Part shown: positions 1-64,000 of the stretch, piece by piece
Layout: each line of letters begins with the position of its first letter
Numbering within the stretch: position 1 is the first letter of the stretch
NCBI GenBank assembly: GCA_021793645.1
Contig: JAJYSJ010000003.1
Coordinates: forward strand, 108,993 to 172,992
Direction: 5' to 3'
Origin: Bacillota bacterium
Lineage (GTDB): Bacteria > Bacillota > Sulfobacillia > JAJZYS01 > JAJYTV01
Length of the DNA stretch: 64,000 nt
The notes under the pieces: model-generated
Told to the model about the DNA's origin: nothing
Seen by the model: the letters and a program-made list of their open reading frames with translations, nothing else
The model's database searches: none
Program-made: the position numbers and the translations under genes

Positions 1-89
1 TCGCGAGTATTGCGGATCTGCGCACGGGGGCATTACCTCCTCGGCGCTAGCATGTCCGCGTCGCGAGCCTGCGAGTAATACAACCCCCG

Positions 90-989
90 CTAGGCGCGGG
101 GATGCGAGCGGGAGTACACCTCCTTGAGCCGCGCACGCGTCAGGTGCGTGTAGATCTGCGTCGTGGAGATATCGGCGTGGCCGAGCATTTCCTGTACTGA
201 GCGCAGGTCCGCGCCGTTCTCCAGCAGGTGCGTCGCAAACGAGTGCCGCAGCGTGTGCGGCGTGATCGATCGGTCGATCTCCGCCTCCTGGGAGTAGCGC
301 TTGACGATCTTCCAGAACCCCTGCCGCGTCAGGCGATGGCCATGGTGATTGACGAACAGGCACTGCTCGCGCGCCTCGCGCACCAGCCTTCCTCGCGCGT
401 GCGCGAGATACTGCTTCATGCTGTCCATGGCAAACGAGCCGATCGGGACAAGGCGCTCTTTCTGCCCCTTGCCGATGCAGCGCAGATAGCCCTGCTCCAG
501 GTTGACGTCCCCGAGATTCAACGACACCAGTTCCGAAACGCGGATGCCGGTCGCGTAGAGCAGTTCGAGCATCGCGCGGTCGCGCAGCCCGGCTGGATGG
601 TGCGGATCAGGCTGGCGCAATACCCGCTCTACCTCGCCCACCGACAGCACCCGCGGGAGGCGGCGCTCCAGCTTTGGCGATTCGAGATTGCTCGTGGGGT
701 CTTCGGTCATCAACCGCTCGCGCACGAGATACTGGTAGAACGCCTTTAGGGCCGCAAGCCGCCTCGCGATCGTCGCAGTCGCCTTGCCCTCCTCCTGCAG
801 ATGCAGGAGGTATCCCACGATCGTCTCCCGCGAGACTGCATCCAGCGAAGGGTAGTCCTGGGCGCCGAGGTATTCCGCGTACTGACGCAGGTCGCGGCCA
901 TAGGACTCCAGAGTGTTCAACGCCAGCCCGCGCTCCACACTCAGATAGTTGATGAAGTCCGCGATCCAATCGCTCACAGGCCTTCCCAC
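90..989 (-). CDS. xerD: Tyrosine recombinase XerD
   Basis: Translation has the phage-integrase/Xer fold with catalytic residues (ATGIRVSELVSL, HTLRHSFATHLLENGADLRSVQEMLGHADISTTQIYTH). Confidence 0.95.
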   Translation of the reverse strand: MGRPVSDWIADFINYLSVERGLALNTLESYGRDLRQYAEYLGAQDYPSLDAVSRETIVGYLLHLQEEGKATATIARRLAALKAFYQYLVRERLMTEDPTSNLESPKLERRLPRVLSVGEVERVLRQPDPHHPAGLRDRAMLELLYATGIRVSELVSLNLGDVNLEQGYLRCIGKGQKERLVPIGSFAMDSMKQYLAHARGRLVREAREQCLFVNHHGHRLTRQGFWKIVKRYSQEAEIDRSITPHTLRHSFATHLLENGADLRSVQEMLGHADISTTQIYTHLTRARLKEVYSRSHPRA

Positions 990-1155
990 CTCCGCCGCTC
1001 ATCGCCCTCTGCACGTAGGATGTTCCGCAACTGGACCGTCTATACAGATGCGCCGAAAAGCCCCGGCAATCGGCCTACGGCCAGCCGCCAGGGCCCTTCG
1101 GGCGCATCGCGGGCGCATGGCCCTCGAGAGCATCACTATGCGGAGAGTGCGTGAT

Positions 1156-2277
1156 TCAGACGCCGAGAATCGATGCGATGGACGTCGTCTCCATGTTGTG
1201 TGCGCGTCCGACTGCCTCGTAGGTCAACTTGCCCTCGTAGGTGTTCACGCCCTTCACCAGGGCCGGATCCTGTCGCAGCGCTTCCTTCAGTCCGAGATTC
1301 GCGATCCGCAGAAGGTACGGCAGCGTGACGTTGGTCAGTGCCAGGGTCGAGGTCCGGGGGACCGCTCCCGGCATGTTGGCGACAGCGTAATGCAGCACGC
1401 CGCTGCGGAGGTAGGTGGGATTCGAGTGCGTCGTGATGCGATCGATCGTCTCGATCGAGCCACCCTGGTCGATCGCCACGTCGACGATTACCGAGCCTGG
1501 ACGCATCGTTTCGACCATCTGCTCGCTGACGAGCTTCGGCGCACGCGCGCCGGGAATCAGGACGGCGCCGATCAGGAGGTCGGCGTCTTGCACCTGCTCG
1601 GCGATGTTGTGCTCGTTGGAGATGAGGGTCTGCAGGCGGCCGCGGTAAATGTCGTCGAGATAGCGCAGGCGCTGTGCCTGCAGGTCCAGGACGGTGACGC
1701 GCGCCCCCATGCCCACCGCGATCTGCGCCGCGTTCTGTCCGACCGTCCCGCCGCCGAGCACGACGACGTGTGCGGGCAAGACGCCCGGCACTCCGCCGAG
1801 CAGGACGCCACTCCCGCCGTGCGCCTTCTCGAGGCAATGGGCGCCGATCTGGGTTGCCATCCTGCCGGCCACCTCGCTCATCGGCGTGAGCAGGGGCAGT
1901 GATCCATCTGCAAGCTGCACCGTCTCGTACGCGATGGAGATCACTCCCTGACGCAGCAGGGCTTCCGTAAGCTCACGCGCCGGCGCGAGGTGCAGGTATG
2001 TGTAAAGCAGCTGACCTGGGTGGAAGAGTTCGTACTCCTCCGGCAATGGCTCCTTCACCTTGACGATGAGGTCCGCCTCTTGCGCGATGCGCCGCTTGTC
2101 CACGTCAATGCGCGCGCCATACTGCAGGTATTCGCTGTCGGGGAAGCCGGAGCCGATGCCCGCTCCCGCTTCGACAACGACCTGATGTCCAGCGCCAACC
2201 AGGATGCGCGCACCGGCTGGCGTGAGACCAACGCGGTTTTCGTCCGCCTTGATCTCCTTGAGTAGCCCGATGATCAA
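1156..2277 (-). CDS. ald: Alanine dehydrogenase
   Basis: [22 protein letters not shown]...; [27 protein letters not shown]; typical Ald. Start placed at TTG 2277 with an upstream AGGAAGG. Confidence 0.95.
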
Positions 2278-2303
2278 CGGGGTGCACTTCCTTCCTTGTC
2301 CGT

Positions 2304-2942
2304 TCAACCCCCAACATACGGCCACAGGAGGTGCAGGGCAAGGGGGCTAAAGTACGCTTCGACAATGGCCGCAAGGACGATGCCCGCGAGGGCCAATCCT
2401 CCAGCTCCTGCGAAGCGCATGACCGCCTGTGCAATGGCCGGTCCACGCCATCGCGCATGGTAGAAGTCGCCGACATACCCCATCGCAGCCTCGCAAAGCA
2501 GCATCAGGCTGGGCAGGACGATGAGGGCAGGAGGCAGGACGCCCAGGCCGAGCAGGGCAAGCCCGCGCGGGCCCAGTTCGCCGAGCAGGAAAGCCGCGCT
2601 GAACCCGATCGAGAATCCCTTCACGCCGAGCGAAAGCCAGCTCAGGAAGACCCCTACCAGACTGAGCGCGAGGATCCACCCGAGCAGGATGAGACGTCCA
2701 TCCCCGACGATCGCGGCGCGCATCAACTGGGAGCCTGGCGGTAGTCCGCCCTGGAGGCTGCCGAGGAAACCCCCTAGGTACGCTAGCAGATCGGCGCGCT
2801 GGAGCGCGCTCAATTGGCCGGCCGCGTAGGCACCGAACGCAATGGCCAACAGCAGCCAAGCCGTCGCTGCCGCGTACCAGCCGATGCGGCGCAGGACCCG
2901 GGCGCGTGCGAGATCGAAATATGCCCTGAGCGGGTGCAACAT
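2304..2942 (-). CDS. spoIIM: Stage II sporulation protein M
   Basis: ~212 aa multi-TM protein with SpoIIM/DUF95 pattern (GVKGFSIGFSAAFLLGELGPRGLAL); adjacent to xerD as in other spore-formers. Confidence 0.85.
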   Translation of the reverse strand: MLHPLRAYFDLARARVLRRIGWYAAATAWLLLAIAFGAYAAGQLSALQRADLLAYLGGFLGSLQGGLPPGSQLMRAAIVGDGRLILLGWILALSLVGVFLSWLSLGVKGFSIGFSAAFLLGELGPRGLALLGLGVLPPALIVLPSLMLLCEAAMGYVGDFYHARWRGPAIAQAVMRFAGAGGLALAGIVLAAIVEAYFSPLALHLLWPYVGG

Positions 2943-2959
2943 CCTTCCCTCCGGCTAAG

Positions 2960-2987
2960 AGGGTATGGCCCAAACTGGCGGATATGT
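2960..2987 (-). promoter_or_regulatory. Candidate sigma-E-type promoter upstream of spoIIM
   Basis: Minus strand ACATATC - 13 bp - CATACCCT; resembles sigma-E consensus KMATATT / CATACAHT just upstream of the spoIIM start. Confidence 0.45.
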
Positions 2988-3233
2988 CCGAGCCGGCCGC
3001 GTTCCAACAGCAGGAGTCCCCGCGAAAACCGTCGAAAAAAGGGCTTGCTTCGTTGCCGGTGTTTTCCATCGCCATTGGTTCCAATCATGGCGCCGCTCCG
3101 GGTGCACTGCTGCTGGAGCGGACTGACCTGTCTCACCCTTGGGTGCAGGGCCCGAAGCAACGCAATGAGGTGAGCCGCAATTCCCGAAACACTAGGTCCA
3201 GAGTCACCTGATCGTCAGACCGCGCTGGAGACC

Positions 3234-5888
3234 TTGCTCGCCCTGTCTGAGCATCTCGGCCGGTCGCCTGATCCATCGCAAGTTCTCGATGGCGCTCTTG
3301 AGGTGCTTTGTCGTCACTTTTCTTGCAACACCGGCTGGATCACAGTGGCCGGCCCGGACGGCGAGCAGCGGCTCGCCGCGCACCATGGCTTGCCCCCAGC
3401 CCTTTCTGCCAACAGCTTCTCCGCACTGCACTGGACGCCATGCCGTTGCCAAAGCAAGCTGGCGCACGGCACCCTGCCGGACGGCGCCACCGTCTTCGCC
3501 TGCGACCGTCTGGAACTTGCCAGTGGTGACACCGCCGGTCTGCGTCATCATGCGACGGCGCTGTTGCGCGCCGGAGACAGCGTACTTGGCATGATGCACC
3601 TCACCCTGCCCGTCGAACACATGCTAACGCGCGAGGAGTGTGCGGTCCTGGACGCCGCCGGCCAAACGATCGGGCTCGCGCTCGACCGCCTGCGTGGATC
3701 GGAGTCGCCGAGTCGCGAGGCGGCGGAGCAGAGCGCTATGCTCGCCCTCACATCGAAGCTGCTTGGGCTCCTGGACATCAATCAGATCGCCTCTGAAACG
3801 GTACGCATCATTTCCGAGACGTTCGACGCACCGCTCGTCGGTGTGCTGTCGTTTGAATCCGCCTCGCGTCATCTCTTCCTGCGGGCGGGCAGCGGGTGGC
3901 CCGAAGGCAGGGTGGGCGTACTCCGTGTGGCGTTCGATGATCCTGAGGACAGCCTCGCCGTCGCGGCGCGCGAAGGTAGGCTCGCGGTGCTAAACGGCAT
4001 CGGCCTCCCAGGCGCCCTGGCGGAGGCAGGCATCCACTCTATGGCTGTCGCCCCGATGTCCGTAGGCGGCAAGCTGATGGGTCTACTCGTGGCGGGAGCC
4101 GAGGCACCAGACCGCTTCGGCGAACCAGATCTGCGCTTCCTCTCTTTGGCGGCCGACCAGGCGGCCCTTGCCTTCGACCGCACCGATCTGCTCAGTGCAA
4201 CGCGACGTCAGGTGCACGATCTCGCCGCCTTGCACCAACGGACGGCGGAACAGACGCGCCAGCTCAGCGAAACCTATGGAGCGACCCTCGCCGTGCTCGG
4301 CGACGCCCTTGAATTGCGTGACGAGGACACGATGGGACACACCGAGCGCGTCGTCAGTCTGGCGGTCTCTCTGGGGCGGCAGCTCGGACTATCAGCCGAG
4401 GAGCTGATGCACCTCGAGTGGGGCGCCTACGTCCACGACCTTGGCAAGATCGGAGTGCCGGATGCCGTCCTCCGCAAGCCGGGTCCGCTCTCGCCGGAAG
4501 AGTGGACCCTGATGCAAAGGCACCCGGAGCAGGGCTACAACCTCCTGCAGCGCCTGTTCTTCCTCTCTCGTTCACTCGACGTCGTACGCTTCCACCACGA
4601 GCGCTTCGACGGCAAGGGGTACCCCTTGGGCCTGCAAGGCGATGAGATCCCCCTGCTGGCTCGGATCTTCGCCGTCGCGGACGCCTACGACGCGATGACG
4701 AATGACCGCCCGTATCGCCGCGCAATGAGCAACGACGAGGCTCTGGCAGAGATCCTGCGCAACAACGGCAGCCAGTTCGACCCGCATGTCGTCGAGGCGT
4801 TGGAGAGCTTGCCCGAAGCGGAGCGTTCGCCGATCCGCAGCGTTCCTCACGGGATCCCCGGGGTCGCCGCTGTTGAAGCCGTTCCGCCACTGGTCCCTGA
4901 CGGGGAGACCCTGCTGCAGTTCGCCCGTATCGCCGGCTCAGTACTGCGCGCAGCCGATCTCCCCACCGCTTTGGATGCGGTTGTCGCGGAGATCCAGCGT
5001 CGCTTCGGCTATCCGTCGTGCGCCATCCTACTTTCAGACCCCACGGCTGGCCAGATGCAGCTGGCAGCCCAACGCGGGTTTTCCGGTGCGGGCAGCAGCC
5101 TGCTGTCCGCGGACCTCGGGCTCGTCGTCGGGCGGGTGCTCGAGTCGGCAACGCCGTACTACGTGCGCGACGTCGACGGCAAGTCGCTCACATCTTCCGT
5201 ACAGAGCCATGTGCGCTCCGAACTCGCATTGCCGCTTTCACTCGACGGCTCAGTGCTCGGCGTCCTCGACGTCGGCAGCCCGGAACCCGACGCGTTCCCG
5301 GAAGCGATCCGCAACGTCCTGGAAGCGTTTGCAATGCTCGTGTCCTTCACGGTGGAGCGTGCGCGCCACGACGCCGATCAGCAGCGTCTGGCGCTTACAG
5401 ACCACGTCACTGGCCTGGGCAACCAGCGCGCGCTGATGGATGCAGCAGAGCGGGAACTAGCGCGCTCGGCGCGTCACGGCAAGTCTGTCTCGATCCTGGC
5501 GCTGCAGTTGGACCAGTTCGCCAGCTTGCATAGCCAGAGCCGCTCGGGTTCCGAGGAGGCTCTGCGGGTTGTCGCCCGCCTGCTGCACCAGACTTGCCGC
5601 AAAGAGGACGTCGCCGGGCGCCGGGAGGGCGGAGAGTACCTGCTCGTGCTTCCGGAGACGGCAAAGGTCGGAGCGCTGCTCGTCGCGGAGCGCATCCGGG
5701 CGGACCTTGCAAGGCTTCCCCACCCGAACGGGCCCCTGAGCATTTCCGTCGGCGTCGCTTCGCTGCCAGAGGACGGCAGAGAACTCCCGGTCCTGCTTGA
5801 CGCGGCCGACCAAGCAATGTACCGCGCGCTGCGGCGTGGCGGCAACGAAGTGGTCGCCGCCACGCGGCGCGCCCCGGACCCAAACTAG
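3234..5888 (+). CDS. Multi-domain sensor: tandem GAF - HD-GYP - GAF - GGDEF (degenerate)
   Basis: HD-GYP signature intact (YVHDLGKIGVPD...HPEQGYNLL...FHHERFDGKGYPLGLQGDEIPLLARIFAVADAYDAMTNDRPYR); C-terminal GGDEF fold with EGGEY in place of GG[D/E]EF. TTG start at 3234; frame open upstream to 3174, so the start is uncertain. Confidence 0.9.
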   Translation: MLALSEHLGRSPDPSQVLDGALEVLCRHFSCNTGWITVAGPDGEQRLAAHHGLPPALSANSFSALHWTPCRCQSKLAHGTLPDGATVFACDRLELASGDTAGLRHHATALLRAGDSVLGMMHLTLPVEHMLTREECAVLDAAGQTIGLALDRLRGSESPSREAAEQSAMLALTSKLLGLLDINQIASETVRIISETFDAPLVGVLSFESASRHLFLRAGSGWPEGRVGVLRVAFDDPEDSLAVAAREGRLAVLNGIGLPGALAEAGIHSMAVAPMSVGGKLMGLLVAGAEAPDRFGEPDLRFLSLAADQAALAFDRTDLLSATRRQVHDLAALHQRTAEQTRQLSETYGATLAVLGDALELRDEDTMGHTERVVSLAVSLGRQLGLSAEELMHLEWGAYVHDLGKIGVPDAVLRKPGPLSPEEWTLMQRHPEQGYNLLQRLFFLSRSLDVVRFHHERFDGKGYPLGLQGDEIPLLARIFAVADAYDAMTNDRPYRRAMSNDEALAEILRNNGSQFDPHVVEALESLPEAERSPIRSVPHGIPGVAAVEAVPPLVPDGETLLQFARIAGSVLRAADLPTALDAVVAEIQRRFGYPSCAILLSDPTAGQMQLAAQRGFSGAGSSLLSADLGLVVGRVLESATPYYVRDVDGKSLTSSVQSHVRSELALPLSLDGSVLGVLDVGSPEPDAFPEAIRNVLEAFAMLVSFTVERARHDADQQRLALTDHVTGLGNQRALMDAAERELARSARHGKSVSILALQLDQFASLHSQSRSGSEEALRVVARLLHQTCRKEDVAGRREGGEYLLVLPETAKVGALLVAERIRADLARLPHPNGPLSISVGVASLPEDGRELPVLLDAADQAMYRALRRGGNEVVAATRRAPDPN

Positions 5889-5891
5889 CGC

Positions 5892-7049
5892 CTATCCCTG
5901 CTGATCGAGCGAGAAGCGGCCCCAGTGGCCGCCGCCTCCCGGACGCGAGGGCAGTGCGCCGCGCCTCATTGCAAGGATTACATCGGTGCGCGCGGCGCCC
6001 AGCGTCGCGCGCAGTTCGTTTTCGTCAGCCTCGTGGAGCGCACGGTGTTCGCTGCCCAACCTTTGGACGATGACGCGCCGCGTAGATGGTCCGAAGCCGG
6101 GCAGAAGGCGAAGCGGCAATTGGTAGCGGTATTCCGGATAGCTGCGCTGTGCGGTCGGCGCCGCCATCGATGCTGCGCGATCGAGGACGCCTGGGACGAC
6201 GCGGTGGGCCGGGTCTTTCTCGCACTTAAGCTGCGGCGGCGGGCCCGAGGCCATCTCGCCGCAGACAAGGCAGTAGGTGCGGTGGTACTTGCCAAACGCT
6301 GGATTCATGCCGTAGATCGTTTCCGCTGAGCCCCCACGCAGGCGCCGGAGCAGCGAGAACCCAGGCTGCTCTCCTTGGACCGCGTTCATCTCGCGTCCGA
6401 TCGTGTCCGGTCCGTGCGCATCGGACCCGCCCAGGAGGCCGCAGTCTCCCACGGCACCGACCGTGCGCGCAATCTCCACATCGGCAGAGAGGCCGAGTTC
6501 GAGTCCCAGTCCCTGCGGATCACGGAATACGTCGGCGATCATGAGGCCGACGCCGAACAGCCCGCGGTGGGGCGTGAACGCATGAGCGATCACCACGAAG
6601 CCTCCCGCCGCCTCCACCGCGCGGCGAAAGTCGTCCGGCGACCCATGCACTCTCTGGGTTGAAAGGTTCGGGTTCTTTACACTTTCGCGATAGATCCGCG
6701 CGAGGACTTGCGCACCCTCGAGCCCGGGTGCATAGGCGAGCAGGTGGAACGGGCCAGCCGGCGGCAGGCGGAACTCCGCCTCCAGCGCAGGCACGATCAA
6801 GGCTCCTGCAGCACTCTTTAGAGCGCCGTCGTCCGACTCATGAAGCAGGCCCGACGCAAGGGCACCATCGAGCGTCTGCAGTCCCCGCGCCGTGCCGAGG
6901 TCCACGATGGCACAGACGTCCACGCCGCGCTCAGGCAGGCGGTCAAGGACCCGCCGCAATGTCAGCGTGCGGCCGGCCCCGATCTTGATCGGTGCGCCGT
7001 CCTCGGTCGCTCCAAGGTGGACGTGGCTGTCGACGAGGTATTTGCTCAC
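5892..7049 (-). CDS. Endonuclease Q-like PHP-domain protein
   Basis: PHP motifs (DSHVHLG, IVIAHAFTPHRGLFG, GGSDAHG), C-terminal zinc-binding YCLVCGEM..LKCEKD and helix-hairpin-helix-like LPGFGPSTRRVIVQRLG. GTG start at 7049 overlaps the nudF stop. Confidence 0.8.
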   Translation of the reverse strand: MSKYLVDSHVHLGATEDGAPIKIGAGRTLTLRRVLDRLPERGVDVCAIVDLGTARGLQTLDGALASGLLHESDDGALKSAAGALIVPALEAEFRLPPAGPFHLLAYAPGLEGAQVLARIYRESVKNPNLSTQRVHGSPDDFRRAVEAAGGFVVIAHAFTPHRGLFGVGLMIADVFRDPQGLGLELGLSADVEIARTVGAVGDCGLLGGSDAHGPDTIGREMNAVQGEQPGFSLLRRLRGGSAETIYGMNPAFGKYHRTYCLVCGEMASGPPPQLKCEKDPAHRVVPGVLDRAASMAAPTAQRSYPEYRYQLPLRLLPGFGPSTRRVIVQRLGSEHRALHEADENELRATLGAARTDVILAMRRGALPSRPGGGGHWGRFSLDQQG

Positions 7050-7561
7050 GGGACGAGCAGCAGTCCGAGCGCCGTCTTCGCGTCGCCCATCATGCCGCGG
7101 CGCGCCAGCGCCTGCGCCTCGCGCAGCGCCATGCGCACGACCTCGATATCCTCGTCCTCGTCGCCAGGCAGGCGCGACAACACGAGGTCCTCCGCGAGGA
7201 AGAAGTGGTACACCTCCGAAGAGTAGCCTGGCGCAGCGTAGGCGCGCAGGAGCGGGCGCAAAACGCGCGGCAGGTAGCCGCACTCCTCCTGCAGCTCCCT
7301 GCGCGCAGTCTCCTCGGGTGGCTCTTCCGGCTCCAGCGTGCCTGCGGGCAATTCCAGGAGGTCCTCCCCCGTGGCGTGCCGGTACTGCCGGACGAGCAGC
7401 ACTTCGTCTCCCTGGATCGGCACCAGCACAACCGCGCCCGGGTGCTGCACCCAGGCGCGGCGATAGGTGCGGTCGGAGTCCGACAGCTCGTCCAACTGCA
7501 CGCTGAACGGCCCCTCATAAAGCGTCTGCCGCGCAATCACGCGGGGATGCGGGCGATCCAT
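7046..7561 (-). CDS. nudF: NUDIX hydrolase / ADP-ribose pyrophosphatase
   Basis: Nudix box GTLEPEEPPEETARRELQEECGY; start MDRPHPRVIARQTLYEGPF. Confidence 0.88.
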   Translation of the reverse strand: MDRPHPRVIARQTLYEGPFSVQLDELSDSDRTYRRAWVQHPGAVVLVPIQGDEVLLVRQYRHATGEDLLELPAGTLEPEEPPEETARRELQEECGYLPRVLRPLLRAYAAPGYSSEVYHFFLAEDLVLSRLPGDEDEDIEVVRMALREAQALARRGMMGDAKTALGLLLVP

Positions 7562-7631
7562 GGCGTACCCCCTAGTGTCCATTCTTCCCCGGAGTCGCTG
7601 CCCAAACGGCCGTTGGAGGATCGTGAACGCG

Positions 7632-8309
7632 TCAGCGGAGCAGTGGATCCTCGGAAGGCTTGGGTGCGCGGTAATTCCAGCCAAACGTGCGCGCCATCTC
7701 TTCCGTGATTGCCGCAAGCAGCAGGTCTTGTGGAGGTTCTTCCCCCAGAAGGGCACGCAGCGACGTAACGCCGCGATCCTGAATGCCGCAGGGGATGATC
7801 TCGCCAAAGAGGCTGAGGTCCACCGCAGAGTTCAGGGCGAAGCCGTGCATTGTAACGTTCTCCGCGACGCGCACCCCAATCGCGGCCAGCTTGTCCTGGC
7901 CCACCCAGACCCCCGAGAGACCCGCGACCTGTTCACCTGGGACGCCGAAGCGCAGGACGACGCGGATCAAGGTCTTCTCGAGGTCGCGAACGAAGCGCAC
8001 CACGTCTCCGCCCCGGGATGTAAGGTCCACGATCGGATAACCGATCACTTGGCCGGGGCCGTGATAGGTAACGCGTCCGCCGCGATCCGTCTCGTACACA
8101 TCGACACCGAGTGCGCGCAGGCGCTCGGGGGATGCAAGCACCTCCTCGGGCGTGCCCTTGCGGCCGATCGTAAAGACCGAAGGGTGCTCGAGGAGGAGCA
8201 GGACGTCGGGTATCTGCCCTGCGGCACGGGCTGCGTGCAGGCGCCTCTGCAGGTCCGAGGCCTCCCCGTAGGGGAGGCGACCCGGACGTAGCAGCAGGGC
8301 GTCAGACAG
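7632..8309 (-). CDS. lipB: Lipoyl(octanoyl) transferase LipB
   Basis: [48 protein letters not shown]; no ATG/GTG/TTG near the expected N-terminus, CTG 8309 most likely (overlaps the lipA stop). Confidence 0.92.
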
Positions 8310-9207
8310 TGGTGGCGACGGGCATCGAGGGCACCCGTCCGGCCGGCACCTGCGCGTGTGCATGGTAGGAAGAGCGGACGAGCGGTCCCGATTCGCAATG
8401 GGCAAACCCCATGGCCAGTGCTTCAGCCTTCAGGTCCGCGAACTCGTCGGGCGTATAGTAGCGCTGAAGTGGCAGGTGGTGCATCGTCGGCCGGAGATAC
8501 TGGCCGATCGTGACGATGTCCACCCCTGCGTCCCTGAGATCGTGCAGAGCCTGCACGATCTCGTCGCGCTCCTCGCCGAGGCCGAGCATGATGCCCGACT
8601 TGCTGTAGGACCTGGGCTCCATCAGCTTGGCGCGGCGCAAAAGTTCGAGGGAACGCGGGTACTTTGCCTTGGAGCGAACGCGGTCGGAAAGACGCGTGAC
8701 CGTCTCGATGTTGTGGTTAAGGATATCCGGGCGCGCGTCCATCACGAGCTGCAGCGCGTCCCAGTTGCCCTGGAAGTCAGGGATGAGCACTTCGATCGAG
8801 CACTCAGGGCGGGCATCGCGGATCGCACGGATCGTAGCGGCGAAGATTGAAGCCCCACCGTCTTCCAAGTCGTCGCGGGCTACCGATGTCACCACGACGT
8901 GGTTCAGCCCGATATCGGCCACGACCTCCGCAACGCGGGCCGGTTCCTGCAGATCAAGCTCGTTCGGACGGCCCGACTGCACGGCGCAGAAGCCGCAGTG
9001 CCGGGTGCAGACGCGTCCCAGGATCATGAAGGTCGCGGTGCGGTTGTTCCAGCACTCGCCGATGTTGGGGCAGCGGGCTTCCTCGCACACCGTGTGCAGG
9101 AGGTGGCCGCGCATCATCTGCTGCACCTGTTGGAAGTTGCCGCCGGACGGCAGCTTGACGCGCAGCCAGTCCGGCCTGCGTCCCAGGTCCTTCTGTTCTA
9201 GTGGCAT
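8302..9207 (-). CDS. lipA: Lipoyl synthase
   Basis: [13 protein letters not shown] and radical-SAM [35 protein letters not shown] start. Confidence 0.97.
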
Positions 9208-9209
9208 CT

Positions 9210-10502
9210 TCAGTACACCGCCGTTTCTGGACCCATCGCCTCGAGTCGACGCTTGACCGAAGCGAGGTATTGGTTGGCCATCGCACCGTCGAGGACGCGA
9301 TGGTCGAAGGAGAACGAAAGGAACATCATCGAGCGCACCGCGATCGCGTCGCCCTGGACCACGACAGGCCGCTTGACGATCGCCTCCATGGAGAGGATCG
9401 CCGCCTGCGGCTGGTTGATCACGGGCGCGGAGAAGACGGACCCGTAGGAGCCCGGGTTGTTGACGGTGAAAGTGCCGCCTTCGATGTCCGTCAGGGTCAG
9501 TCGCCCAGCACGAGCGCGCGTGATCAAGTCGTTCGCTCCGCGCGCGATGCCGGCAATGGACAGGCCGTCGGCATTGCGCAGGATCGGTACGATGAGCCCG
9601 TCGGGAATAGCCACCGCCAATCCGACGTGCACTGGTCCATGCACGATGATCTTGTCGCCGCCCCAACTAGCGTTTATCTGAGGGAATTCGCGAAGTGCCT
9701 CGACTGCAGCCTTCGTAACGAAGGGCAAGTAGGTGAGCGGCACGCCTTCGCGTTCCTCGAACTCGGCGCGGATGCGCTTGCGCAGGGCAACGACGCTGCT
9801 CATGTCCACTTCAAACCAGGCCGTGGCATGCGGCGCTTCACGCTTCGATCGTACCATGTGTTCGGCAATCGTGCGACGCATCGGCGTCAGATCCATAAAC
9901 CGGTCGCCCGCCATCGCTGGCGGCTGAACGGGTGGGGCTGGCTGCGGGATCTGCGGGGCAGCGGCCGCGGGTTGGGCCGGCGCTGCGGCCGCAGCCGAAG
10001 CGGGCGCCTGCTGCTGAAACCGCGCCAGATCCTCTCTCGTCACGCGGCCCTCGGCACCACTCGCAGGAACGAGTTGGAGGTCGATGCCTGCGTCATTCGC
10101 GAGCCGTCGCACGTAAGGCGATGTGCGGACGCGACCTGCGTTCTGCGCGGCCCCAAGAGGCTCGTACGCCGCCGGTACCGGCTGCGGCGCATCAGCAGTG
10201 TCCATGGCGCCCGCCGCAGGAGCCTTTGGCGTCGGCGCATCCGGGACCTTTGCGGCCGCGGGGGCTTCTGCGCTGTCCCCACCCTGCTCCGCGATCTCGC
10301 AGATCGGCTGGCCGACGCTGAGCGTCTCCCCCTCTGCGGCGATGATCTCTGTAAGGACGCCAGAGAAGGGGCTAGGCACCTCGGCATTAACCTTGTCAGT
10401 CGCCACTTCGACGATCGGTTCGTACTTCTCCACCTGGTCGCCAACCTGCTTCAGCCAGCGGCCGATCGTTCCTTCAGTGACGCTTTCCCCAAGTTGGGGC
10501 AT
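9210..10502 (-). CDS. bkdB: 2-oxo acid dehydrogenase E2 (dihydrolipoyl acyltransferase)
   Basis: Lipoyl domain ([18 protein letters not shown]), E3-binding domain ([19 protein letters not shown]), catalytic C-terminus ([11 protein letters not shown]). Confidence 0.93.
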
Positions 10503-10538
10503 TGCGACTCTCAGACGGCTTACCTCCCTACGCGCTCA

Positions 10539-11522
10539 TCAGGACGCGAGTAGTTCGCGCGCTGCGTGCACGATCTTCTCGGGGTTCGGCATGAAGTGCT
10601 CTTCCTGAACGGTGTTGAACGGCATCGCCGGCAGATCCGGGCCGGCGAGGCGCCGCACCGGCGCGTCCAGTTCGAAGAGCGCCTCCTCGGCGATCAGCGC
10701 CGCAACCTCGGCGCCTGCGCCCATCGTGCGGTTCGCCTCATAGACGACCAGCCCGCGGTGGGTCTTGCCGATCGAGGACAGAATCGCCTCGCGGTCGAGC
10801 GGCAGGAGCGTGCGAAGATCGATGACCTCCGCTGATACGCCTTCCTTCTCCAGTTCGAGAGCGGCCTGCTCAGCGAACACCGCCATGAGCCCGTAGGCGA
10901 AGATCGAAAGGTCCTTGCCCTCGCGTACGGTGCGTGCCTTGCCGATCGGCACCGTGAAGTCACCGTCGGGGATTTCGCCGCGTACGAGGCGGTAGGTACG
11001 CTTGTGCTCGAAGTACATCACGGGATCCTCATCCCGGATCGCCGACTTGAGGAGCCCCTTCGCGTCCGCGGGCGTCGAAGGCACGACGATCTTCAATCCC
11101 GGTACATGCATGAAGAACGCCTCGACGCTCTGCGAGTGGTAGAGCGCACCGTGCACTCCGCCTCCGAACGGGGCCCGGATGACCATCGGCACATGGAAGT
11201 CGTTGTTCGAGCGATAGCGGATCTTGGCCGCCTCGCTGACGATCTGATTGAACGCAGGGTGAATGAAGTCGGCAAACTGCATCTCGGCGATCGGGCGCAG
11301 CCCGTTGAGGGCCATGCCGATCGCCACGCCGGCGATCCCGGACTCGCCAAGCGGCGCGTCGATCACGCGTGCCTCGCCAAATTCGCCGACGAGGCCCTCC
11401 GAGGCGCGGAACACGCCACCGCGTATTCCGACGTCCTCGCCCAGCAGCACGACCCGCGGATCGCGGGCCATCTCCTCGTGCATCGCCTCACGGACGCCGT
11501 CGATCAGGTTCTTTACCGCCAA
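10539..11522 (-). CDS. bkdAB: 2-oxoisovalerate dehydrogenase E1 beta
   Basis: VVLLGEDVGIRGGVFRASEGL, ESGIAGVAIGMALNGLRPIAEMQFADF; next to E1 alpha and E2. Confidence 0.93.
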   Translation of the reverse strand: MAVKNLIDGVREAMHEEMARDPRVVLLGEDVGIRGGVFRASEGLVGEFGEARVIDAPLGESGIAGVAIGMALNGLRPIAEMQFADFIHPAFNQIVSEAAKIRYRSNNDFHVPMVIRAPFGGGVHGALYHSQSVEAFFMHVPGLKIVVPSTPADAKGLLKSAIRDEDPVMYFEHKRTYRLVRGEIPDGDFTVPIGKARTVREGKDLSIFAYGLMAVFAEQAALELEKEGVSAEVIDLRTLLPLDREAILSSIGKTHRGLVVYEANRTMGAGAEVAALIAEEALFELDAPVRRLAGPDLPAMPFNTVQEEHFMPNPEKIVHAARELLAS

Positions 11523-11535
11523 CTGGGTCGACCCC

Positions 11536-12558
11536 CTACTCCGCGTAGACGTGCCGGTACATGTCCTCCACCTTGGGGTAGGGCGCCTGCTCGGCGTAGG
11601 TGATCGCTTCGTCGACCTCCGCCTTTACCTCTCGCCACAGCGCCTCGTCCTCCTGCTTCGTGAGGATGCCCTCCGCAAGGACATGCGCTTGCATGCGCGT
11701 GATCGGGTCCTTCTGCTTCCAGTCCTCGACCTCTTCACGGCTGCGGTAGACCCGGTCGTCGTCGTCCGAGGAATGCGGCACCGTACGGTACGTCTTGAAC
11801 TCGAGGAGCGTGGGACCTTCGCTGCGCCGCGCGCGTTCTGCAGCCTGAAACGTTGCCTCATGGCATGCGAAGTAGTCGTTGCCGTCGATGGTCGCGCCAG
11901 CTATGCCGTAGCCGAGCGCCCGCTCAGAAACATCTTGCACCGCCATCTCTCTGCTTTGCGGTGAAGAGATCGCGTATTCGTTGTTTTCCACGATGAACAG
12001 CACCGGCAGCTTGTAGATGGACGCCCAGTTGAGCGCCTCGTGGAAGTCCCCTTGGCTCGTCGTCCCCTCGCCCAGTGCGGTCGCGGCGACTGAATCCTCG
12101 CCGCGCAGACGGCTCGCGTAGGCAATGCCCACCGCGTGCAGCACCTGTGTACCGACAGGCGAGGAGCCGGTGATGATGTTGCGCTCACGCCAACCGTAAT
12201 GGCCCGGCATTTGGCGGCCGCCGGAGGTAAGGTCCTCTGCCTTGCCGAGCAGTGCCAGCATTGCCTGTCGGGCAGTGTAGCCGCGAGCGACGACCACTCC
12301 CAGATCCCGGTAGTAGGGCAGGAAGAAGTCGGTATCGCGCAGCGCAGAACCCCAGCCGACCTGCGCCGCTTCGTGTCCGCGGCAGGGGATTACAAACGGC
12401 GCCTTGCCGGCGCGGTTCAAAACCCATTGACGTTCGTCGATGATCCTCGCAAGGAGCATGTCGCGGTACGCCTTGCGTACCGCGTCTGGAGTCAGGGCAG
12501 TCGCCGCGGTGGCGCGCGTCTTCGTCCTGGCCAAGGGAAAGCCTCCCTCCGTCTTCAA
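11536..12558 (-). CDS. bkdAA: 2-oxoisovalerate dehydrogenase E1 alpha
   Basis: TPP-dependent E1 alpha: GRQMPGHYG, GEGTTSQGDFHEALNWASIYKLPVLFIVENNEYAIS. Confidence 0.93.
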   Translation of the reverse strand: MKTEGGFPLARTKTRATAATALTPDAVRKAYRDMLLARIIDERQWVLNRAGKAPFVIPCRGHEAAQVGWGSALRDTDFFLPYYRDLGVVVARGYTARQAMLALLGKAEDLTSGGRQMPGHYGWRERNIITGSSPVGTQVLHAVGIAYASRLRGEDSVAATALGEGTTSQGDFHEALNWASIYKLPVLFIVENNEYAISSPQSREMAVQDVSERALGYGIAGATIDGNDYFACHEATFQAAERARRSEGPTLLEFKTYRTVPHSSDDDDRVYRSREEVEDWKQKDPITRMQAHVLAEGILTKQEDEALWREVKAEVDEAITYAEQAPYPKVEDMYRHVYAE

Positions 12559-12643
12559 GGGATCGGCGGCTAGTTGCCGGCCGAAACGGTTCCGGCGTCA
12601 GGTTCGGCCGGTCTCGCTGTACGCAAGAATCTCCATAGTCACC

Positions 12644-13726
12644 TTAGGCATGGCACTTGGTGTAGTCAAGGGTCGGCTCCTCACCTTGGAGCGTCCGCAG
12701 CGCTCCAAGGGCGAGAGCCTGCATCTCCGCTTCGCCCGCATAGACAAAGCGGCGCTGCGCCAGGAAGCCTACCTTTCGGAGCACGGCGCGCACAAGGCCG
12801 GCATCATGGGCAGCGCCTCCCGTCAGCACCAGCGCATCGACCGGCCATCCGGCCAGCGCTGCCTGACGACCGCACTCCCTGGCGATCCCGACGGCTAGTG
12901 CTGCGCGCGCCAGGCTCCCTTTCCCCTGATCAGGTATGCGGCGCAGGTCTTGGGTGCCGACGAGATCGACAAGGCCGCCCTTGCCGCTGATTTTTCCAAG
13001 CGCTGCGCTGAGATCGAAGCGGCCAGCCTTATAGAGCGTCCACATGCGGTAGAGCGGCAGACTCCCCGACCGCTCCGGAGCGAGCGGTCCGTCGCCGTCG
13101 AGCGCATTGTTGACCTCGACGATGCGCCCGTGGTCGTGCAGCCCGACCGAAATGCCACCGCCGATATGCGCGACGACAAGACGGAGTTCGCGGTACGGCC
13201 TGCCGAGTTCGCGTGCTGCCCGCTGCGCCATGGCGCGCTGATTCAACGCGTGCAGAAGAGACCGCCTGGGCAGGCCAGGGAAGCCGCTCTCGCGCGCCTC
13301 TTCCGTCAGTTCATCCGTCACCACTGGGTCCACGATGAACGCGGGACACGAGGCTGCCCGCGCGATTCGCAGTGCGATCGGCGCACCGAGGTTCGACGCA
13401 TGCGCGCCGTTTGCTGCGGAGAGAAGCTCCTCCACAAGGGCGTCGTCCACGCGGTAGGTGCCGCCAGGCACGGGCAAAAGCAGCCCACCGCGCCCGACAA
13501 CAGCCGAAAGCGTCCGGACATCGAGGCCATGCGCCTGCACGGCCTCATCGATATCCTGCATGCGCAGCGGCAGCTGTGCTGCGATCGTCGGGAAGTCCGC
13601 TAGTTCCTGTGGCGCATGCGACACCTCGGTACGCCACACTTCTTCCTCGCCCGCGTACAGCGCGACCTTGGTCGAGGTGGAACCGGGGTTGATCACCAGG
13701 ATGCGCGGCACACCCGAGAGAGACAT
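12644..13726 (-). CDS. buk: Butyrate kinase
   Basis: ILVINPGSTSTKVALYAGEEEVWRTEVSH; VVAHIGGGISVGLHDHGRIVEVNNALDGDGP; ASKHA acyl kinase. Confidence 0.95.
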   Translation of the reverse strand: MSLSGVPRILVINPGSTSTKVALYAGEEEVWRTEVSHAPQELADFPTIAAQLPLRMQDIDEAVQAHGLDVRTLSAVVGRGGLLLPVPGGTYRVDDALVEELLSAANGAHASNLGAPIALRIARAASCPAFIVDPVVTDELTEEARESGFPGLPRRSLLHALNQRAMAQRAARELGRPYRELRLVVAHIGGGISVGLHDHGRIVEVNNALDGDGPLAPERSGSLPLYRMWTLYKAGRFDLSAALGKISGKGGLVDLVGTQDLRRIPDQGKGSLARAALAVGIARECGRQAALAGWPVDALVLTGGAAHDAGLVRAVLRKVGFLAQRRFVYAGEAEMQALALGALRTLQGEEPTLDYTKCHA

Positions 13727-13727
13727 G

Positions 13728-14798
13728 TCAGCGGCGTGGAATGAACATGCGGTTTACCGCGGCGATGCGTGCGATGCGCTCTTCCGCCATGTGGTCGGCG
13801 GCCTCGTGGGGAGCGATACCCTGCTCGCGCGCAATGCGGAAAATCTCGCGCATGCGGTCATAGATCTGCGCCACGCGGCTGAACGCGCGCTCCTTGTGGT
13901 ACCCGTCCGGGTGCATCTCGTCGGCGACATTGATCACCCCGCCGCCATTCGCGACAAAGTCCGGCGCGTAGACGATGCCGCGCTCCTGTAGCAGCTTGCC
14001 GTGGCGCGGCTCCTTGAGCTGGTTGTTCGCCGATCCCACGACCACCTTGACCTTGAGGCGCGGGATTGTGTCGTCGTTCAGGGTGGCCCCAAGCGCACAG
14101 GGGGAGTAGACGTCGCAGGGCTGGTCGTAGATCGCATCGGGGGCAACAGGATGCGCGTCGAAGCGGCGCACCGCCTCGTCGATCCTTGCCTGATCGATGT
14201 CGGTGACGTAGAGCTCTGCGCCATCTTTGTGCAGCTGCTCGCAAAGCAGGACCCCGACGTGCCCGAGTCCCTGGACCGCGATCTTGCGGCCGCGCACCTC
14301 CTCGCTGCCGAAGGCCTCCTGCAAGGATGCCTTCAGTGCCATGTACACGCCGTATGCTGTCGCGATCGATGGGTCTCCGGAGGCCTCCGGAAGGCCGCGA
14401 ACGCTGCGCGACTCCTCCGCGGCGATCGCCATGTCCTGCACCGATGTGCCGACGTCCTCCGCCGTGACGTACCGTCCACCCAGCGTCTCGACGAAGCGGC
14501 CGATCGCCCGCATCGTCATCTCGTCCTTCTCGCCGCGCTCGTGCTGGAGCACGACCGTCTTGCCGCCGCCAAGGCGAAGCCCCATCGCGGAGTTCTTATA
14601 CGTCATGCCGCGCGAGAGGCGCATCACGTCCTCAATCGCCGCTTCCTCGGACTCGTATGGCCACATGCGGCAGCCGCCCAGCGCCGGGCCTAGCGTCGTG
14701 TCGTGCACGCCGATGATCATCCGAAGGCCGGTAGCTTTGTCGTAGCAGAACACCAGTTGCTCGTGGCCCATTTCAGCCATCTTGTCGAAAATACCCAT
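13728..14798 (-). CDS. bcd: Leucine/valine/phenylalanine dehydrogenase
   Basis: GPALGGCRMWPYESEEAAIEDVMRLSRGMTYKNSAMGLRLGGGKTVV; Glu/Leu/Phe/Val dehydrogenase family; between ptb and buk. Confidence 0.92.
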   Translation of the reverse strand: MGIFDKMAEMGHEQLVFCYDKATGLRMIIGVHDTTLGPALGGCRMWPYESEEAAIEDVMRLSRGMTYKNSAMGLRLGGGKTVVLQHERGEKDEMTMRAIGRFVETLGGRYVTAEDVGTSVQDMAIAAEESRSVRGLPEASGDPSIATAYGVYMALKASLQEAFGSEEVRGRKIAVQGLGHVGVLLCEQLHKDGAELYVTDIDQARIDEAVRRFDAHPVAPDAIYDQPCDVYSPCALGATLNDDTIPRLKVKVVVGSANNQLKEPRHGKLLQERGIVYAPDFVANGGGVINVADEMHPDGYHKERAFSRVAQIYDRMREIFRIAREQGIAPHEAADHMAEERIARIAAVNRMFIPRR

Positions 14799-14817
14799 CA
14801 CAAGCGCCTCCTCAGCA

Positions 14818-15744
14818 CTACTGGCGGACTCGCGAATTCGAACCTGCGGCCACACGCATTCCCATGCCAATCGAGAGTAGCTTCGCCTCCGGCGGATCCG
14901 CACGCGAGGTCAAGACGATCGGGCAGCGCGCACCCAGTAGGATTCCGGCGGTGCGCGCGCCCTGGAAGTAGGTGAACGCTTTGTAGAGGATGTTGCCCGC
15001 TTCGATGTCCGGAACGATCAGCAAGTCGGGTCGGCCGGCGACTGCGCTCGTAATCCCCTTGTGCTCGGCAGCTTCGGACGAAATGGCGTTATCGAGTGCA
15101 AGCGGACCGTCGATGATGCAGTGGGGCAACTGTCCGCGCTCACTCATCTTGCTGAGGTTCGCCGCGTCGACGGTTGCCGGCATCGCCGGATCCACCAGTT
15201 CGATGGCGGCGAGCGCCGCTCCCAGCGGCTGCTCAATCCCGAGTGCGTGGAGGGCGTCCACTGCATTGCGGACGATCTCGAGTTTGGTCAAGAGGTCCGG
15301 CTGAACGTTCACCGCCGCGTCGGTGAGGAAGTATAGGCGGTGGTGCAAGGGGTCCTCAAGTGCTGCGAGATGCGAGATCTTCCGCCCTGTCCGAAGCCCG
15401 TGGTCCCGGTCGAGGATCGCGCGCAGGAAATCCGACGTCTCGATGAGGCCCTTCATCAGCATGTCGGCCTGTCCGTCCCGCACGAGTTCGACTGCGGCCT
15501 GAGCAGCGTCGCGCTCTTCTGGTCGCGCCACGATCCTGTGGTCCTTGGGGATCATGTACCCGACTTGATGCGCCGCCTCCGCGATCCGGTCCGCGTCGCC
15601 CACCAGGATCGCCTCGACCCAGCCGCGGTCCTCCGCTTCCTTAATAGCGGACATCACTTCGACGTCGCCGGCAGCGGCCACCGCGATCCGCACCCGCTTT
15701 TGAGGTACATCCCTCAGCAGTTCCCCGAAGTTCTGGTAGCCCAT
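14818..15744 (-). CDS. ptb: Phosphate butyryltransferase
   Basis: GDADRIAEAAHQVGYMIPKDHRIV...LMKGLIETSDFLRAILDRDHGLRTGRKISHLA...IVPDIEAGNILYKAFTYF. Confidence 0.92.
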   Translation of the reverse strand: MGYQNFGELLRDVPQKRVRIAVAAAGDVEVMSAIKEAEDRGWVEAILVGDADRIAEAAHQVGYMIPKDHRIVARPEERDAAQAAVELVRDGQADMLMKGLIETSDFLRAILDRDHGLRTGRKISHLAALEDPLHHRLYFLTDAAVNVQPDLLTKLEIVRNAVDALHALGIEQPLGAALAAIELVDPAMPATVDAANLSKMSERGQLPHCIIDGPLALDNAISSEAAEHKGITSAVAGRPDLLIVPDIEAGNILYKAFTYFQGARTAGILLGARCPIVLTSRADPPEAKLLSIGMGMRVAAGSNSRVRQ

Positions 15745-15746
15745 TT

Positions 15747-16508
15747 TTATCCCTTCTCTTCGACCCGCGCCCACGCTTCAATGCCCCATGCGACTCCGGT
15801 CTGCACCACTGGCGCCAGGTCCGAGAGCACCGCTTGCGCGCCGCGGCAGCGTTCCTCGTCTCCACCGAGCCAAATCCCGTCGGGCGGCCCGCCGAGCGCC
15901 GCCGCAAGCCGCCCGACGGCCTGCCGCAGCCGGTGGTTGTACGCACTGAGTCCTGCGCCGGAAGCCACCCCTGACGCGGTGAAGAGCTGCCGCGCGAATG
16001 CGTCGCCCTGCTCCAGCATGCGCTCGATCGCCTCACGAGTCGGCACGGCGCCGGTCGTCCGTTCACCGATCGCCTCCTCATCCAGGCTGCGGAAGGCATC
16101 TTGCAGCCTGCCAGACCGCAGCCCCCAGCCGACCGTCTCGGCCCCCAGCAGGAGAAGTACAGCCCTCCTTCGGCCCTGCGCCGCGCGCGCGAGGAGCTCG
16201 CCCTCGCAGTGCGGAGGCGCCATGCGTCGCAAGCCGGCCACGCCGACGATCGCCGCGGCAGGTGGCAGGCGCCGAAGCGAGAGCAACCGGGGAGTGGCTT
16301 CCGCGATGCCGTGAAAGACGCTACGCGCTTCCCGCTCCGCGACAACGGGGACAGTGACGCGCATTGCGCCGACGGCGGCAAGCGCATCCGAGAGTTCTTC
16401 CGGCGCACCCCGCCAAGAGAATCCTTCCTGCCAGATTTCTGCCTCGTAAGGCAGAAGACGCGCATACGTGTTGCTCACGCAGGTCTCCCCAACCAACCGA
16501 ATCTGCAT
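15747..16508 (-). CDS. Uncharacterised protein at the head of the ptb-bkd operon
   Basis: 253-aa ORF MQIRLVGETCVSNTYARLLPYEAEIW..., 2 bp upstream of ptb; no confident family. C-terminal PPDGIWLGGDEERCRGAQAVL loosely resembles the ASKHA segment of butyrate kinase. Confidence 0.7.
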   Translation of the reverse strand: MQIRLVGETCVSNTYARLLPYEAEIWQEGFSWRGAPEELSDALAAVGAMRVTVPVVAEREARSVFHGIAEATPRLLSLRRLPPAAAIVGVAGLRRMAPPHCEGELLARAAQGRRRAVLLLLGAETVGWGLRSGRLQDAFRSLDEEAIGERTTGAVPTREAIERMLEQGDAFARQLFTASGVASGAGLSAYNHRLRQAVGRLAAALGGPPDGIWLGGDEERCRGAQAVLSDLAPVVQTGVAWGIEAWARVEEKG

Positions 16509-16618
16509 GTTCAAGCACCGGCAAGGGCGGTCTGCAGCGGCCTGCAGCGAGCGCCGTCTCGCCGAGGACCCGAGCGGAAACGGAACCCATCCAGCCCGCT
16601 CTTCGGAAGGCCCGCACA

Positions 16619-16647
16619 ATCGTACCACCAGCGCACACGCCGCTCAA
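16619..16647 (-). promoter_or_regulatory. Candidate sigma-A promoter for the ptb-bcd-buk-bkd operon
   Basis: Minus strand TTGAGC - 17 bp - TACGAT, ~100 nt upstream of the first ORF. Confidence 0.45.
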
Positions 16648-16730
16648 CCGAGCCGACGGTACCCGACGCAACACTGTCCGTTTGGCAGGCCTCGTGGAAT
16701 GCCCGTCCCGCTCGCACCGCCATGACGCGA

Positions 16731-16763
16731 CGAACGGCCGCCCCGTAAGAGGGCGGCCGTTCG
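16731..16763 (-). terminator. Hairpin downstream of spo0A
   Basis: Perfect 13-bp inverted repeat CGAACGGCCGCCC-cgtaaga-GGGCGGCCGTTCG directly after the spo0A stop; no U-tract. Confidence 0.65.
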
Positions 16764-16764
16764 A

Positions 16765-17532
16765 TCAACTGGCCCTTGATTCCATTCGCAGTTTGTCGGC
16801 AACCATCGCGATAAATTCGGAATTCGTGGGTTTACCCCGCTCTTTGCTCACCGTATGGCTGAAGATCTTATGGATGGCGGCTAGGTTCCCGCGATTCCAT
16901 GCCACTTCGATCGCATGCCGGATCGCGCGTTCGACGCGGCTGGGCGTCGTCTTGAACTTTCGCGCAACCGACGGATACAGTTCCTTCGTCACGAGCGAAA
17001 GCAGCTCTACATCGTCGATCACCATCAGAATGGCCTCTCGGAGGTAGAGGTAGCCCTTGATGTGCGCAGGAATGCCGACCTCGTGAATGATCCGGGTGAC
17101 CTCGATGTCCAAGCTGCGCGCCATGGGTGCGGGGCCGGCGATGGTGGACGCCTCCGGCGCATTGACGAGTTGGCGTACACGCTGCGCCAGGACGTCCAAA
17201 CTGAACGGCTTAAGAATATAGTAGTCGGAGCCCAATGCGTGCATGCGCTGCGTCAGAGCCTCCTGACCGAACGCCGTCAGGGTAATGATCTTGGGCCGTG
17301 TCTCCCGCTGCTCGCGCGCCAAGCGCTCGAGTACCCCGATGCCATCAAGATGAGGCATGATTACGTCAAGGATCAGGACATCTGGACGCTGCTGGTTCAA
17401 AAGCTCCAGTACCTCGACACCGTTCTCCGCCACCCCGACCAGTTCAAGATCGGACTGCCGGGACATGAACTCGCCAACCAACTGGCAAAACTCCTTGTTG
17501 TCGTCCGCGAGCAGAACACGGACTTTTGACAA
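16765..17532 (-). CDS. spo0A: Sporulation master regulator Spo0A
   Basis: Receiver domain ([14 protein letters not shown]...[19 protein letters not shown]) plus Spo0A_C ([24 protein letters not shown]...[24 protein letters not shown]). TTG start with AAGGAGGG upstream. Confidence 0.98.
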
Positions 17533-17715
17533 GTGGCACCCTCCTTCTTTCCTCGCGTACCAAGGGTTCGACGCCCTATTAGTCCTCCCTTCTCCAGAAT
17601 TGCCAAACCGTACGCCAGCATTCGCGCGACGCCTGGACAGGAACCTGCGCAATCCGTGTCCCGCCGCGGCGTCCGAAGGCGGCGCGGAAGGCGTCGCAGC
17701 GCGGGAATGCGCAGA

Positions 17716-19020
17716 TTACGACGCGTTTTCATCCATTTCCGGCCAAGGTAACAGGTGTCGAACGATCGATCGATGCGACGGCGGCGACACCAGCTCCTGG
17801 TACATCCAAGCGGCGAATGTACCGTATCCACGCGTCGGATCATGGATGAAGACATGGGTGATCGCACCTGCCACACGTCCGTCCTGAACGATCGGTGAAC
17901 CGGACATTCCCTGGACAATGCCTCCTGTGAGCCGTAGAAGACGCCTGTCTGTGATCCGCAGCACGAGGCTCTTTGCTCCGGCGCGGCGGTCGGGCACCAC
18001 GCGCTCGATGCGCAGCCGGAATCCCTGCACGCCACCCTCTCGCAGGACGGTGTACAGCGTCGCGTCACCCGGATGTACCTGACTGACCGTCGCAAGCGGC
18101 AGATTTCTGCCCTTAAGGTGCCTCGGCAGCAGGGCACCTCCCACCCCCACCTCGCTGTTGCGCTCGATCCGACCCATGACCTGCGCCTCATAGCCGATGA
18201 CCCCGATCTTCTGGCCGGGCTTGCCGCGAACCGCCCGCTGCACGCCCACGATGGCCGCCGGCAGGATCACGCCGGCCGCTGGTGCCGCTCCGTTTCTCGT
18301 CAGTGCGACCCGGTGCCCGAGTGCTGCGAAGCGGCCTCGAGCGGGGTCGGAAAAGGTCAGTGTTCCGACCCCCGTCATGCGGTCGCGCACAAAGACTCCC
18401 AACCGATAGCGCCCGAGGGTTCGGTCGAACGCCGGGTGCGCCTCGATCTGCAGCTTGTGCCCATCGCGCTCGATCTGCAGACGCACGCTGCGGTGCAGCC
18501 GTCCCGCGGTGTCCACAAACGCAGCAAGATCACGGTCGCCCGAGACCAGCCGACCATCTACCGAAACGAGGCGATCACCAATGCGCAGACCCGATTCCTT
18601 CCCAGGTTCTGCAGCCGCTCCTTCAGTTGTCGGAATGCGATCGAGGCCCACCACGGTCGTGCCCCGACCGCGCACGACCACTCCGATCGCCTGGCCACCC
18701 AGGGTTACCATGCGGCGCGGTGCAACGTGCACCGCAACCTGCTTCATCGGCACTCCTCCGAGCGTCAGCGCCAGCTTACCGCTGCCGCGCGCCGACACCT
18801 CGAGCGACTGCGGACCTGACACCTCGTGCACGCCCCCCTGCGTCCTCCAACCGAATCCCGGCACCGCCTGCAGGGCGATGTGGTCTCCGGCAGGCAACGC
18901 AAGATAGGACGGCAGGCTGGCGAACGCACGGTACTCTGGCGAAAGAAATCCGACGCCAAGTAGTGCAATCGCAAGAAAACTGGCGATTTTTCGCGTATCC
19001 ACCTGATGTCCGCCTCCCAT
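17716..19020 (-). CDS. spoIVB: SpoIVB peptidase
   Basis: PDZ (GLRIGDRLVSVDG) and S55 peptidase region (AALGHRV, GIVQGMSGSPIVQDGRVAGAITHVFIHDP); upstream of spo0A. Confidence 0.95.
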   Translation of the reverse strand: MGGGHQVDTRKIASFLAIALLGVGFLSPEYRAFASLPSYLALPAGDHIALQAVPGFGWRTQGGVHEVSGPQSLEVSARGSGKLALTLGGVPMKQVAVHVAPRRMVTLGGQAIGVVVRGRGTTVVGLDRIPTTEGAAAEPGKESGLRIGDRLVSVDGRLVSGDRDLAAFVDTAGRLHRSVRLQIERDGHKLQIEAHPAFDRTLGRYRLGVFVRDRMTGVGTLTFSDPARGRFAALGHRVALTRNGAAPAAGVILPAAIVGVQRAVRGKPGQKIGVIGYEAQVMGRIERNSEVGVGGALLPRHLKGRNLPLATVSQVHPGDATLYTVLREGGVQGFRLRIERVVPDRRAGAKSLVLRITDRRLLRLTGGIVQGMSGSPIVQDGRVAGAITHVFIHDPTRGYGTFAAWMYQELVSPPSHRSIVRHLLPWPEMDENAS

Positions 19021-19078
19021 CGTCCGCCTCCAGGCTATAGCGTGCGACACGGCCAGCGATGCAATCCTGGCAAGATGA

Positions 19079-19109
19079 CAGAACGCGCACCGATACGGTG
19101 CGCGTTCTG
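19079..19109 (-). terminator. Hairpin downstream of recN
   Basis: Perfect 13-bp inverted repeat CAGAACGCGCACC-gatac-GGTGCGCGTTCTG; no U-tract. Confidence 0.6.
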
Positions 19110-19170
19110 CCTGCGTCATACTGGCAACCATCGTGTGCCGGCCCAGTGCTCTGTCCGGCATTCCGTCAAT

Positions 19171-20766
19171 CTACGCTTCTTCCAGAAGTTGCGCCGCATG
19201 TTTCAACGCGAGCTCTCCGCTTTCGCCCGAGAGCATGCGCGCGATCTCGCGTACACGTTCCTCCCCCTGGAGTACGTACGCCCGCACGATCGTGCGGCCC
19301 CCCAGGACTTCCTTGCGCAAACCGATGTGACGATGAGCACGCGCCGCGACGACCGCCTGGTGGCTGACCGCGATCACCTGGCGATGCTCCGCCATCGAAC
19401 GTAGGTGCTCCGCAAGGCTGCGCGCAGCGCGGCCTCCGAGTCCCTGGTCGACTTCATCGCAAACCAGCGTTGCGCGTTCGTCGCGCGCGAGCACCGAACT
19501 AATCGCAAGCAGCACCCGGCTCGCCTCCCCACCGGACGCGATCTGCGCGAGCGGCCTGGTCGGCTCGCCGGGGTTCGGCGAAAAATCGAAGCGCACGGCG
19601 TCTTCTAGAAGTCCCTCTTGCACCGCGACGCGCAACGCGGCATCCTGCAAAGAAAGGCGTTCGAGTTCCGGCGCGACAGCCTGCTCCAGCGCCTTGGCGC
19701 CGTCCAGCCGCTGCGCATAGAGTGCGCGAACCAGGTCCGCAAGTTGCGCTTCGGCGTCCGTGATTTCCGCCCCGATCCGCGCGGCCTCTTCTTCCCACGA
19801 GGCGAGCCGTTCAAGCTCTGCGGCGGCCTCAGCGCGGAAGGCAAGGATCTCCGCCTCTGCGTCCCCATACTTGCGTTTCAGCGCCACGAGAAGCGCGCGC
19901 CGCTCTTCGGCGCGCCGTAGCGCGGATGGGTCAAACTCCAACGTGTCAGACAGTCCGGCAGCGGTAGACACGCTCTCGGCCAGCAGCGTCGCGCCTTCCT
20001 CCAAGACGGATACAAGGCGTGCGATCTCCTCATGCAGGCGGGCGAAGGGGCGCAGACGCGAGACCGCTTGCGCGAGCATCTCCTCCGCGCCCTGCGAGTC
20101 GTCGCCGCGCAAGAGGCTGTGCGCGTCGGAGAGCGCAGAAAGGATGTCCTCCTGCTTGCCGAGAAGGTCGATCTGCTGTTCGATCGAGTCGAACTCGCCG
20201 TCCTTCACCTGCGCCGCATCGATCTCCTCGACCTGATGGCGCAGCAGGTCGACCTGGCGTTCGCGCTGGCGAGGGTCGCCGCCAAGTTCTTCACGCTGCG
20301 TGCGGAGATCCACGATGTGCCGTGACAGTGCGCTTGCCTGCTCATAGACGGCCACCGCTCCGCAGAAGCGATCAAGCAGCTGGCGCTGGCGCTGCGGGCG
20401 CAGCAGCGTCGCCGCCTCTCCCTGTGCGAGCAGTTCGACAAGCCCGTCTCCGGTGGCGCGGACCTCCGCCAGCGAGGCGGCTCGCCCATCGATCCGCGAG
20501 AGGCTGCGGCCGCCTTCGGAAACCTCGCGTTCGAGCACCGTCTCGCCGCCGTCGGGCGGCCAGAACACGGCTACCACGCGAGCGCTTTCAGCTCCCTGGC
20601 GCACGATCTGGCGACTTGCCCGCGCGCCCAGCGCCAGATCGAGGCCATCCAGCAGGATCGACTTGCCAGCTCCGGTCTCGCCGGTGATTACGGTGAGACC
20701 TTCGGCGAACTCCAATTCGATCTCATCGACGATCGCGAGTTCGCGCAGCTGCAAAAGGCGCAGCAT
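19171..20766 (-). CDS. recN: DNA repair protein RecN
   Basis: LRELAIVDEIELEFAEGLTVITGETGAGKSILLDGL...LVCDEVDQGLGGRAARSLAEHL. Confidence 0.96.
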   Translation of the reverse strand: MLRLLQLRELAIVDEIELEFAEGLTVITGETGAGKSILLDGLDLALGARASRQIVRQGAESARVVAVFWPPDGGETVLEREVSEGGRSLSRIDGRAASLAEVRATGDGLVELLAQGEAATLLRPQRQRQLLDRFCGAVAVYEQASALSRHIVDLRTQREELGGDPRQRERQVDLLRHQVEEIDAAQVKDGEFDSIEQQIDLLGKQEDILSALSDAHSLLRGDDSQGAEEMLAQAVSRLRPFARLHEEIARLVSVLEEGATLLAESVSTAAGLSDTLEFDPSALRRAEERRALLVALKRKYGDAEAEILAFRAEAAAELERLASWEEEAARIGAEITDAEAQLADLVRALYAQRLDGAKALEQAVAPELERLSLQDAALRVAVQEGLLEDAVRFDFSPNPGEPTRPLAQIASGGEASRVLLAISSVLARDERATLVCDEVDQGLGGRAARSLAEHLRSMAEHRQVIAVSHQAVVAARAHRHIGLRKEVLGGRTIVRAYVLQGEERVREIARMLSGESGELALKHAAQLLEEA

Positions 20767-21260
20767 CAGAGTGTAAGACGGCGCAGGTGCTCTGTGACCG
20801 TGGCCGCCTCCTCTGTCGGGCGCACCACCAGGAACACCGTACGCTCTCCGGCCATCGTGCCGATCACGTTCGGCAGCCTCAACGAGTCGATCGCCTCGCA
20901 GACGGCCTCCGCTGTCGCGGGCAGCGTGTGCACCACGACCATGTTCTCGCTGTAGTCGACCGTCAACACGGAGTCGCGGCAGATGCGCATCAGCTTCTCG
21001 TCTGCAGTGGGCGGCCGCACGTCGCTGACGTAATGCTGGCGGCCATCGGAGCCCGTTCTCTTTAGAAGGCCTAATTCCTTGATGTCGCGGGAGACCGTCG
21101 CCTGGGTCACCGGCAGCCCGCCTTCGCGCAGCCGCTCAGCGAGTTCCTCCTGAGTCGCGATCAACTCGTCGCGAACCAGTTCGAGGATGCGGAGTTGCCT
21201 ACGCGCCTTCTCGCGGGACACCTGACGCTCGGTCGCCGTCCTATTCCCCGGCATGCGCAC
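20766..21260 (-). CDS. argR: Arginine repressor
   Basis: ELIATQEELAERLREGGLPVTQATVSRDIKELGLLK and C-terminal NVIGTMAGERTVFLVV. Confidence 0.93.
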   Translation of the reverse strand: MRMPGNRTATERQVSREKARRQLRILELVRDELIATQEELAERLREGGLPVTQATVSRDIKELGLLKRTGSDGRQHYVSDVRPPTADEKLMRICRDSVLTVDYSENMVVVHTLPATAEAVCEAIDSLRLPNVIGTMAGERTVFLVVRPTEEAATVTEHLRRLTL

Positions 21261-22116
21261 CTTCCTCTTCCTGCAATTTGCGCCTCAATACGTCGTAGAA
21301 ATTCCAGCCGGGTCGTCGCCAGAGCACCGTCTGCTCGGTCGCGAGCCGCGTGACCACGACATCGCCCGGCACGAGCTGCGCACCGTGCTGACCGTCGACA
21401 GTCACAAAGGCATCGGTTGGCGGCGTAACGATCCGCACGCGGACCTCCTCGGCCGGGTCGACCGCAACCGTCCGCGCGTAAAAGGAGTGGGGGCAGATCG
21501 GCGTGATCGAGAGTGCGCGCACGTCCGGGGACAGGACGGGGCCGCCGGCAGACAGCGCGTACGCCGTGGAGCCGGTGGGCGTCGACAGCACGATGCCGTC
21601 CGCGGGCCAGATGAAGGCCGGCCGACCGCGCAGCCCGACCTCCACTCGGATCAGACGGGAGAAGGGGCCCTTCGAGACAACGACGTCGTTCAGTGCGAGA
21701 AAGCGCTGGACCACCATACCGTCCCGCAGGATCTCGGCGCGCAGCATGTTGCGCTGGTCGAGAACTCGGGTCCCGGTCAGGAGGCCCGGAAGGTCCGCCT
21801 CCACCTCCTCCGGCTCAAGCTCCGTGAGGAACCCGAGATGACCGAGGTTGATGCCCACGATGGCAATTCCGAGCGGCGCGAGGCGCTTCGCGGCCTGCAG
21901 CAGGGTGCCGTCTCCGCCAAGCACGACCGAGACCTCCACACGCCCCGCCCAGCTCTCCAGAGGCTGCGGACGCACGTCCAGTCCGAGCAGCGCCGCTGCG
22001 TCCGGTTCGAACCAAGCCGTACGTCCGAGGCGCTGCAAGAGTCGCGCAACCTCTGCCGCGCGGCGCAACGCTTCAGGCTTTTCCAGATTGGGTAGTAGAC
22101 CGATCGGCGCCGCCAC
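21241..22116 (-). CDS. nadK: NAD kinase
   Basis: VVLGGDGTLLQAAKRLAPLGIAIVGINLGHLGFLTE; DGIVLSTPTGSTAYALSAGGP; start GTG 22116 preceded by AGGAGG. Confidence 0.95.
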   Translation of the reverse strand: MAAPIGLLPNLEKPEALRRAAEVARLLQRLGRTAWFEPDAAALLGLDVRPQPLESWAGRVEVSVVLGGDGTLLQAAKRLAPLGIAIVGINLGHLGFLTELEPEEVEADLPGLLTGTRVLDQRNMLRAEILRDGMVVQRFLALNDVVVSKGPFSRLIRVEVGLRGRPAFIWPADGIVLSTPTGSTAYALSAGGPVLSPDVRALSITPICPHSFYARTVAVDPAEEVRVRIVTPPTDAFVTVDGQHGAQLVPGDVVVTRLATEQTVLWRRPGWNFYDVLRRKLQEEEGAHAGE

Positions 22117-22228
22117 GTGCACCCTCCTAAACTTCCCGCCGCAGGTATGAATTTCGCCACCCCAACTCCCGCTCCTGCGGCCGAACGGCGCATCGCGTCG
22201 CCCCTTCGCCCAACCGAACGGCATGTGG

Positions 22229-23455
22229 CTATCGTTCGAAGTATTCCCTCGCTGCGTTGCCGGCGGCCTCTATGCCATCGTGTCGAACGAAGACGGAGAC
22301 CTGCCAAAGGTCTCGGTAGCGGTCCCACAGCAGCGTCGTCTCCGCATCGCCGCCAGGCGGGGCGTCGAGCGGAAAAATCCCTTCGGGCAGCCGCGTCGGC
22401 ACGCGCATCTCCCGGAACTCCGGTGCGGGCGGGCAGGAGATCACGACGTCCCGCGGCAGGAGTCCGGCGCTGCGGGCGATCTCGCCCTCTGCTTCGCGCC
22501 GCATGGCCGCCGGCGCGAGCTGTTTGTGAAGCGCCGAAAGGCGTTGCTCCCCAATCTCCCGTCGTCCCGCGACGAGTGCGCGCTTATAGAGGCGGCGGTG
22601 CGCAATTCGTTCGCCGAGCGCCGCGGCGTCAGGCCCCCAGCTGCCGTCTGCAAGGAGCGAGAGCAGCGCATCATCCGACAGTGCATAGATCGTCTGTGCC
22701 TCGAGGCCCGCCAGTGCCGCAAGCTCCACGGCCTTCGCAAGCATCGCCCCGGCCGCGATCTTGGCATGATGGAGGTAAACCCGCTCCGTGAGGATGTAGC
22801 GCATGCGAAACAACTGCAGTACTTCGCTGCGCGCATCGAGCCGAACCCGGCCGTGGCGCTCCAGCTGGACGCCCAAGCGGCCATCGAGCAGTGCGAGAGA
22901 CTGCAGGACCCGCTCGTCGTACGTCTGGCGCACTCCGGTAAAGTAGGCGTCCCTGCGCAGATAGTCGAGCAGGTCCGCATCGATCGATCCTGCGACGATG
23001 TCCCTCGCCCATGTCGGCGCCGCCAGGTCGCCGGTAAGCAGACTCCGCGCCTGCGCCCCGCACGCAAGCGCATCCAATTCTTCGCCGACTTGTCCACTCA
23101 ACGCCCGCAGCATGCGCTGGGGCGTGTCGTGGCGCGGCAGCAGCGGGCGCTCGTCTTCGAACGTATGGCCGAACGGCGCATGCGCGATGTCGTGCAGCAG
23201 CGCAGCCGCCACGACGCCATCCGCCCAATCGTCCTGCGAACGCCCGATGGCCGACAGCATCAGTCCCGCAGTATGGGCGGCGCCAAGCGAATGTTCGAAG
23301 CGGCTGTGCTGCGCACCGGGATACACAAGGTAGGCAAGGCCCAGCTGGCGTACCCTGCGCAGCCGTTGCATCTCCGGTGAGTCCAGGAGCGACGTCGCCC
23401 AATCGGGCATCGCAATGTCGCCCCAGACTGGATCGCGAACCAGCATCAGCGCCAC
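22229..23455 (-). CDS. HD-domain phosphohydrolase (dNTPase-like)
   Basis: RFEHSLGAAHTAGLM...AALLHDIAHAPFGHTFE and D..DYLRRDAYFTGV motif. Confidence 0.85.
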   Translation of the reverse strand: MALMLVRDPVWGDIAMPDWATSLLDSPEMQRLRRVRQLGLAYLVYPGAQHSRFEHSLGAAHTAGLMLSAIGRSQDDWADGVVAAALLHDIAHAPFGHTFEDERPLLPRHDTPQRMLRALSGQVGEELDALACGAQARSLLTGDLAAPTWARDIVAGSIDADLLDYLRRDAYFTGVRQTYDERVLQSLALLDGRLGVQLERHGRVRLDARSEVLQLFRMRYILTERVYLHHAKIAAGAMLAKAVELAALAGLEAQTIYALSDDALLSLLADGSWGPDAAALGERIAHRRLYKRALVAGRREIGEQRLSALHKQLAPAAMRREAEGEIARSAGLLPRDVVISCPPAPEFREMRVPTRLPEGIFPLDAPPGGDAETTLLWDRYRDLWQVSVFVRHDGIEAAGNAAREYFER

Positions 23456-24228
23456 GCCTCCTCGACCGCCGCATCGAGATCAAGTGCACCGGCCGGCCCG
23501 ACCCCGAAGTGCATCAGGAACTCCCGGTTGCCCGACGGGCCAAGAATCGGAGAGGGGCAGACGCCGCAGGCCGCAAGGCCCAGATCCTGCGCCAGGGAGG
23601 CGACGTCCTCGAGTACGCGCCGGTGCACCGCCCGGTCGCGCACGACGCCGCCCTTGGCAACGAACGCACGCCCGGCCTCGAATTGCGGTTTGACGAGCGC
23701 GATCACGTCGGCCTGCTGTGCACGCAGCGCGCGCACAGCGGGCATGACGAGCCGCAAGGAGATGAAGGAGAGGTCCAGCGTGAACAGGGAGATCTGTTCG
23801 GGAAGGTCCCCTCCGCGCAGGTAGCGCAGGTTCGTGCGCTCGATGACGACGACTCGCCCATCCTCGCGCAGCGGCAGCGCGATTTGTCCGTAGCCGACGT
23901 CGACCGCATAGACGCGCAGCGCTCCCTCGCGCAACAAGACATCCGTAAATCCACCCGTCGAGGCTCCGGCGTCCAGGGCGACACGCCCAGCGGCGGACAC
24001 GGAGAACCGGCGAAGCGCTTCGATGAGTTTCAGTGCACCGCGCGAAGCGTACGGAAAGGGCGTTTTGATCTCTAATGCTGCGTCCTCGGAAACGGCCATG
24101 CCCGCCTTCCGCGCTGGTTGGCCGTTCACGAGTACCTGCCCCGCAATGATCAGCGCCTGCGCTCGGCTGCGCGTCTCACATAGGCCGCGCGCTACGAGCG
24201 CCTCGTCAAGACGCGTCTTGGTTGACAT
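23446..24228 (-). CDS. tlyA: TlyA-family rRNA methyltransferase / hemolysin-like
   Basis: S4-like N-terminus (RLDEALVARGLCETRSRAQALIIAGQVLVNGQ) and methyltransferase (VALDAGASTGGFTDVLLREGA). Confidence 0.92.
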   Translation of the reverse strand: MSTKTRLDEALVARGLCETRSRAQALIIAGQVLVNGQPARKAGMAVSEDAALEIKTPFPYASRGALKLIEALRRFSVSAAGRVALDAGASTGGFTDVLLREGALRVYAVDVGYGQIALPLREDGRVVVIERTNLRYLRGGDLPEQISLFTLDLSFISLRLVMPAVRALRAQQADVIALVKPQFEAGRAFVAKGGVVRDRAVHRRVLEDVASLAQDLGLAACGVCPSPILGPSGNREFLMHFGVGPAGALDLDAAVEEAWR

Positions 24229-26086
24229 TGAGGGTTTGCTGCAGGCGCTTCGCGATCTGAGGGGCCGTGAGGCCGCACTCTTCGAGCTGCTCCTGGCGCG
24301 AGGCATGCTCGATGTAGCGATCCGGCACCGCAAAGCGTTCGAACCGTCCCTGGTAGCCTCGAGCGGCCAATTCCCCGAGCACGGCGTCACCGAAGCCGCC
24401 CTGGTCCGTCCCTTCCTCCAGGGTGGCAATGAGCCTGTAGTCCGCTGCACGCTGCACCATCTCTGCGTCAACCGGTTTGACGAATCGGGCGTCGGCGACC
24501 GCCAGCGAGATGCCCTGTGCGTTCAGCAGCTGCGCGGCGTCAAGGGCAACCTGTACCATCGTGCCGACCGCGAGGAGCGCTCCATGCGTTCCGGTACGCA
24601 GCCACTCTCCCTGCCCGATGCCGAAGGGGACCGCCTCCCGCTGCACTCCGGGGCAGTTGCCACGGGGATAGCGCACGGCGAATGGCCCATCATGCTGCAG
24701 AGCTAGGCGCAGCAGCGCCTCGAGGTCCACTTCGTCGCGCGGCGCAGCCACGACGTAGCCGGGGATCGCGCGCAGATAGGCGAAGTCGTACAGCCCTTGG
24801 TGGGTCGCACCATCCTCGCCGACCAGTCCGGCGCGATCCATGCAGAACACGACCGGCAGCCGCTGGATGCCGATGTCGTGGATCAGTTGGTCGTAGGCGC
24901 GCTGCAGGAAGGTCGAGTAGATGGCGCAGAGCGGCCGCAGCCCCTGCGTGGCCATCCCGGCTGAGAACGCGACGGCGTGCGCCTCGGCGATCCCAACATC
25001 GAAGAAGCGGTCCGGATGCACTTCCCGGAACCGGACAAGCCCCGTCCCGTCGGCCATCGCCGCTGTGACCGCGACGATGCGCGGGTCCTCCTTGGCGAGG
25101 TCGACGGCGATCGAGCCGAACGTCTCGCTCCAGCTCGTGCCCGACTTGCGGGCCGCCTTACCCTGTCCCGTCTCGACCTCGAACGGCGCCGTGGAGTGCC
25201 ACTTGTTCGCGTCTGCAGCCGCCGGCTCGTAGCCGTGTCCCTTCTCCGTGACAGCATGCACCAGCACCGGCCCGCCGATTTCCCGAGCACGCCGCAGCAC
25301 CGTGCGCAGCATGCCCACATCATGCCCGTCAATCGGTCCGAGATAGCGCACGCCGAGCTCCTCAAAGAGCTGTCCCGGCACCAGCAGATGCTTCACCGAA
25401 TCCTTCATACGTTCAGCAGCCTCGGCCGCCCCGCGACCGACGAGGGGAATGGCGCGCAGAGCCGACTCGACGTCGTGCTTCAGTCTAGCGAATGCGGGAG
25501 CCGAGCGAAGCCGCGTCAGGTAGGTGGAAACCGCACCGACGTTCGGCGAGATCGACATCGAATTGTCGTTCAGCACGATGATCAGATCTGTCCCGAGTTG
25601 ACCGGCGTTGTTCAGTCCCTCATAGGCGAGGCCGCCCGTGAGCGCACCATCCCCGACGATCGCCGCGACGGCGAAGTCCTCCTTGCGCACGTCGCGCGCC
25701 GTTGCGACGCCCAGCGCCGCCGAGATCGCCGTGGACGCATGTCCGGCGCCGAATGTGTCGTGCTCGCTCTCGTCGCGGCGCAGGTAACCGCTTGCGCCGC
25801 CCTTCTGGCGCAGATGCTGGAAGATCGCGCGCCGCCCGGTAAGCAGCTTGTGCGCATAGGCTTGGTGGCCTACATCGAACAGCAGTTTGTCCTTCGGTGA
25901 GTGGAGGACGGCGTGCAACGCCACGACGATCTCGACAGCCCCTAGGCTTGGGGCGAGGTGACCGCCGACGCGAGACACGACATCGATGATCTCGTGGCGG
26001 ATATCGGCACAAACCTGCCGCAGTTCGGCATCGCTGCATTGCCCGAGGTCCTTACCGTCGAGCTGATCTCCCGGTGCCAAATTCAA
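24206..26086 (-). CDS. dxs: 1-deoxy-D-xylulose-5-phosphate synthase
   Basis: GHQAYAHKLLTGR, VAAIVGDGALTGGLAYEGLNNAG, DRAGLVGEDGATHQGLYDFAYLR. Confidence 0.97.
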   Translation of the reverse strand: MNLAPGDQLDGKDLGQCSDAELRQVCADIRHEIIDVVSRVGGHLAPSLGAVEIVVALHAVLHSPKDKLLFDVGHQAYAHKLLTGRRAIFQHLRQKGGASGYLRRDESEHDTFGAGHASTAISAALGVATARDVRKEDFAVAAIVGDGALTGGLAYEGLNNAGQLGTDLIIVLNDNSMSISPNVGAVSTYLTRLRSAPAFARLKHDVESALRAIPLVGRGAAEAAERMKDSVKHLLVPGQLFEELGVRYLGPIDGHDVGMLRTVLRRAREIGGPVLVHAVTEKGHGYEPAAADANKWHSTAPFEVETGQGKAARKSGTSWSETFGSIAVDLAKEDPRIVAVTAAMADGTGLVRFREVHPDRFFDVGIAEAHAVAFSAGMATQGLRPLCAIYSTFLQRAYDQLIHDIGIQRLPVVFCMDRAGLVGEDGATHQGLYDFAYLRAIPGYVVAAPRDEVDLEALLRLALQHDGPFAVRYPRGNCPGVQREAVPFGIGQGEWLRTGTHGALLAVGTMVQVALDAAQLLNAQGISLAVADARFVKPVDAEMVQRAADYRLIATLEEGTDQGGFGDAVLGELAARGYQGRFERFAVPDRYIEHASRQEQLEECGLTAPQIAKRLQQTLNVNQDAS

Positions 26087-26661
26087 AGCCCTCCCCGGCG
26101 CCGCTTCCGCGGCGCTTCCAGGATGTGCAGCGGCAAGACCCGCTCAACCGCTTCGAGCAGCCGTCCCACCAGCCAGACGACGGTGTCCGCTTGCCGAATG
26201 GCAAGCCCCTTTGCTGCTGATTTTAGCCCAATCGTCAATGCCGAGACGAGTGCAATCGATACGATCGCTGCGGCGGCCCGCAAATTCACGGGTGCGATCC
26301 GCACTGCAAGGCTGGCAGTGAGTGCCCCCGACAGAGTCCCAGCGATGTCACCGACCATGTCGCTGCAGACTGTGGCAACGCGGTCCGCCTCGCGCACGAG
26401 GCGCAAAGCCTTGCGTGCGCCAGGTCTTCTTGTCGCAGACCTCGCATGGAACGGCGTCTCGTGGGCGCGTGTCGCGGCCACACCGACGATATCGAAGGCG
26501 ACGCCGAGGAGAATAATCAGCAGCAGAATTGGAAACGCTGAGAGAACTGGCCAGCCGATCGTCGCCGTCTGGGTCGGCCAGGTGACGAGGAGAGCAACGA
26601 CGAACGCCACGGCTGCATAGCGCAGAGCGCGCAGACCGAGGCGTTGCTTGTTCCTTTTCAC
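26083..26661 (-). CDS. oapA: OapA-like (OLE-associated) membrane protein, DUF21/CNNM-like
   Basis: 192-aa basic multi-TM protein (start VKRNKQRLGLRALRYAAV, GTG after GGAGG) directly between dxs and the non-coding interval; position matches OapA. Family call rests mainly on synteny and topology. Confidence 0.7.
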   Translation of the reverse strand: MKRNKQRLGLRALRYAAVAFVVALLVTWPTQTATIGWPVLSAFPILLLIILLGVAFDIVGVAATRAHETPFHARSATRRPGARKALRLVREADRVATVCSDMVGDIAGTLSGALTASLAVRIAPVNLRAAAAIVSIALVSALTIGLKSAAKGLAIRQADTVVWLVGRLLEAVERVLPLHILEAPRKRRRGGL

Positions 26662-26684
26662 GAATGCCTCCAAAGAGAAGGGTC

Positions 26685-27293
26685 GGGTGGAAACGCACTG
26701 GGTAAACGCTGCGTCATAGGTCCAGCTGGCTTTCCCATCCGAGGTACCGGCCGTTGCCGGCCGGCGGTTCCCCTTTCACCCCGATGCGCCCTGTCGCCAA
26801 AGGCGCTGCTAGATTGCCACTCAGGACGCACTGTAATCCCCCGCACGCCTCGCCAAAGGCGAACAGCCTAGGAGCTTTCCTCGCGGCGCGTGTGTTCCCT
26901 TAGCCTCTTTTGCCAAGCGGGTTTCGACCGGCAGCGGCAGCGCTTCGGGGCCCCGAATGCGCACGCCGGAACCCGGCATCCCTCCGCCCAGCTCAAGGCA
27001 GGCTACGCTGTACCAAGCGCCTGGCCATGCCCAGCACCTGGCTACAGGTACAACTCCAGGCCGGAGCTTCATCCGCAGGCGGAGAAACCGCGAACCTGGG
27101 CCTCCGCGGGGGTTGGGTGCGTAACCACATGCCGTTATGGGCGCCCCAACCTCCCTAACTCCCAGCACGAACCCGGACTTGGCGTTCCATGCCCGCACCA
27201 GGAGCTTCATCGATGTGCCCTTCGACGGATTTTTAGGCCCGCCCTAGGGGAGACACGTCCGGCTAGGATACTGCTCCACCCGAAAAGTTCCCG
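26685..27293 (-). ncRNA. ole: Candidate OLE (Ornate Large Extremophilic) RNA
   Basis: ~600-nt interval without a convincing ORF between ispA and the oapA-like gene/dxs, with an extended -10 at its 5' end, several internal inverted repeats (e.g. 27111-27151, 26942-26957, 26747-26764) and a repeated GATGAAGCTCC element. Identity inferred from synteny and length; ends approximate. Confidence 0.75.
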
Positions 27294-27299
27294 TGGACG

Positions 27300-27308
27300 A
27301 TTATAACA
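27300..27308 (-). promoter_or_regulatory. Extended -10 promoter of the candidate OLE RNA
   Basis: Minus strand TGTTATAAT (TGnTATAAT) with predicted TSS near 27293; weak -35. Confidence 0.65.
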
Positions 27309-27334
27309 CCCTGTCGACTTCGCCACGATGGCGG

Positions 27335-28198
27335 TTAGTGCGTACGCTCGGCAAGTTCTTCCAACAGCGTTATTAGACGCTGCGTGTCGACGCCAGCCGA
27401 CGCGGCGCGTGAGAGCGCCGCCCGCGCGATTTGCGCATGTCCCTCGTAAACTGAGCGTGCGCCCTCGACTCCCAAAAAGCGGACGATGTTCGGCCGTTCC
27501 TTGTCCGCGTCCTTATGCAGTCGCTTGCCCAGCTCCGCTTCAGAGCCGACGACATCCAACAGATCGTCCCGAATCTGAAACGCGACCCCGAGGGAACGCC
27601 CGTACGTGCGCAGCGCCTCCACCGCAGGCGCCTTCGCACCGGCCAATTCCGCGCCGGCGGCTGCGGCAGCGCCCAGAAGAGCGCCCGTCTTTGCCCGCGC
27701 GACGCGCACAGAACCCTCCGCATCCTTCGCACCGTCAAGATCCAGGGCCTGACCGCCGACCATCCCGGGGCCGACGCCGGCGCCTGCGGCGATCTCGGCG
27801 ATGGCGCGCAGTGCGCGCTCCGCTGCGACCTCCGGCATCGACCGGGCCAACAGAGTGAATGCCAGGGTCAGAAGACCATCGCCAACCAGGATTGCAGTCG
27901 CCTCGCCGAACGCCTTGTGCACTGTGGGGCGTCCGCGCCGCAGGTCATCGTCGTCCATCGCTGGCAAGTCATCGTGCACCAGGGAGTAGGCATGGATGCA
28001 TTCGACAGCCGCCGCCGCAGGCAGGAACTGCTCCCAACGACCGCCGCAGGCCTCCGCGGAGAGCAGCAGAAGTCCTGGGCGCAAGCGCTTGCCGCCCTCG
28101 AGGGCATACGCCATCGGCGCTGCAAGCGGATGGTCCGCGCCGGGCGCTTTCAGGATCGCTGCCTCGATCCCGGGAAGATACTCGGCGAACGCCTTCAC
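27335..28198 (-). CDS. ispA: Polyprenyl (farnesyl/geranylgeranyl) diphosphate synthase
   Basis: GGKRLRPGLLLLSAEA, HAYSLVHDDLPAMDDDDLRRGRPTVHKAFGEA, FQIRDDLLDVVGSE. Confidence 0.96.
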   Translation of the reverse strand: MKAFAEYLPGIEAAILKAPGADHPLAAPMAYALEGGKRLRPGLLLLSAEACGGRWEQFLPAAAAVECIHAYSLVHDDLPAMDDDDLRRGRPTVHKAFGEATAILVGDGLLTLAFTLLARSMPEVAAERALRAIAEIAAGAGVGPGMVGGQALDLDGAKDAEGSVRVARAKTGALLGAAAAAGAELAGAKAPAVEALRTYGRSLGVAFQIRDDLLDVVGSEAELGKRLHKDADKERPNIVRFLGVEGARSVYEGHAQIARAALSRAASAGVDTQRLITLLEELAERTH

Positions 28199-28419
28199 GA
28201 CCTGCCTTCCTCCACGCGCAAGTCATCTGGAGGCGCGTCCTGCGCGTCGCCGAGCAGTTCCTCGATGCGGCCCTCCGCCTTCCCGAGGATCTCCTCGCAC
28301 GCCTTGGCGAGCTGCATTCCCTCCTCGAACAGACGAAGCGAGACATCGAGCTCTCCACTGCCTGCCTCAAGCTGCTGCACAATAGCCTCCAGCCGCGCGA
28401 TCGCCTCTTCAAACGACAT
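28195..28419 (-). CDS. xseB: Exodeoxyribonuclease VII small subunit
   Basis: [45 protein letters not shown]. Confidence 0.93.
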   Translation of the reverse strand: MSFEEAIARLEAIVQQLEAGSGELDVSLRLFEEGMQLAKACEEILGKAEGRIEELLGDAQDAPPDDLRVEEGRS

Positions 28420-29623
28420 CTTCCGTCTCCCCCTGCGCGACGCGCTCGATGCGCGAATACGCCTTGCCATCCTGAAACCGCAGCGTTACCTCGTCGCCCG
28501 CGTGCAGTGCACCGACCTTGGAGACGGGCGCACCCTCCTTGAGGACGAGCGCGTAGCCGCGCTGCAGCGGCCCCTGTGGGTCTAGCGCCTGCAGCCTGTA
28601 GAAGAGGTTCGAGAGGGCGGCGCGACGCTGCGTCCCCGCCCCGCGCCCCAAATGCTGCAAGAGCCTTAGTTCCTGTGTGAGGCGATCCCGGCGCGCCTGC
28701 ACGATGTCCATCGGCCTGCGCAAGGGCGGCCGGCCCACCAGCGCCGCGACGTGACGCCTGCGCTCGAAGAGGTCACGGCGGGCGCCGCCCTCCAGCCGGG
28801 TGCGCAGTTCGAGCACTCGTGCGAGGAGTTCAAGATAATTCGGAACGCAGAGCTCTGCGGCCGCACTTGGCGTCGGCGCGCGCTGGTCCGCCGCAAAATC
28901 GACCAGCGTGAAGTCTGTCTCGTGCCCGACGGCAGAGACGACCGGTACAGGACTTGCAGCCACAGCCCGCACAAGGGATTCCTCGTTGAAGGCCGAGAGA
29001 TCCTCCTGCCCGCCGCCCCCTCGCCCCACAATCACAACGTCGACGCCTGGGGCGCGCGCGATGCGCTGAAGCTGGCGCACGATCTCGTCCGCAGCACCCT
29101 GCCCCTGCACCCGCGCCGGCGCGATCACAAGGTCGATCGCCGGATGTCGGCGCCGCGCGATCTGGATGATGTCTCTGAGCGCAGCGCCCGATGCGGAGGT
29201 CACAATGCCGACGCGGCGAGGAACCAGGGGCAGCGGGCGCTTTCGCTCTGGCCGGAACAGTCCCTCCGCCTCCAGGCGGCTCTTCAACTCCTGCAGCTTG
29301 AGGAGTTGGGCTCCAAGCCCGAGCTGCTCCATCTCCTCCGCGTACACCTGCACCTGTCCCGCCGGTTCGTAGAACGCCACCTGTCCTGTGACGAGGATCA
29401 TGTCGCCGTCCTTCGGTTCGAATCCGACCTGGCGGAACCGGGAGCGGAACATCACACCCCGCAGCTGGGCACGCTCGTCCTTGATCGAAAAGTAAAAATG
29501 CCCCGAGGGGTGCGCCTTGCAGTTCGCAAGCTCCCCGCGGACACAAACGAGGCGGAGCCGCGGCTCCGCCTCCATGAGGCCTGTCAGGAGACGGGCGACT
29601 TCAAAGACGCCGAGGATCTCCAC
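28409..29623 (-). CDS. xseA: Exodeoxyribonuclease VII large subunit
   Basis: [75 protein letters not shown]. Confidence 0.95.
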
Positions 29624-30459
29624 TTCATCGCCTCCAGGCAGTTGCGTAGCAGCAGCGCGATCGTCATCGGGCCAACGCCGCCGGGAACCGGAGTGATGAA
29701 ACCGGCTACCGGCTCCACCTCGCTGAAGCGGACATCGCCCTTCAGCTTGCCGTCCTCGCCGCGGTTCGTCCCAACGTCGATCACTGCGGCTCCTGGCTTG
29801 ACATGCTCCGATCCGATGAGTCCAGCGCGGCCGGCGGCGACGACCAGGATATCCGCCCGCCGCGTGACATCCGGAAGGTTGCGGGTGTGCGAGTGCGCGA
29901 TCGTAACGGTCGCGCCGGCGCCCAGAAGAAGATGTGCCATCGGCTTTCCGACAATCGCGCTGCGGCCGACGACGACTGCCTCTTTGCCATCGGGCTCCAC
30001 CCCCGCTGAGCGCAAGAGTTCCATCACGCCCTGCGGCGTGCAGGGGCGCAGGCCCTGCACGCCGAGCAGCAGGCGGCCAGCCTGCACAGGGGTGAGCCCG
30101 TCGACGTCCTTCTCGGGATCGATCGCCCGCACCACGGCCTGCGGATCGATCTGGGGCGGCAGCGGCAGCTGCACGAGATAGCCGTCGATCTCCTCGGCGC
30201 GGTTCAACTGATCGAGGAGCTGCAACAGCGCCTGTTGCGTCGTATCGGCGGGCAGGCGGTGTACCTCCGAGTGGAACCCGACCTCCTTTGCAGCGCGCTC
30301 CTTGTTGCGCACATAGACGGCGGAGGCGGGGTCGTCCCCTACGAGCACGACGGCGAGGCCAGGAGGCCTGCCGTAGCGCGCGCGAACGCGCTTCGTTTCC
30401 TCAGCGATGCCTTCGCGGAAGCCGCGAGCGACTTCCTTACCGTCAATGATCTTCGCCAT
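29584..30459 (-). CDS. folD: Methylenetetrahydrofolate dehydrogenase/cyclohydrolase
   Basis: [70 protein letters not shown]. Confidence 0.96.
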
Positions 30460-30904
30460 GGTCCTTCTCCACTTCTTCCTGCTGGTCTTGATCCCGATCG
30501 CGCAAGGGCCGGCCGATCTCCTCGGCAATGCGCGCCAGAACCCCATTGATGAAGCGCGGCGCGTCCTCCGTAGAGTACGTGCTGGCGAGTTCCACTGCCT
30601 CGCTGACGACCGCCGTCGGCGGAATCTCCGGCTGATGCAGGAGCTCATAGGTTGCGAGGCGCAGGAGACTACGGTCCACAGCGGCCAACCGGGGCAGGCT
30701 CCAGCCTCGGATGAAGCGGGCGATCAGCCCGTCGATCTGCTCACGATCGGCCTGCACGCCCGCGCAAAGCGTGCGGGCGTACTCGGCGAAGCCGTCGGGT
30801 TCGCCCTCCAGCGCCTGGCGCAGCGCCGTCTCCGGGTCCTGGCGGCCAATGTCCATGGCGAAGAGGGCGCGCAGCGCCAGGACTCGAGACTGACGGCGCG
30901 CCAT
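30443..30904 (-). CDS. nusB: Transcription antitermination factor NusB
   Basis: [15 protein letters not shown]...[54 protein letters not shown]. Confidence 0.94.
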
Positions 30905-31128
30905 CAGTCGCGGTCGCGCGGGAAGAAGCGCTCCAAGAAGCCGCCCCAGTCCGCGCTTTCAAAGTCGTAGCGCGTGCCGATATACCAGCCGACGGTTCCG
31001 GCGATCAGCACGAAGAGTGCGGGGAAGAAACCAATCTCCACGGCGAGCAGTGCCCAAAGGACCCCGCCGCCCATTCCAACCAGGGCGCCCGGGCGTTCCT
31101 GCCAAAGGTGCTGCCAAAACTCCTTCAT
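30904..31128 (-). CDS. Small membrane protein, DUF2273-like
   Basis: 74 aa, two TM segments, between amaP and nusB. Confidence 0.7.
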   Translation of the reverse strand: MKEFWQHLWQERPGALVGMGGGVLWALLAVEIGFFPALFVLIAGTVGWYIGTRYDFESADWGGFLERFFPRDRD

Positions 31129-31677
31129 CTATTCCACCCGCCCGCGTCGGGATTCCGGGCTGATGTGGTCGATCTCGACGCGTACGCGCACAACGGGAAT
31201 CCCGACGACGCGCTGCACCTGCGTCTGGATCGCGTCCTGGATCGTCGCCGCGAGATCTGCGATCGGCGACTCCGGGCCGACCGTCGCGCGCACTCGCACC
31301 GACAGCCCCTCATCCCAATTCTCGATCAGCGCCTTCGCATCTCGGACACCGGCCACATTGCGCACGAGGCGCTGCACCATCCCCTCGATCGCGTGCACAG
31401 AGACGCGCACATCACCCATCGAGAGGGAGTGAACGATCGCGCGCCGGCGCGGCGAGCCCGCAATGCCGACACCAGTGAGTCGCACACTGACGACGAGCAG
31501 CACCAGTCCGACGAAGGCGATTCCCACCCTACCGCCTAGCGTGAACGCGCTTGTCCGAAGAAACTCCAGCGGCACGCGCCACCCCGCCGCGATCATGATG
31601 AGCGCGATGGAGGCGAGCCCCAGGCTGATCGTATAGAGGGCAAGGATGACCCGGTCAAAGTAGCCGACGATCTTCAC
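31129..31677 (-). CDS. amaP: Alkaline shock response membrane anchor protein AmaP
   Basis: Two N-terminal TMs then Asp23-like soluble domain; adjacent to asp23 and DUF2273. Confidence 0.8.
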   Translation of the reverse strand: MKIVGYFDRVILALYTISLGLASIALIMIAAGWRVPLEFLRTSAFTLGGRVGIAFVGLVLLVVSVRLTGVGIAGSPRRRAIVHSLSMGDVRVSVHAIEGMVQRLVRNVAGVRDAKALIENWDEGLSVRVRATVGPESPIADLAATIQDAIQTQVQRVVGIPVVRVRVEIDHISPESRRGRVE

Positions 31678-32075
31678 TTAACGCGCAGCCCCTCTTGGTC
31701 CTTCTCCATATCGGCGAAGGCGACGCCTTGAATGTGCACGTTCACCTCGACGACCTTCAACCCTGTCATGGATTCCACCGCACTCTTCACCCGATCCTGC
31801 ACATGCTGGGCCACCTCGGGAATGCGCGCACCGTAGTCGACCAGCACGTAGAGATCGATTGCGGCTTCGCGCTCGCCCACTTCCACCTTCACACCACGCT
31901 GAAGATGTTTCAGGCCGAGCCGCTCGGTGATGCCACCGACGATTCCGCCGGCCATACCCGCAATCCCCTCCACCTCTGTGGCGGCAATTCCTGCGATGAC
32001 CGAGACAACTTCATCGGCGATCCGAACGGCGCCGGTGTCGTCGGTTGCGATCGAGAGCACTTCGTGCTCCTCCAA
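31674..32075 (-). CDS. Asp23/Gls24 family protein
   Basis: IADEVVSVIAGIAATEVEGIAGMAGGIVGGITERLG...YVLVDYGARIPEVAQHVQDRVKSAVESMTGLKVVEVNVHIQGVAF. Confidence 0.93.
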   Translation of the reverse strand: MEEHEVLSIATDDTGAVRIADEVVSVIAGIAATEVEGIAGMAGGIVGGITERLGLKHLQRGVKVEVGEREAAIDLYVLVDYGARIPEVAQHVQDRVKSAVESMTGLKVVEVNVHIQGVAFADMEKDQEGLRVK

Positions 32076-32095
32076 AGCGGCCCACCTCCTTCCGC

Positions 32096-32101
32096 ATTAT
32101 A
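32096..32101 (-). promoter_or_regulatory. -10 element upstream of asp23
   Basis: Minus strand TATAAT just upstream of AAGGAGG and the asp23 start; -35 weak. Confidence 0.35.
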
Positions 32102-32176
32102 ATACCTGCGACTTGGTCCGATTCCAAAGAACTTGAAGCGTAGCCAGCCTTCCCACTGTCCACGCCCGCAAGACAA

Positions 32177-32201
32177 GGGGCCCCGCCGCAGGCGGGGCCC
32201 C
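32177..32201 (-). terminator. Hairpin downstream of accC
   Basis: Perfect 11-bp inverted repeat GGGGCCCCGCC-gca-GGCGGGGCCCC followed on the minus strand by TTGTCTT. Confidence 0.7.
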
Positions 32202-32212
32202 GCAGGCGGCGC

Positions 32213-33574
32213 CTAAGATCCCGTAAAGGCACCCTCAGCTAGCCTGCGTTCAAGGAAGTTGATGTCGATGTTGCCCGCGACGAAGTCGGGGTCCTCCATC
32301 AGCTGCATGTGCAGAGGGATGGTCGTCTGCACGCCCTCCACGCGGAATTCGCGAAGCGCACGCCGCATGCGGGCGATCGCCTCCGGGCGGTCCCGGCCCC
32401 AGGTCATCAGCTTCGCCACCATCGAGTCGTAAAAGGGCGATACCTGGTTCCCTTCGCGAACGCCGGAGTCGACGCGGACTCCAAATCCGCCCGGCGGCTC
32501 AAACGCCGTGATCGTGCCCGGCGAAGGCCGGAAGTCCTTCTGCGGATCCTCTGCGTTGATGCGGCACTCGATGGCATGGCCGACAAGCGGCACCCTGTCC
32601 TCGGGGATGCCGAGCGATTCGCCCATTGCGACCCGCAGCTGCTCCTTCACGATGTCCACGCCTGTGACGAGTTCGGTGACACCGTGCTCCACCTGGATGC
32701 GCGTGTTCATCTCCATGAAGTAGAACGCGCCGTCGCGATCCAGCAGGAACTCGACGGTGCCGGCGCTCTCGTAACCTACCGCCTGCGCCGCGCGTGCGGC
32801 AGCGTCCTCCATGCGACGGCGCAGCTCTGGGTCGACCGCGACGGACGGCGCCTCCTCGAGCACCTTCTGCCGGCGGCGCTGGATCGAACTCTCGCGTTCA
32901 CCGAGAGTCGCCACGCGGCCCGCGCTGTCCGCCACCACCTGGATCTCGATGTGACGCGGGTCTACGATGAAGCGCTCGATATAGAGGCTGCCGTCGCCAA
33001 AGCTCGCTTGGGCCTCGCTGGCCGCCCGCTCTAGAGCCGTCGCCAGCTCGCCAGGCTCCTGGACGACCCGGATGCCTCTGCCGCCGCCGCCGGCCGAGGC
33101 CTTCACGATCAAGGGGTAACCGATGCGCTTTGCGACCGCTTCCGCCTCCGAAAGGCTCGTCACGACGCCGTCGCTGCCCGGCACCACCGGTACGTCCGCC
33201 TGTCGCATCGTCTCCTTCGCCTGGGCCTTGACCCCCATGCGCTCGATCGCCGGCGCTCCCGGTCCCACGAACTTAACGCCCCAGAGCTGGCAGACAGAAG
33301 CGAATCCAGCGTTCTCGGCGAGGAAGCCATAGCCCGGATGGACGCCATCGGCGCCTGATTGGGTAACGATGTTCATGATGGCTGGGATATTCAAGTAGCT
33401 CTGCCGGGCCGGTGCCGGTCCGACCAGATAGGCCTCGTCGGCAAGTTCCACGTGCAGAGATCCCTTGTCTGCCTCGGAGTAGATGGCGACGGTCTCCAGG
33501 CCGACCTCTCGGCACGCCCGGATCACTCGCACGGCAATCTCTCCGCGATTCGCTACCAGTACCTTGCGGATCAC
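32213..33574 (-). CDS. accC: Acetyl-CoA carboxylase biotin carboxylase subunit
   Basis: MIRKVLVANRGEIAVRVIRACREVGLETVAIYSEADK; KASAGGGGRGIRVV; FYFMEMNTRIQVEHGVTE. Confidence 0.96.
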   Translation of the reverse strand: MIRKVLVANRGEIAVRVIRACREVGLETVAIYSEADKGSLHVELADEAYLVGPAPARQSYLNIPAIMNIVTQSGADGVHPGYGFLAENAGFASVCQLWGVKFVGPGAPAIERMGVKAQAKETMRQADVPVVPGSDGVVTSLSEAEAVAKRIGYPLIVKASAGGGGRGIRVVQEPGELATALERAASEAQASFGDGSLYIERFIVDPRHIEIQVVADSAGRVATLGERESSIQRRRQKVLEEAPSVAVDPELRRRMEDAAARAAQAVGYESAGTVEFLLDRDGAFYFMEMNTRIQVEHGVTELVTGVDIVKEQLRVAMGESLGIPEDRVPLVGHAIECRINAEDPQKDFRPSPGTITAFEPPGGFGVRVDSGVREGNQVSPFYDSMVAKLMTWGRDRPEAIARMRRALREFRVEGVQTTIPLHMQLMEDPDFVAGNIDINFLERRLAEGAFTGS

Positions 33575-33661
33575 GATCCCCTCCCTCAGGGCAGGCCAAG
33601 TTTCGCGCGCGGCGCGGGAAAGTCCTGCCGCAGCTGCCTGGCGTCACCTTGGAGGAGGTGC

Positions 33662-34165
33662 CTAGTCCTGCGGCACGATGCGGATCGACTGGGGGGGCAG
33701 TCCGGTCACAGCCTCGACGTACGAGGCAATGCCCTCTACCTGCCGCAGTGTCAGCTTCTTTGCTGCGACGAGCACCTGCACGTCGCCCGAGTCGATCAGC
33801 GTGGCGGTGAACCAGCCATGCGCGCCGAGCACCGCATCAGATTCCTGCTCCTCGCGCATCGTCTGCGTCAACTGCGATGCCTCATCCCCGGCGGTCTGCC
33901 GAGCCTGCTCGCTTTGGGCGGACGAGGCGATCTGCTCCAGGTCCGCGATGGAGCGGCTTTGGGTCTGGTCACGGCTGAGTCTCAGGTTGACGATCACCGC
34001 AGTGTCCTTGGCCTGCGGCAGTCCGCTCTTGGCCACCACCTGCACCGCCCCGCTCGGCGGCAATTCCTTGGCCGGATGGCTGCGCCAGGCGAGGTATCCG
34101 GCGGTCGCTGCAATCAGCGCGAGCAGCGTCACGACGCGTACCAGGCGATCCCGGTCGATCGTCAC
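33662..34165 (-). CDS. spoIIIAH: Stage III sporulation protein AH
   Basis: Single N-terminal TM; LSRDQTQSRSIADLEQIASS..., KKLTLRQVEGIASYVEAVTGLPPQSIRI; last of the spoIIIA cluster. Confidence 0.9.
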   Translation of the reverse strand: MTIDRDRLVRVVTLLALIAATAGYLAWRSHPAKELPPSGAVQVVAKSGLPQAKDTAVIVNLRLSRDQTQSRSIADLEQIASSAQSEQARQTAGDEASQLTQTMREEQESDAVLGAHGWFTATLIDSGDVQVLVAAKKLTLRQVEGIASYVEAVTGLPPQSIRIVPQD

Positions 34166-34755
34166 TGCCCGCCACCGCCTGGCAGGACTTCGATCGTGTA
34201 GGCCGGCAGCCCAAGCAGCGCCTCGGCCGCCTGGGTCAGTTCTTGCCGCACCATCGGATTGTTCGCACCCGTAGCGACGATCAATACGCCAACGACCCTC
34301 GGGGCTACCTCCTGTGTCAGCACGGGCGTCTGTCCGCTCCCGGCCGTCGCCAGTTGTGTCTCATTCGTCGTGTCGGACGTCGTGGCGGACGATGTGCCCG
34401 TGCCAGTGTCGGTCTTGCGCGTTGTCTGGTTGAAGGCATAGAGGTAGCTCGGCCCGCCGCGCAAATCGAGCGAAACGGTGACGTGCCCCGCCCCCTGGAT
34501 CCCTGATAGGGCGGTCGAGAGTTGCGACGAGAGAGCCCTCTGGTAGGCGAGGAGGTCCTGCCCTGCGCTTGCGCCGGCCGAGGGCGACGCGGCCTGCGAC
34601 GCAGTCACCGGCAGGACAGCCGCGGTCCCTCCACCTCCCCCGGAACTGCCACCGAACAGGGTACCCGAAAGCAGGAGGAGAACAGCGGCAGCCACTCCGA
34701 CGATCAGCCATGTCTTAAACTTCCTCAGATCGAGACCGTTCAGGGCGCCCTTCAC
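34162..34755 (-). CDS. spoIIIAG: Stage III sporulation protein AG
   Basis: VKGALNGLDLRKFKTWLIVGVAAAVLLLLSGTLFG...LSTALSGIQGAGHVTVSLDLRG...APRVVGVLIVATGANNPMVRQELTQAAEALLGLPAYTIEVLPGG. Confidence 0.9.
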   Translation of the reverse strand: MKGALNGLDLRKFKTWLIVGVAAAVLLLLSGTLFGGSSGGGGGTAAVLPVTASQAASPSAGASAGQDLLAYQRALSSQLSTALSGIQGAGHVTVSLDLRGGPSYLYAFNQTTRKTDTGTGTSSATTSDTTNETQLATAGSGQTPVLTQEVAPRVVGVLIVATGANNPMVRQELTQAAEALLGLPAYTIEVLPGGGGQ

Positions 34756-35267
34756 GGTCCGACACCTCCTTCGGTCCAACTTACGCGGACAGAGCCTTGT
34801 GAAATGCCCAAGGCTGTCGCAGCCGCCTTGCGCACCGCTTGCAAGGTCGCGGGGCCGCCCGACGCGACAACGACCTGCACGTTCGCGGACTCGGGTGCTT
34901 CCGAGGCACTGAGCGTCACCTGCACCTGCGCCTTTTGAACCCCCTGAACTCCCAGCACAGCCGCCATGGCCGCACGCGAGAGCGCTTCCTGGTAAGAGGC
35001 CTGGGCGGCCTTCTGCTCCCGCTGCTGCAGGAAGACCCCTTGCTGCAGCAGTCCTTGCACATCGCCATCCGTCCAGAACGGCTTCGCCAGCGTCGGCAGG
35101 CGCGACCCGAGCAGGGTGACGATGGGGTGGAGGATTGCGACCATCAACAGGAGGCCAATCGCCAGCCGGGTGTAGCGCTTCATCGCGCTCGCGGGCTGCA
35201 GTGCCTCGAAGAGCCAGCCGAACAGCGCAACGACCAAGATCCCGCGCAGCCAAGAGAGCCAGTCCAT
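34752..35267 (-). CDS. spoIIIAF: Stage III sporulation protein AF
   Basis: MDWLSWLRGILVVALFGWLFEALQPASAMKRYTRLAIGLLLMVAILHPIV; position in spoIIIA. Confidence 0.9.
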   Translation of the reverse strand: MDWLSWLRGILVVALFGWLFEALQPASAMKRYTRLAIGLLLMVAILHPIVTLLGSRLPTLAKPFWTDGDVQGLLQQGVFLQQREQKAAQASYQEALSRAAMAAVLGVQGVQKAQVQVTLSASEAPESANVQVVVASGGPATLQAVRKAAATALGISQGSVRVSWTEGGVGP

Positions 35268-36451
35268 CAGCCCCAGACTCCCTTGCCGGCTGAGAAGACG
35301 ATGGTCATCGAGAGGAAGAACATGATCCCCACCGCCCCAAGCGCCACCGCTAGGTGCACAAGGCTGGTGGCGAACTGCGAGAGTGCATCCGTCACGAGCT
35401 TCGCGCCGATCGGCGCGAGGACGGCGGCCGCGATGCGAAAGACGAGGATCAGGACGAGGAGTTTGAGCAGCGGGACGACCACGACGAAGGCGATGCCCAG
35501 GAGACCTGCGATGCCGACGGCATCCTTCAGCAGATAGGTCGAGCCGAAGACCATTTCCGTCGCGTCCGAGAAGAGCTTGCCGACGACCGGGATGAAGGTG
35601 TTTGCGAGGAACTTTCCGCTGCGCAGCGCCACGCCGTCCATCACTGGACCAGCATTGCCGTAGATGGCGATCAGTCCGAGGAAGAGGGTGAGACCGGCAC
35701 CGGTTGCCCAGAGGCCGATCTGGCGGAGCAGCACGGCGATGCCCGAGAGCTTGAAGCCTGTGACATTACCGATCACGTCGAGCACGACGCCCGCGATCAG
35801 GGCCGGCACGACGAGGCCTTGTACGAGGATCGCGACGAGGTTGATCGCGATGAGCATCAGGGGATGGTAGATGCCCGCCGTCGTGAACGCGCCGACCCCG
35901 GCGAGCAGCAGGGTGACCAGCGGCAGAAGGGACTGCATCAGCCCCACGAGGAGGGAGATTGCGGAGCGGACGGAGGCGACGGCGCCGAAGAACGTGGACA
36001 GCGCCAGAACGGAGAGGGCAACATAGACGGCCGCCGTTCCGAACCTGCTGACATCCTGGCGGTCGAAGCTCTCCGCCAGCAGTTCGAGGAGCGCGGCGAT
36101 CACGCCGAGTGCCAGAAGCTGCCCAAGCAGCCTGCTCTCCTGGGAGAGGTCGGAGGATACGACCTGCCAGAGGCTGCCGATGACGCCTCCTGCGGAGAGC
36201 GGTCATGTACCATGCAGAACGCCGTCGATGATCGACTGCAGCGATAGGGGCGGCAACTTCCCCCCGGTCGACTGGTTGACCTGGCCGAGGAAACTGTTGA
36301 GGGGCGACTGCTGCACCGTCTGCCAGGCGGGGCTCAGCTGCGGCGTGAGCGGCGCGGGCGCAGTGCTGGAGCCGGGGCCTGCTGCTCGGGCCAGTGCGGG
36401 AGTCAGGAACAGCGCGACCAGCAGCGGCGCCAGCAAAAGAAGCCGCTTCAC
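35267..36451 (-). pseudogene. spoIIIAE: Stage III sporulation protein AE, interrupted by an in-frame TGA at 36203-36205
   Basis: N-terminal signal-peptide part (36203-36451) and multi-TM core (to 35267) are in the same frame: ...SIIDGVLHGT*PLSAGGVIGSLWQVVSSDLSQESRLLGQLLALGVIAALLELLAESF...; total 395 codons, normal for SpoIIIAE. Confidence 0.8.
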
Positions 36452-36816
36452 AGCGCCACCCCCAGTACGAGATGAACCAGCGCGCCGACGATCGGCACAG
36501 CGAGCACCAGGATCAGGACCTTGCCCCCCAGCTCCACCTTCTGCGCCAGTGCACCTTCGCCCGCATCGCGGCTGACCTGCGCGGCGAACTCCGCGAGGTA
36601 GGCGATGCCGATGATCCGCAGCACCACATCGATGTAGAGGACATGCACTTGGCTGAGCAGGGCGAGTTCATCGATCAGCCGGATCGCCTGTGCCAGCTGC
36701 GGCAGGATGAGCAGGAACAGGATGGCCCCTGCCGCGAGCGACAAGAGCACCGCGAACTCGGGGCGCTCGCGGCGCAGGACGTTGATCAGGACCACGCCGG
36801 CGAGCGCGACTCCCAC
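36448..36816 (-). CDS. spoIIIAD: Stage III sporulation protein AD
   Basis: RRERPEFAVLLSLAAGAILFLLILPQL...YIDVVLRIIGIAYLAEFAAQVSRDAGEGALAQKVELGGKVLIL. Confidence 0.92.
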   Translation of the reverse strand: MGVALAGVVLINVLRRERPEFAVLLSLAAGAILFLLILPQLAQAIRLIDELALLSQVHVLYIDVVLRIIGIAYLAEFAAQVSRDAGEGALAQKVELGGKVLILVLAVPIVGALVHLVLGVAL

Positions 36817-36852
36817 GTACGCTACGATGGCCAGTCTGCGCCCCTCCCCCGG

Positions 36853-37047
36853 TCAGAGATTGAACAGCGTCTTCACCGATGCGAAGAGCTGGGTCAAGAG
36901 TCCGACAACCACCATGAAGACGATCGAGACCGCCGCCAGCGTCACCAGGTGGCCGATCTCCTCCTTGCCCGCCTTCGCCAGCACCGTGCTGATCACCGCG
37001 ACGAGCACGCCGACGGCCGCCAGTTTGAAGATCAGATCGATGTTCAG
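36853..37047 (-). CDS. spoIIIAC: Stage III sporulation protein AC
   Basis: LNIDLIFKLAAVGVLVAVISTVLAKAGKEEIGHLVTLAAVSIVFMVVVGLLTQLFASVKTLFNL; apparent CTG start behind GAGGGGGG. Confidence 0.88.
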   Translation of the reverse strand: MNIDLIFKLAAVGVLVAVISTVLAKAGKEEIGHLVTLAAVSIVFMVVVGLLTQLFASVKTLFNL

Positions 37048-37066
37048 ACCGCGTCCCCCCTCTGTC

Positions 37067-37585
37067 TCACAGCAAGAGCAGTGCGATCGCCATGCCCGCC
37101 GTCGCCCCGAGCGTCCGCCACAGGCGCTCGCCGCGGCCTCGTTCGTCCGCAGCGCGCGTTCGCTGCACCCCGAGGCGCGCAAGGGCGTGTTCGAGATGCC
37201 TGGCATGCTCAGCGCGGCCGAACTGGCCCAGTGCGTCGCCAAGTTCGCCGAGAGCGACGATATCTTCCGGTACGAGGCAGCTTTGCGCACGCATGCGCTC
37301 GAGTTCCTCGCGCCAGACGTCCTGGGCCCGCACATGGCCCTCCAGTCGCCGCGCAACCCTCTGCGCGAACGTCCTCGTGGGTGGTCTGAGAGATCGTGCG
37401 ATCTTCGCGAGCGCCCGCGGCAGTTCAAGTGCGCCGTAGGCGACGTCGCTCTGCAGCAATTGCAAGAGCGCCTGCCATTCGTCGAGTTCTTGCACCCGCC
37501 GCCGCAGCCGGTCGGCGAACATACTGCCCAAAGAATAGCCGGCGATGCCGACCACCAGCGCCAGTGCAATGCGCAGCGCGATCAT
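37067..37585 (-). CDS. spoIIIAB: Stage III sporulation protein AB
   Basis: YSLGSMFADRLRRRVQELDEWQALLQLLQSDVAYGALELPRALAKIAR; position in spoIIIA. Confidence 0.88.
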   Translation of the reverse strand: MIALRIALALVVGIAGYSLGSMFADRLRRRVQELDEWQALLQLLQSDVAYGALELPRALAKIARSLRPPTRTFAQRVARRLEGHVRAQDVWREELERMRAQSCLVPEDIVALGELGDALGQFGRAEHARHLEHALARLGVQRTRAADERGRGERLWRTLGATAGMAIALLLL

Positions 37586-38541
37586 CTTGCAGCCCCCCGC
37601 AGCTCCCGGCCGGTCTCGTCCTCGATGCGCAGCACGATTCCCGGGCGCGCGCCCGGCGAGAGCAGTACGAGGCGCCGAAAGACCCGCTCCTCGATCAGCC
37701 GGCGCATGCTCGGGCGCCGACGGATCTCACCGAGGTCCGCCGCGTGCGCCGTCGCCAAGAGCCGAACCCCCGAGCGCGCCGCGTCGAGCGCCGCCAGGGC
37801 ATCCTCCTCGCCACCCAGCTCGTCCGTCACGAGCACCTCCGGGCCGAGCGAGCGAAGCGCCATGCGCAGCCCGAGGACCTTCGGACAGCCGTCCAGCACG
37901 TCCGTGCGCTGACCGACGTCCCGCCCAGGCATTCCCGCACGGCACGCCGCGATCTCCGACCGCTCGTCGATCACCGCGACCTGGTGTGCCCGCAATCCGT
38001 AGAGCGCATCAGAGGCCGCGCGCGCGAGGTCCCGAAGGAGCGTCGTCTTGCCGCTGCCCGGCGTGCCGACGAGCAGCGTTGGCATCAGTTCCCCCCCGTC
38101 GCGCAGCCAGGGAGCGAGTCCTTGCGCCGCTCCCTCGACGCTGCGGGCCACCCGGTAGTTGAGGCCGGAGACGTCCCGCACGGCGAGCCGCCCTCCGCTC
38201 GCCGTCGCCCAGCGGCCAGCAACTCCGACCCGGTGGCCGCCGGGAATGGTCAGGAAGCCTTGACCGATTTCGTCTTCCCAGGCATAGAGCGAATGCTGCG
38301 TCAGGTGCTCGAGACACTCCCTCAGGTCTTCTGGCGTGATGACCGGTCCCTTGGACCACTCCTCACGACCGATCAGGACGACCCGTGCATCCCGCCCCGC
38401 GCGCAGCCGAACTTCCGTTGCCTGTACCCAGATCTGTTCAGGCGCGGAGTCGAGGACAGATGCGAGCCGAGCGGACAGGTACGGGCGCAGTGCCGCCCAG
38501 ACTCCGGCCCCGTGCATGGGCCGCTCCGCGAGCATGGGCAT
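37582..38541 (-). CDS. spoIIIAA: Stage III sporulation protein AA (ATPase)
   Basis: Walker A LLVGTPGSGKTTLLRDLAR; RVGVAGRWAT..LNYRVAR; VIDERSEIAACRAGMPGRDVGQRTDVLDGCPK. Confidence 0.94.
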   Translation of the reverse strand: MPMLAERPMHGAGVWAALRPYLSARLASVLDSAPEQIWVQATEVRLRAGRDARVVLIGREEWSKGPVITPEDLRECLEHLTQHSLYAWEDEIGQGFLTIPGGHRVGVAGRWATASGGRLAVRDVSGLNYRVARSVEGAAQGLAPWLRDGGELMPTLLVGTPGSGKTTLLRDLARAASDALYGLRAHQVAVIDERSEIAACRAGMPGRDVGQRTDVLDGCPKVLGLRMALRSLGPEVLVTDELGGEEDALAALDAARSGVRLLATAHAADLGEIRRRPSMRRLIEERVFRRLVLLSPGARPGIVLRIEDETGRELRGAAR

Positions 38542-38560
38542 GCCACCACCTTCCGGACCT

Positions 38561-38590
38561 AGTGCTATGTGGCAAGCGTTGGGAATAGTC
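38561..38590 (-). promoter_or_regulatory. Candidate sigma-E promoter of the spoIIIA operon
   Basis: Minus strand GACTATT - 14 bp - CATAGCACT upstream of spoIIIAA. Confidence 0.45.
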
Positions 38591-38647
38591 CAACCGCTCC
38601 GGGCAGGAGCAGCACGTGCAATCGACAAACTCTGTCTCTGGGAAGCC

Positions 38648-40189
38648 ATGTTGGGAGTGGGAATGGTGCTGAGCCCGAGGGAGATCGAGGACCTCACGTT
38701 GGAACTCGTCGGAATCCAGTCGGTGAACGGCACTCCGGGCGAAGCTGCGGCCGTGGAATTTCTTGCCGCCCGCCTGCGAGAAAGCCCCCTTGCGCGTCGC
38801 GGGGACCTCAAGGTGTACCTTCTTTCGTCGCCGCAAGATCCGCTCCATCGCCCCGTGGTGGTTGCGCACCGTCCCGGCAGAGGGCGCTCCGGTGTCCTGT
38901 TGATGGGCCACATAGACACCGTGGGCGTCGACGATTATCTCGATCTCGAGGATGACGCCCTACGGCCGCACAATCTGACTGAGCGTATTGCACAGGGCGC
39001 ACTGGGGGCGGAGATGGCGGCGCTTGCGCGGTCCGGAGACTGGCTCTTCGGGCGAGGGGTCCTCGATATGAAGTCCGGCGTCGCGGCAGCGCTCGCCGCC
39101 TTTCTCTCCCTCGCGGAGTCGGCGCCCGATGGGCATCTTCTCTTCGCTGCGACGCCCGATGAGGAGGGCTCGTCGCACGGTGTGCGGGTGCTTGACGCTT
39201 GGCTCGCGGAATACCTCCCCGCGGCGGGGTTCACGCTTGGCGCCGTCCTCAACACCGACTACACGACGTCCCGTCCGGATGACGCGGGATCCTTCCACGC
39301 CTATGCCGGCAGCACCGGCAAACTGCTGCCCGCAGTGTATGTCCAGGGCATTCCGAGCCACGCGGCGGAGCCGGAGCGCGGCCTGGACCCGAGTGCAGCC
39401 CTCGCGGCGATTACCTCCGAGGTGGCCTACAGCGAGGTCCTGCGCGACGCGGCCGAAGGAGACCTGGCCCCGCCGCCCGTAACCCTCTTCCAACGTGACG
39501 GAAAGCCCTTCTATGACGTGCAGACGGCGCTCTACGCGAGCGCCTACTATAACCTCTTCCACCGGCAGCGAACCCCAGGAGAGCAACTGGAGCGCTTCGT
39601 CCAGCAGGCGCGCCGGGGTGCCCAGGCGTTCGCGGAGCGCACTGTCGCGCTCTCCCTGCCGCCGCTGCGCGTGATCTCGTTCGCGGATCTGGCACAGGCG
39701 GCGCCCCAGGTGATCCCGCCTGCGGTGGACGGGCTCGACGTGCGAGAGGCAGCGCGGCGCATCGTCGCGTCACTTGTGGCCCAAACGTTCCCCGATGAGC
39801 CCGTTGCGGTCTGCTATTTCGCGGGGCCACTCATTCCGAGCGTTGAAAGCGCCCCCTGGGCGCGACTGGCACTCGAAAGCGCAGTTGCCGCGGCAGGGGT
39901 TCCGTATCGCGTGCACCGCTACTACCCCTACATCTCGGACCTCTCGTTTCTCGCCGAATCACGGGACTGGGACGATGCGGCCTTCGTAGAAAACTATCCG
40001 CTTGCCGCGTTCGGCGGCGCCGCAGGGATCCCGCCGCGCTCACAGCTTGCGCCGCTGATGCTGGGGCCCCATGGCTTCGGCGCGCACCAGCGCAGCGAGC
40101 GCGTGCTGCGCCCCCACGCCTTCGAGATTCTGCCGCGTCTGTTGCACAGCACCGCAGAGGAACTCCTGCGGGCACAGCCAGTCGGCTAG
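38648..40189 (+). CDS. rocB: M20-family peptidase, RocB-like
   Basis: VLLMGHIDTVG, GRGVLDMKSGVAAALAAF, ATPDEEGSSHGVR, AYAGSTGKLLPAVYVQGIPSHAAEP. Start could also be ATG 38663. Confidence 0.8.
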   Translation: MLGVGMVLSPREIEDLTLELVGIQSVNGTPGEAAAVEFLAARLRESPLARRGDLKVYLLSSPQDPLHRPVVVAHRPGRGRSGVLLMGHIDTVGVDDYLDLEDDALRPHNLTERIAQGALGAEMAALARSGDWLFGRGVLDMKSGVAAALAAFLSLAESAPDGHLLFAATPDEEGSSHGVRVLDAWLAEYLPAAGFTLGAVLNTDYTTSRPDDAGSFHAYAGSTGKLLPAVYVQGIPSHAAEPERGLDPSAALAAITSEVAYSEVLRDAAEGDLAPPPVTLFQRDGKPFYDVQTALYASAYYNLFHRQRTPGEQLERFVQQARRGAQAFAERTVALSLPPLRVISFADLAQAAPQVIPPAVDGLDVREAARRIVASLVAQTFPDEPVAVCYFAGPLIPSVESAPWARLALESAVAAAGVPYRVHRYYPYISDLSFLAESRDWDDAAFVENYPLAAFGGAAGIPPRSQLAPLMLGPHGFGAHQRSERVLRPHAFEILPRLLHSTAEELLRAQPVG

Positions 40190-40564
40190 ACAGAGAGGAG
40201 GAGCCCATGCCCTCGCTGTCATGGCGCACCCTGAACCGCGCCGCTTCTTTCCTTCCCGCCGGGCGGCGGTCACGGCGCAGCCCGTGGTGCAATCGGATCC
40301 ATGCAGAACGCGCCGGCGGGATGGGCAAGCATGGGACAGCGTGCTAACGTCTCGGACGCGAGATCTGTAGGAAAACGGCAGTTCCTTGCGCGACCGCCGG
40401 GGCGAGGCCCGCACGCGGGTCGCAGTCGGTCACGCGTGCCGCCGGTGCGCATCTCGGGCCGGCTGCACACCAGTGCAGCTGGCCCGCATCGATTGGCAGT
40501 TCCGCTCGCCGGGCTGTAACGCGACGCACTCGTTCTGCGACTAACACCAGGGGAGGGTGAAGTG

Positions 40565-40639
40565 ATGATCTTCGTTCCGCGGGTGCGGAGCCGCACCGCT
40601 GCCCAGCATCCGAACGGCAGCGCACAGCGTTGCGCGTGA
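40565..40639 (+). CDS. Putative leader ORF upstream of the ECF sigma gene
   Basis: GGGAGGGTGAAGTGATG then MIFVPRVRSRTAAQHPNGSAQRCA*, stop overlapping the sigma-factor GTG (GTGA). Confidence 0.35.
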   Translation: MIFVPRVRSRTAAQHPNGSAQRCA

Positions 40640-41160
40640 ACGGCCGGGAGGCCGCCTACCAAGCAATCGAGCGCCTGTTCGAGCAGCACGCCGACGAGAT
40701 CTTTCGCTTCGCGCGCTTCAGCGTCGGCAGTCGGGGCGCAGCGGAGGACATCGTCCAGGAGGTCTTCCTGCGCGCGATGGGCAGCTGGGACCGGTTCGCT
40801 GGGCGCTCCTCGGAACGGACCTGGCTCTTCTCCATCGCCAGGCACGCGATCGCGGACCACCTGCGCCGGGTAGGGCGTCAGGAGGGTGCAACGGACCTCG
40901 AGCGGGAGATCGCGGACCCAAGCCAGGCGGACGAGGTCGCACGCCTCGACCTCGAGGCGAGCCTCCGGCTTCTCCCGCTCGCGCAGCGAGAGGTCTTCGT
41001 CCTGCGCATCGTCGAGGACCGGTCCGCGGGGGAGACGGCGGCACTGCTCGGACGCTCCGAAGTCTCGGTACGGGTCACGCTGCACCGCGCGCTCTCCCGG
41101 CTGCGCGCCGCACTTGCGCCCGATGATGCCCCAGGCGAGAGGGAAGGTGGAAACCTGTGA
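40636..41160 (+). CDS. ECF-type RNA polymerase sigma factor
   Basis: AAEDIVQEVFLRAMGSWDRFAGRSSERTWLFSIARHAIADHLRR; region 4 LPLAQREVFVLRIVEDRSAGETAALLGRSEVSVRVTLHRALSRLR. Confidence 0.93.
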   Translation: MNGREAAYQAIERLFEQHADEIFRFARFSVGSRGAAEDIVQEVFLRAMGSWDRFAGRSSERTWLFSIARHAIADHLRRVGRQEGATDLEREIADPSQADEVARLDLEASLRLLPLAQREVFVLRIVEDRSAGETAALLGRSEVSVRVTLHRALSRLRAALAPDDAPGEREGGNL

Positions 41161-42446
41161 ACGAACGGGAATGGCAGGATCGGTACCGTCCCCTGTCGCG
41201 GGTGGCGCTGCCGGAGACGTCGAAGGAACGGATCGGGCGCGCGCTGCGCAGTGCAAGCGCAGGCGGCGCACCCTCCCCGCGCGGCACGGCGCGCGGCGGC
41301 TGGTGGGTCGCGGCGGGCGCCGTCGCGGCGGCGCTTCTTGTCATCGGGGTCGTCGGCCACGGACTTGGGGTCGAGCCGCTGGCGCATCCGAAGCCCCAGC
41401 CGAAGCCGGGACCGGCCCTCACGATCGCCAGGACCCCGCTGCAGAGTATCGACATGCTGGGTGCGTCGGACGGATGGGCGGTGACGCAGACGGGAAAGGT
41501 GCTGCTCACGGCCGACGGCGGGGCGGCCTGGCAGGACGTGACGCCGCCGGGGATGCCGCAGGGCACGCCCGGCAGCGTGCAGGTCAGCATCGCGTCCACC
41601 GGCCCACAGCATGCCTGGGTGGCGGTGGCGACCACTGGCTCGCCGAACTTGCCGCCCGCCCGCGTCTACTACACGACCGACGGCGGCAGGAGCTGGCATC
41701 GCGCTGCGGTGCACAAGAGCGGCATGCCACAAATCGGCTTCCTGAACGACCGCACCGGCTTCCTCCTCCTGCACGAGGGCGCGGCGGCCGGCAGCGAAGC
41801 CGTCCTGCTGCTCTCCACCTCGGACGGCGGCGCCCACTGGCAGGTCGTCGCGGACGGCAGGCCGACGGCACAGAACCCGCCGGTCATCTTCGGTGGCGAC
41901 AAGAGCGGCTTTGGCTTCGCAAACCCCCAGCACGGCTGGCTAACGGGCAACTGGGCCGCAAGCTCCATCCTGCTTTACGCGACGCTGGACGGCGGCAAGG
42001 CCTGGCACGTGCAGAACCTGCCATTGCCGGCCGGACTCACGGCGCAAGGGGGCTCGGCAGAGAGCTTGCCGCCGGTCTTCTTCGGCCAGCGCGGCGGTGT
42101 GCTGCCGGTCCGCTTCTTCGCCCCAGGACAGCCGCTCGTCTTCTACCAGACGACGGACGGCGGCAAGACCTGGTCCCCGACGGCACCCGTGAGTGGCGGA
42201 CAGAACCTCGCAGCGTACTCCGTCGTGAACCCAAGCCTGCTCTTCGTGTCCGGCGGGACCAAGGTCTACCGCTCGAGCGACGGCGGCCGTCACTGGACTG
42301 CGGTGGAGCCCAACGTGAGCCTGCATGGCGTGACACAGTTCGACTTCACGAGCGCCTTGGACGGCTGGGCTGTCGTGAACGGGCGGCTGCTGCGGTCGAC
42401 GGACGGCGGCAAGAGCTGGCAGAGCGCCGCGACCCTCGCCCAGTAG
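41157..42446 (+). CDS. Membrane-anchored Asp-box (BNR/Ycf48-like) beta-propeller, putative sigma-factor regulator
   Basis: Cytoplasmic N-terminus, single TM (WWVAAGAVAAALLVIGVVG), then seven Asp boxes: TADGGAAWQ, TTDGGRSWH, TSDGGAHWQ, TLDGGKAWH, TTDGGKTWS, SSDGGRHWT, STDGGKSWQ; overlaps the sigma gene. Confidence 0.85.
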   Translation: MNEREWQDRYRPLSRVALPETSKERIGRALRSASAGGAPSPRGTARGGWWVAAGAVAAALLVIGVVGHGLGVEPLAHPKPQPKPGPALTIARTPLQSIDMLGASDGWAVTQTGKVLLTADGGAAWQDVTPPGMPQGTPGSVQVSIASTGPQHAWVAVATTGSPNLPPARVYYTTDGGRSWHRAAVHKSGMPQIGFLNDRTGFLLLHEGAAAGSEAVLLLSTSDGGAHWQVVADGRPTAQNPPVIFGGDKSGFGFANPQHGWLTGNWAASSILLYATLDGGKAWHVQNLPLPAGLTAQGGSAESLPPVFFGQRGGVLPVRFFAPGQPLVFYQTTDGGKTWSPTAPVSGGQNLAAYSVVNPSLLFVSGGTKVYRSSDGGRHWTAVEPNVSLHGVTQFDFTSALDGWAVVNGRLLRSTDGGKSWQSAATLAQ

Positions 42447-42514
42447 GCGTACCGGGCAAGGGACAACGCGAAGCCACTGTTGCCAGAGGGCGGTCTCGCC
42501 GAACCAGAAGGTCG

Positions 42515-42549
42515 AGGGCCGCCCCGGCTTCCCGCCGGGGCGGCCCTCT
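42515..42549. terminator. Hairpin between the propeller gene and efp
   Basis: Perfect 15-bp inverted repeat GAGGGCCGCCCCGGC-ttccc-GCCGGGGCGGCCCTC between convergent genes. Confidence 0.7.
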
Positions 42550-42692
42550 GAGTTTCCGGTCTCCTGCCGGCGTCGGAACCTCTCCTCCGGGATGGCCCAA
42601 CCCGCTCCTTGGGGGACCAAAGGCGGATTTCGGAATCGTCTACCCTGTAGAAGAGGTTCATTCCCGCCACAACGTCCGCCTCAGGCATAGCG

Positions 42693-42737
42693 AAGGGCCA
42701 TCCCCTGCAGCCTTCGCTGCATGCGGGATAGCCCCTT
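42693..42737 (-). terminator. Imperfect hairpin downstream of efp
   Basis: Inverted repeat AAGGGCcATCCC...GGGATaGCCCCTT immediately past the efp stop. Confidence 0.45.
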
Positions 42738-42745
42738 GCTGGCGG

Positions 42746-43303
42746 TCAGGCACGTGAGAGGTATTCCCCCGTGCGCGTGTCGACGATCAGGTGGTCGCCG
42801 TTCTGGATAAAGAGCGGGACGCGTACGACGTAGCCCGTCTCAAGCTTCGCGGCCTTCGTCCCGCCGGTCGCGGTGTCTCCCTTGAGACCGGGATCCGTCT
42901 CCACGACCTCCAGGACGACCGAGTTCGGCAGGTCGACGCCGATCGTCGCCCCCTGGAACTGCATCAGGCCGATGACCATGTTCTCCTTCAGGAAGTTCAG
43001 CGCGTCACCGAGATCCTGACGGGTGAGCGACACCTGCTCGAATGTCTCGTTGTCCATGAAGCTGTACTCGTCGCCGTTGGCGTAGAGATACTGCATGTCC
43101 TTGCGATCGATATGAGCGCGAAGCACCTTTTCACCGGCATTGAAGGTCCGCTCGACGACGGCACCGGTCTTGGCGTTCTTCAGTTTCGTGCGGACGAACG
43201 CGGAGCCCTTGCCCGGCTTGACATGCTGAAACTCGATGACCGAGTAGACGTTGCCGTCCAGTTCAATCGTGACGCCGTTGCGAAAATCGTTCGAAGAGAT
43301 CAA
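42746..43303 (-). CDS. efp: Elongation factor P
   Basis: [54 protein letters not shown]. Confidence 0.98.
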
Positions 43304-44370
43304 TGCAATCCCCCACCCTGCAAGTTTCGGGATCCGGATACACCAAATGTGCGCAGTTCCTTCGGCGATTGCGTCAGGATCTCGCAGCCGTCCTCTGTGA
43401 CGAGTACCGTGTCCTCGATGCGGACGCCGCCTACCCCCGGCAGGTAGATGCCGGGCTCGACGGTGACCACCATCCCCGCAGCGAGGGTCTGTTCGCCGCG
43501 TGCGCCTACCGAAGGCAACTCGTGGATCTCGAGCCCGACGCCATGACCCGTCCCGTGGCCGAAGCGCTCGCCGTAGCCGGCGCCTGCGATCACGCCGCGC
43601 ACTGCCGCGTCGATGTCACGGGCGAGTACGCCCGCCCGCACCGCCGCAAGGCCGACCTGCTGTGCCTCGAGAACGACTGCATAGATCCGGCGCAGTTCCG
43701 CAGACGGCTCACCGATGGCCACCGTACGGGTGATATCCGAATGATACCCGAGGAAACGGCAGCCCACGTCGAAGGTAACCAATTCGCCCAGCGCAAGAGG
43801 CTTCGCGCCGGCACCCCCATGCGGCAGCGAACCTCTCGGGCCGGATGCGACGATGAACTCGAACGCAGGTCCATCAGCACCGAGCTCGCGCATGCGCGAT
43901 TCGAGCCAGAAGGCCGCCTCCGTTTCGCGCATTCCGGGTCGAAGACGCACGAAGAGCTCCTCAAGGGCTTGAACGGTGATGGTGCAGGCGTGCCGAATTG
44001 CCGCCACCTCGTCCGGCTCCTTCACCTCGCGGATCTGCTCGATGAGGGAACTGGTCGGGACGAGCTCCACGTTGAAGCCCGCCAGGCGCTGGTACTCCGC
44101 GTAGCGCACGTGCTCCGCCTCAAAGCCCCAGCGCGCGCCACCGAGCCGTTCCATCTGCTCGCCGACCGCTTCTTCCAGACGTCCGACGTGCATCAGGGCG
44201 CGGGCGCCTTCGGCTTCCTGCTGCGCCATTTCGATGTAGCGGCTGTCTGTCAGCAGCACGGCGTCTTCCCGTCCGACGAGCAGTGCCCCGGCGTCGCCAA
44301 AGAAGCCCGTAAGGTAGCGAAAGTTCGTATCGGAACTGACGAGCATCCCGTCGAGCCCCTCCACCTCCAT
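43300..44370 (-). CDS. pepQ: Xaa-Pro aminopeptidase/dipeptidase (M24)
   Basis: [83 protein letters not shown]-terminal start uncertain (homology extends to ~44395 without a standard start). Confidence 0.9.
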
Positions 44371-44434
44371 GCTGCGGCGCAGCGCAGCTAGGCGCCTGCC
44401 CTTCGTCCCAGTGCCTGCCGTACGACATTCCTCC

Positions 44435-44896
44435 CTAGCGCGGCGTGTCGCCGTCTTCTGCCGGCCCGGCCGCGCGGCGCACGAACGCCTCGAGCGCCAG
44501 GTCGTAGGAAAGCGCCCCGAACCCGGCGATCCGCCCGATGCACACACTCGCCACGACCGAGCGGTGACGGAACGGTTCGCGGGCCTCGGGCAAGCTGAGG
44601 TGTACTTCGATCACAGGCAGCGAAACCGCAGCGATGGCATCACGCAACGCGTAGGAGTAGTGCGTGTAGGCACCCGGGTTCAAGATGACGCCCTGCACGT
44701 CCCGGCGCTCTCTTTGGAGAACGTCGATCAGCCCGCCTTCACCGTTTTCCTGCGCGAAGACGAGTTCTACGCCTAGGTGTGCGGCGCGCAGCCTGAGACG
44801 GTCCTCAATCTCCGACCAGGTCTCCCGCCCGTAAACCGAGGGCTCACGCTCCCCCACGAGGTTGAGGCTCGGTCCATTCAGCACCAAAAGCCGCAC
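44435..44896 (-). CDS. aroQ: Type II 3-dehydroquinate dehydratase
   Basis: MRLLVLNGPSLNLVGEREPSVYGRETW; QENGEGGLIDVLQ; GVILNPGAYTHYSYALRDAI; EVHLSLPEAREPFRHRSV. Confidence 0.97.
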   Translation of the reverse strand: MRLLVLNGPSLNLVGEREPSVYGRETWSEIEDRLRLRAAHLGVELVFAQENGEGGLIDVLQRERRDVQGVILNPGAYTHYSYALRDAIAAVSLPVIEVHLSLPEAREPFRHRSVVASVCIGRIAGFGALSYDLALEAFVRRAAGPAEDGDTPR

Positions 44897-44934
44897 GGCA
44901 GACCCTCCCGGGGGATTGTAGCATACGTTCTTCG

Positions 44935-45543
44935 CTACTGCGCCGCCTTCTGGAATCTCTGCCAGAGCGCACTTTCCGGCTGCGCGCCTTCGAGCCCGCT
45001 GACGAACTTCCCGCTCGAATTGAAGAAGGCGAATGAGGGGTAGCTGGAAACGCCCATCGACATCGTGTAATGCAGTCCCGGATCAAAGAAGAGCGGATAG
45101 TCGAGGTGGAACACCTTCTCGTAGCGTTTGAGCTCCGCAATGCTCATGCTCTGCTCCTTGGTGGGCGCTGGCTGGTAGTGGCTGCCGTCTTGGCCCCCCT
45201 GCGGGTTCCCCTTCGGCCCGGGAATGCCCTGCCCAAGCTGCAGCGAGGCCTGGACGCCGATGACCTGGCCACCGGCCTGCTTCACCTTCTTGGCGAATTC
45301 GGGCATGACCCACTTCGCATCGTAGGCGCAATAGGGACACCACGTCGCAAAGAAGATGACGACGGTCGGCTTGCCGGAGAGAACCACGTTCACCTGCTTG
45401 CCGCTGGTCGCCACGAGAGGTACGGTGACGGGTGGGGTCGAGACCTGGACGGCGTAGGCGATAGCACCGCCGACAAGCAGCGCGGCGATGATCCCAATGA
45501 TGAAGTAGCGTACGGTCTGAGGCTTGCGAGATGATCGCTTCAT
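44935..45543 (-). CDS. Membrane-anchored thioredoxin-like/TlpA-type protein
   Basis: N-terminal [29 protein letters not shown] (CPYC active site); [16 protein letters not shown]. Confidence 0.85.
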
Positions 45544-45705
45544 GGCACACCTCTTTCGTATGCGGCTGGTTCGCTCTCCCGGCAGGTCATCCCTGTTTGC
45601 CCGGCTGGTAAAACCCACATGATACAATTTACGGTGTCGGCGACTTCCACTCCAGTAGCGCCGACCGCTCCCGACGAAGAATCCCTAGAAGGGACGGACG
45701 ATCGC

Positions 45706-47715
45706 GTGACAAGGCAATTTTCCGCATCGCCCGGTTCGGCGTTCGGTGCGCTGGACCTGCGCGCTGTCAACACCATCCGGGCACTGGCGATCGATGAGGT
45801 GGAGGCTGCGAAATCCGGGCACCCCGGTCTGCCGCTCGGTGTCGCACCGATGGCATACGTCCTGTTCTCGCGCCACCTGCGATTCGCGCCTGAAGACCCC
45901 TCCTGGCCGGACCGAGACCGCTTCGTGCTTTCCGCCGGCCATGGATCCGCGCTTCTCTACGCGCTGCTTCACGTCTTCGGCTACGACCTGCCGCTCACTG
46001 AACTGCGGCGCTTTCGCCAATGGGGCAGCAAGACGCCGGGGCACCCCGAACGCGGAGTGACGCAGGGCGTCGAGGTAACAACCGGCCCCCTTGGACAAGG
46101 GATCGCGAACGCAGTCGGCATGGCCCTTGCCACGCAGCACCTGGCCGCCCGGTTCAACCACGCCGGCGCACAGGTCGTGACGCACCGGACATTCGCCATC
46201 TGCTCCGACGGGGATTTGATGGAAGGCATCTCTCATGAGGCCGCCTCGTTCGCTGGGCACTTGCGACTGCCCGGCCTTGTGGTGCTCTACGACGATAACC
46301 GCATCTCCATCGAAGGTTCGACCGATCTCGCCTTTACCGACGACTCAACCAAACGGTTCTCCGCCTACGGCTGGTACACGGCCTCGGTAGAAGACGGCAA
46401 CGACCTCGCGGCGATCGATGCGGCGGTGCAGAGTGCACTGGCGCAGGATCGGCCCGCGTTCATTCGCGTGCATACCCATATCGGCTTTGCAAGCCCCAAG
46501 CAGGACACGGCCGCAGCCCATGGTTCGCCGCTCGGAGCGGAAGGGGTACGCGAGACGAAGCGCGCACTCGGCGTGCCCGAAGAGCCGGCCTTCTTCGTCC
46601 CGGAGGAGGTCGCGGCACTCGCTCCCGCACACCGCGAGGCGGGGAAGGCCCTCGTCGCAGCATGGCAGCAGGAACTGCAAGAACTGAAGCGGCTTGACGC
46701 GGATCTCTATCGCGACTTCGAGGACCGGCGATACGGCAAGACGCCGGAAGACCTCACCCAACGCATCTCCACCTTCAAGCCGGGGGAGCAGATAGCGACC
46801 AGAAACGCGTCGGGCGCAGTCCTGCAGGAACTTGCGCAGGCCGTGCCTGCGCTGTTCGGCGGTTCTGCGGACCTCGCCCCGTCGAACGAGACGAACCTCA
46901 AGGGGCTTGGATCGGTCGCGCCGGGCGACTACGCGGGGCGCAACATCCACTTCGGCGTCCGTGAGCACGCCATGGCGGCCGCCATGAACGGAATGGCCGC
47001 GCATGGCATGGTGCGGCCATTCGGAGGGACGTTTTTGGTCTTCTCCGACTACATGCGGCCGTCTGTGCGCCTCGCGGCGCTGATGGGGCTGCCGGTCACA
47101 TACGTCTACACGCACGACTCGATCGGTCTCGGAGAGGATGGGCCCACCCATCAGCCGATCGAGCACATCGCGGCGCTGGAACTGATCCCGAACCTGCACC
47201 TTGTGCGCCCTGCCGACGCCAACGAGACTCGCCTCGCATGGATCTACGCCGCACAGGCCACGACCCATCCGACCGCGCTCGTCCTCAGCCGACAGAAGCT
47301 GCCCGTGCTGGCCGGGGTTCCCGAGGATGCCTTGCAGCGGGGCATCTACGCGCTGCGCGAGCCGGGCAGATCGCCGCAGGTGGGCATCTTGGCATCAGGC
47401 AGTGAAGTGAGCATCGCGCTCGCCGCTGCGGACCTCCTGGCGGAGGAAGGCATTGCGGCCAGGGTGCTGAGCGCACCGTGCCTTCGTTCGTTCCTGGCGC
47501 GGCCGGATGATGAGCGACGGGCAACCCTGCCGCGGGAACTGCCGCATGTCGTTGTCCTCGCGGGGAATGCCTCAGCGTTCCTCCCCTTGTTGGGTGCTAG
47601 ACGCGCCGTCGTCGATCTTGAGCATTTCGGAGCTTCGGCGCCCGCCGAGCGCCTCTACCAAGAGTTCGGCATTACCCCGCAGGCAGTGGCGGCAGCGGCA
47701 AAGACGCTGCTTTAG
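45706..47715 (+). CDS. tkt: Transketolase
   Basis: [81 protein letters not shown]. Confidence 0.97.
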
Positions 47716-47735
47716 CCCGCGAAAGGAGGATCTCC

Positions 47736-50384
47736 ATGGCTGACCTGATGCAGCTGCGCGAACTGGGCCAGAGCGTCTGGATCGACTACATCTTGCGCTC
47801 CTATCTGACCAGCGGCGGCTTTACAAAGGACGTCGCTCGCGGCGTGCGCGGCGTGACCTCCAACCCGGCGATCTTCGAGCACGCCATCGGCAAGAGCGAT
47901 GATTACGATCCGCAGCTCGGCAGCCTCTATGCCTTCGGGTCATCACCCGAAGCAGCGTTCGAGGAGCTCGCACTGCGCGACATCCGCCTTGCCGCAGAGA
48001 TCCTGCGCGCCCTCTACGATGGGAGCGAAGGTCTGGACGGCTACGTCAGCCTGGAAGTCTCGCCGGAACTGGCGCACGACGCGGAGGGTACGATCCGCGA
48101 AGCGCTGCACCTGCGTGAACGTCTTCAGGTGCCCAATGTGATGATCAAGGTGCCGGGTACGCCGGAGGGCGCCAAGGCCATCGAGGAGCTGATCTACCGC
48201 GGCGTGAACATCAACGTCACGCTGCTCTTCTCCCTCACCCAGCACCGCGGGGTGGCCGAAGCCTACCTGCGCGGCCTCGAGCGGCGCGCCAAAGAAGGTC
48301 TGCCGCTGTCTGGAATCCATTCGGTGGCCAGCTTCTTCGTCAGCCGCGTCGACACGCTCGTGGACGAGCGCCTGCAGGGCCTTGGCGGCGACGCGCTGCA
48401 ACTGCGCGGCAAGGCGGCCGTCGCCAACGCGAAGCGCGCCTACCGGCTCTTTCAGGAGATCTTCGGCGACGCCCGCTTCCTTGCACTCAAAACGAAGGGC
48501 GCCAACGTGCAGCGTCCGCTCTGGGCCAGCACCTCTACCAAGAACCCCGACTACCGCGACGTCCTCTACGTTGAAGATCTGATCGGACCGGACACGGTCA
48601 ACACGCTGCCTCCGAAGACGATCGAAGCGTTCTTGGACCATGGTGTTGCCCGTGAGACCTTGACGCATGATCTCGGCGATGCCGATGCCGTGGAAGCGAA
48701 GCTGCGCGGCATCGGCATCGACCTTGAGGCGGTCGGCGACGAACTGCAGCGACAGGGCGTGCAGCTGTTCAGTGAAGCGTTCCAGAATCTGCGCGCAGAG
48801 ATCGCCCGCAAGGCAGCGGCACTCGTGCCGGACCCGCCCGTCCAGGCCGTACTCAAGGACCTCGCCGGACCTGCTGCCGAAGCGCTGCAGCAGCTTAGGG
48901 ACTTCGATGCACCCAAGCGGCTGCGCCGCAAGGACGCGACCCTCTACCCAGACGCACAGCGCAAGATCGCCGAGACGAGGCTCGGCTGGATCGACCTGCC
49001 GCAGGCGATGGCGGGACGCCTCCCGGAGCTTGAAGCATTCCAGAAGGATCTCACGGATCGCGGTGTGCAGCGGCTCGTGCTGGTGGGCATGGGCGGCAGT
49101 TCCCTCTTCCCCGACGTCCTGCAGCGCATGGCGAAGAGTCCCGGCATCGCGGTAGACGTGCTCGATACGACGCACCCCGACTACGTACACCAGGTCGTCA
49201 CGTCCATCGACTGGCGGACGACGGCCGTGCTGCTATCGTCGAAGAGCGGGGGCACGCGCGAGGTCGATGCGCTCTACCGCATACTGCGCGCCAAAGCCGA
49301 TACCGCTCTGGGCCACGCAGCCGGCAAGGCGTTCTACGCCATCACCGACCCAGGTACATCTCTTGAGCGGCGGGCTCAGGAGGAACAGTTCAGCGGCTGT
49401 TTCTTGAATCCGCCCGACATCGGCGGCCGCTACTCCGCACTTTCTCTGTTCGGTCTGGTTCCGGCCGCGGTGCTCGGCGGGGACATCGCTGCGCTCCTCA
49501 AGGGCGGCGCCGCGGCCCTCGAGGAGCTCAACGGTCCGGTTGAGCGGTCGGCAGCCGCGGCGCTCGCAGCCGTACTCCAAGCGGCACACGCAGCCGGCCG
49601 CGGCAAGATCGTGCTGCCAAGCCCCCAGGGGTTGCCGTTCAGTGATTGGCTGGAGCAACTGCTCGCCGAAAGCACCGGAAAGCAAGGCAAAGGCATCCTG
49701 CCCGCGCCCGGCGCCATGCCCGGAGAGGACCGCATTGCGGCCGGCTTTGGCACAGCCCCGGCGGCGCCGGGTGTGCAGCTGCCCAGGATCGACGGCATGG
49801 AGGCGCTCGGCCGCGCGGTAGTCACTTGGGAAGCGGCAACTGCCCTGTTCGGCTTCCTCGCAGGCATGAGCCCGTTTGACCAGCCGAACGTACAGGAAGG
49901 CAAGGACAACACCGAAGCGGTGCTGCGCGAGGGCGACCGGCCGAGCCAACGTCTGCAGCAGCTCGGGGATCCCGAATCTCCCCTGTCAGCGCGGCCGCCC
50001 GCGTACCTGGCCGTGCAGGCGTTCGTGCCTCCGACCCAGGAGGTGCAAGATGCACTGCGCGAACTGCAGTCTACACTCTCGCAGAGCGGCGTTGCCGTAA
50101 CGGTCGGCGTCGGACCACGCTTCTTGCACTCGACCGGCCAATACCACAAGGGCGGTCCAAGCGAGGGCTGCTTCTTGCAGATCGTCGCTCCGCCCCAGAC
50201 AGACATCGATCTTCCGGGCTTGCAGTTCTCGCTTGCGGACCTCTTCGCGGCCCAGGCCGAGGGCGACGCAAAGGCGCTTGTTCGCCGCGAACGTCCCTTG
50301 GCACGCATCCTTCTGGATGGCGACCCGGCGGATGCACTGCGCCGGGTCGGAAAGACACTCGTCAAGAACCTGAAAGGTAGGTGA
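47736..50384 (+). CDS. tal-pgi: Bifunctional transaldolase / glucose-6-phosphate isomerase
   Basis: N-terminal transaldolase (VWIDYILRSYLTSGGFTKDVARGVRGVTSNPAIFEHAI; VMIKVPGTPEGAKAIEEL) fused in one 882-aa ORF to PGI (LVLVGMGGSSLFPDVLQRM; STGQYHKGGP). Confidence 0.93.
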   Translation: MADLMQLRELGQSVWIDYILRSYLTSGGFTKDVARGVRGVTSNPAIFEHAIGKSDDYDPQLGSLYAFGSSPEAAFEELALRDIRLAAEILRALYDGSEGLDGYVSLEVSPELAHDAEGTIREALHLRERLQVPNVMIKVPGTPEGAKAIEELIYRGVNINVTLLFSLTQHRGVAEAYLRGLERRAKEGLPLSGIHSVASFFVSRVDTLVDERLQGLGGDALQLRGKAAVANAKRAYRLFQEIFGDARFLALKTKGANVQRPLWASTSTKNPDYRDVLYVEDLIGPDTVNTLPPKTIEAFLDHGVARETLTHDLGDADAVEAKLRGIGIDLEAVGDELQRQGVQLFSEAFQNLRAEIARKAAALVPDPPVQAVLKDLAGPAAEALQQLRDFDAPKRLRRKDATLYPDAQRKIAETRLGWIDLPQAMAGRLPELEAFQKDLTDRGVQRLVLVGMGGSSLFPDVLQRMAKSPGIAVDVLDTTHPDYVHQVVTSIDWRTTAVLLSSKSGGTREVDALYRILRAKADTALGHAAGKAFYAITDPGTSLERRAQEEQFSGCFLNPPDIGGRYSALSLFGLVPAAVLGGDIAALLKGGAAALEELNGPVERSAAAALAAVLQAAHAAGRGKIVLPSPQGLPFSDWLEQLLAESTGKQGKGILPAPGAMPGEDRIAAGFGTAPAAPGVQLPRIDGMEALGRAVVTWEAATALFGFLAGMSPFDQPNVQEGKDNTEAVLREGDRPSQRLQQLGDPESPLSARPPAYLAVQAFVPPTQEVQDALRELQSTLSQSGVAVTVGVGPRFLHSTGQYHKGGPSEGCFLQIVAPPQTDIDLPGLQFSLADLFAAQAEGDAKALVRRERPLARILLDGDPADALRRVGKTLVKNLKGR

Positions 50385-50390
50385 ACCGGG

Positions 50391-51287
50391 TTGGAAATGG
50401 GTATGATCGGCCTCGGAAAGATGGGCGGCAACATGGCGCTGCGCCTGCATCAGGCCGGGCATCGCATCATCGGGTTCGACCCCGGCGAGGACTCCCGCAA
50501 GCGCGCGCAAGATGGCGGCATCGACACGGTTGCCAGCCTGGAGGCGCTCGTCTCCGCCCTTAAGGCGCCAAGGGCAGTTTGGCTGATGGTTCCGGCAGGC
50601 GAGGCGACTGAGTCGACGATCGGGAGGCTGCTGCCGATGCTCTCGAAGGGCGACATCCTGGTTGATGGGGGAAACAGCCACTACAAGGACAGCATGCGGC
50701 AGGCAGATGCATGCGCCGAGCATGGCATCGAGTTCATCGACGCTGGCACGAGCGGCGGCGTCTGGGGGCTCCAGGAAGGCTACTGCCTGATGGTTGGCGG
50801 CAGCGCCGAAGCCTTCAGTCGCATGGAGCCCATCCTCCGGGCGCTCGCGCCCGAGGGCGGCCTCGTGCACGCCGGTCCCTGCGGCGCGGGCCACTACGTC
50901 AAGATGGTCCACAACGGAGTAGAGTACGGAATGCTCGAGGCCTACGGCGAGGGATTCGAGATCCTCGCCCGCGGCCCGTTCGATCTGCACCTCGGGGAAA
51001 TCGCCGAGAACTGGCGCCACGGGTCGGTCGTCCGCAGCTGGCTTTTGGACCTGTTGACGCAGGCGCTGCAAAAGGATCCGCAGCTGCAGCACCTGCGCGG
51101 CTACGTCGATGATTCGGGTGAAGGCCGCTGGACAGCGCAGGAGGCGATCGAGCGCGGCATCGCGGCGCCGGTCATCACACTGTCCCTGCAGCAGCGCTTC
51201 CTCTCCCGCCAGGAGGACACCCTGTCGAATCGGGTGATCGCTGCGCTGCGCAACGAGTTCGGCGGCCACGCGGTGAAGAACAAGTGA
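50391..51287 (+). CDS. gnd: 6-phosphogluconate dehydrogenase (short decarboxylating type)
   Basis: MGMIGLGKMGGNMALRLHQAGH; DGGNSHYKDSMRQ; FIDAGTSGGVWGLQEGYCLMVGG; GHYVKMVHNGVEYGMLEAYGEG. Confidence 0.95.
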   Translation: MEMGMIGLGKMGGNMALRLHQAGHRIIGFDPGEDSRKRAQDGGIDTVASLEALVSALKAPRAVWLMVPAGEATESTIGRLLPMLSKGDILVDGGNSHYKDSMRQADACAEHGIEFIDAGTSGGVWGLQEGYCLMVGGSAEAFSRMEPILRALAPEGGLVHAGPCGAGHYVKMVHNGVEYGMLEAYGEGFEILARGPFDLHLGEIAENWRHGSVVRSWLLDLLTQALQKDPQLQHLRGYVDDSGEGRWTAQEAIERGIAAPVITLSLQQRFLSRQEDTLSNRVIAALRNEFGGHAVKNK

Positions 51288-52735
51288 GCGCGACGCAAGA
51301 AGGCGCCATCCTCGTCGTTTTCGGCGCGACGGGAGACCTGACGCATCGCAAGCTGATCCCTGCCGTCGCGGAGCTGCACCGCACCGGCCTCCTGAAACGG
51401 CCCTTGAGGATCGTCGGGTACGCGCGCCAGGACCTCGATGACGAGAGCTTCCGCGACCTTCTGCGCCAGACGGTCGAGGGCGAGGGAACGGACGCGGTGA
51501 TCGCGGACACCTGCTATGTGCGCGGCGACTTCCAGGATGCAGAGGGCTACCAGCGGCTTCGGAAGCGGCTGGCTGAACTGGAGAAGGACAGCCACTCCGC
51601 GGGCCGGGTCTACTACCTTGCTGCTCCACCCAGCTTCTACACCGACATCTTCCGAGGCATCGGGGAAGCAGACCTCGCGAAAGAGGATGGGGGCTTTCGC
51701 CGCATCGTCGTCGAGAAGCCGTTCGGAAGAGACCTCAAGACTGCGCAGGATCTCAACACCGAGCTCCACCAGGTCTTCCAGGAGAGCCAGGTCTTCCGCA
51801 TCGACCACTACCTGGGCAAGGAAACCGTACAGAACATCCTGGTTCTGCGCTTCGCGAACGGCATCTTCGAACCACTGTGGAACCGCCGCTATATCGACCA
51901 CGTCCAGATCACGGTGGCGGAGTCGCTCGGGGTGGAGCATCGCGGGCGCTACTACGAAGAGGCCGGCGCACTCAGGGACATGATGCAGAACCACCTTCTG
52001 CAGCTGATGACCCTGATCGCGATGGAGCCGCCGGTGGCCTTTGACGCCGACGCGGTACGCAACGAGAAGGTCAAGGTGCTCCGGGCGGTCCGTCTGCCGT
52101 CGCCGCAGGAAGTGCCGCATCTGACAGTGCGGGGACAGTACGGTCCGGGAGATCTCGACGGCAAGCCGGTGCCAGGCTACCGCCAGGAGTCCGACGTTCC
52201 GCCCGACTCCATACGGGAGACCTTTGCCGCCTTTAAACTGAAGATCGAAAACTGGCGCTGGGCGGACGTACCGTTCTACCTGCGGACAGGCAAGCGCCTG
52301 GAGCGGAGGGCGAGTGAAATCTCTGTGCAGTTCCAGCGAGCGCCGCAGCGGCTCTTCCCGCGCGAAGCACGTCTCAAGCCGAACGTCCTGCGCCTGCGCA
52401 TCCAGCCCGATGAAGGCATTACGCTCTCCGTCGGCGCAAAGGTGCCGGGGATGCGGATCGAACTGCGCGACGTCGAGATGGAGTTCGACTACGACGCGTT
52501 CGGCCGCCGCGGCACCGAGGCCTACGAGCGTCTGCTGCATGACGCCCTGATCGGCGATGGCACCCTGTTCACCCGCAAGGACGAGGTGGAGGCGGCGTGG
52601 CAGGTTGTCGACGCGATCGAGCGCGGCTGGCAGCAGGAAGAGGCTGGCCCCGAGATCTATCCGGCCGGCAGTTGGGGCCCGGAGTCCGCAGACGAACTCC
52701 TGCACCACGACGGCCGACGCTGGCACCTCAGATGA
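51284..52735 (+). CDS. zwf: Glucose-6-phosphate 1-dehydrogenase
   Basis: VVFGATGDLTHRKLIPAVAEL; VVEKPFGRDLKTAQDLN; RIDHYLGKETVQNILVLRFAN. Confidence 0.97.
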   Translation: MSATQEGAILVVFGATGDLTHRKLIPAVAELHRTGLLKRPLRIVGYARQDLDDESFRDLLRQTVEGEGTDAVIADTCYVRGDFQDAEGYQRLRKRLAELEKDSHSAGRVYYLAAPPSFYTDIFRGIGEADLAKEDGGFRRIVVEKPFGRDLKTAQDLNTELHQVFQESQVFRIDHYLGKETVQNILVLRFANGIFEPLWNRRYIDHVQITVAESLGVEHRGRYYEEAGALRDMMQNHLLQLMTLIAMEPPVAFDADAVRNEKVKVLRAVRLPSPQEVPHLTVRGQYGPGDLDGKPVPGYRQESDVPPDSIRETFAAFKLKIENWRWADVPFYLRTGKRLERRASEISVQFQRAPQRLFPREARLKPNVLRLRIQPDEGITLSVGAKVPGMRIELRDVEMEFDYDAFGRRGTEAYERLLHDALIGDGTLFTRKDEVEAAWQVVDAIERGWQQEEAGPEIYPAGSWGPESADELLHHDGRRWHLR

Positions 52736-53433
52736 GCATGCGGCTGGACGTCTCCGCCACACCGGAACAGGCGCTGGCACGCTGCGCCTCGGCGATCGCG
52801 CAGGCTCTGGCCGCCGCCGCGCAGCCGTCGCTCTGCCTTGCCGGCGGAACGACGCCGCGCGGCGCGTACGCCATGCTCGCCGCCGACTACGAGAACGCCC
52901 TCGACTGGCATAGGGTCGGGTATTGGTTCGGAGACGAGCGATGCGTGGCGCCCACCCACCCGAAAAGCAACTACCGCATGGCGCTCGATTCGCTGCTCGA
53001 TCCCCTCGGCGTACCAAGCCATCAGGTGCACCGCATGCTCGCGGAGCTCGGCGCCCAGGAGGGCGCCCGTCGCTACGCGCAGCGCCTAACCGACCGCCTT
53101 GGAGCGCGGCCGGTCTTCACCGTTGCCCTGCTCGGTATGGGACAAGAAGGCCACACGGCCTCCCTCTTCCCTGGAAGCCCGGCCCTACAGGCAGGGGAAC
53201 TGGTTGTGGGGGTGGACGTGCCCGCGGTGCCGCGCGAGCGAATCACCCTGACGCCGGCCGCCCTGTCCGCTGAGCACGTCTTTCTGCTCGTAACCGGCGA
53301 GCAGAAGCGCGATGCGCTGGCGGCCGCGGTGGCCGCCAAGGCGCCGGATCCCCACTTACCGACGTCCTACGTGCGCGGGAGCATCGAGACGGTCTGCTTC
53401 TGCGACGCCGCAGCAGCCCCAGCCGACAGCTAG
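52732..53433 (+). CDS. pgl: 6-phosphogluconolactonase
   Basis: LCLAGGTTPRGAYAML; YWFGDERCVAPTHPKSNYRMALDSLLDPLGVPSHQVHRM; LLGMGQEGHTASLFPGSPAL. Confidence 0.94.
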   Translation: MSMRLDVSATPEQALARCASAIAQALAAAAQPSLCLAGGTTPRGAYAMLAADYENALDWHRVGYWFGDERCVAPTHPKSNYRMALDSLLDPLGVPSHQVHRMLAELGAQEGARRYAQRLTDRLGARPVFTVALLGMGQEGHTASLFPGSPALQAGELVVGVDVPAVPRERITLTPAALSAEHVFLLVTGEQKRDALAAAVAAKAPDPHLPTSYVRGSIETVCFCDAAAAPADS

Positions 53434-53445
53434 GAGGAACAGCGC

Positions 53446-54483
53446 ATGGGGCGAGAGCATCAAACATTCCAGATGCGCCTGGAGATCGGCGCCGAACCGG
53501 AGCACCTGCTTGCACTGCCCGAGTGCGTCGCCCGGGGCGCCGATGGCGCGCTGCCGCTCCTGGCCGGTCGACCCGTCGTCCTGACGGGATGCGGCACGTC
53601 GCTTTACGCGGCGCAGCTCGCATCAGACTACATCGCGCAGTGCGGCGGCGACGTGCCTGCCGTCAGCGCGCGCACGCTGCTGGAACGCGCGGGCGGCCTG
53701 CCGCGGGAGCGGACGATCGTTGCCTTCAGTCATTCCGGAGGCACGCCCGCGGTGCTGGACCTCCTCCTAAAGGCGCGCAAGCAGTCGGTCTCCACCGTAG
53801 TGGTGACGGGCTTCCCCGAATCGGAGGCGGCGTCGCTTGCGACCGCCGTCGTATCGACGGGCTATGCGCAGGAACTCTCCTGGTGCCACACGATCAGCTT
53901 CTCCCTTTCCTCCCTGACCGGGCTCCTGCTGCTGGAAGCATCCGCGGCCGGCGGCCTGCCGGCGGACCTGCCACTCCCCCGTCCCGCGCAAGTCTCGACG
54001 GCGGTGGAGCAGATCCTCGCACGGGAGGATGTCATTCGTACAGCCGCAGCCGCAGTGCACCTCGGCACCACCTTCGTTCTGTCCTCCGGCGAGGTGCAGG
54101 CACTGGCCACAGAAACCGGCCTCAAACTCGCGGAGGCTGCCTACCTGCCGAATCAGCCGCTCGAACTCGAACAGTTCTTCCACGGCTACATCCCCGCCAC
54201 CGACAACGAGAGCACTGTCATCGCCGTGCTGCCGCCCTCCGCGCGCACCCGCGCGGCAGACCTGCGCCAGGTGGCGAGCGTCGTCGGCTTCCACCTGCTT
54301 GCGCTGGACCTGCCGACGCTGCAGAGGCTCGCACCAGCGACCGATGCGGAGTCCTTCCCATGGGCTGCTGCGGCCTATCTGCAGTTGTTCGCCTACCACG
54401 TCGCGCTGCGCCGAGGCACCGACCCGGATCGACTGCGGCGCGAGAACCCGGTCTACCTCGCAGCGCGCAAGGCGTACCGCTAG
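53446..54483 (+). CDS. Double-SIS-domain protein (GlmS isomerase-like)
   Basis: VVLTGCGTSLYAAQLASDYIAQCGG; FSHSGGTPAVLDLLLKAR; LKLAEAAYLPNQPLELEQFFHGY; last gene of the PPP operon. Confidence 0.85.
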   Translation: MGREHQTFQMRLEIGAEPEHLLALPECVARGADGALPLLAGRPVVLTGCGTSLYAAQLASDYIAQCGGDVPAVSARTLLERAGGLPRERTIVAFSHSGGTPAVLDLLLKARKQSVSTVVVTGFPESEAASLATAVVSTGYAQELSWCHTISFSLSSLTGLLLLEASAAGGLPADLPLPRPAQVSTAVEQILAREDVIRTAAAAVHLGTTFVLSSGEVQALATETGLKLAEAAYLPNQPLELEQFFHGYIPATDNESTVIAVLPPSARTRAADLRQVASVVGFHLLALDLPTLQRLAPATDAESFPWAAAAYLQLFAYHVALRRGTDPDRLRRENPVYLAARKAYR

Positions 54484-54491
54484 AAAGCCAA

Positions 54492-54525
54492 GCAGCAGCC
54501 CGCCGGACCTACGGCGGGCTGCTGC
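54492..54525. terminator. Hairpin after the PPP/SIS operon
   Basis: Perfect 14-bp inverted repeat GCAGCAGCCCGCCG-gaccta-CGGCGGGCTGCTGC followed by ATTTC; between convergent genes. Confidence 0.75.
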
Positions 54526-54539
54526 ATTTCATGGGCTTG

Positions 54540-55526
54540 CTACTGGTAGATCACGACAAGCGGCGGCGGGTCCAGGGAGAGCACGGTGGAAGGGCGCATC
54601 AGCGGCTTGTCCTGCGTGTAGAAGAGCTTGATTCCTCCGGCAACGAAGGACGCATTTTGGTAGTGTACCGCAACGGCCTCGTTCAGCACGCCAGGAACCG
54701 CTCCGGGCAAAGGCTTGATCTGTGCGACGTATGGGATGGCCTCCTGGTGGATGAACCTCTCGTACTCCATCATCTTCAGCTGCTGCCCGCCAAACCCGTC
54801 CATGTCCCGCACCAGCACGACGTTCGGCTGCTCCTGAATGCCCTGCCAGTCGGGCACCATGCTCTCGATGAACTGGTGCAGGATCAGAATCTTCTGCGGC
54901 AGGTGGTACTGCCGGACGAGACCCTGGAGGTAGGCAAGCGCCCAGTTGATCGGCGGAGTCGGCATCGACCCGAACTCGATGCCGGGGATGTCGCCGGGCT
55001 TCATCGCGAACTCGGGGTCGAGCGCCAGCTCTACATCGGGCTGCTTCAGGAAGCGCGCCAGGTACTGCACTTCGCTCTGCACGGTGGCGTGCCCGATCTG
55101 CACATCGAGGATCAGGAGCAGGTGATTCAGTCGAGCGATCTTCAGTTCCTGCTCGATCAAGGAGTAGGGCATGCGCAGACTGTAGTAGCCGTTCGGCCCG
55201 GGCGAGCGCTGAGCCACCACGGCGACGAGTTCTAGCGCACCGATCGTGGGATGGGTGGGATCCGCCGCGACGTACGCTGCCTCCTGCTGGCGCAGCCGCG
55301 CGATGACTTCCTGAGACGTTCCGCTTCCGAGGATGCCCATGCTCGCGGAGAGCGGGTTGCCATAGTAGGAGATGATTCGGTTGTTCGGTAGCAGGGTGGG
55401 GCCGAACCAATCGAGATTCTGCTGCGTCGCAGCGTGCGCCGGCAAGGCGGAGGTGAAGAGTAGCGGCAAACCGGCGAACGCGGCCAGCAAACCGCGGCGA
55501 AGAACGATCGGGAGCCTGGATGGCAC
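54540..55526 (-). CDS. Secreted protein of unknown function
   Basis: Signal peptide (GLLAAFAGLPLLFTSALPAHA) and 290-aa soluble region with regularly spaced beta-strands (LLLILDVQIG, VELALDPEF, KILILHQFIE, VVLVRDMDGFG); TIM-barrel-like by eye. Confidence 0.75.
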   Translation of the reverse strand: MPSRLPIVLRRGLLAAFAGLPLLFTSALPAHAATQQNLDWFGPTLLPNNRIISYYGNPLSASMGILGSGTSQEVIARLRQQEAAYVAADPTHPTIGALELVAVVAQRSPGPNGYYSLRMPYSLIEQELKIARLNHLLLILDVQIGHATVQSEVQYLARFLKQPDVELALDPEFAMKPGDIPGIEFGSMPTPPINWALAYLQGLVRQYHLPQKILILHQFIESMVPDWQGIQEQPNVVLVRDMDGFGGQQLKMMEYERFIHQEAIPYVAQIKPLPGAVPGVLNEAVAVHYQNASFVAGGIKLFYTQDKPLMRPSTVLSLDPPPLVVIYQ

Positions 55527-55681
55527 GTTTCATTCCACCGTTCGTCAAAGGTCTACGCATATCCACAATACCATTGCCAGGGCCAGGGCTCGATGGCATT
55601 CCTATCTGCGTAAATGAACTGCAAGTGCGATGCGGGCTGGCAGGGTACAGCGCAAAATTGAAGCGCTACACACGTCTCGAG

Positions 55682-56146
55682 TCATTCGTCCCGGGAGATC
55701 GCACAGAACGTCGCTTGCGCGGCTGACTGTAAATCTCGCGGCGCGATGAGCAGCTCTGCGCTGCGCACACCGGCACTCACAGCCATGACCTCCAGTCGCA
55801 GCGCGCTGTCGTCAATGAATACGGCAAGGGTGCGCCTTGCGCCGAGCGGCGAGACGCTGCCGCGCACGTATCCTGTGACGCGCTGGATATCCTGGGGATC
55901 GGCCATCTCCGCCGCAGTCTTGCCCCAGGCGCGCGCCAGGCGGCGCAAACTGAGCTCCCTGGTCGATGGCACGACCGCAAACGCGAAATCGCGTCCGGAC
56001 TGCACAAGCAGCGTCTTGAAGACGTTCTGCGGAGGCAGTGCCAATTTTTGTACGACTTCATTGGCGGTTTTTTCGACTTCGTCGTAGGCACGAAGCGTAT
56101 ACGCGATCTTGCATCGATTCAGCACGTCGGTCGCAGGCGTTCGCAT
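55682..56146 (-). CDS. ybaK: YbaK/EbsC-type aminoacyl-tRNA deacylase
   Basis: MRTPATDVLNRCKIAYTLRAYDEVEKTANEVVQKLALPPQNVFKTLLV...VTGYVRGSVSPLGARRTLAVFID. Confidence 0.9.
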   Translation of the reverse strand: MRTPATDVLNRCKIAYTLRAYDEVEKTANEVVQKLALPPQNVFKTLLVQSGRDFAFAVVPSTRELSLRRLARAWGKTAAEMADPQDIQRVTGYVRGSVSPLGARRTLAVFIDDSALRLEVMAVSAGVRSAELLIAPRDLQSAAQATFCAISRDE

Positions 56147-56270
56147 GGTGATTCCTCCCTTGGAGTGCGCCTTGTGCCGATTGACACAAGTGCCGCATAG
56201 ACTCAGAATGGATGCGGTCTGAACTGCGCTTCGCTCCTTGTTGCGCATACGCTCAGGAGGTGGCCGCGCT

Positions 56271-56462
56271 TTGGTCTGCACTCGCTGCCAGCATGCGATC
56301 TACCGTACGGACAAGACTACAGAAATGACCGCATACGCAGATCTGATCCTCTTCCCGCTTGGCACAATCCGCGCCCTTGCCCGAAAAGGCGACCACCAGT
56401 ACGTTGCACTGATCGAGTGCCCGAACTGCGGACGCGAGAACGACGTTCCGATTGACTTCTAG
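56271..56462 (+). CDS. Small zinc-ribbon-like protein
   Basis: [11 protein letters not shown]...[16 protein letters not shown] (two CxxC); TTG start downstream of AGGAGG. Confidence 0.55.
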
Positions 56463-56485
56463 CATCCGCGAAAGGAGGGGAGCCG

Positions 56486-57019
56486 GTGTTTAAAGCCATC
56501 GGGAACATCCTCAAGGGTCTCGGGACAACGCTGCGCATCTTCGGCACGGTGCCGAACCAAACAATCAGCTATCCCGAGAAGAAGCGCGACCTGCCTCCCC
56601 GCTACCGCGGTGTTCATAAGCTTCGCCGCTATTCGGACGGTCTGGAGCGTTGCGTCGGCTGCGAGTTGTGCGCCGCTGCGTGCCCTGCGTACGCCATCAC
56701 CGTCGTTGCGGAGGAAAACGACCCGGAACACCGTGTCAGTCCTGGCGAGCGGTACGCCGCCCGCTACGAGATCGACTACCTGCGGTGCATCTTCTGCGGA
56801 GAGTGCGAGCGCGCCTGCCCAACGGACGCAATTGTCCTCACCCCGCAGCCGTTGCCGCCGTTTGTTTCGCGGCGCCAGGTGCTGATGACGAAGGAAGATC
56901 TCCTGGAGCCATACCCCGGCGGAGACCCGCCGGCGTTCAAGCTCCACCCCTGGGACGACTCGCCTGACCGCATCGACCGCTTCCCGATGCCCGACCAGCA
57001 CTTCCTGCAGGGCGACTGA
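56486..57019 (+). CDS. nuoI: NuoI-like 2x[4Fe-4S] ferredoxin subunit
   Basis: [18 protein letters not shown] and [19 protein letters not shown] with NuoI-type flanks. Confidence 0.88.
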
Positions 57020-57030
57020 AACCCGTATGC

Positions 57031-57067
57031 AAGAGAGCTCCGGCCATAGGCCGGAGCTCTCTTTTTT
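57031..57067 (+). terminator. Rho-independent terminator after nuoI
   Basis: 15-bp stem AAGAGAGCTCCGGCC-ata-GGCCGGAGCTCTCTT followed by a T-run. Confidence 0.92.
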
Positions 57068-57083
57068 GCCTTGCGGCACGCGT

Positions 57084-58328
57084 TCAGCCGGCGTACTCCG
57101 GATAGAGGGGAAAGCGGCGGCACAGATCCCCGACCGCTGCCCGGATCTCCGCAAGGCGCGTTGGCTGTTGCCGCGCCTGGATCGCAGCGTCGATGTAACG
57201 CGCCACATCACGCATCTCGGCCTCTCCCATGCCACGAGTCGTTGCGGCAGCTGTGCCGATGCGCACTCCGCTCGTCACGAAGGGTGAGCGCTTCTCGCCC
57301 GGGACGGTATTCTTGTTTACGGTGATGCCCGCGTGCTCAAGCGCATGCTCAGCATCCTTGCCGGTCAGGTCGTCGCGGTCGACGAACGAGAGGAGCAGCA
57401 GATGATTGTCTGTCCCCCCGGAGACCAGGCGATAGCCGAGGGTGAGGAGTTCGCGCGCCAGCGCATTCGCATTGCGCACAATCTGATGCTGATACTCCTT
57501 GAACGCTGGCTGCATCGCCTCGCGGAACGCGACCGCCTTCGCCGCAATGACATGCTCGAGGGGACCGCCCTGCAGGCCCGGGAAGACCGCTTTGTCGACC
57601 TTCGGTCCAAGCTCCGCGGTCGAGAGTACGAAGCCGCCGCGCGGCCCGCGCAAGGTCTTGTGCGTCGTCGATGTGACGAGGTCGGCATGGCCGACCGGCG
57701 TCGGATGGACGCCGGCGGCAACAAGACCCGCGATGTGAGCCATGTCGACCATCAGTCGCGCTCCCACTTCATCGGCGATCGCCCGCAGGCGCGGGAAATC
57801 GATGATGCGCGGATACGCCGAAGCGCCGGCGACGATCAGCTTCGGGTGGTGTGCGAGGGCGAGCTCGCGCACCTCCTCGTAGTTGATCTGCTCGGTTGCG
57901 GGGTCCAGACCGTAGGCGACGAAGTGGTAATCCTGCCCGGAAAAGTTCACGGGGCTGCCGTGCGTGAGGTGGCCGCCCTCGCTGAGGCGCATGCCGAGCA
58001 CCGTGTCGCCCTGTGCGATCACGGCATGGTACGCCGCCATGTTGGCCTGCGCGCCAGCGTGCGGCTGGACGTTGGCGTGCTCTGCCGAGAACAGGGCGCA
58101 AGCCCGGCTACGGGCCAGTTCCTCGACCTGGTCCACAACAGCGCAGCCGCCGTAGTAGCGCTTTCCAGGATACCCTTCGGCGTACTTATTGGTCAGCACC
58201 GTGCCCATCGCCTCGAGCACGGCGCTCGAGGTGAAGTTCTCCGATGCGATCAGTTCGAGCGTATCGCGCTGCCGATCGAGCTCCTGCTGGATCAGCGCTG
58301 CAATCTCGGGATCCACGTCCCTCAGCAT
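57084..58328 (-). CDS. glyA: Serine hydroxymethyltransferase
   Basis: [59 protein letters not shown]. Confidence 0.98.
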
Positions 58329-59035
58329 CCTTCGCCCTCCTGTCTAAGCTCCCACCAGTCCTGAAAGGCCGCATGCAGCGCATTGCGCACCGCACGCCGC
58401 GGGATCTCGCGGCCAACCGCTTCCCATAGCCCGATCGCCCTCCGCTGCATGCCCTCTACGTAGGCCTGTGGGTCTCCCGCCCCGAAGACGGCGGCCCAGA
58501 GCGCGTAGTCGAGCGTCAACGGCAGGGCGCCATGCTGCAAGAGTACGCCTCCGCGGCGCACTTGCGCAGATCCGAGCAGCTTCCTCCCACCCACCTCGAT
58601 CTCATACCAGGAGGGCTGCGCAAAGCAGTTCGCGTCCGCTTCTGCGGACCCTGGTGCCCCCGCGAGGTCAACCTCGGCTCCAAGGCAGCGCAGCGCAGAG
58701 ACGAGCGCCTGCGCGATCTGCAGGTAGGTCGCCCGCACGTCTCCGGGAAGTGCACTCTGCAGGGCGGCAAAAGCGTACGTGACCTCATGCTGGTGCAAGA
58801 CAGCGCGCCCCCCCGTGGGACGCCGCACGAGGTCGACGCCGAGCGCCCTGAGGCGTTCGGCGTCAAAGGGCGAGGAATCCTGTGCGTAGCCCAGCGATAG
58901 CGTGGGACGTCGCCAACCGTAAAGCCGCAGGCGGGCGATGCCGTCCGCCTGGACCATCTGTGCAACCTTTACGTCCCGCGCCATGTTGAAGGCACCTGAC
59001 CTCTCGCCTTCGCGCAGGATGCGCAGCTCAGCCAC
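58322..59035 (-). CDS. lipM: LipM-type octanoyltransferase / lipoate-protein ligase A family
   Basis: [62 protein letters not shown] (Cys in the LipM-type position). Confidence 0.85.
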
Positions 59036-60473
59036 CGATGGTCTGGCGCAGCTTGGGCTCGCGCACGGCCTTCGCCTCGTCGAGACGGCCGACACTTGCG
59101 TGATGCGGCGCCGTCTTGACGACGTCCGGCTCCGCGTACGCCTCCTTGAGGATGCCGAGCAGGATGTCCGAAAAAGCGTCCAGCGTCTCGCGCGTCTCTG
59201 TTTCGGTCGGTTCGAGCATCATGGCCTCGTCGACGATCAGCGGGAAGTAGACGGTGGGCGGATGCACACCAAAATCCAGAAGCCGCTTCGCGATGTCCAG
59301 CGTGCGCACGCCCGTCGAGCGCTTGAGGTCCTTCGGCGGTGCAATCACGAACTCGTGCTTGGGAATGCGCTCGAAGGGGAATTGGAACGCGGCCTTGAGT
59401 CGGGCGAGCAGGTAGTTCGCGTTCAGCACCGCGTCGTCGGCGACGCCGCGCAGTCCATCCCCACCCAACGAGTGGATGTAGGTGTAGGCACGCACCAGCA
59501 TGCCGAAGTTCCCATAGAAAGAGCGCATCTGGCCGATCGACTGCGCAATGTCGTAATCGAGGCCGTAGCTCCCGTCGTCGCGGCGCGCGATGACAGGCAT
59601 CGGGAGGAAGTCCCGCAGCGCAACCTTCACACCAACGGGCCCAGACCCCGGACCGCCGCCGCCATGCGGCGTCGAGAAGGTCTTGTGCAAGTTGAGGTGT
59701 ACGACGTCGAAGCCCATGTCGCCGGGGCGCGAGCGTCCGAGGACTGCATTGAGGTTGGCCCCGTCGTAGTAGAGCAGCCCTCCGGCACCATGTACGGTGG
59801 CCGCGATCTCAGAGATCCGCTCGTCAAACAGGCCGAGCGTGTTGGGGTTCGTGAGCATGAGAGCGGCCGTCTTCTCGGAGACGACCTGACGCAGCGCGTC
59901 AAGGTCGACGCCGCCGCGGTCGTCAGAGGGGACGTGCACAACCTCAAAGCCGGCCATTGCCGCCGTCGCCGGGTTCGTGCCATGCGCGGAGTCCGGCACA
60001 ATCACCTGCGTACGGCCCATGTCGCCGCGAGCACGGTGGTAGGCTCGGATCATCAGGATGCCCGTCAGTTCCCCATGGGCGCCTGCAGCCGGCTGCAAGG
60101 AGACAGCGTCCATGCCGGTGATCTCCTGCAAGTCACCCTGCAGCTCCCACATCAGCTGGAGCGCTCCCTGCACAGTCTCCTCGGCCTGGTAGGGGTGCAG
60201 CGCGGCGAAGCCAGCGAAGCGCGCGGTGTCTTCGTTGATCTTCGGGTTGTACTTCATCGTGCATGACCCGAGAGGGTAGAAGCCCGAGTCGACGCCGTGG
60301 TTGCGATGGCTCAGTTCGGTGAAGTGCCGGACGACCTGGATCTCCGCGAGCTCCGGCAGCGGGAGATCTTGGCGCAGGGATGATGCCGGCAGGTACTTCT
60401 CGAGGTCAACCCTGCGCTCTGGCAGATAGGAAGTGCGGCGCCCCGGCTCGTGTTCTTCAAAGATCGTCTTCAT
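59028..60473 (-). CDS. gcvPB: Glycine dehydrogenase (decarboxylating) subunit 2
   Basis: [63 protein letters not shown]. Confidence 0.97.
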
Positions 60474-61810
60474 GACGCCATCCCCCGCAGTTCTTGCACG
60501 AGATGATCGATCTCTTCCGGCGTGCGCCGTTCGGTTACGCTGAAGAGAACATGATCTGGCAATTCGGGATAGAACCGTCCGAGGTTCAAGGGACCGAGGA
60601 CGCCCCGCTGCAGCAGCGCCTTTTGCAGCTGCGCCGGCGGCACCGAGGTGCGCAATGCGAGCTCGAACCCGAACGAGCCATCGAAGGCGCGCTGGAAGCC
60701 GCTGGCCCCCTTGAGCCCATCCGCAAGCCGATGAGCGCCCTCGATCGACAGAGCGGCCGCCTGCCGCAGGCCGGCCGGGCCGAGCAGCGAGACGTACACG
60801 GTCGCGGCGAGCGCCATGAGGCCCTGGTTCGTACAGATGTTGGACGTCGCTCGCTCGCGGCGGATGTGCTGCTCGCGCGTCTGGAACGTGAGGACGTAGC
60901 CGCGTCGGCCGTCGTGATCGGTCGTCTCCCCGACGATGCGGCCGGGAATGCGGCGCAGATACTCCTTCTTCACACCCATGAAGCCGAGATACGGACCTCC
61001 GAAGGAGAGCGAGATGCCTAAAGGCTGGCCCTCTCCAACGGCGACATCGGCGCCGAACTCTCCGGGCGGGCGCAACACCGCGAGCGACACGGGATCGGCA
61101 ACTGCGATGTAGAGCGCTCCCTGCGCGTGTGCTGCCGCGACGAGGGCCTCGGGCTCCTCCAGCAGCCCAAGGAAGTTCGGGTGCTGAACGATCACGCACG
61201 CCGCGTTCTCCGCGAGCCGCCGCACCTCGTCTGGATCCGTGCGGCCATCGCGAAGCGGAGCCTCGACGACCTCGAGGTTGTGCCCCTCGGCGTAGGTGCG
61301 CAGCACTCCACGGTACTGCGGGTCGACAGAACGCGCCACGACGATGCGCGTCCGTCCCGTGTGTCCGTAGGCGAGCATCGCAGCCTCCGCGACCGCGGTC
61401 GCACCGTCATACAGTGAAGCCTGGGCGACGTCCATGCCGGTCAGGGTGGCGATCAGGGACTGGAACTCGAAGATCACCTGCAGCGTACCCTGGCTGATCT
61501 CTGCCTGGTACGGCGTGTAGGACGTGTAAAACTCCGACCGGCGGAGCATCTCTCCGACGACCGACGGGATGTACCGGTCGTAGGCGCCGCCGCCGAGGAA
61601 TGAGACCATCTGGTCGGTATCCTCGTTCTTTTGCGAAAGGTCGGTGAGGAGACGGCGCACCTCCATCTCAGAGAGGCCATCCGGCAGGTTCAAGGGGCGG
61701 CCCAGCCGGACGGAGTCCGGAATGTCTGCAAAGAGGTCATCGACCGTGCGCGCGCCGATTACGGACAGCATCGCGGCGCGGTCCTCCTCCGTGTGCGGGG
61801 AGAAGCGCAT
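60470..61810 (-). CDS. gcvPA: Glycine dehydrogenase (decarboxylating) subunit 1
   Basis: [93 protein letters not shown]. Confidence 0.97.
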
Positions 61811-61811
61811 C

Positions 61812-62189
61812 TCAGTGGCCGCCTTCCTGATGTGATTCGTAGGCGGACGCATCCATCAGACTCGACGCCTCGGCGGCATCGATACCTTCCAGGGCGATGA
61901 TCCAGCCGGCGCCATAGGGGTCCTGGTTGATCAGTTCCGGGTGGTCGACGAGCTCCTGGTTCACCTTCGCGATCTTGCCGGACACGGGGGAGAACAGGTC
62001 GGATACGCTCTTCACGGACTCTACGACGCCGAACGCCTCGCCCTTCTTGAGTTCACGGCCGACCTCCGGGAGTTCAACGAAGACGACGTCGCCGAGCTGG
62101 TCCTGCGCGAACGCGGTAATGCCGATCTGCCCATCCGCACGCAGCCACTCGTGGTCCTCTGTGTAGCGCAGATCTTCCGGTGCGGTCAC
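61812..62189 (-). CDS. gcvH: Glycine cleavage system H protein
   Basis: DLRYTEDHEWLRADGQIGITAFAQDQLGDVVFVELPEVG...GVVESVKSVSDLFSPVSGKI (lipoyl-lysine). Confidence 0.97.
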   Translation of the reverse strand: MTAPEDLRYTEDHEWLRADGQIGITAFAQDQLGDVVFVELPEVGRELKKGEAFGVVESVKSVSDLFSPVSGKIAKVNQELVDHPELINQDPYGAGWIIALEGIDAAEASSLMDASAYESHQEGGH

Positions 62190-63295
62190 TTGCCACTCCT
62201 CCTGTAGAACGGGATCTTGACGACTTCCGCGGGCACCGCGCGCCCGCGCACTTCCACGGCAATCGACGTCCCGGGCTGCGCCAATGCAGCCGGCACATAG
62301 CCGAGGCCGATCGATCCGCCGAGTGTGAGGCTCGGCATGCCGCTCGTGGTGATGCCTACCGTTCGTCCGGCTGCGTCGAGCAGCGGGTAGCCCTGCCGCG
62401 CGATGCCTCGATCCAGCACGCGGTAGCCGATCAGGCGCCGGGCAGGTCCGCCGTCCTCCTGCACCTTGGCCAGTGCGGCATGGCCGATGAAGTCCGGCTT
62501 CTGCAGCTTGACGAAGAACTTGAGGCCGGCCTCCAGAGGGTTGTGCTCACGGTCGAGCTCGTGCCCGTAGAGTGGCAGGCATGCCTCGAAGCGCAGCGAG
62601 TCGCGTGCCCCAAGTCCACACGGCAGCGTCTCCTCCGGCGCGCCGGTTCGCAGGATCTCACGCCAGACGTGCACGGCGTCCTCGGACCGGAGGTAGATCT
62701 CGAAGCCGTCCTCGCCTGTGTAGCCCGTGCGCGAGACGAGCGCGGTGCGCCCCGCCACCTCGACATTCTCCGCTGCATAGAAGAACGCGATCTCGTCTAG
62801 GTTCTTCTCCGTCAGGCGCTGCAGGATCTCCTGCGCCTTCGGACCCTGCAGGGCTATCTGGGCCGTTTCGGCAGAGACATCGCGCACCTGCACGCCGTCC
62901 CCGAACGTTTCCTTTTGCTCCGTCACCCACGCGACGTCCTTCTCCGTGTTCGACGCGTTGACGACCAGCAGTACGCGGTCCTGCAGTCGATAGACGAGAA
63001 GGTCGTCTACCACGCCTCCGTCCGGGTAGCACATTGCCGTATACAGCACCTGGTCCATATTAAGGCGCTGGCAGTTGTTCGTGACCAGGTAGTCGGCGAA
63101 TGCGAGCGCACGATCCCCCGTGCACTCGATCTCGCCCATGTGCGATACATCAAAGAGCCCAGCCCGCTTGCGTACCGCCTCGTGCTCGGCAAGGATGCCT
63201 GCAGTATACTGCACAGGCATATCCCAGCCGCCGAAATCCACCATCCGTCCGCCCAGGGCTAGATGTTCCTCATAGAGCGGTGTCTTCTTGCCCAT
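62186..63295 (-). CDS. gcvT: Glycine cleavage system T protein
   Basis: [74 protein letters not shown]. Confidence 0.97.
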
Positions 63296-63310
63296 CTCAA
63301 ACCTCCTGCC

Positions 63311-64000
63311 TCAGACCATGTTGGGTCGAGGCTGGCTTCCCCACAGGAGCAGCGCCGCCAGCAGACCCGCCACGCCGACACCCGCGGCAGCCAAAAAGAG
63401 CTGCGCGAACACCGGCAGGAAACTTGCGTAGAGCACGGGACCAGCCGCCGTGCCAAGTGCCCGGAAAGTTCCGAGCATGGCAACGGCTGCGCTGCTCTGG
63501 CCCTTCGGCGCAAGCCCCAAAACAAGATACTGCAACGGAGCGCCCATGGTAAGGCCCACTCCGCCCCCAACCAGCACGAGTCCCAGGCCAAGGCCGACCA
63601 TGCCGCCCAAGGCAGGCACGGCATAGGCTCCGCCAGCTAGCAGCAGAAAGCCTGCCGCTAGCACCGGCATTGGACCGACGCGATCGGTAAGCCGCCCACC
63701 CCACCATGAGGTAACGGCAGCCGCCAGGGCCATCGGCAGGAGCGCGACACCCGACTGCACCTCCGTGAGGTGCAGTTCCCTCAGGCCGTAGAGCGGTACG
63801 AAGAGCGCGACGACCATGCCGGCTGCGCTGAGGATCCCGAGCGCGTAGGCGAGGCCCATACCGCCGCGCAAGTCGATCCTGCCGAAGATGGAACCGCTCG
63901 CACTGCGCTCCCAGAAACCGAGGTTCGGCAGCAGCAGCGCGCCGAAGATGATGCTGGCAACGCCGAAGGGAAGGTCGCCCCGGTGAATGAATTCAAAGCC
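63311..64000 (-). CDS. MFS transporter, C-terminal part (5' end beyond window)
   Basis: Multi-TM; WWGGRLTDRVGPMPVLAAGFLLLAGG; frame remains open to the window edge. Confidence 0.85.
   Translation of the reverse strand, partial: GFEFIHRGDLPFGVASIIFGALLLPNLGFWERSASGSIFGRIDLRGGMGLAYALGILSAAGMVVALFVPLYGLRELHLTEVQSGVALLPMALAAAVTSWWGGRLTDRVGPMPVLAAGFLLLAGGAYAVPALGGMVGLGLGLVLVGGGVGLTMGAPLQYLVLGLAPKGQSSAAVAMLGTFRALGTAAGPVLYASFLPVFAQLFLAAAGVGVAGLLAALLLWGSQPRPNMV

Follow-up and report, generated by a model that had tools for sequence, protein, structure and literature searches.

The 64,000-nucleotide stretch of DNA that was analysed (the window) carries on its minus strand, between ispA and oapA-dxs, an interval that is almost certainly the ole gene, encoding the OLE RNA of this bacterium. 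When the whole 64-kb window was scanned against Rfam 15 with gathering thresholds applied, OLE was the sole match: RF01071 aligned to the minus strand at 26671-27295 from end to end, across all 616 model positions, with 393.4 bits, compared to a gathering score of 50 (E = 4.6e-112). The feature was delimited by this match and supported by covariation in 14 sequences of the order. RF01071 searches detected no second copy in the whole genome (3.4 Mb, 94 contigs) and no match in any of 14 control genomes. An earlier, sequence-only reading had placed a candidate OLE RNA at 26685-27293 and named the OLE covariance model and conservation among relatives among its checks. The model match, the strand and both borders, which lie within 14 bases of the proposed ones, agreed with that reading, and the interval was kept, with covariation, in related genomes.

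The length given by the covariance model, 625 nt, agrees with the ~600 nt expected of an OLE RNA. The suggestion that the RNA might be divergent was not borne out, as its 393 bits fall within the 271-496 bits of full-length OLE matches across the class and the published conserved OLE motifs are present. The RNA is a complete, well-conserved and ordinary representative of an established class and does not define a new RNA type. A published survey of GTDB R214 reported 2,822 OLE hits (PMC11332333), and the window's genome group was probably within its reach. OLE, a membrane-associated RNA, ranks among the largest conserved RNAs of bacteria that lack a known biochemical activity. A new complete OLE from an uncultured lineage of probable spore-formers, accompanied by its conserved promoter and the genes of all known partners, extends the natural variation available to structural studies.

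Locus and promoter

The gene order on the minus strand is folD, xseA, xseB, ispA, OLE, oapA, dxs and tlyA, followed further on by nadK, argR and recN, the last assigned from its sequence. The order from xseA to tlyA was intact as first described, with Pfam and TIGR profile matches for xseA (28409-29623, TIGR00237 over cut-off), xseB (28195-28470, TIGR01280 over cut-off), ispA of the farnesyl diphosphate synthase family (27335-28198, PF00348 with E 2.3e-52; NF045485 with 274.9 bits against a cut-off of 275), dxs (24206-26086, TIGR00204, 768.7 bits) and tlyA (23446-24471, TIGR00478, 225.9 bits), the true start of which lies inside the open frame. The synteny ispA-OLE-oapA-dxs was kept in relatives. 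The argR gene (20766-21260, PF01316 and PF02863, minus strand) encodes a protein named elsewhere as an unpublished OLE partner (PMC12265935, PMC12054373).

The oapA gene (26083-26661, minus strand), in OLE hosts usually a neighbour of ole, begins 10 nt past the end of the OLE model. Its longest frame has 196 codons from the TTG at 26673; the start is probably the GTG at 26661 (192 aa), since this codon sits five bases after the ribosome binding site GGAGG (26671-26667), which lies at the 3' border of the RNA. Genes for Spo0A, SpoIVB and SpoIIIAA are also present in the window (16765-19161 and 37582-38919, minus strand), making the host a probable spore-former.

An extended -10 element, TGTTATAAT, is located at 27308-27300 on the minus strand, at the RNA start where it had been noticed from the letters. 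The pattern TGNTATAMT was found just 5' of OLE in nine of nine aligned family members (the window, three other members of the genus and five further members of the family), while the remaining upstream DNA has diverged; in 64 kb, with both strands counted, it occurs once, at the OLE promoter site. TATAAT-like elements upstream of OLE were also seen in other members of the order. No -35 consensus element was recognised upstream of OLE, so the promoter would consist of an extended -10 without a consensus -35, and the 5' end of the RNA is probably near 27293, seven bases past the -10. No intrinsic terminator was recognised for the window OLE. The OLE RNA of H. halodurans is transcribed from a promoter of its own within a large operon and undergoes 3'-end processing (PMC9723947, PMC11332333).

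The missing terminator and the end of the RNA at the oapA ribosome binding site are what would be expected if the interval belonged to the oapA-dxs transcript as a long untranslated leader or attenuator and were no independent RNA. This is highly improbable, because the OLE model fits from end to end, the RNA has a conserved promoter element of its own, and OLE is kept in seven genomes of the class with oapA elsewhere.

Partner proteins and proposed function

OapA was identified as a CNNM-like membrane protein from a Pfam CNNM match, its predicted fold and its co-occurrence with OLE. The Pfam match is weak (E = 6.5e-4, below cut-off), as likewise published for OapA (PMC11332333), and a PDB sequence search with OapA gave no match. 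A structure model built from 39 sequences reached a pLDDT of 87.8 and replaced an earlier model from 11 sequences (pLDDT 57.7), which was discarded. Its six best PDB matches were archaeal CorB and bacterial CorC, with Foldseek probabilities of 0.99-1.00, E values of 0.0075-0.16 and TM-scores of 0.40-0.49; the predicted fold thus resembles CNNM, clearly by Foldseek probability (1.00) but with a TM-score of only 0.49. The protein has a CNNM-like transmembrane fold without CBS or CorC domains, and an Asp-x3-Asp pair, D101 and D105, that is invariant in the 39 OapAs. By spacing, without alignment to the H. halodurans sequence, this pair corresponds to D100 and D104, the residues altered in the H. 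halodurans OapA PM1 mutant (PMC9723947).

The OapB homologue was located by position between map and infA and matched PDB 7k9b, 'OLE-associated protein B' (E 3.8e-5); a KOW domain search for OapB returned only uL24 and, by size, probably NusG. An OapC/YbxF homologue lies between rpoC and rpsL (PDB 4lck YbxF, E 1.6e-15), and a bS21 homologue is present in the genome (E 1.2e-21). With oapA and these three homologues, the full known OLE partner set is encoded in the genome; OapB and OapC genes are found in about 60% and 45% of OLE hosts, respectively. The CorC_HlyC domain, the C-terminal domain of MpfA, was not detected in the genome.

Family membership, the covarying structure, the conserved promoter element, oapA and the genes for OapB, OapC and bS21 were observed directly. 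The sequence of events proposed here draws on homology with studied OLE RNAs. Transcription from the extended -10 promoter would yield an RNA of ~620 nt, probably with additional read-through from the xse-ispA-dxs operon. The RNA would fold into the OLE architecture and may form dimers by way of loops L4, L5/L6 and L9.3; at the membrane, it would be held by the CNNM-like OapA. The predicted binding sites are the kink turn for OapC and the P12.2/P13 region for OapB, with chaperoning or signalling as the putative roles of these two proteins, and the complex would most likely support growth under stress, including Mg2+ stress. This function is probably the same as in H. halodurans.

Fold, possible dimer contacts and kink turns

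The model structure (156 pairs) was projected onto an alignment of the window RNA and 13 relatives of the same order. In these 14 sequences, 87.7% of the cells formed standard pairs, compared to 38-44% with one side slid by 1-3 columns, and 64 of the 156 pairs were altered on both sides. On each of five measures, none of 500 shuffles came up to the real alignment. Across 47 OLEs of the class, 116 of the 156 pairs were altered on both sides, compared to 64-86 when slid, and the window RNA, folded as a single sequence, outperformed all 20 of its dinucleotide shuffles (z = -3.3). The OLE secondary structure is conserved and supported by strong covariation.

Two inverted repeats picked out earlier from the sequence were found again as elements of this structure. 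The repeat GGTTGGG...CCCAACC (27151-27111, minus strand) is stem-loop P6 in the model structure line (helices 3 and 4), in which 93-100% of the cells are paired, and the palindrome TTCGGGGCCCCGAA (26957-26944, minus strand) is the apex of P9.3 with its loop. The cryo-EM structure of the OLE dimer from C. acetobutylicum shows the P9.3 loop as a symmetric kissing loop, bridge B3, with GGCC as its palindrome (PMC12286853). The window RNA likewise has L4, L5 and L6 and retains GGCC at the centre of L9.3, and the GGAG of its J6/7 fits the kink turn of that structure. Of 98 class OLEs, 26 either lack P9.3 or have a short one, including those of four genomes of the same order without the palindrome (G043 and G053-G055), so this dimer contact is not universal. 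Two OLEs of the class carry GGCGCC (L040) or GGAUCC (L098) instead of the GGCC centre; these variant palindromes are in line with predicted loop-loop pairing between two OLE copies.

The window RNA is like the H. halodurans OLE, which works with OapA, OapB, OapC and bS21 (PMC9723947, PMC11332333, PMC12054373), in its length, model structure, downstream oapA, kink-turn 5' strand and promoter of its own, and in a genome with OapB, OapC and bS21 genes and without MpfA. Unlike that OLE, it has high-GC stems, a J5/6 that reads UUAGGG and not the consensus UUAAGG, and, on inspection of the sequence, a P6 without the CCUCCU mimic; its P8 loop is 11 nt longer than the model. The H. halodurans P6 carries a perfect CCUCCU anti-Shine-Dalgarno mimic for bS21, and compensated changes still bind bS21 (PMC12054373). 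Because the mimic has been described in one species and the compensated changes bind, it does not define the family; given the P6 and J5/6 differences, bS21 and OapC binding may differ in the window OLE. The variant 1 and variant 2 OLEs of the TANB77 and RF39 clades (PMC11332333) share the same core, whereas the window OLE has its full length, with P7, P8 and P9 retained and the partner proteins encoded.

For the kink turn, two alternatives that exclude each other and use a common 5' strand have been described, 1a with J5/6 from biochemistry and 1b with J6/7 from cryo-EM (PMC9723947, PMC12286853, PMC12054373), and OapC binding at the kink turn is described in two of these reports (PMC9723947, PMC12286853). 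In the window RNA, the 5' strand CGAUGA in J4a/5 (27207-27212, minus strand), the predicted OapC site, is invariant in the 14 order sequences. Its 1b partner, GGAG in J6/7 (27102-27105, minus strand), is also intact and occurs in 79 of 98 class OLEs; those lacking it are mostly reduced OLEs of two families. The 1a partner, UUAGGG in J5/6 (27153-27158, minus strand), is off consensus throughout the window's genus.

The kink-turn motif was lost in 14 of the 98 class OLEs, all in families f14 and f15. Among the remaining 84, J6/7 has GAG opposite C85 in 82, and J5/6 is variable: it reads AGG in the window's genus and contains inserts in Symbiobacterium-like OLEs. Three of the latter (L032, L038 and L041) have an inverted-repeat-rich insert of ~30 nt in J5/6, where kink turn 1a would form, and an intact J6/7. 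In one further OLE (L027, genome G057), G stands in place of C85 and C in place of G209, with AAG retained in J5/6. This apparently compensatory change would fit kink turn 1b and break 1a; it is a lead and not proof, given that a single event was seen and that the alignment of J5/6 is not certain. Tentatively, and with slightly less than even confidence, we suggest that the kink turn of the class joins J4a/5 to J6/7 (1b) rather than to J5/6 (1a), and that the proposed switch driven by OapC and bS21 is thus not universal. A joint loss of kink turn and OapC was considered and rejected, as f14 and f15, with their short OLEs lacking the motif, retain an L7Ae-family protein in a search that does not tell YbxF and YlxQ apart.

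The drift of the J5/6 strand in the window's genus, along with the loss of OLE in some clades, would suit a degenerate, non-functional OLE remnant in this genome. We regard such a remnant as very unlikely in view of the full-length score, the covariation among close relatives, the conserved promoter, the intact oapA and the absence of an MpfA-type protein as a replacement.

A 129-codon frame (26821-27210, minus strand) is free of stops in the window sequence and in the majority of family members; three or four stops interrupt it in a single family member and in four of five other order members, and the lengths of several relatives across it are not multiples of three, which upholds the initial view that the interval holds no plausible protein. 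A small unrecognised protein from this frame, or from a 138-codon frame on the opposite strand, is practically excluded by these stops and frame shifts in same-order relatives, by the conserved ATG being part of the kink-turn motif CGAUGA, and by variation that tracks base pairing.

Distribution of OLE and OapA in the class

Among 154 genomes of the class, OLE was detected in 100 and OapA in 100, with both in 99 and neither in 53. The two exceptions both lie at contig ends: in one genome with OapA the contig, equal in length to the one that carries L009, begins inside the 3' part of OLE (G047), and in the other the OLE match runs towards the contig end (G065). In seven genomes (G030, G031, G032, G062, G063, G064 and G073), ole and oapA are separated, either by 363 kb or by lying on different contigs, and both are kept, which supports a functional rather than a positional link. 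The class thus holds full-length, reduced, lost and oapA-unlinked OLEs, and this variation helps to separate essential contacts (OapA, kink turn 1b and L4) from dispensable ones (the P9.3 loop and the J5/6 kink turn).

An anticorrelation between OLE and MpfA across the class (p = 6e-12 over 154 genomes) was rejected, because the signal vanished (p = 1) when the OLE-less group f35-f37 was left out; it reflects the history of one clade and gives no independent support.

The OLEs of families f14 and f15 (L105-L118) are reduced, mostly 515-550 nt, and lack the kink-turn motif and P9.3. The CorC_HlyC (MpfA-type) domain was found in 13 of the 14 genomes of these families, compared to 13 of the 86 other OLE genomes, an excess that may represent a single evolutionary event. 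In one further genome (G036), the OLE match beside oapA, near a contig end, is in two pieces (L059, model positions 191-277 and 279-595).
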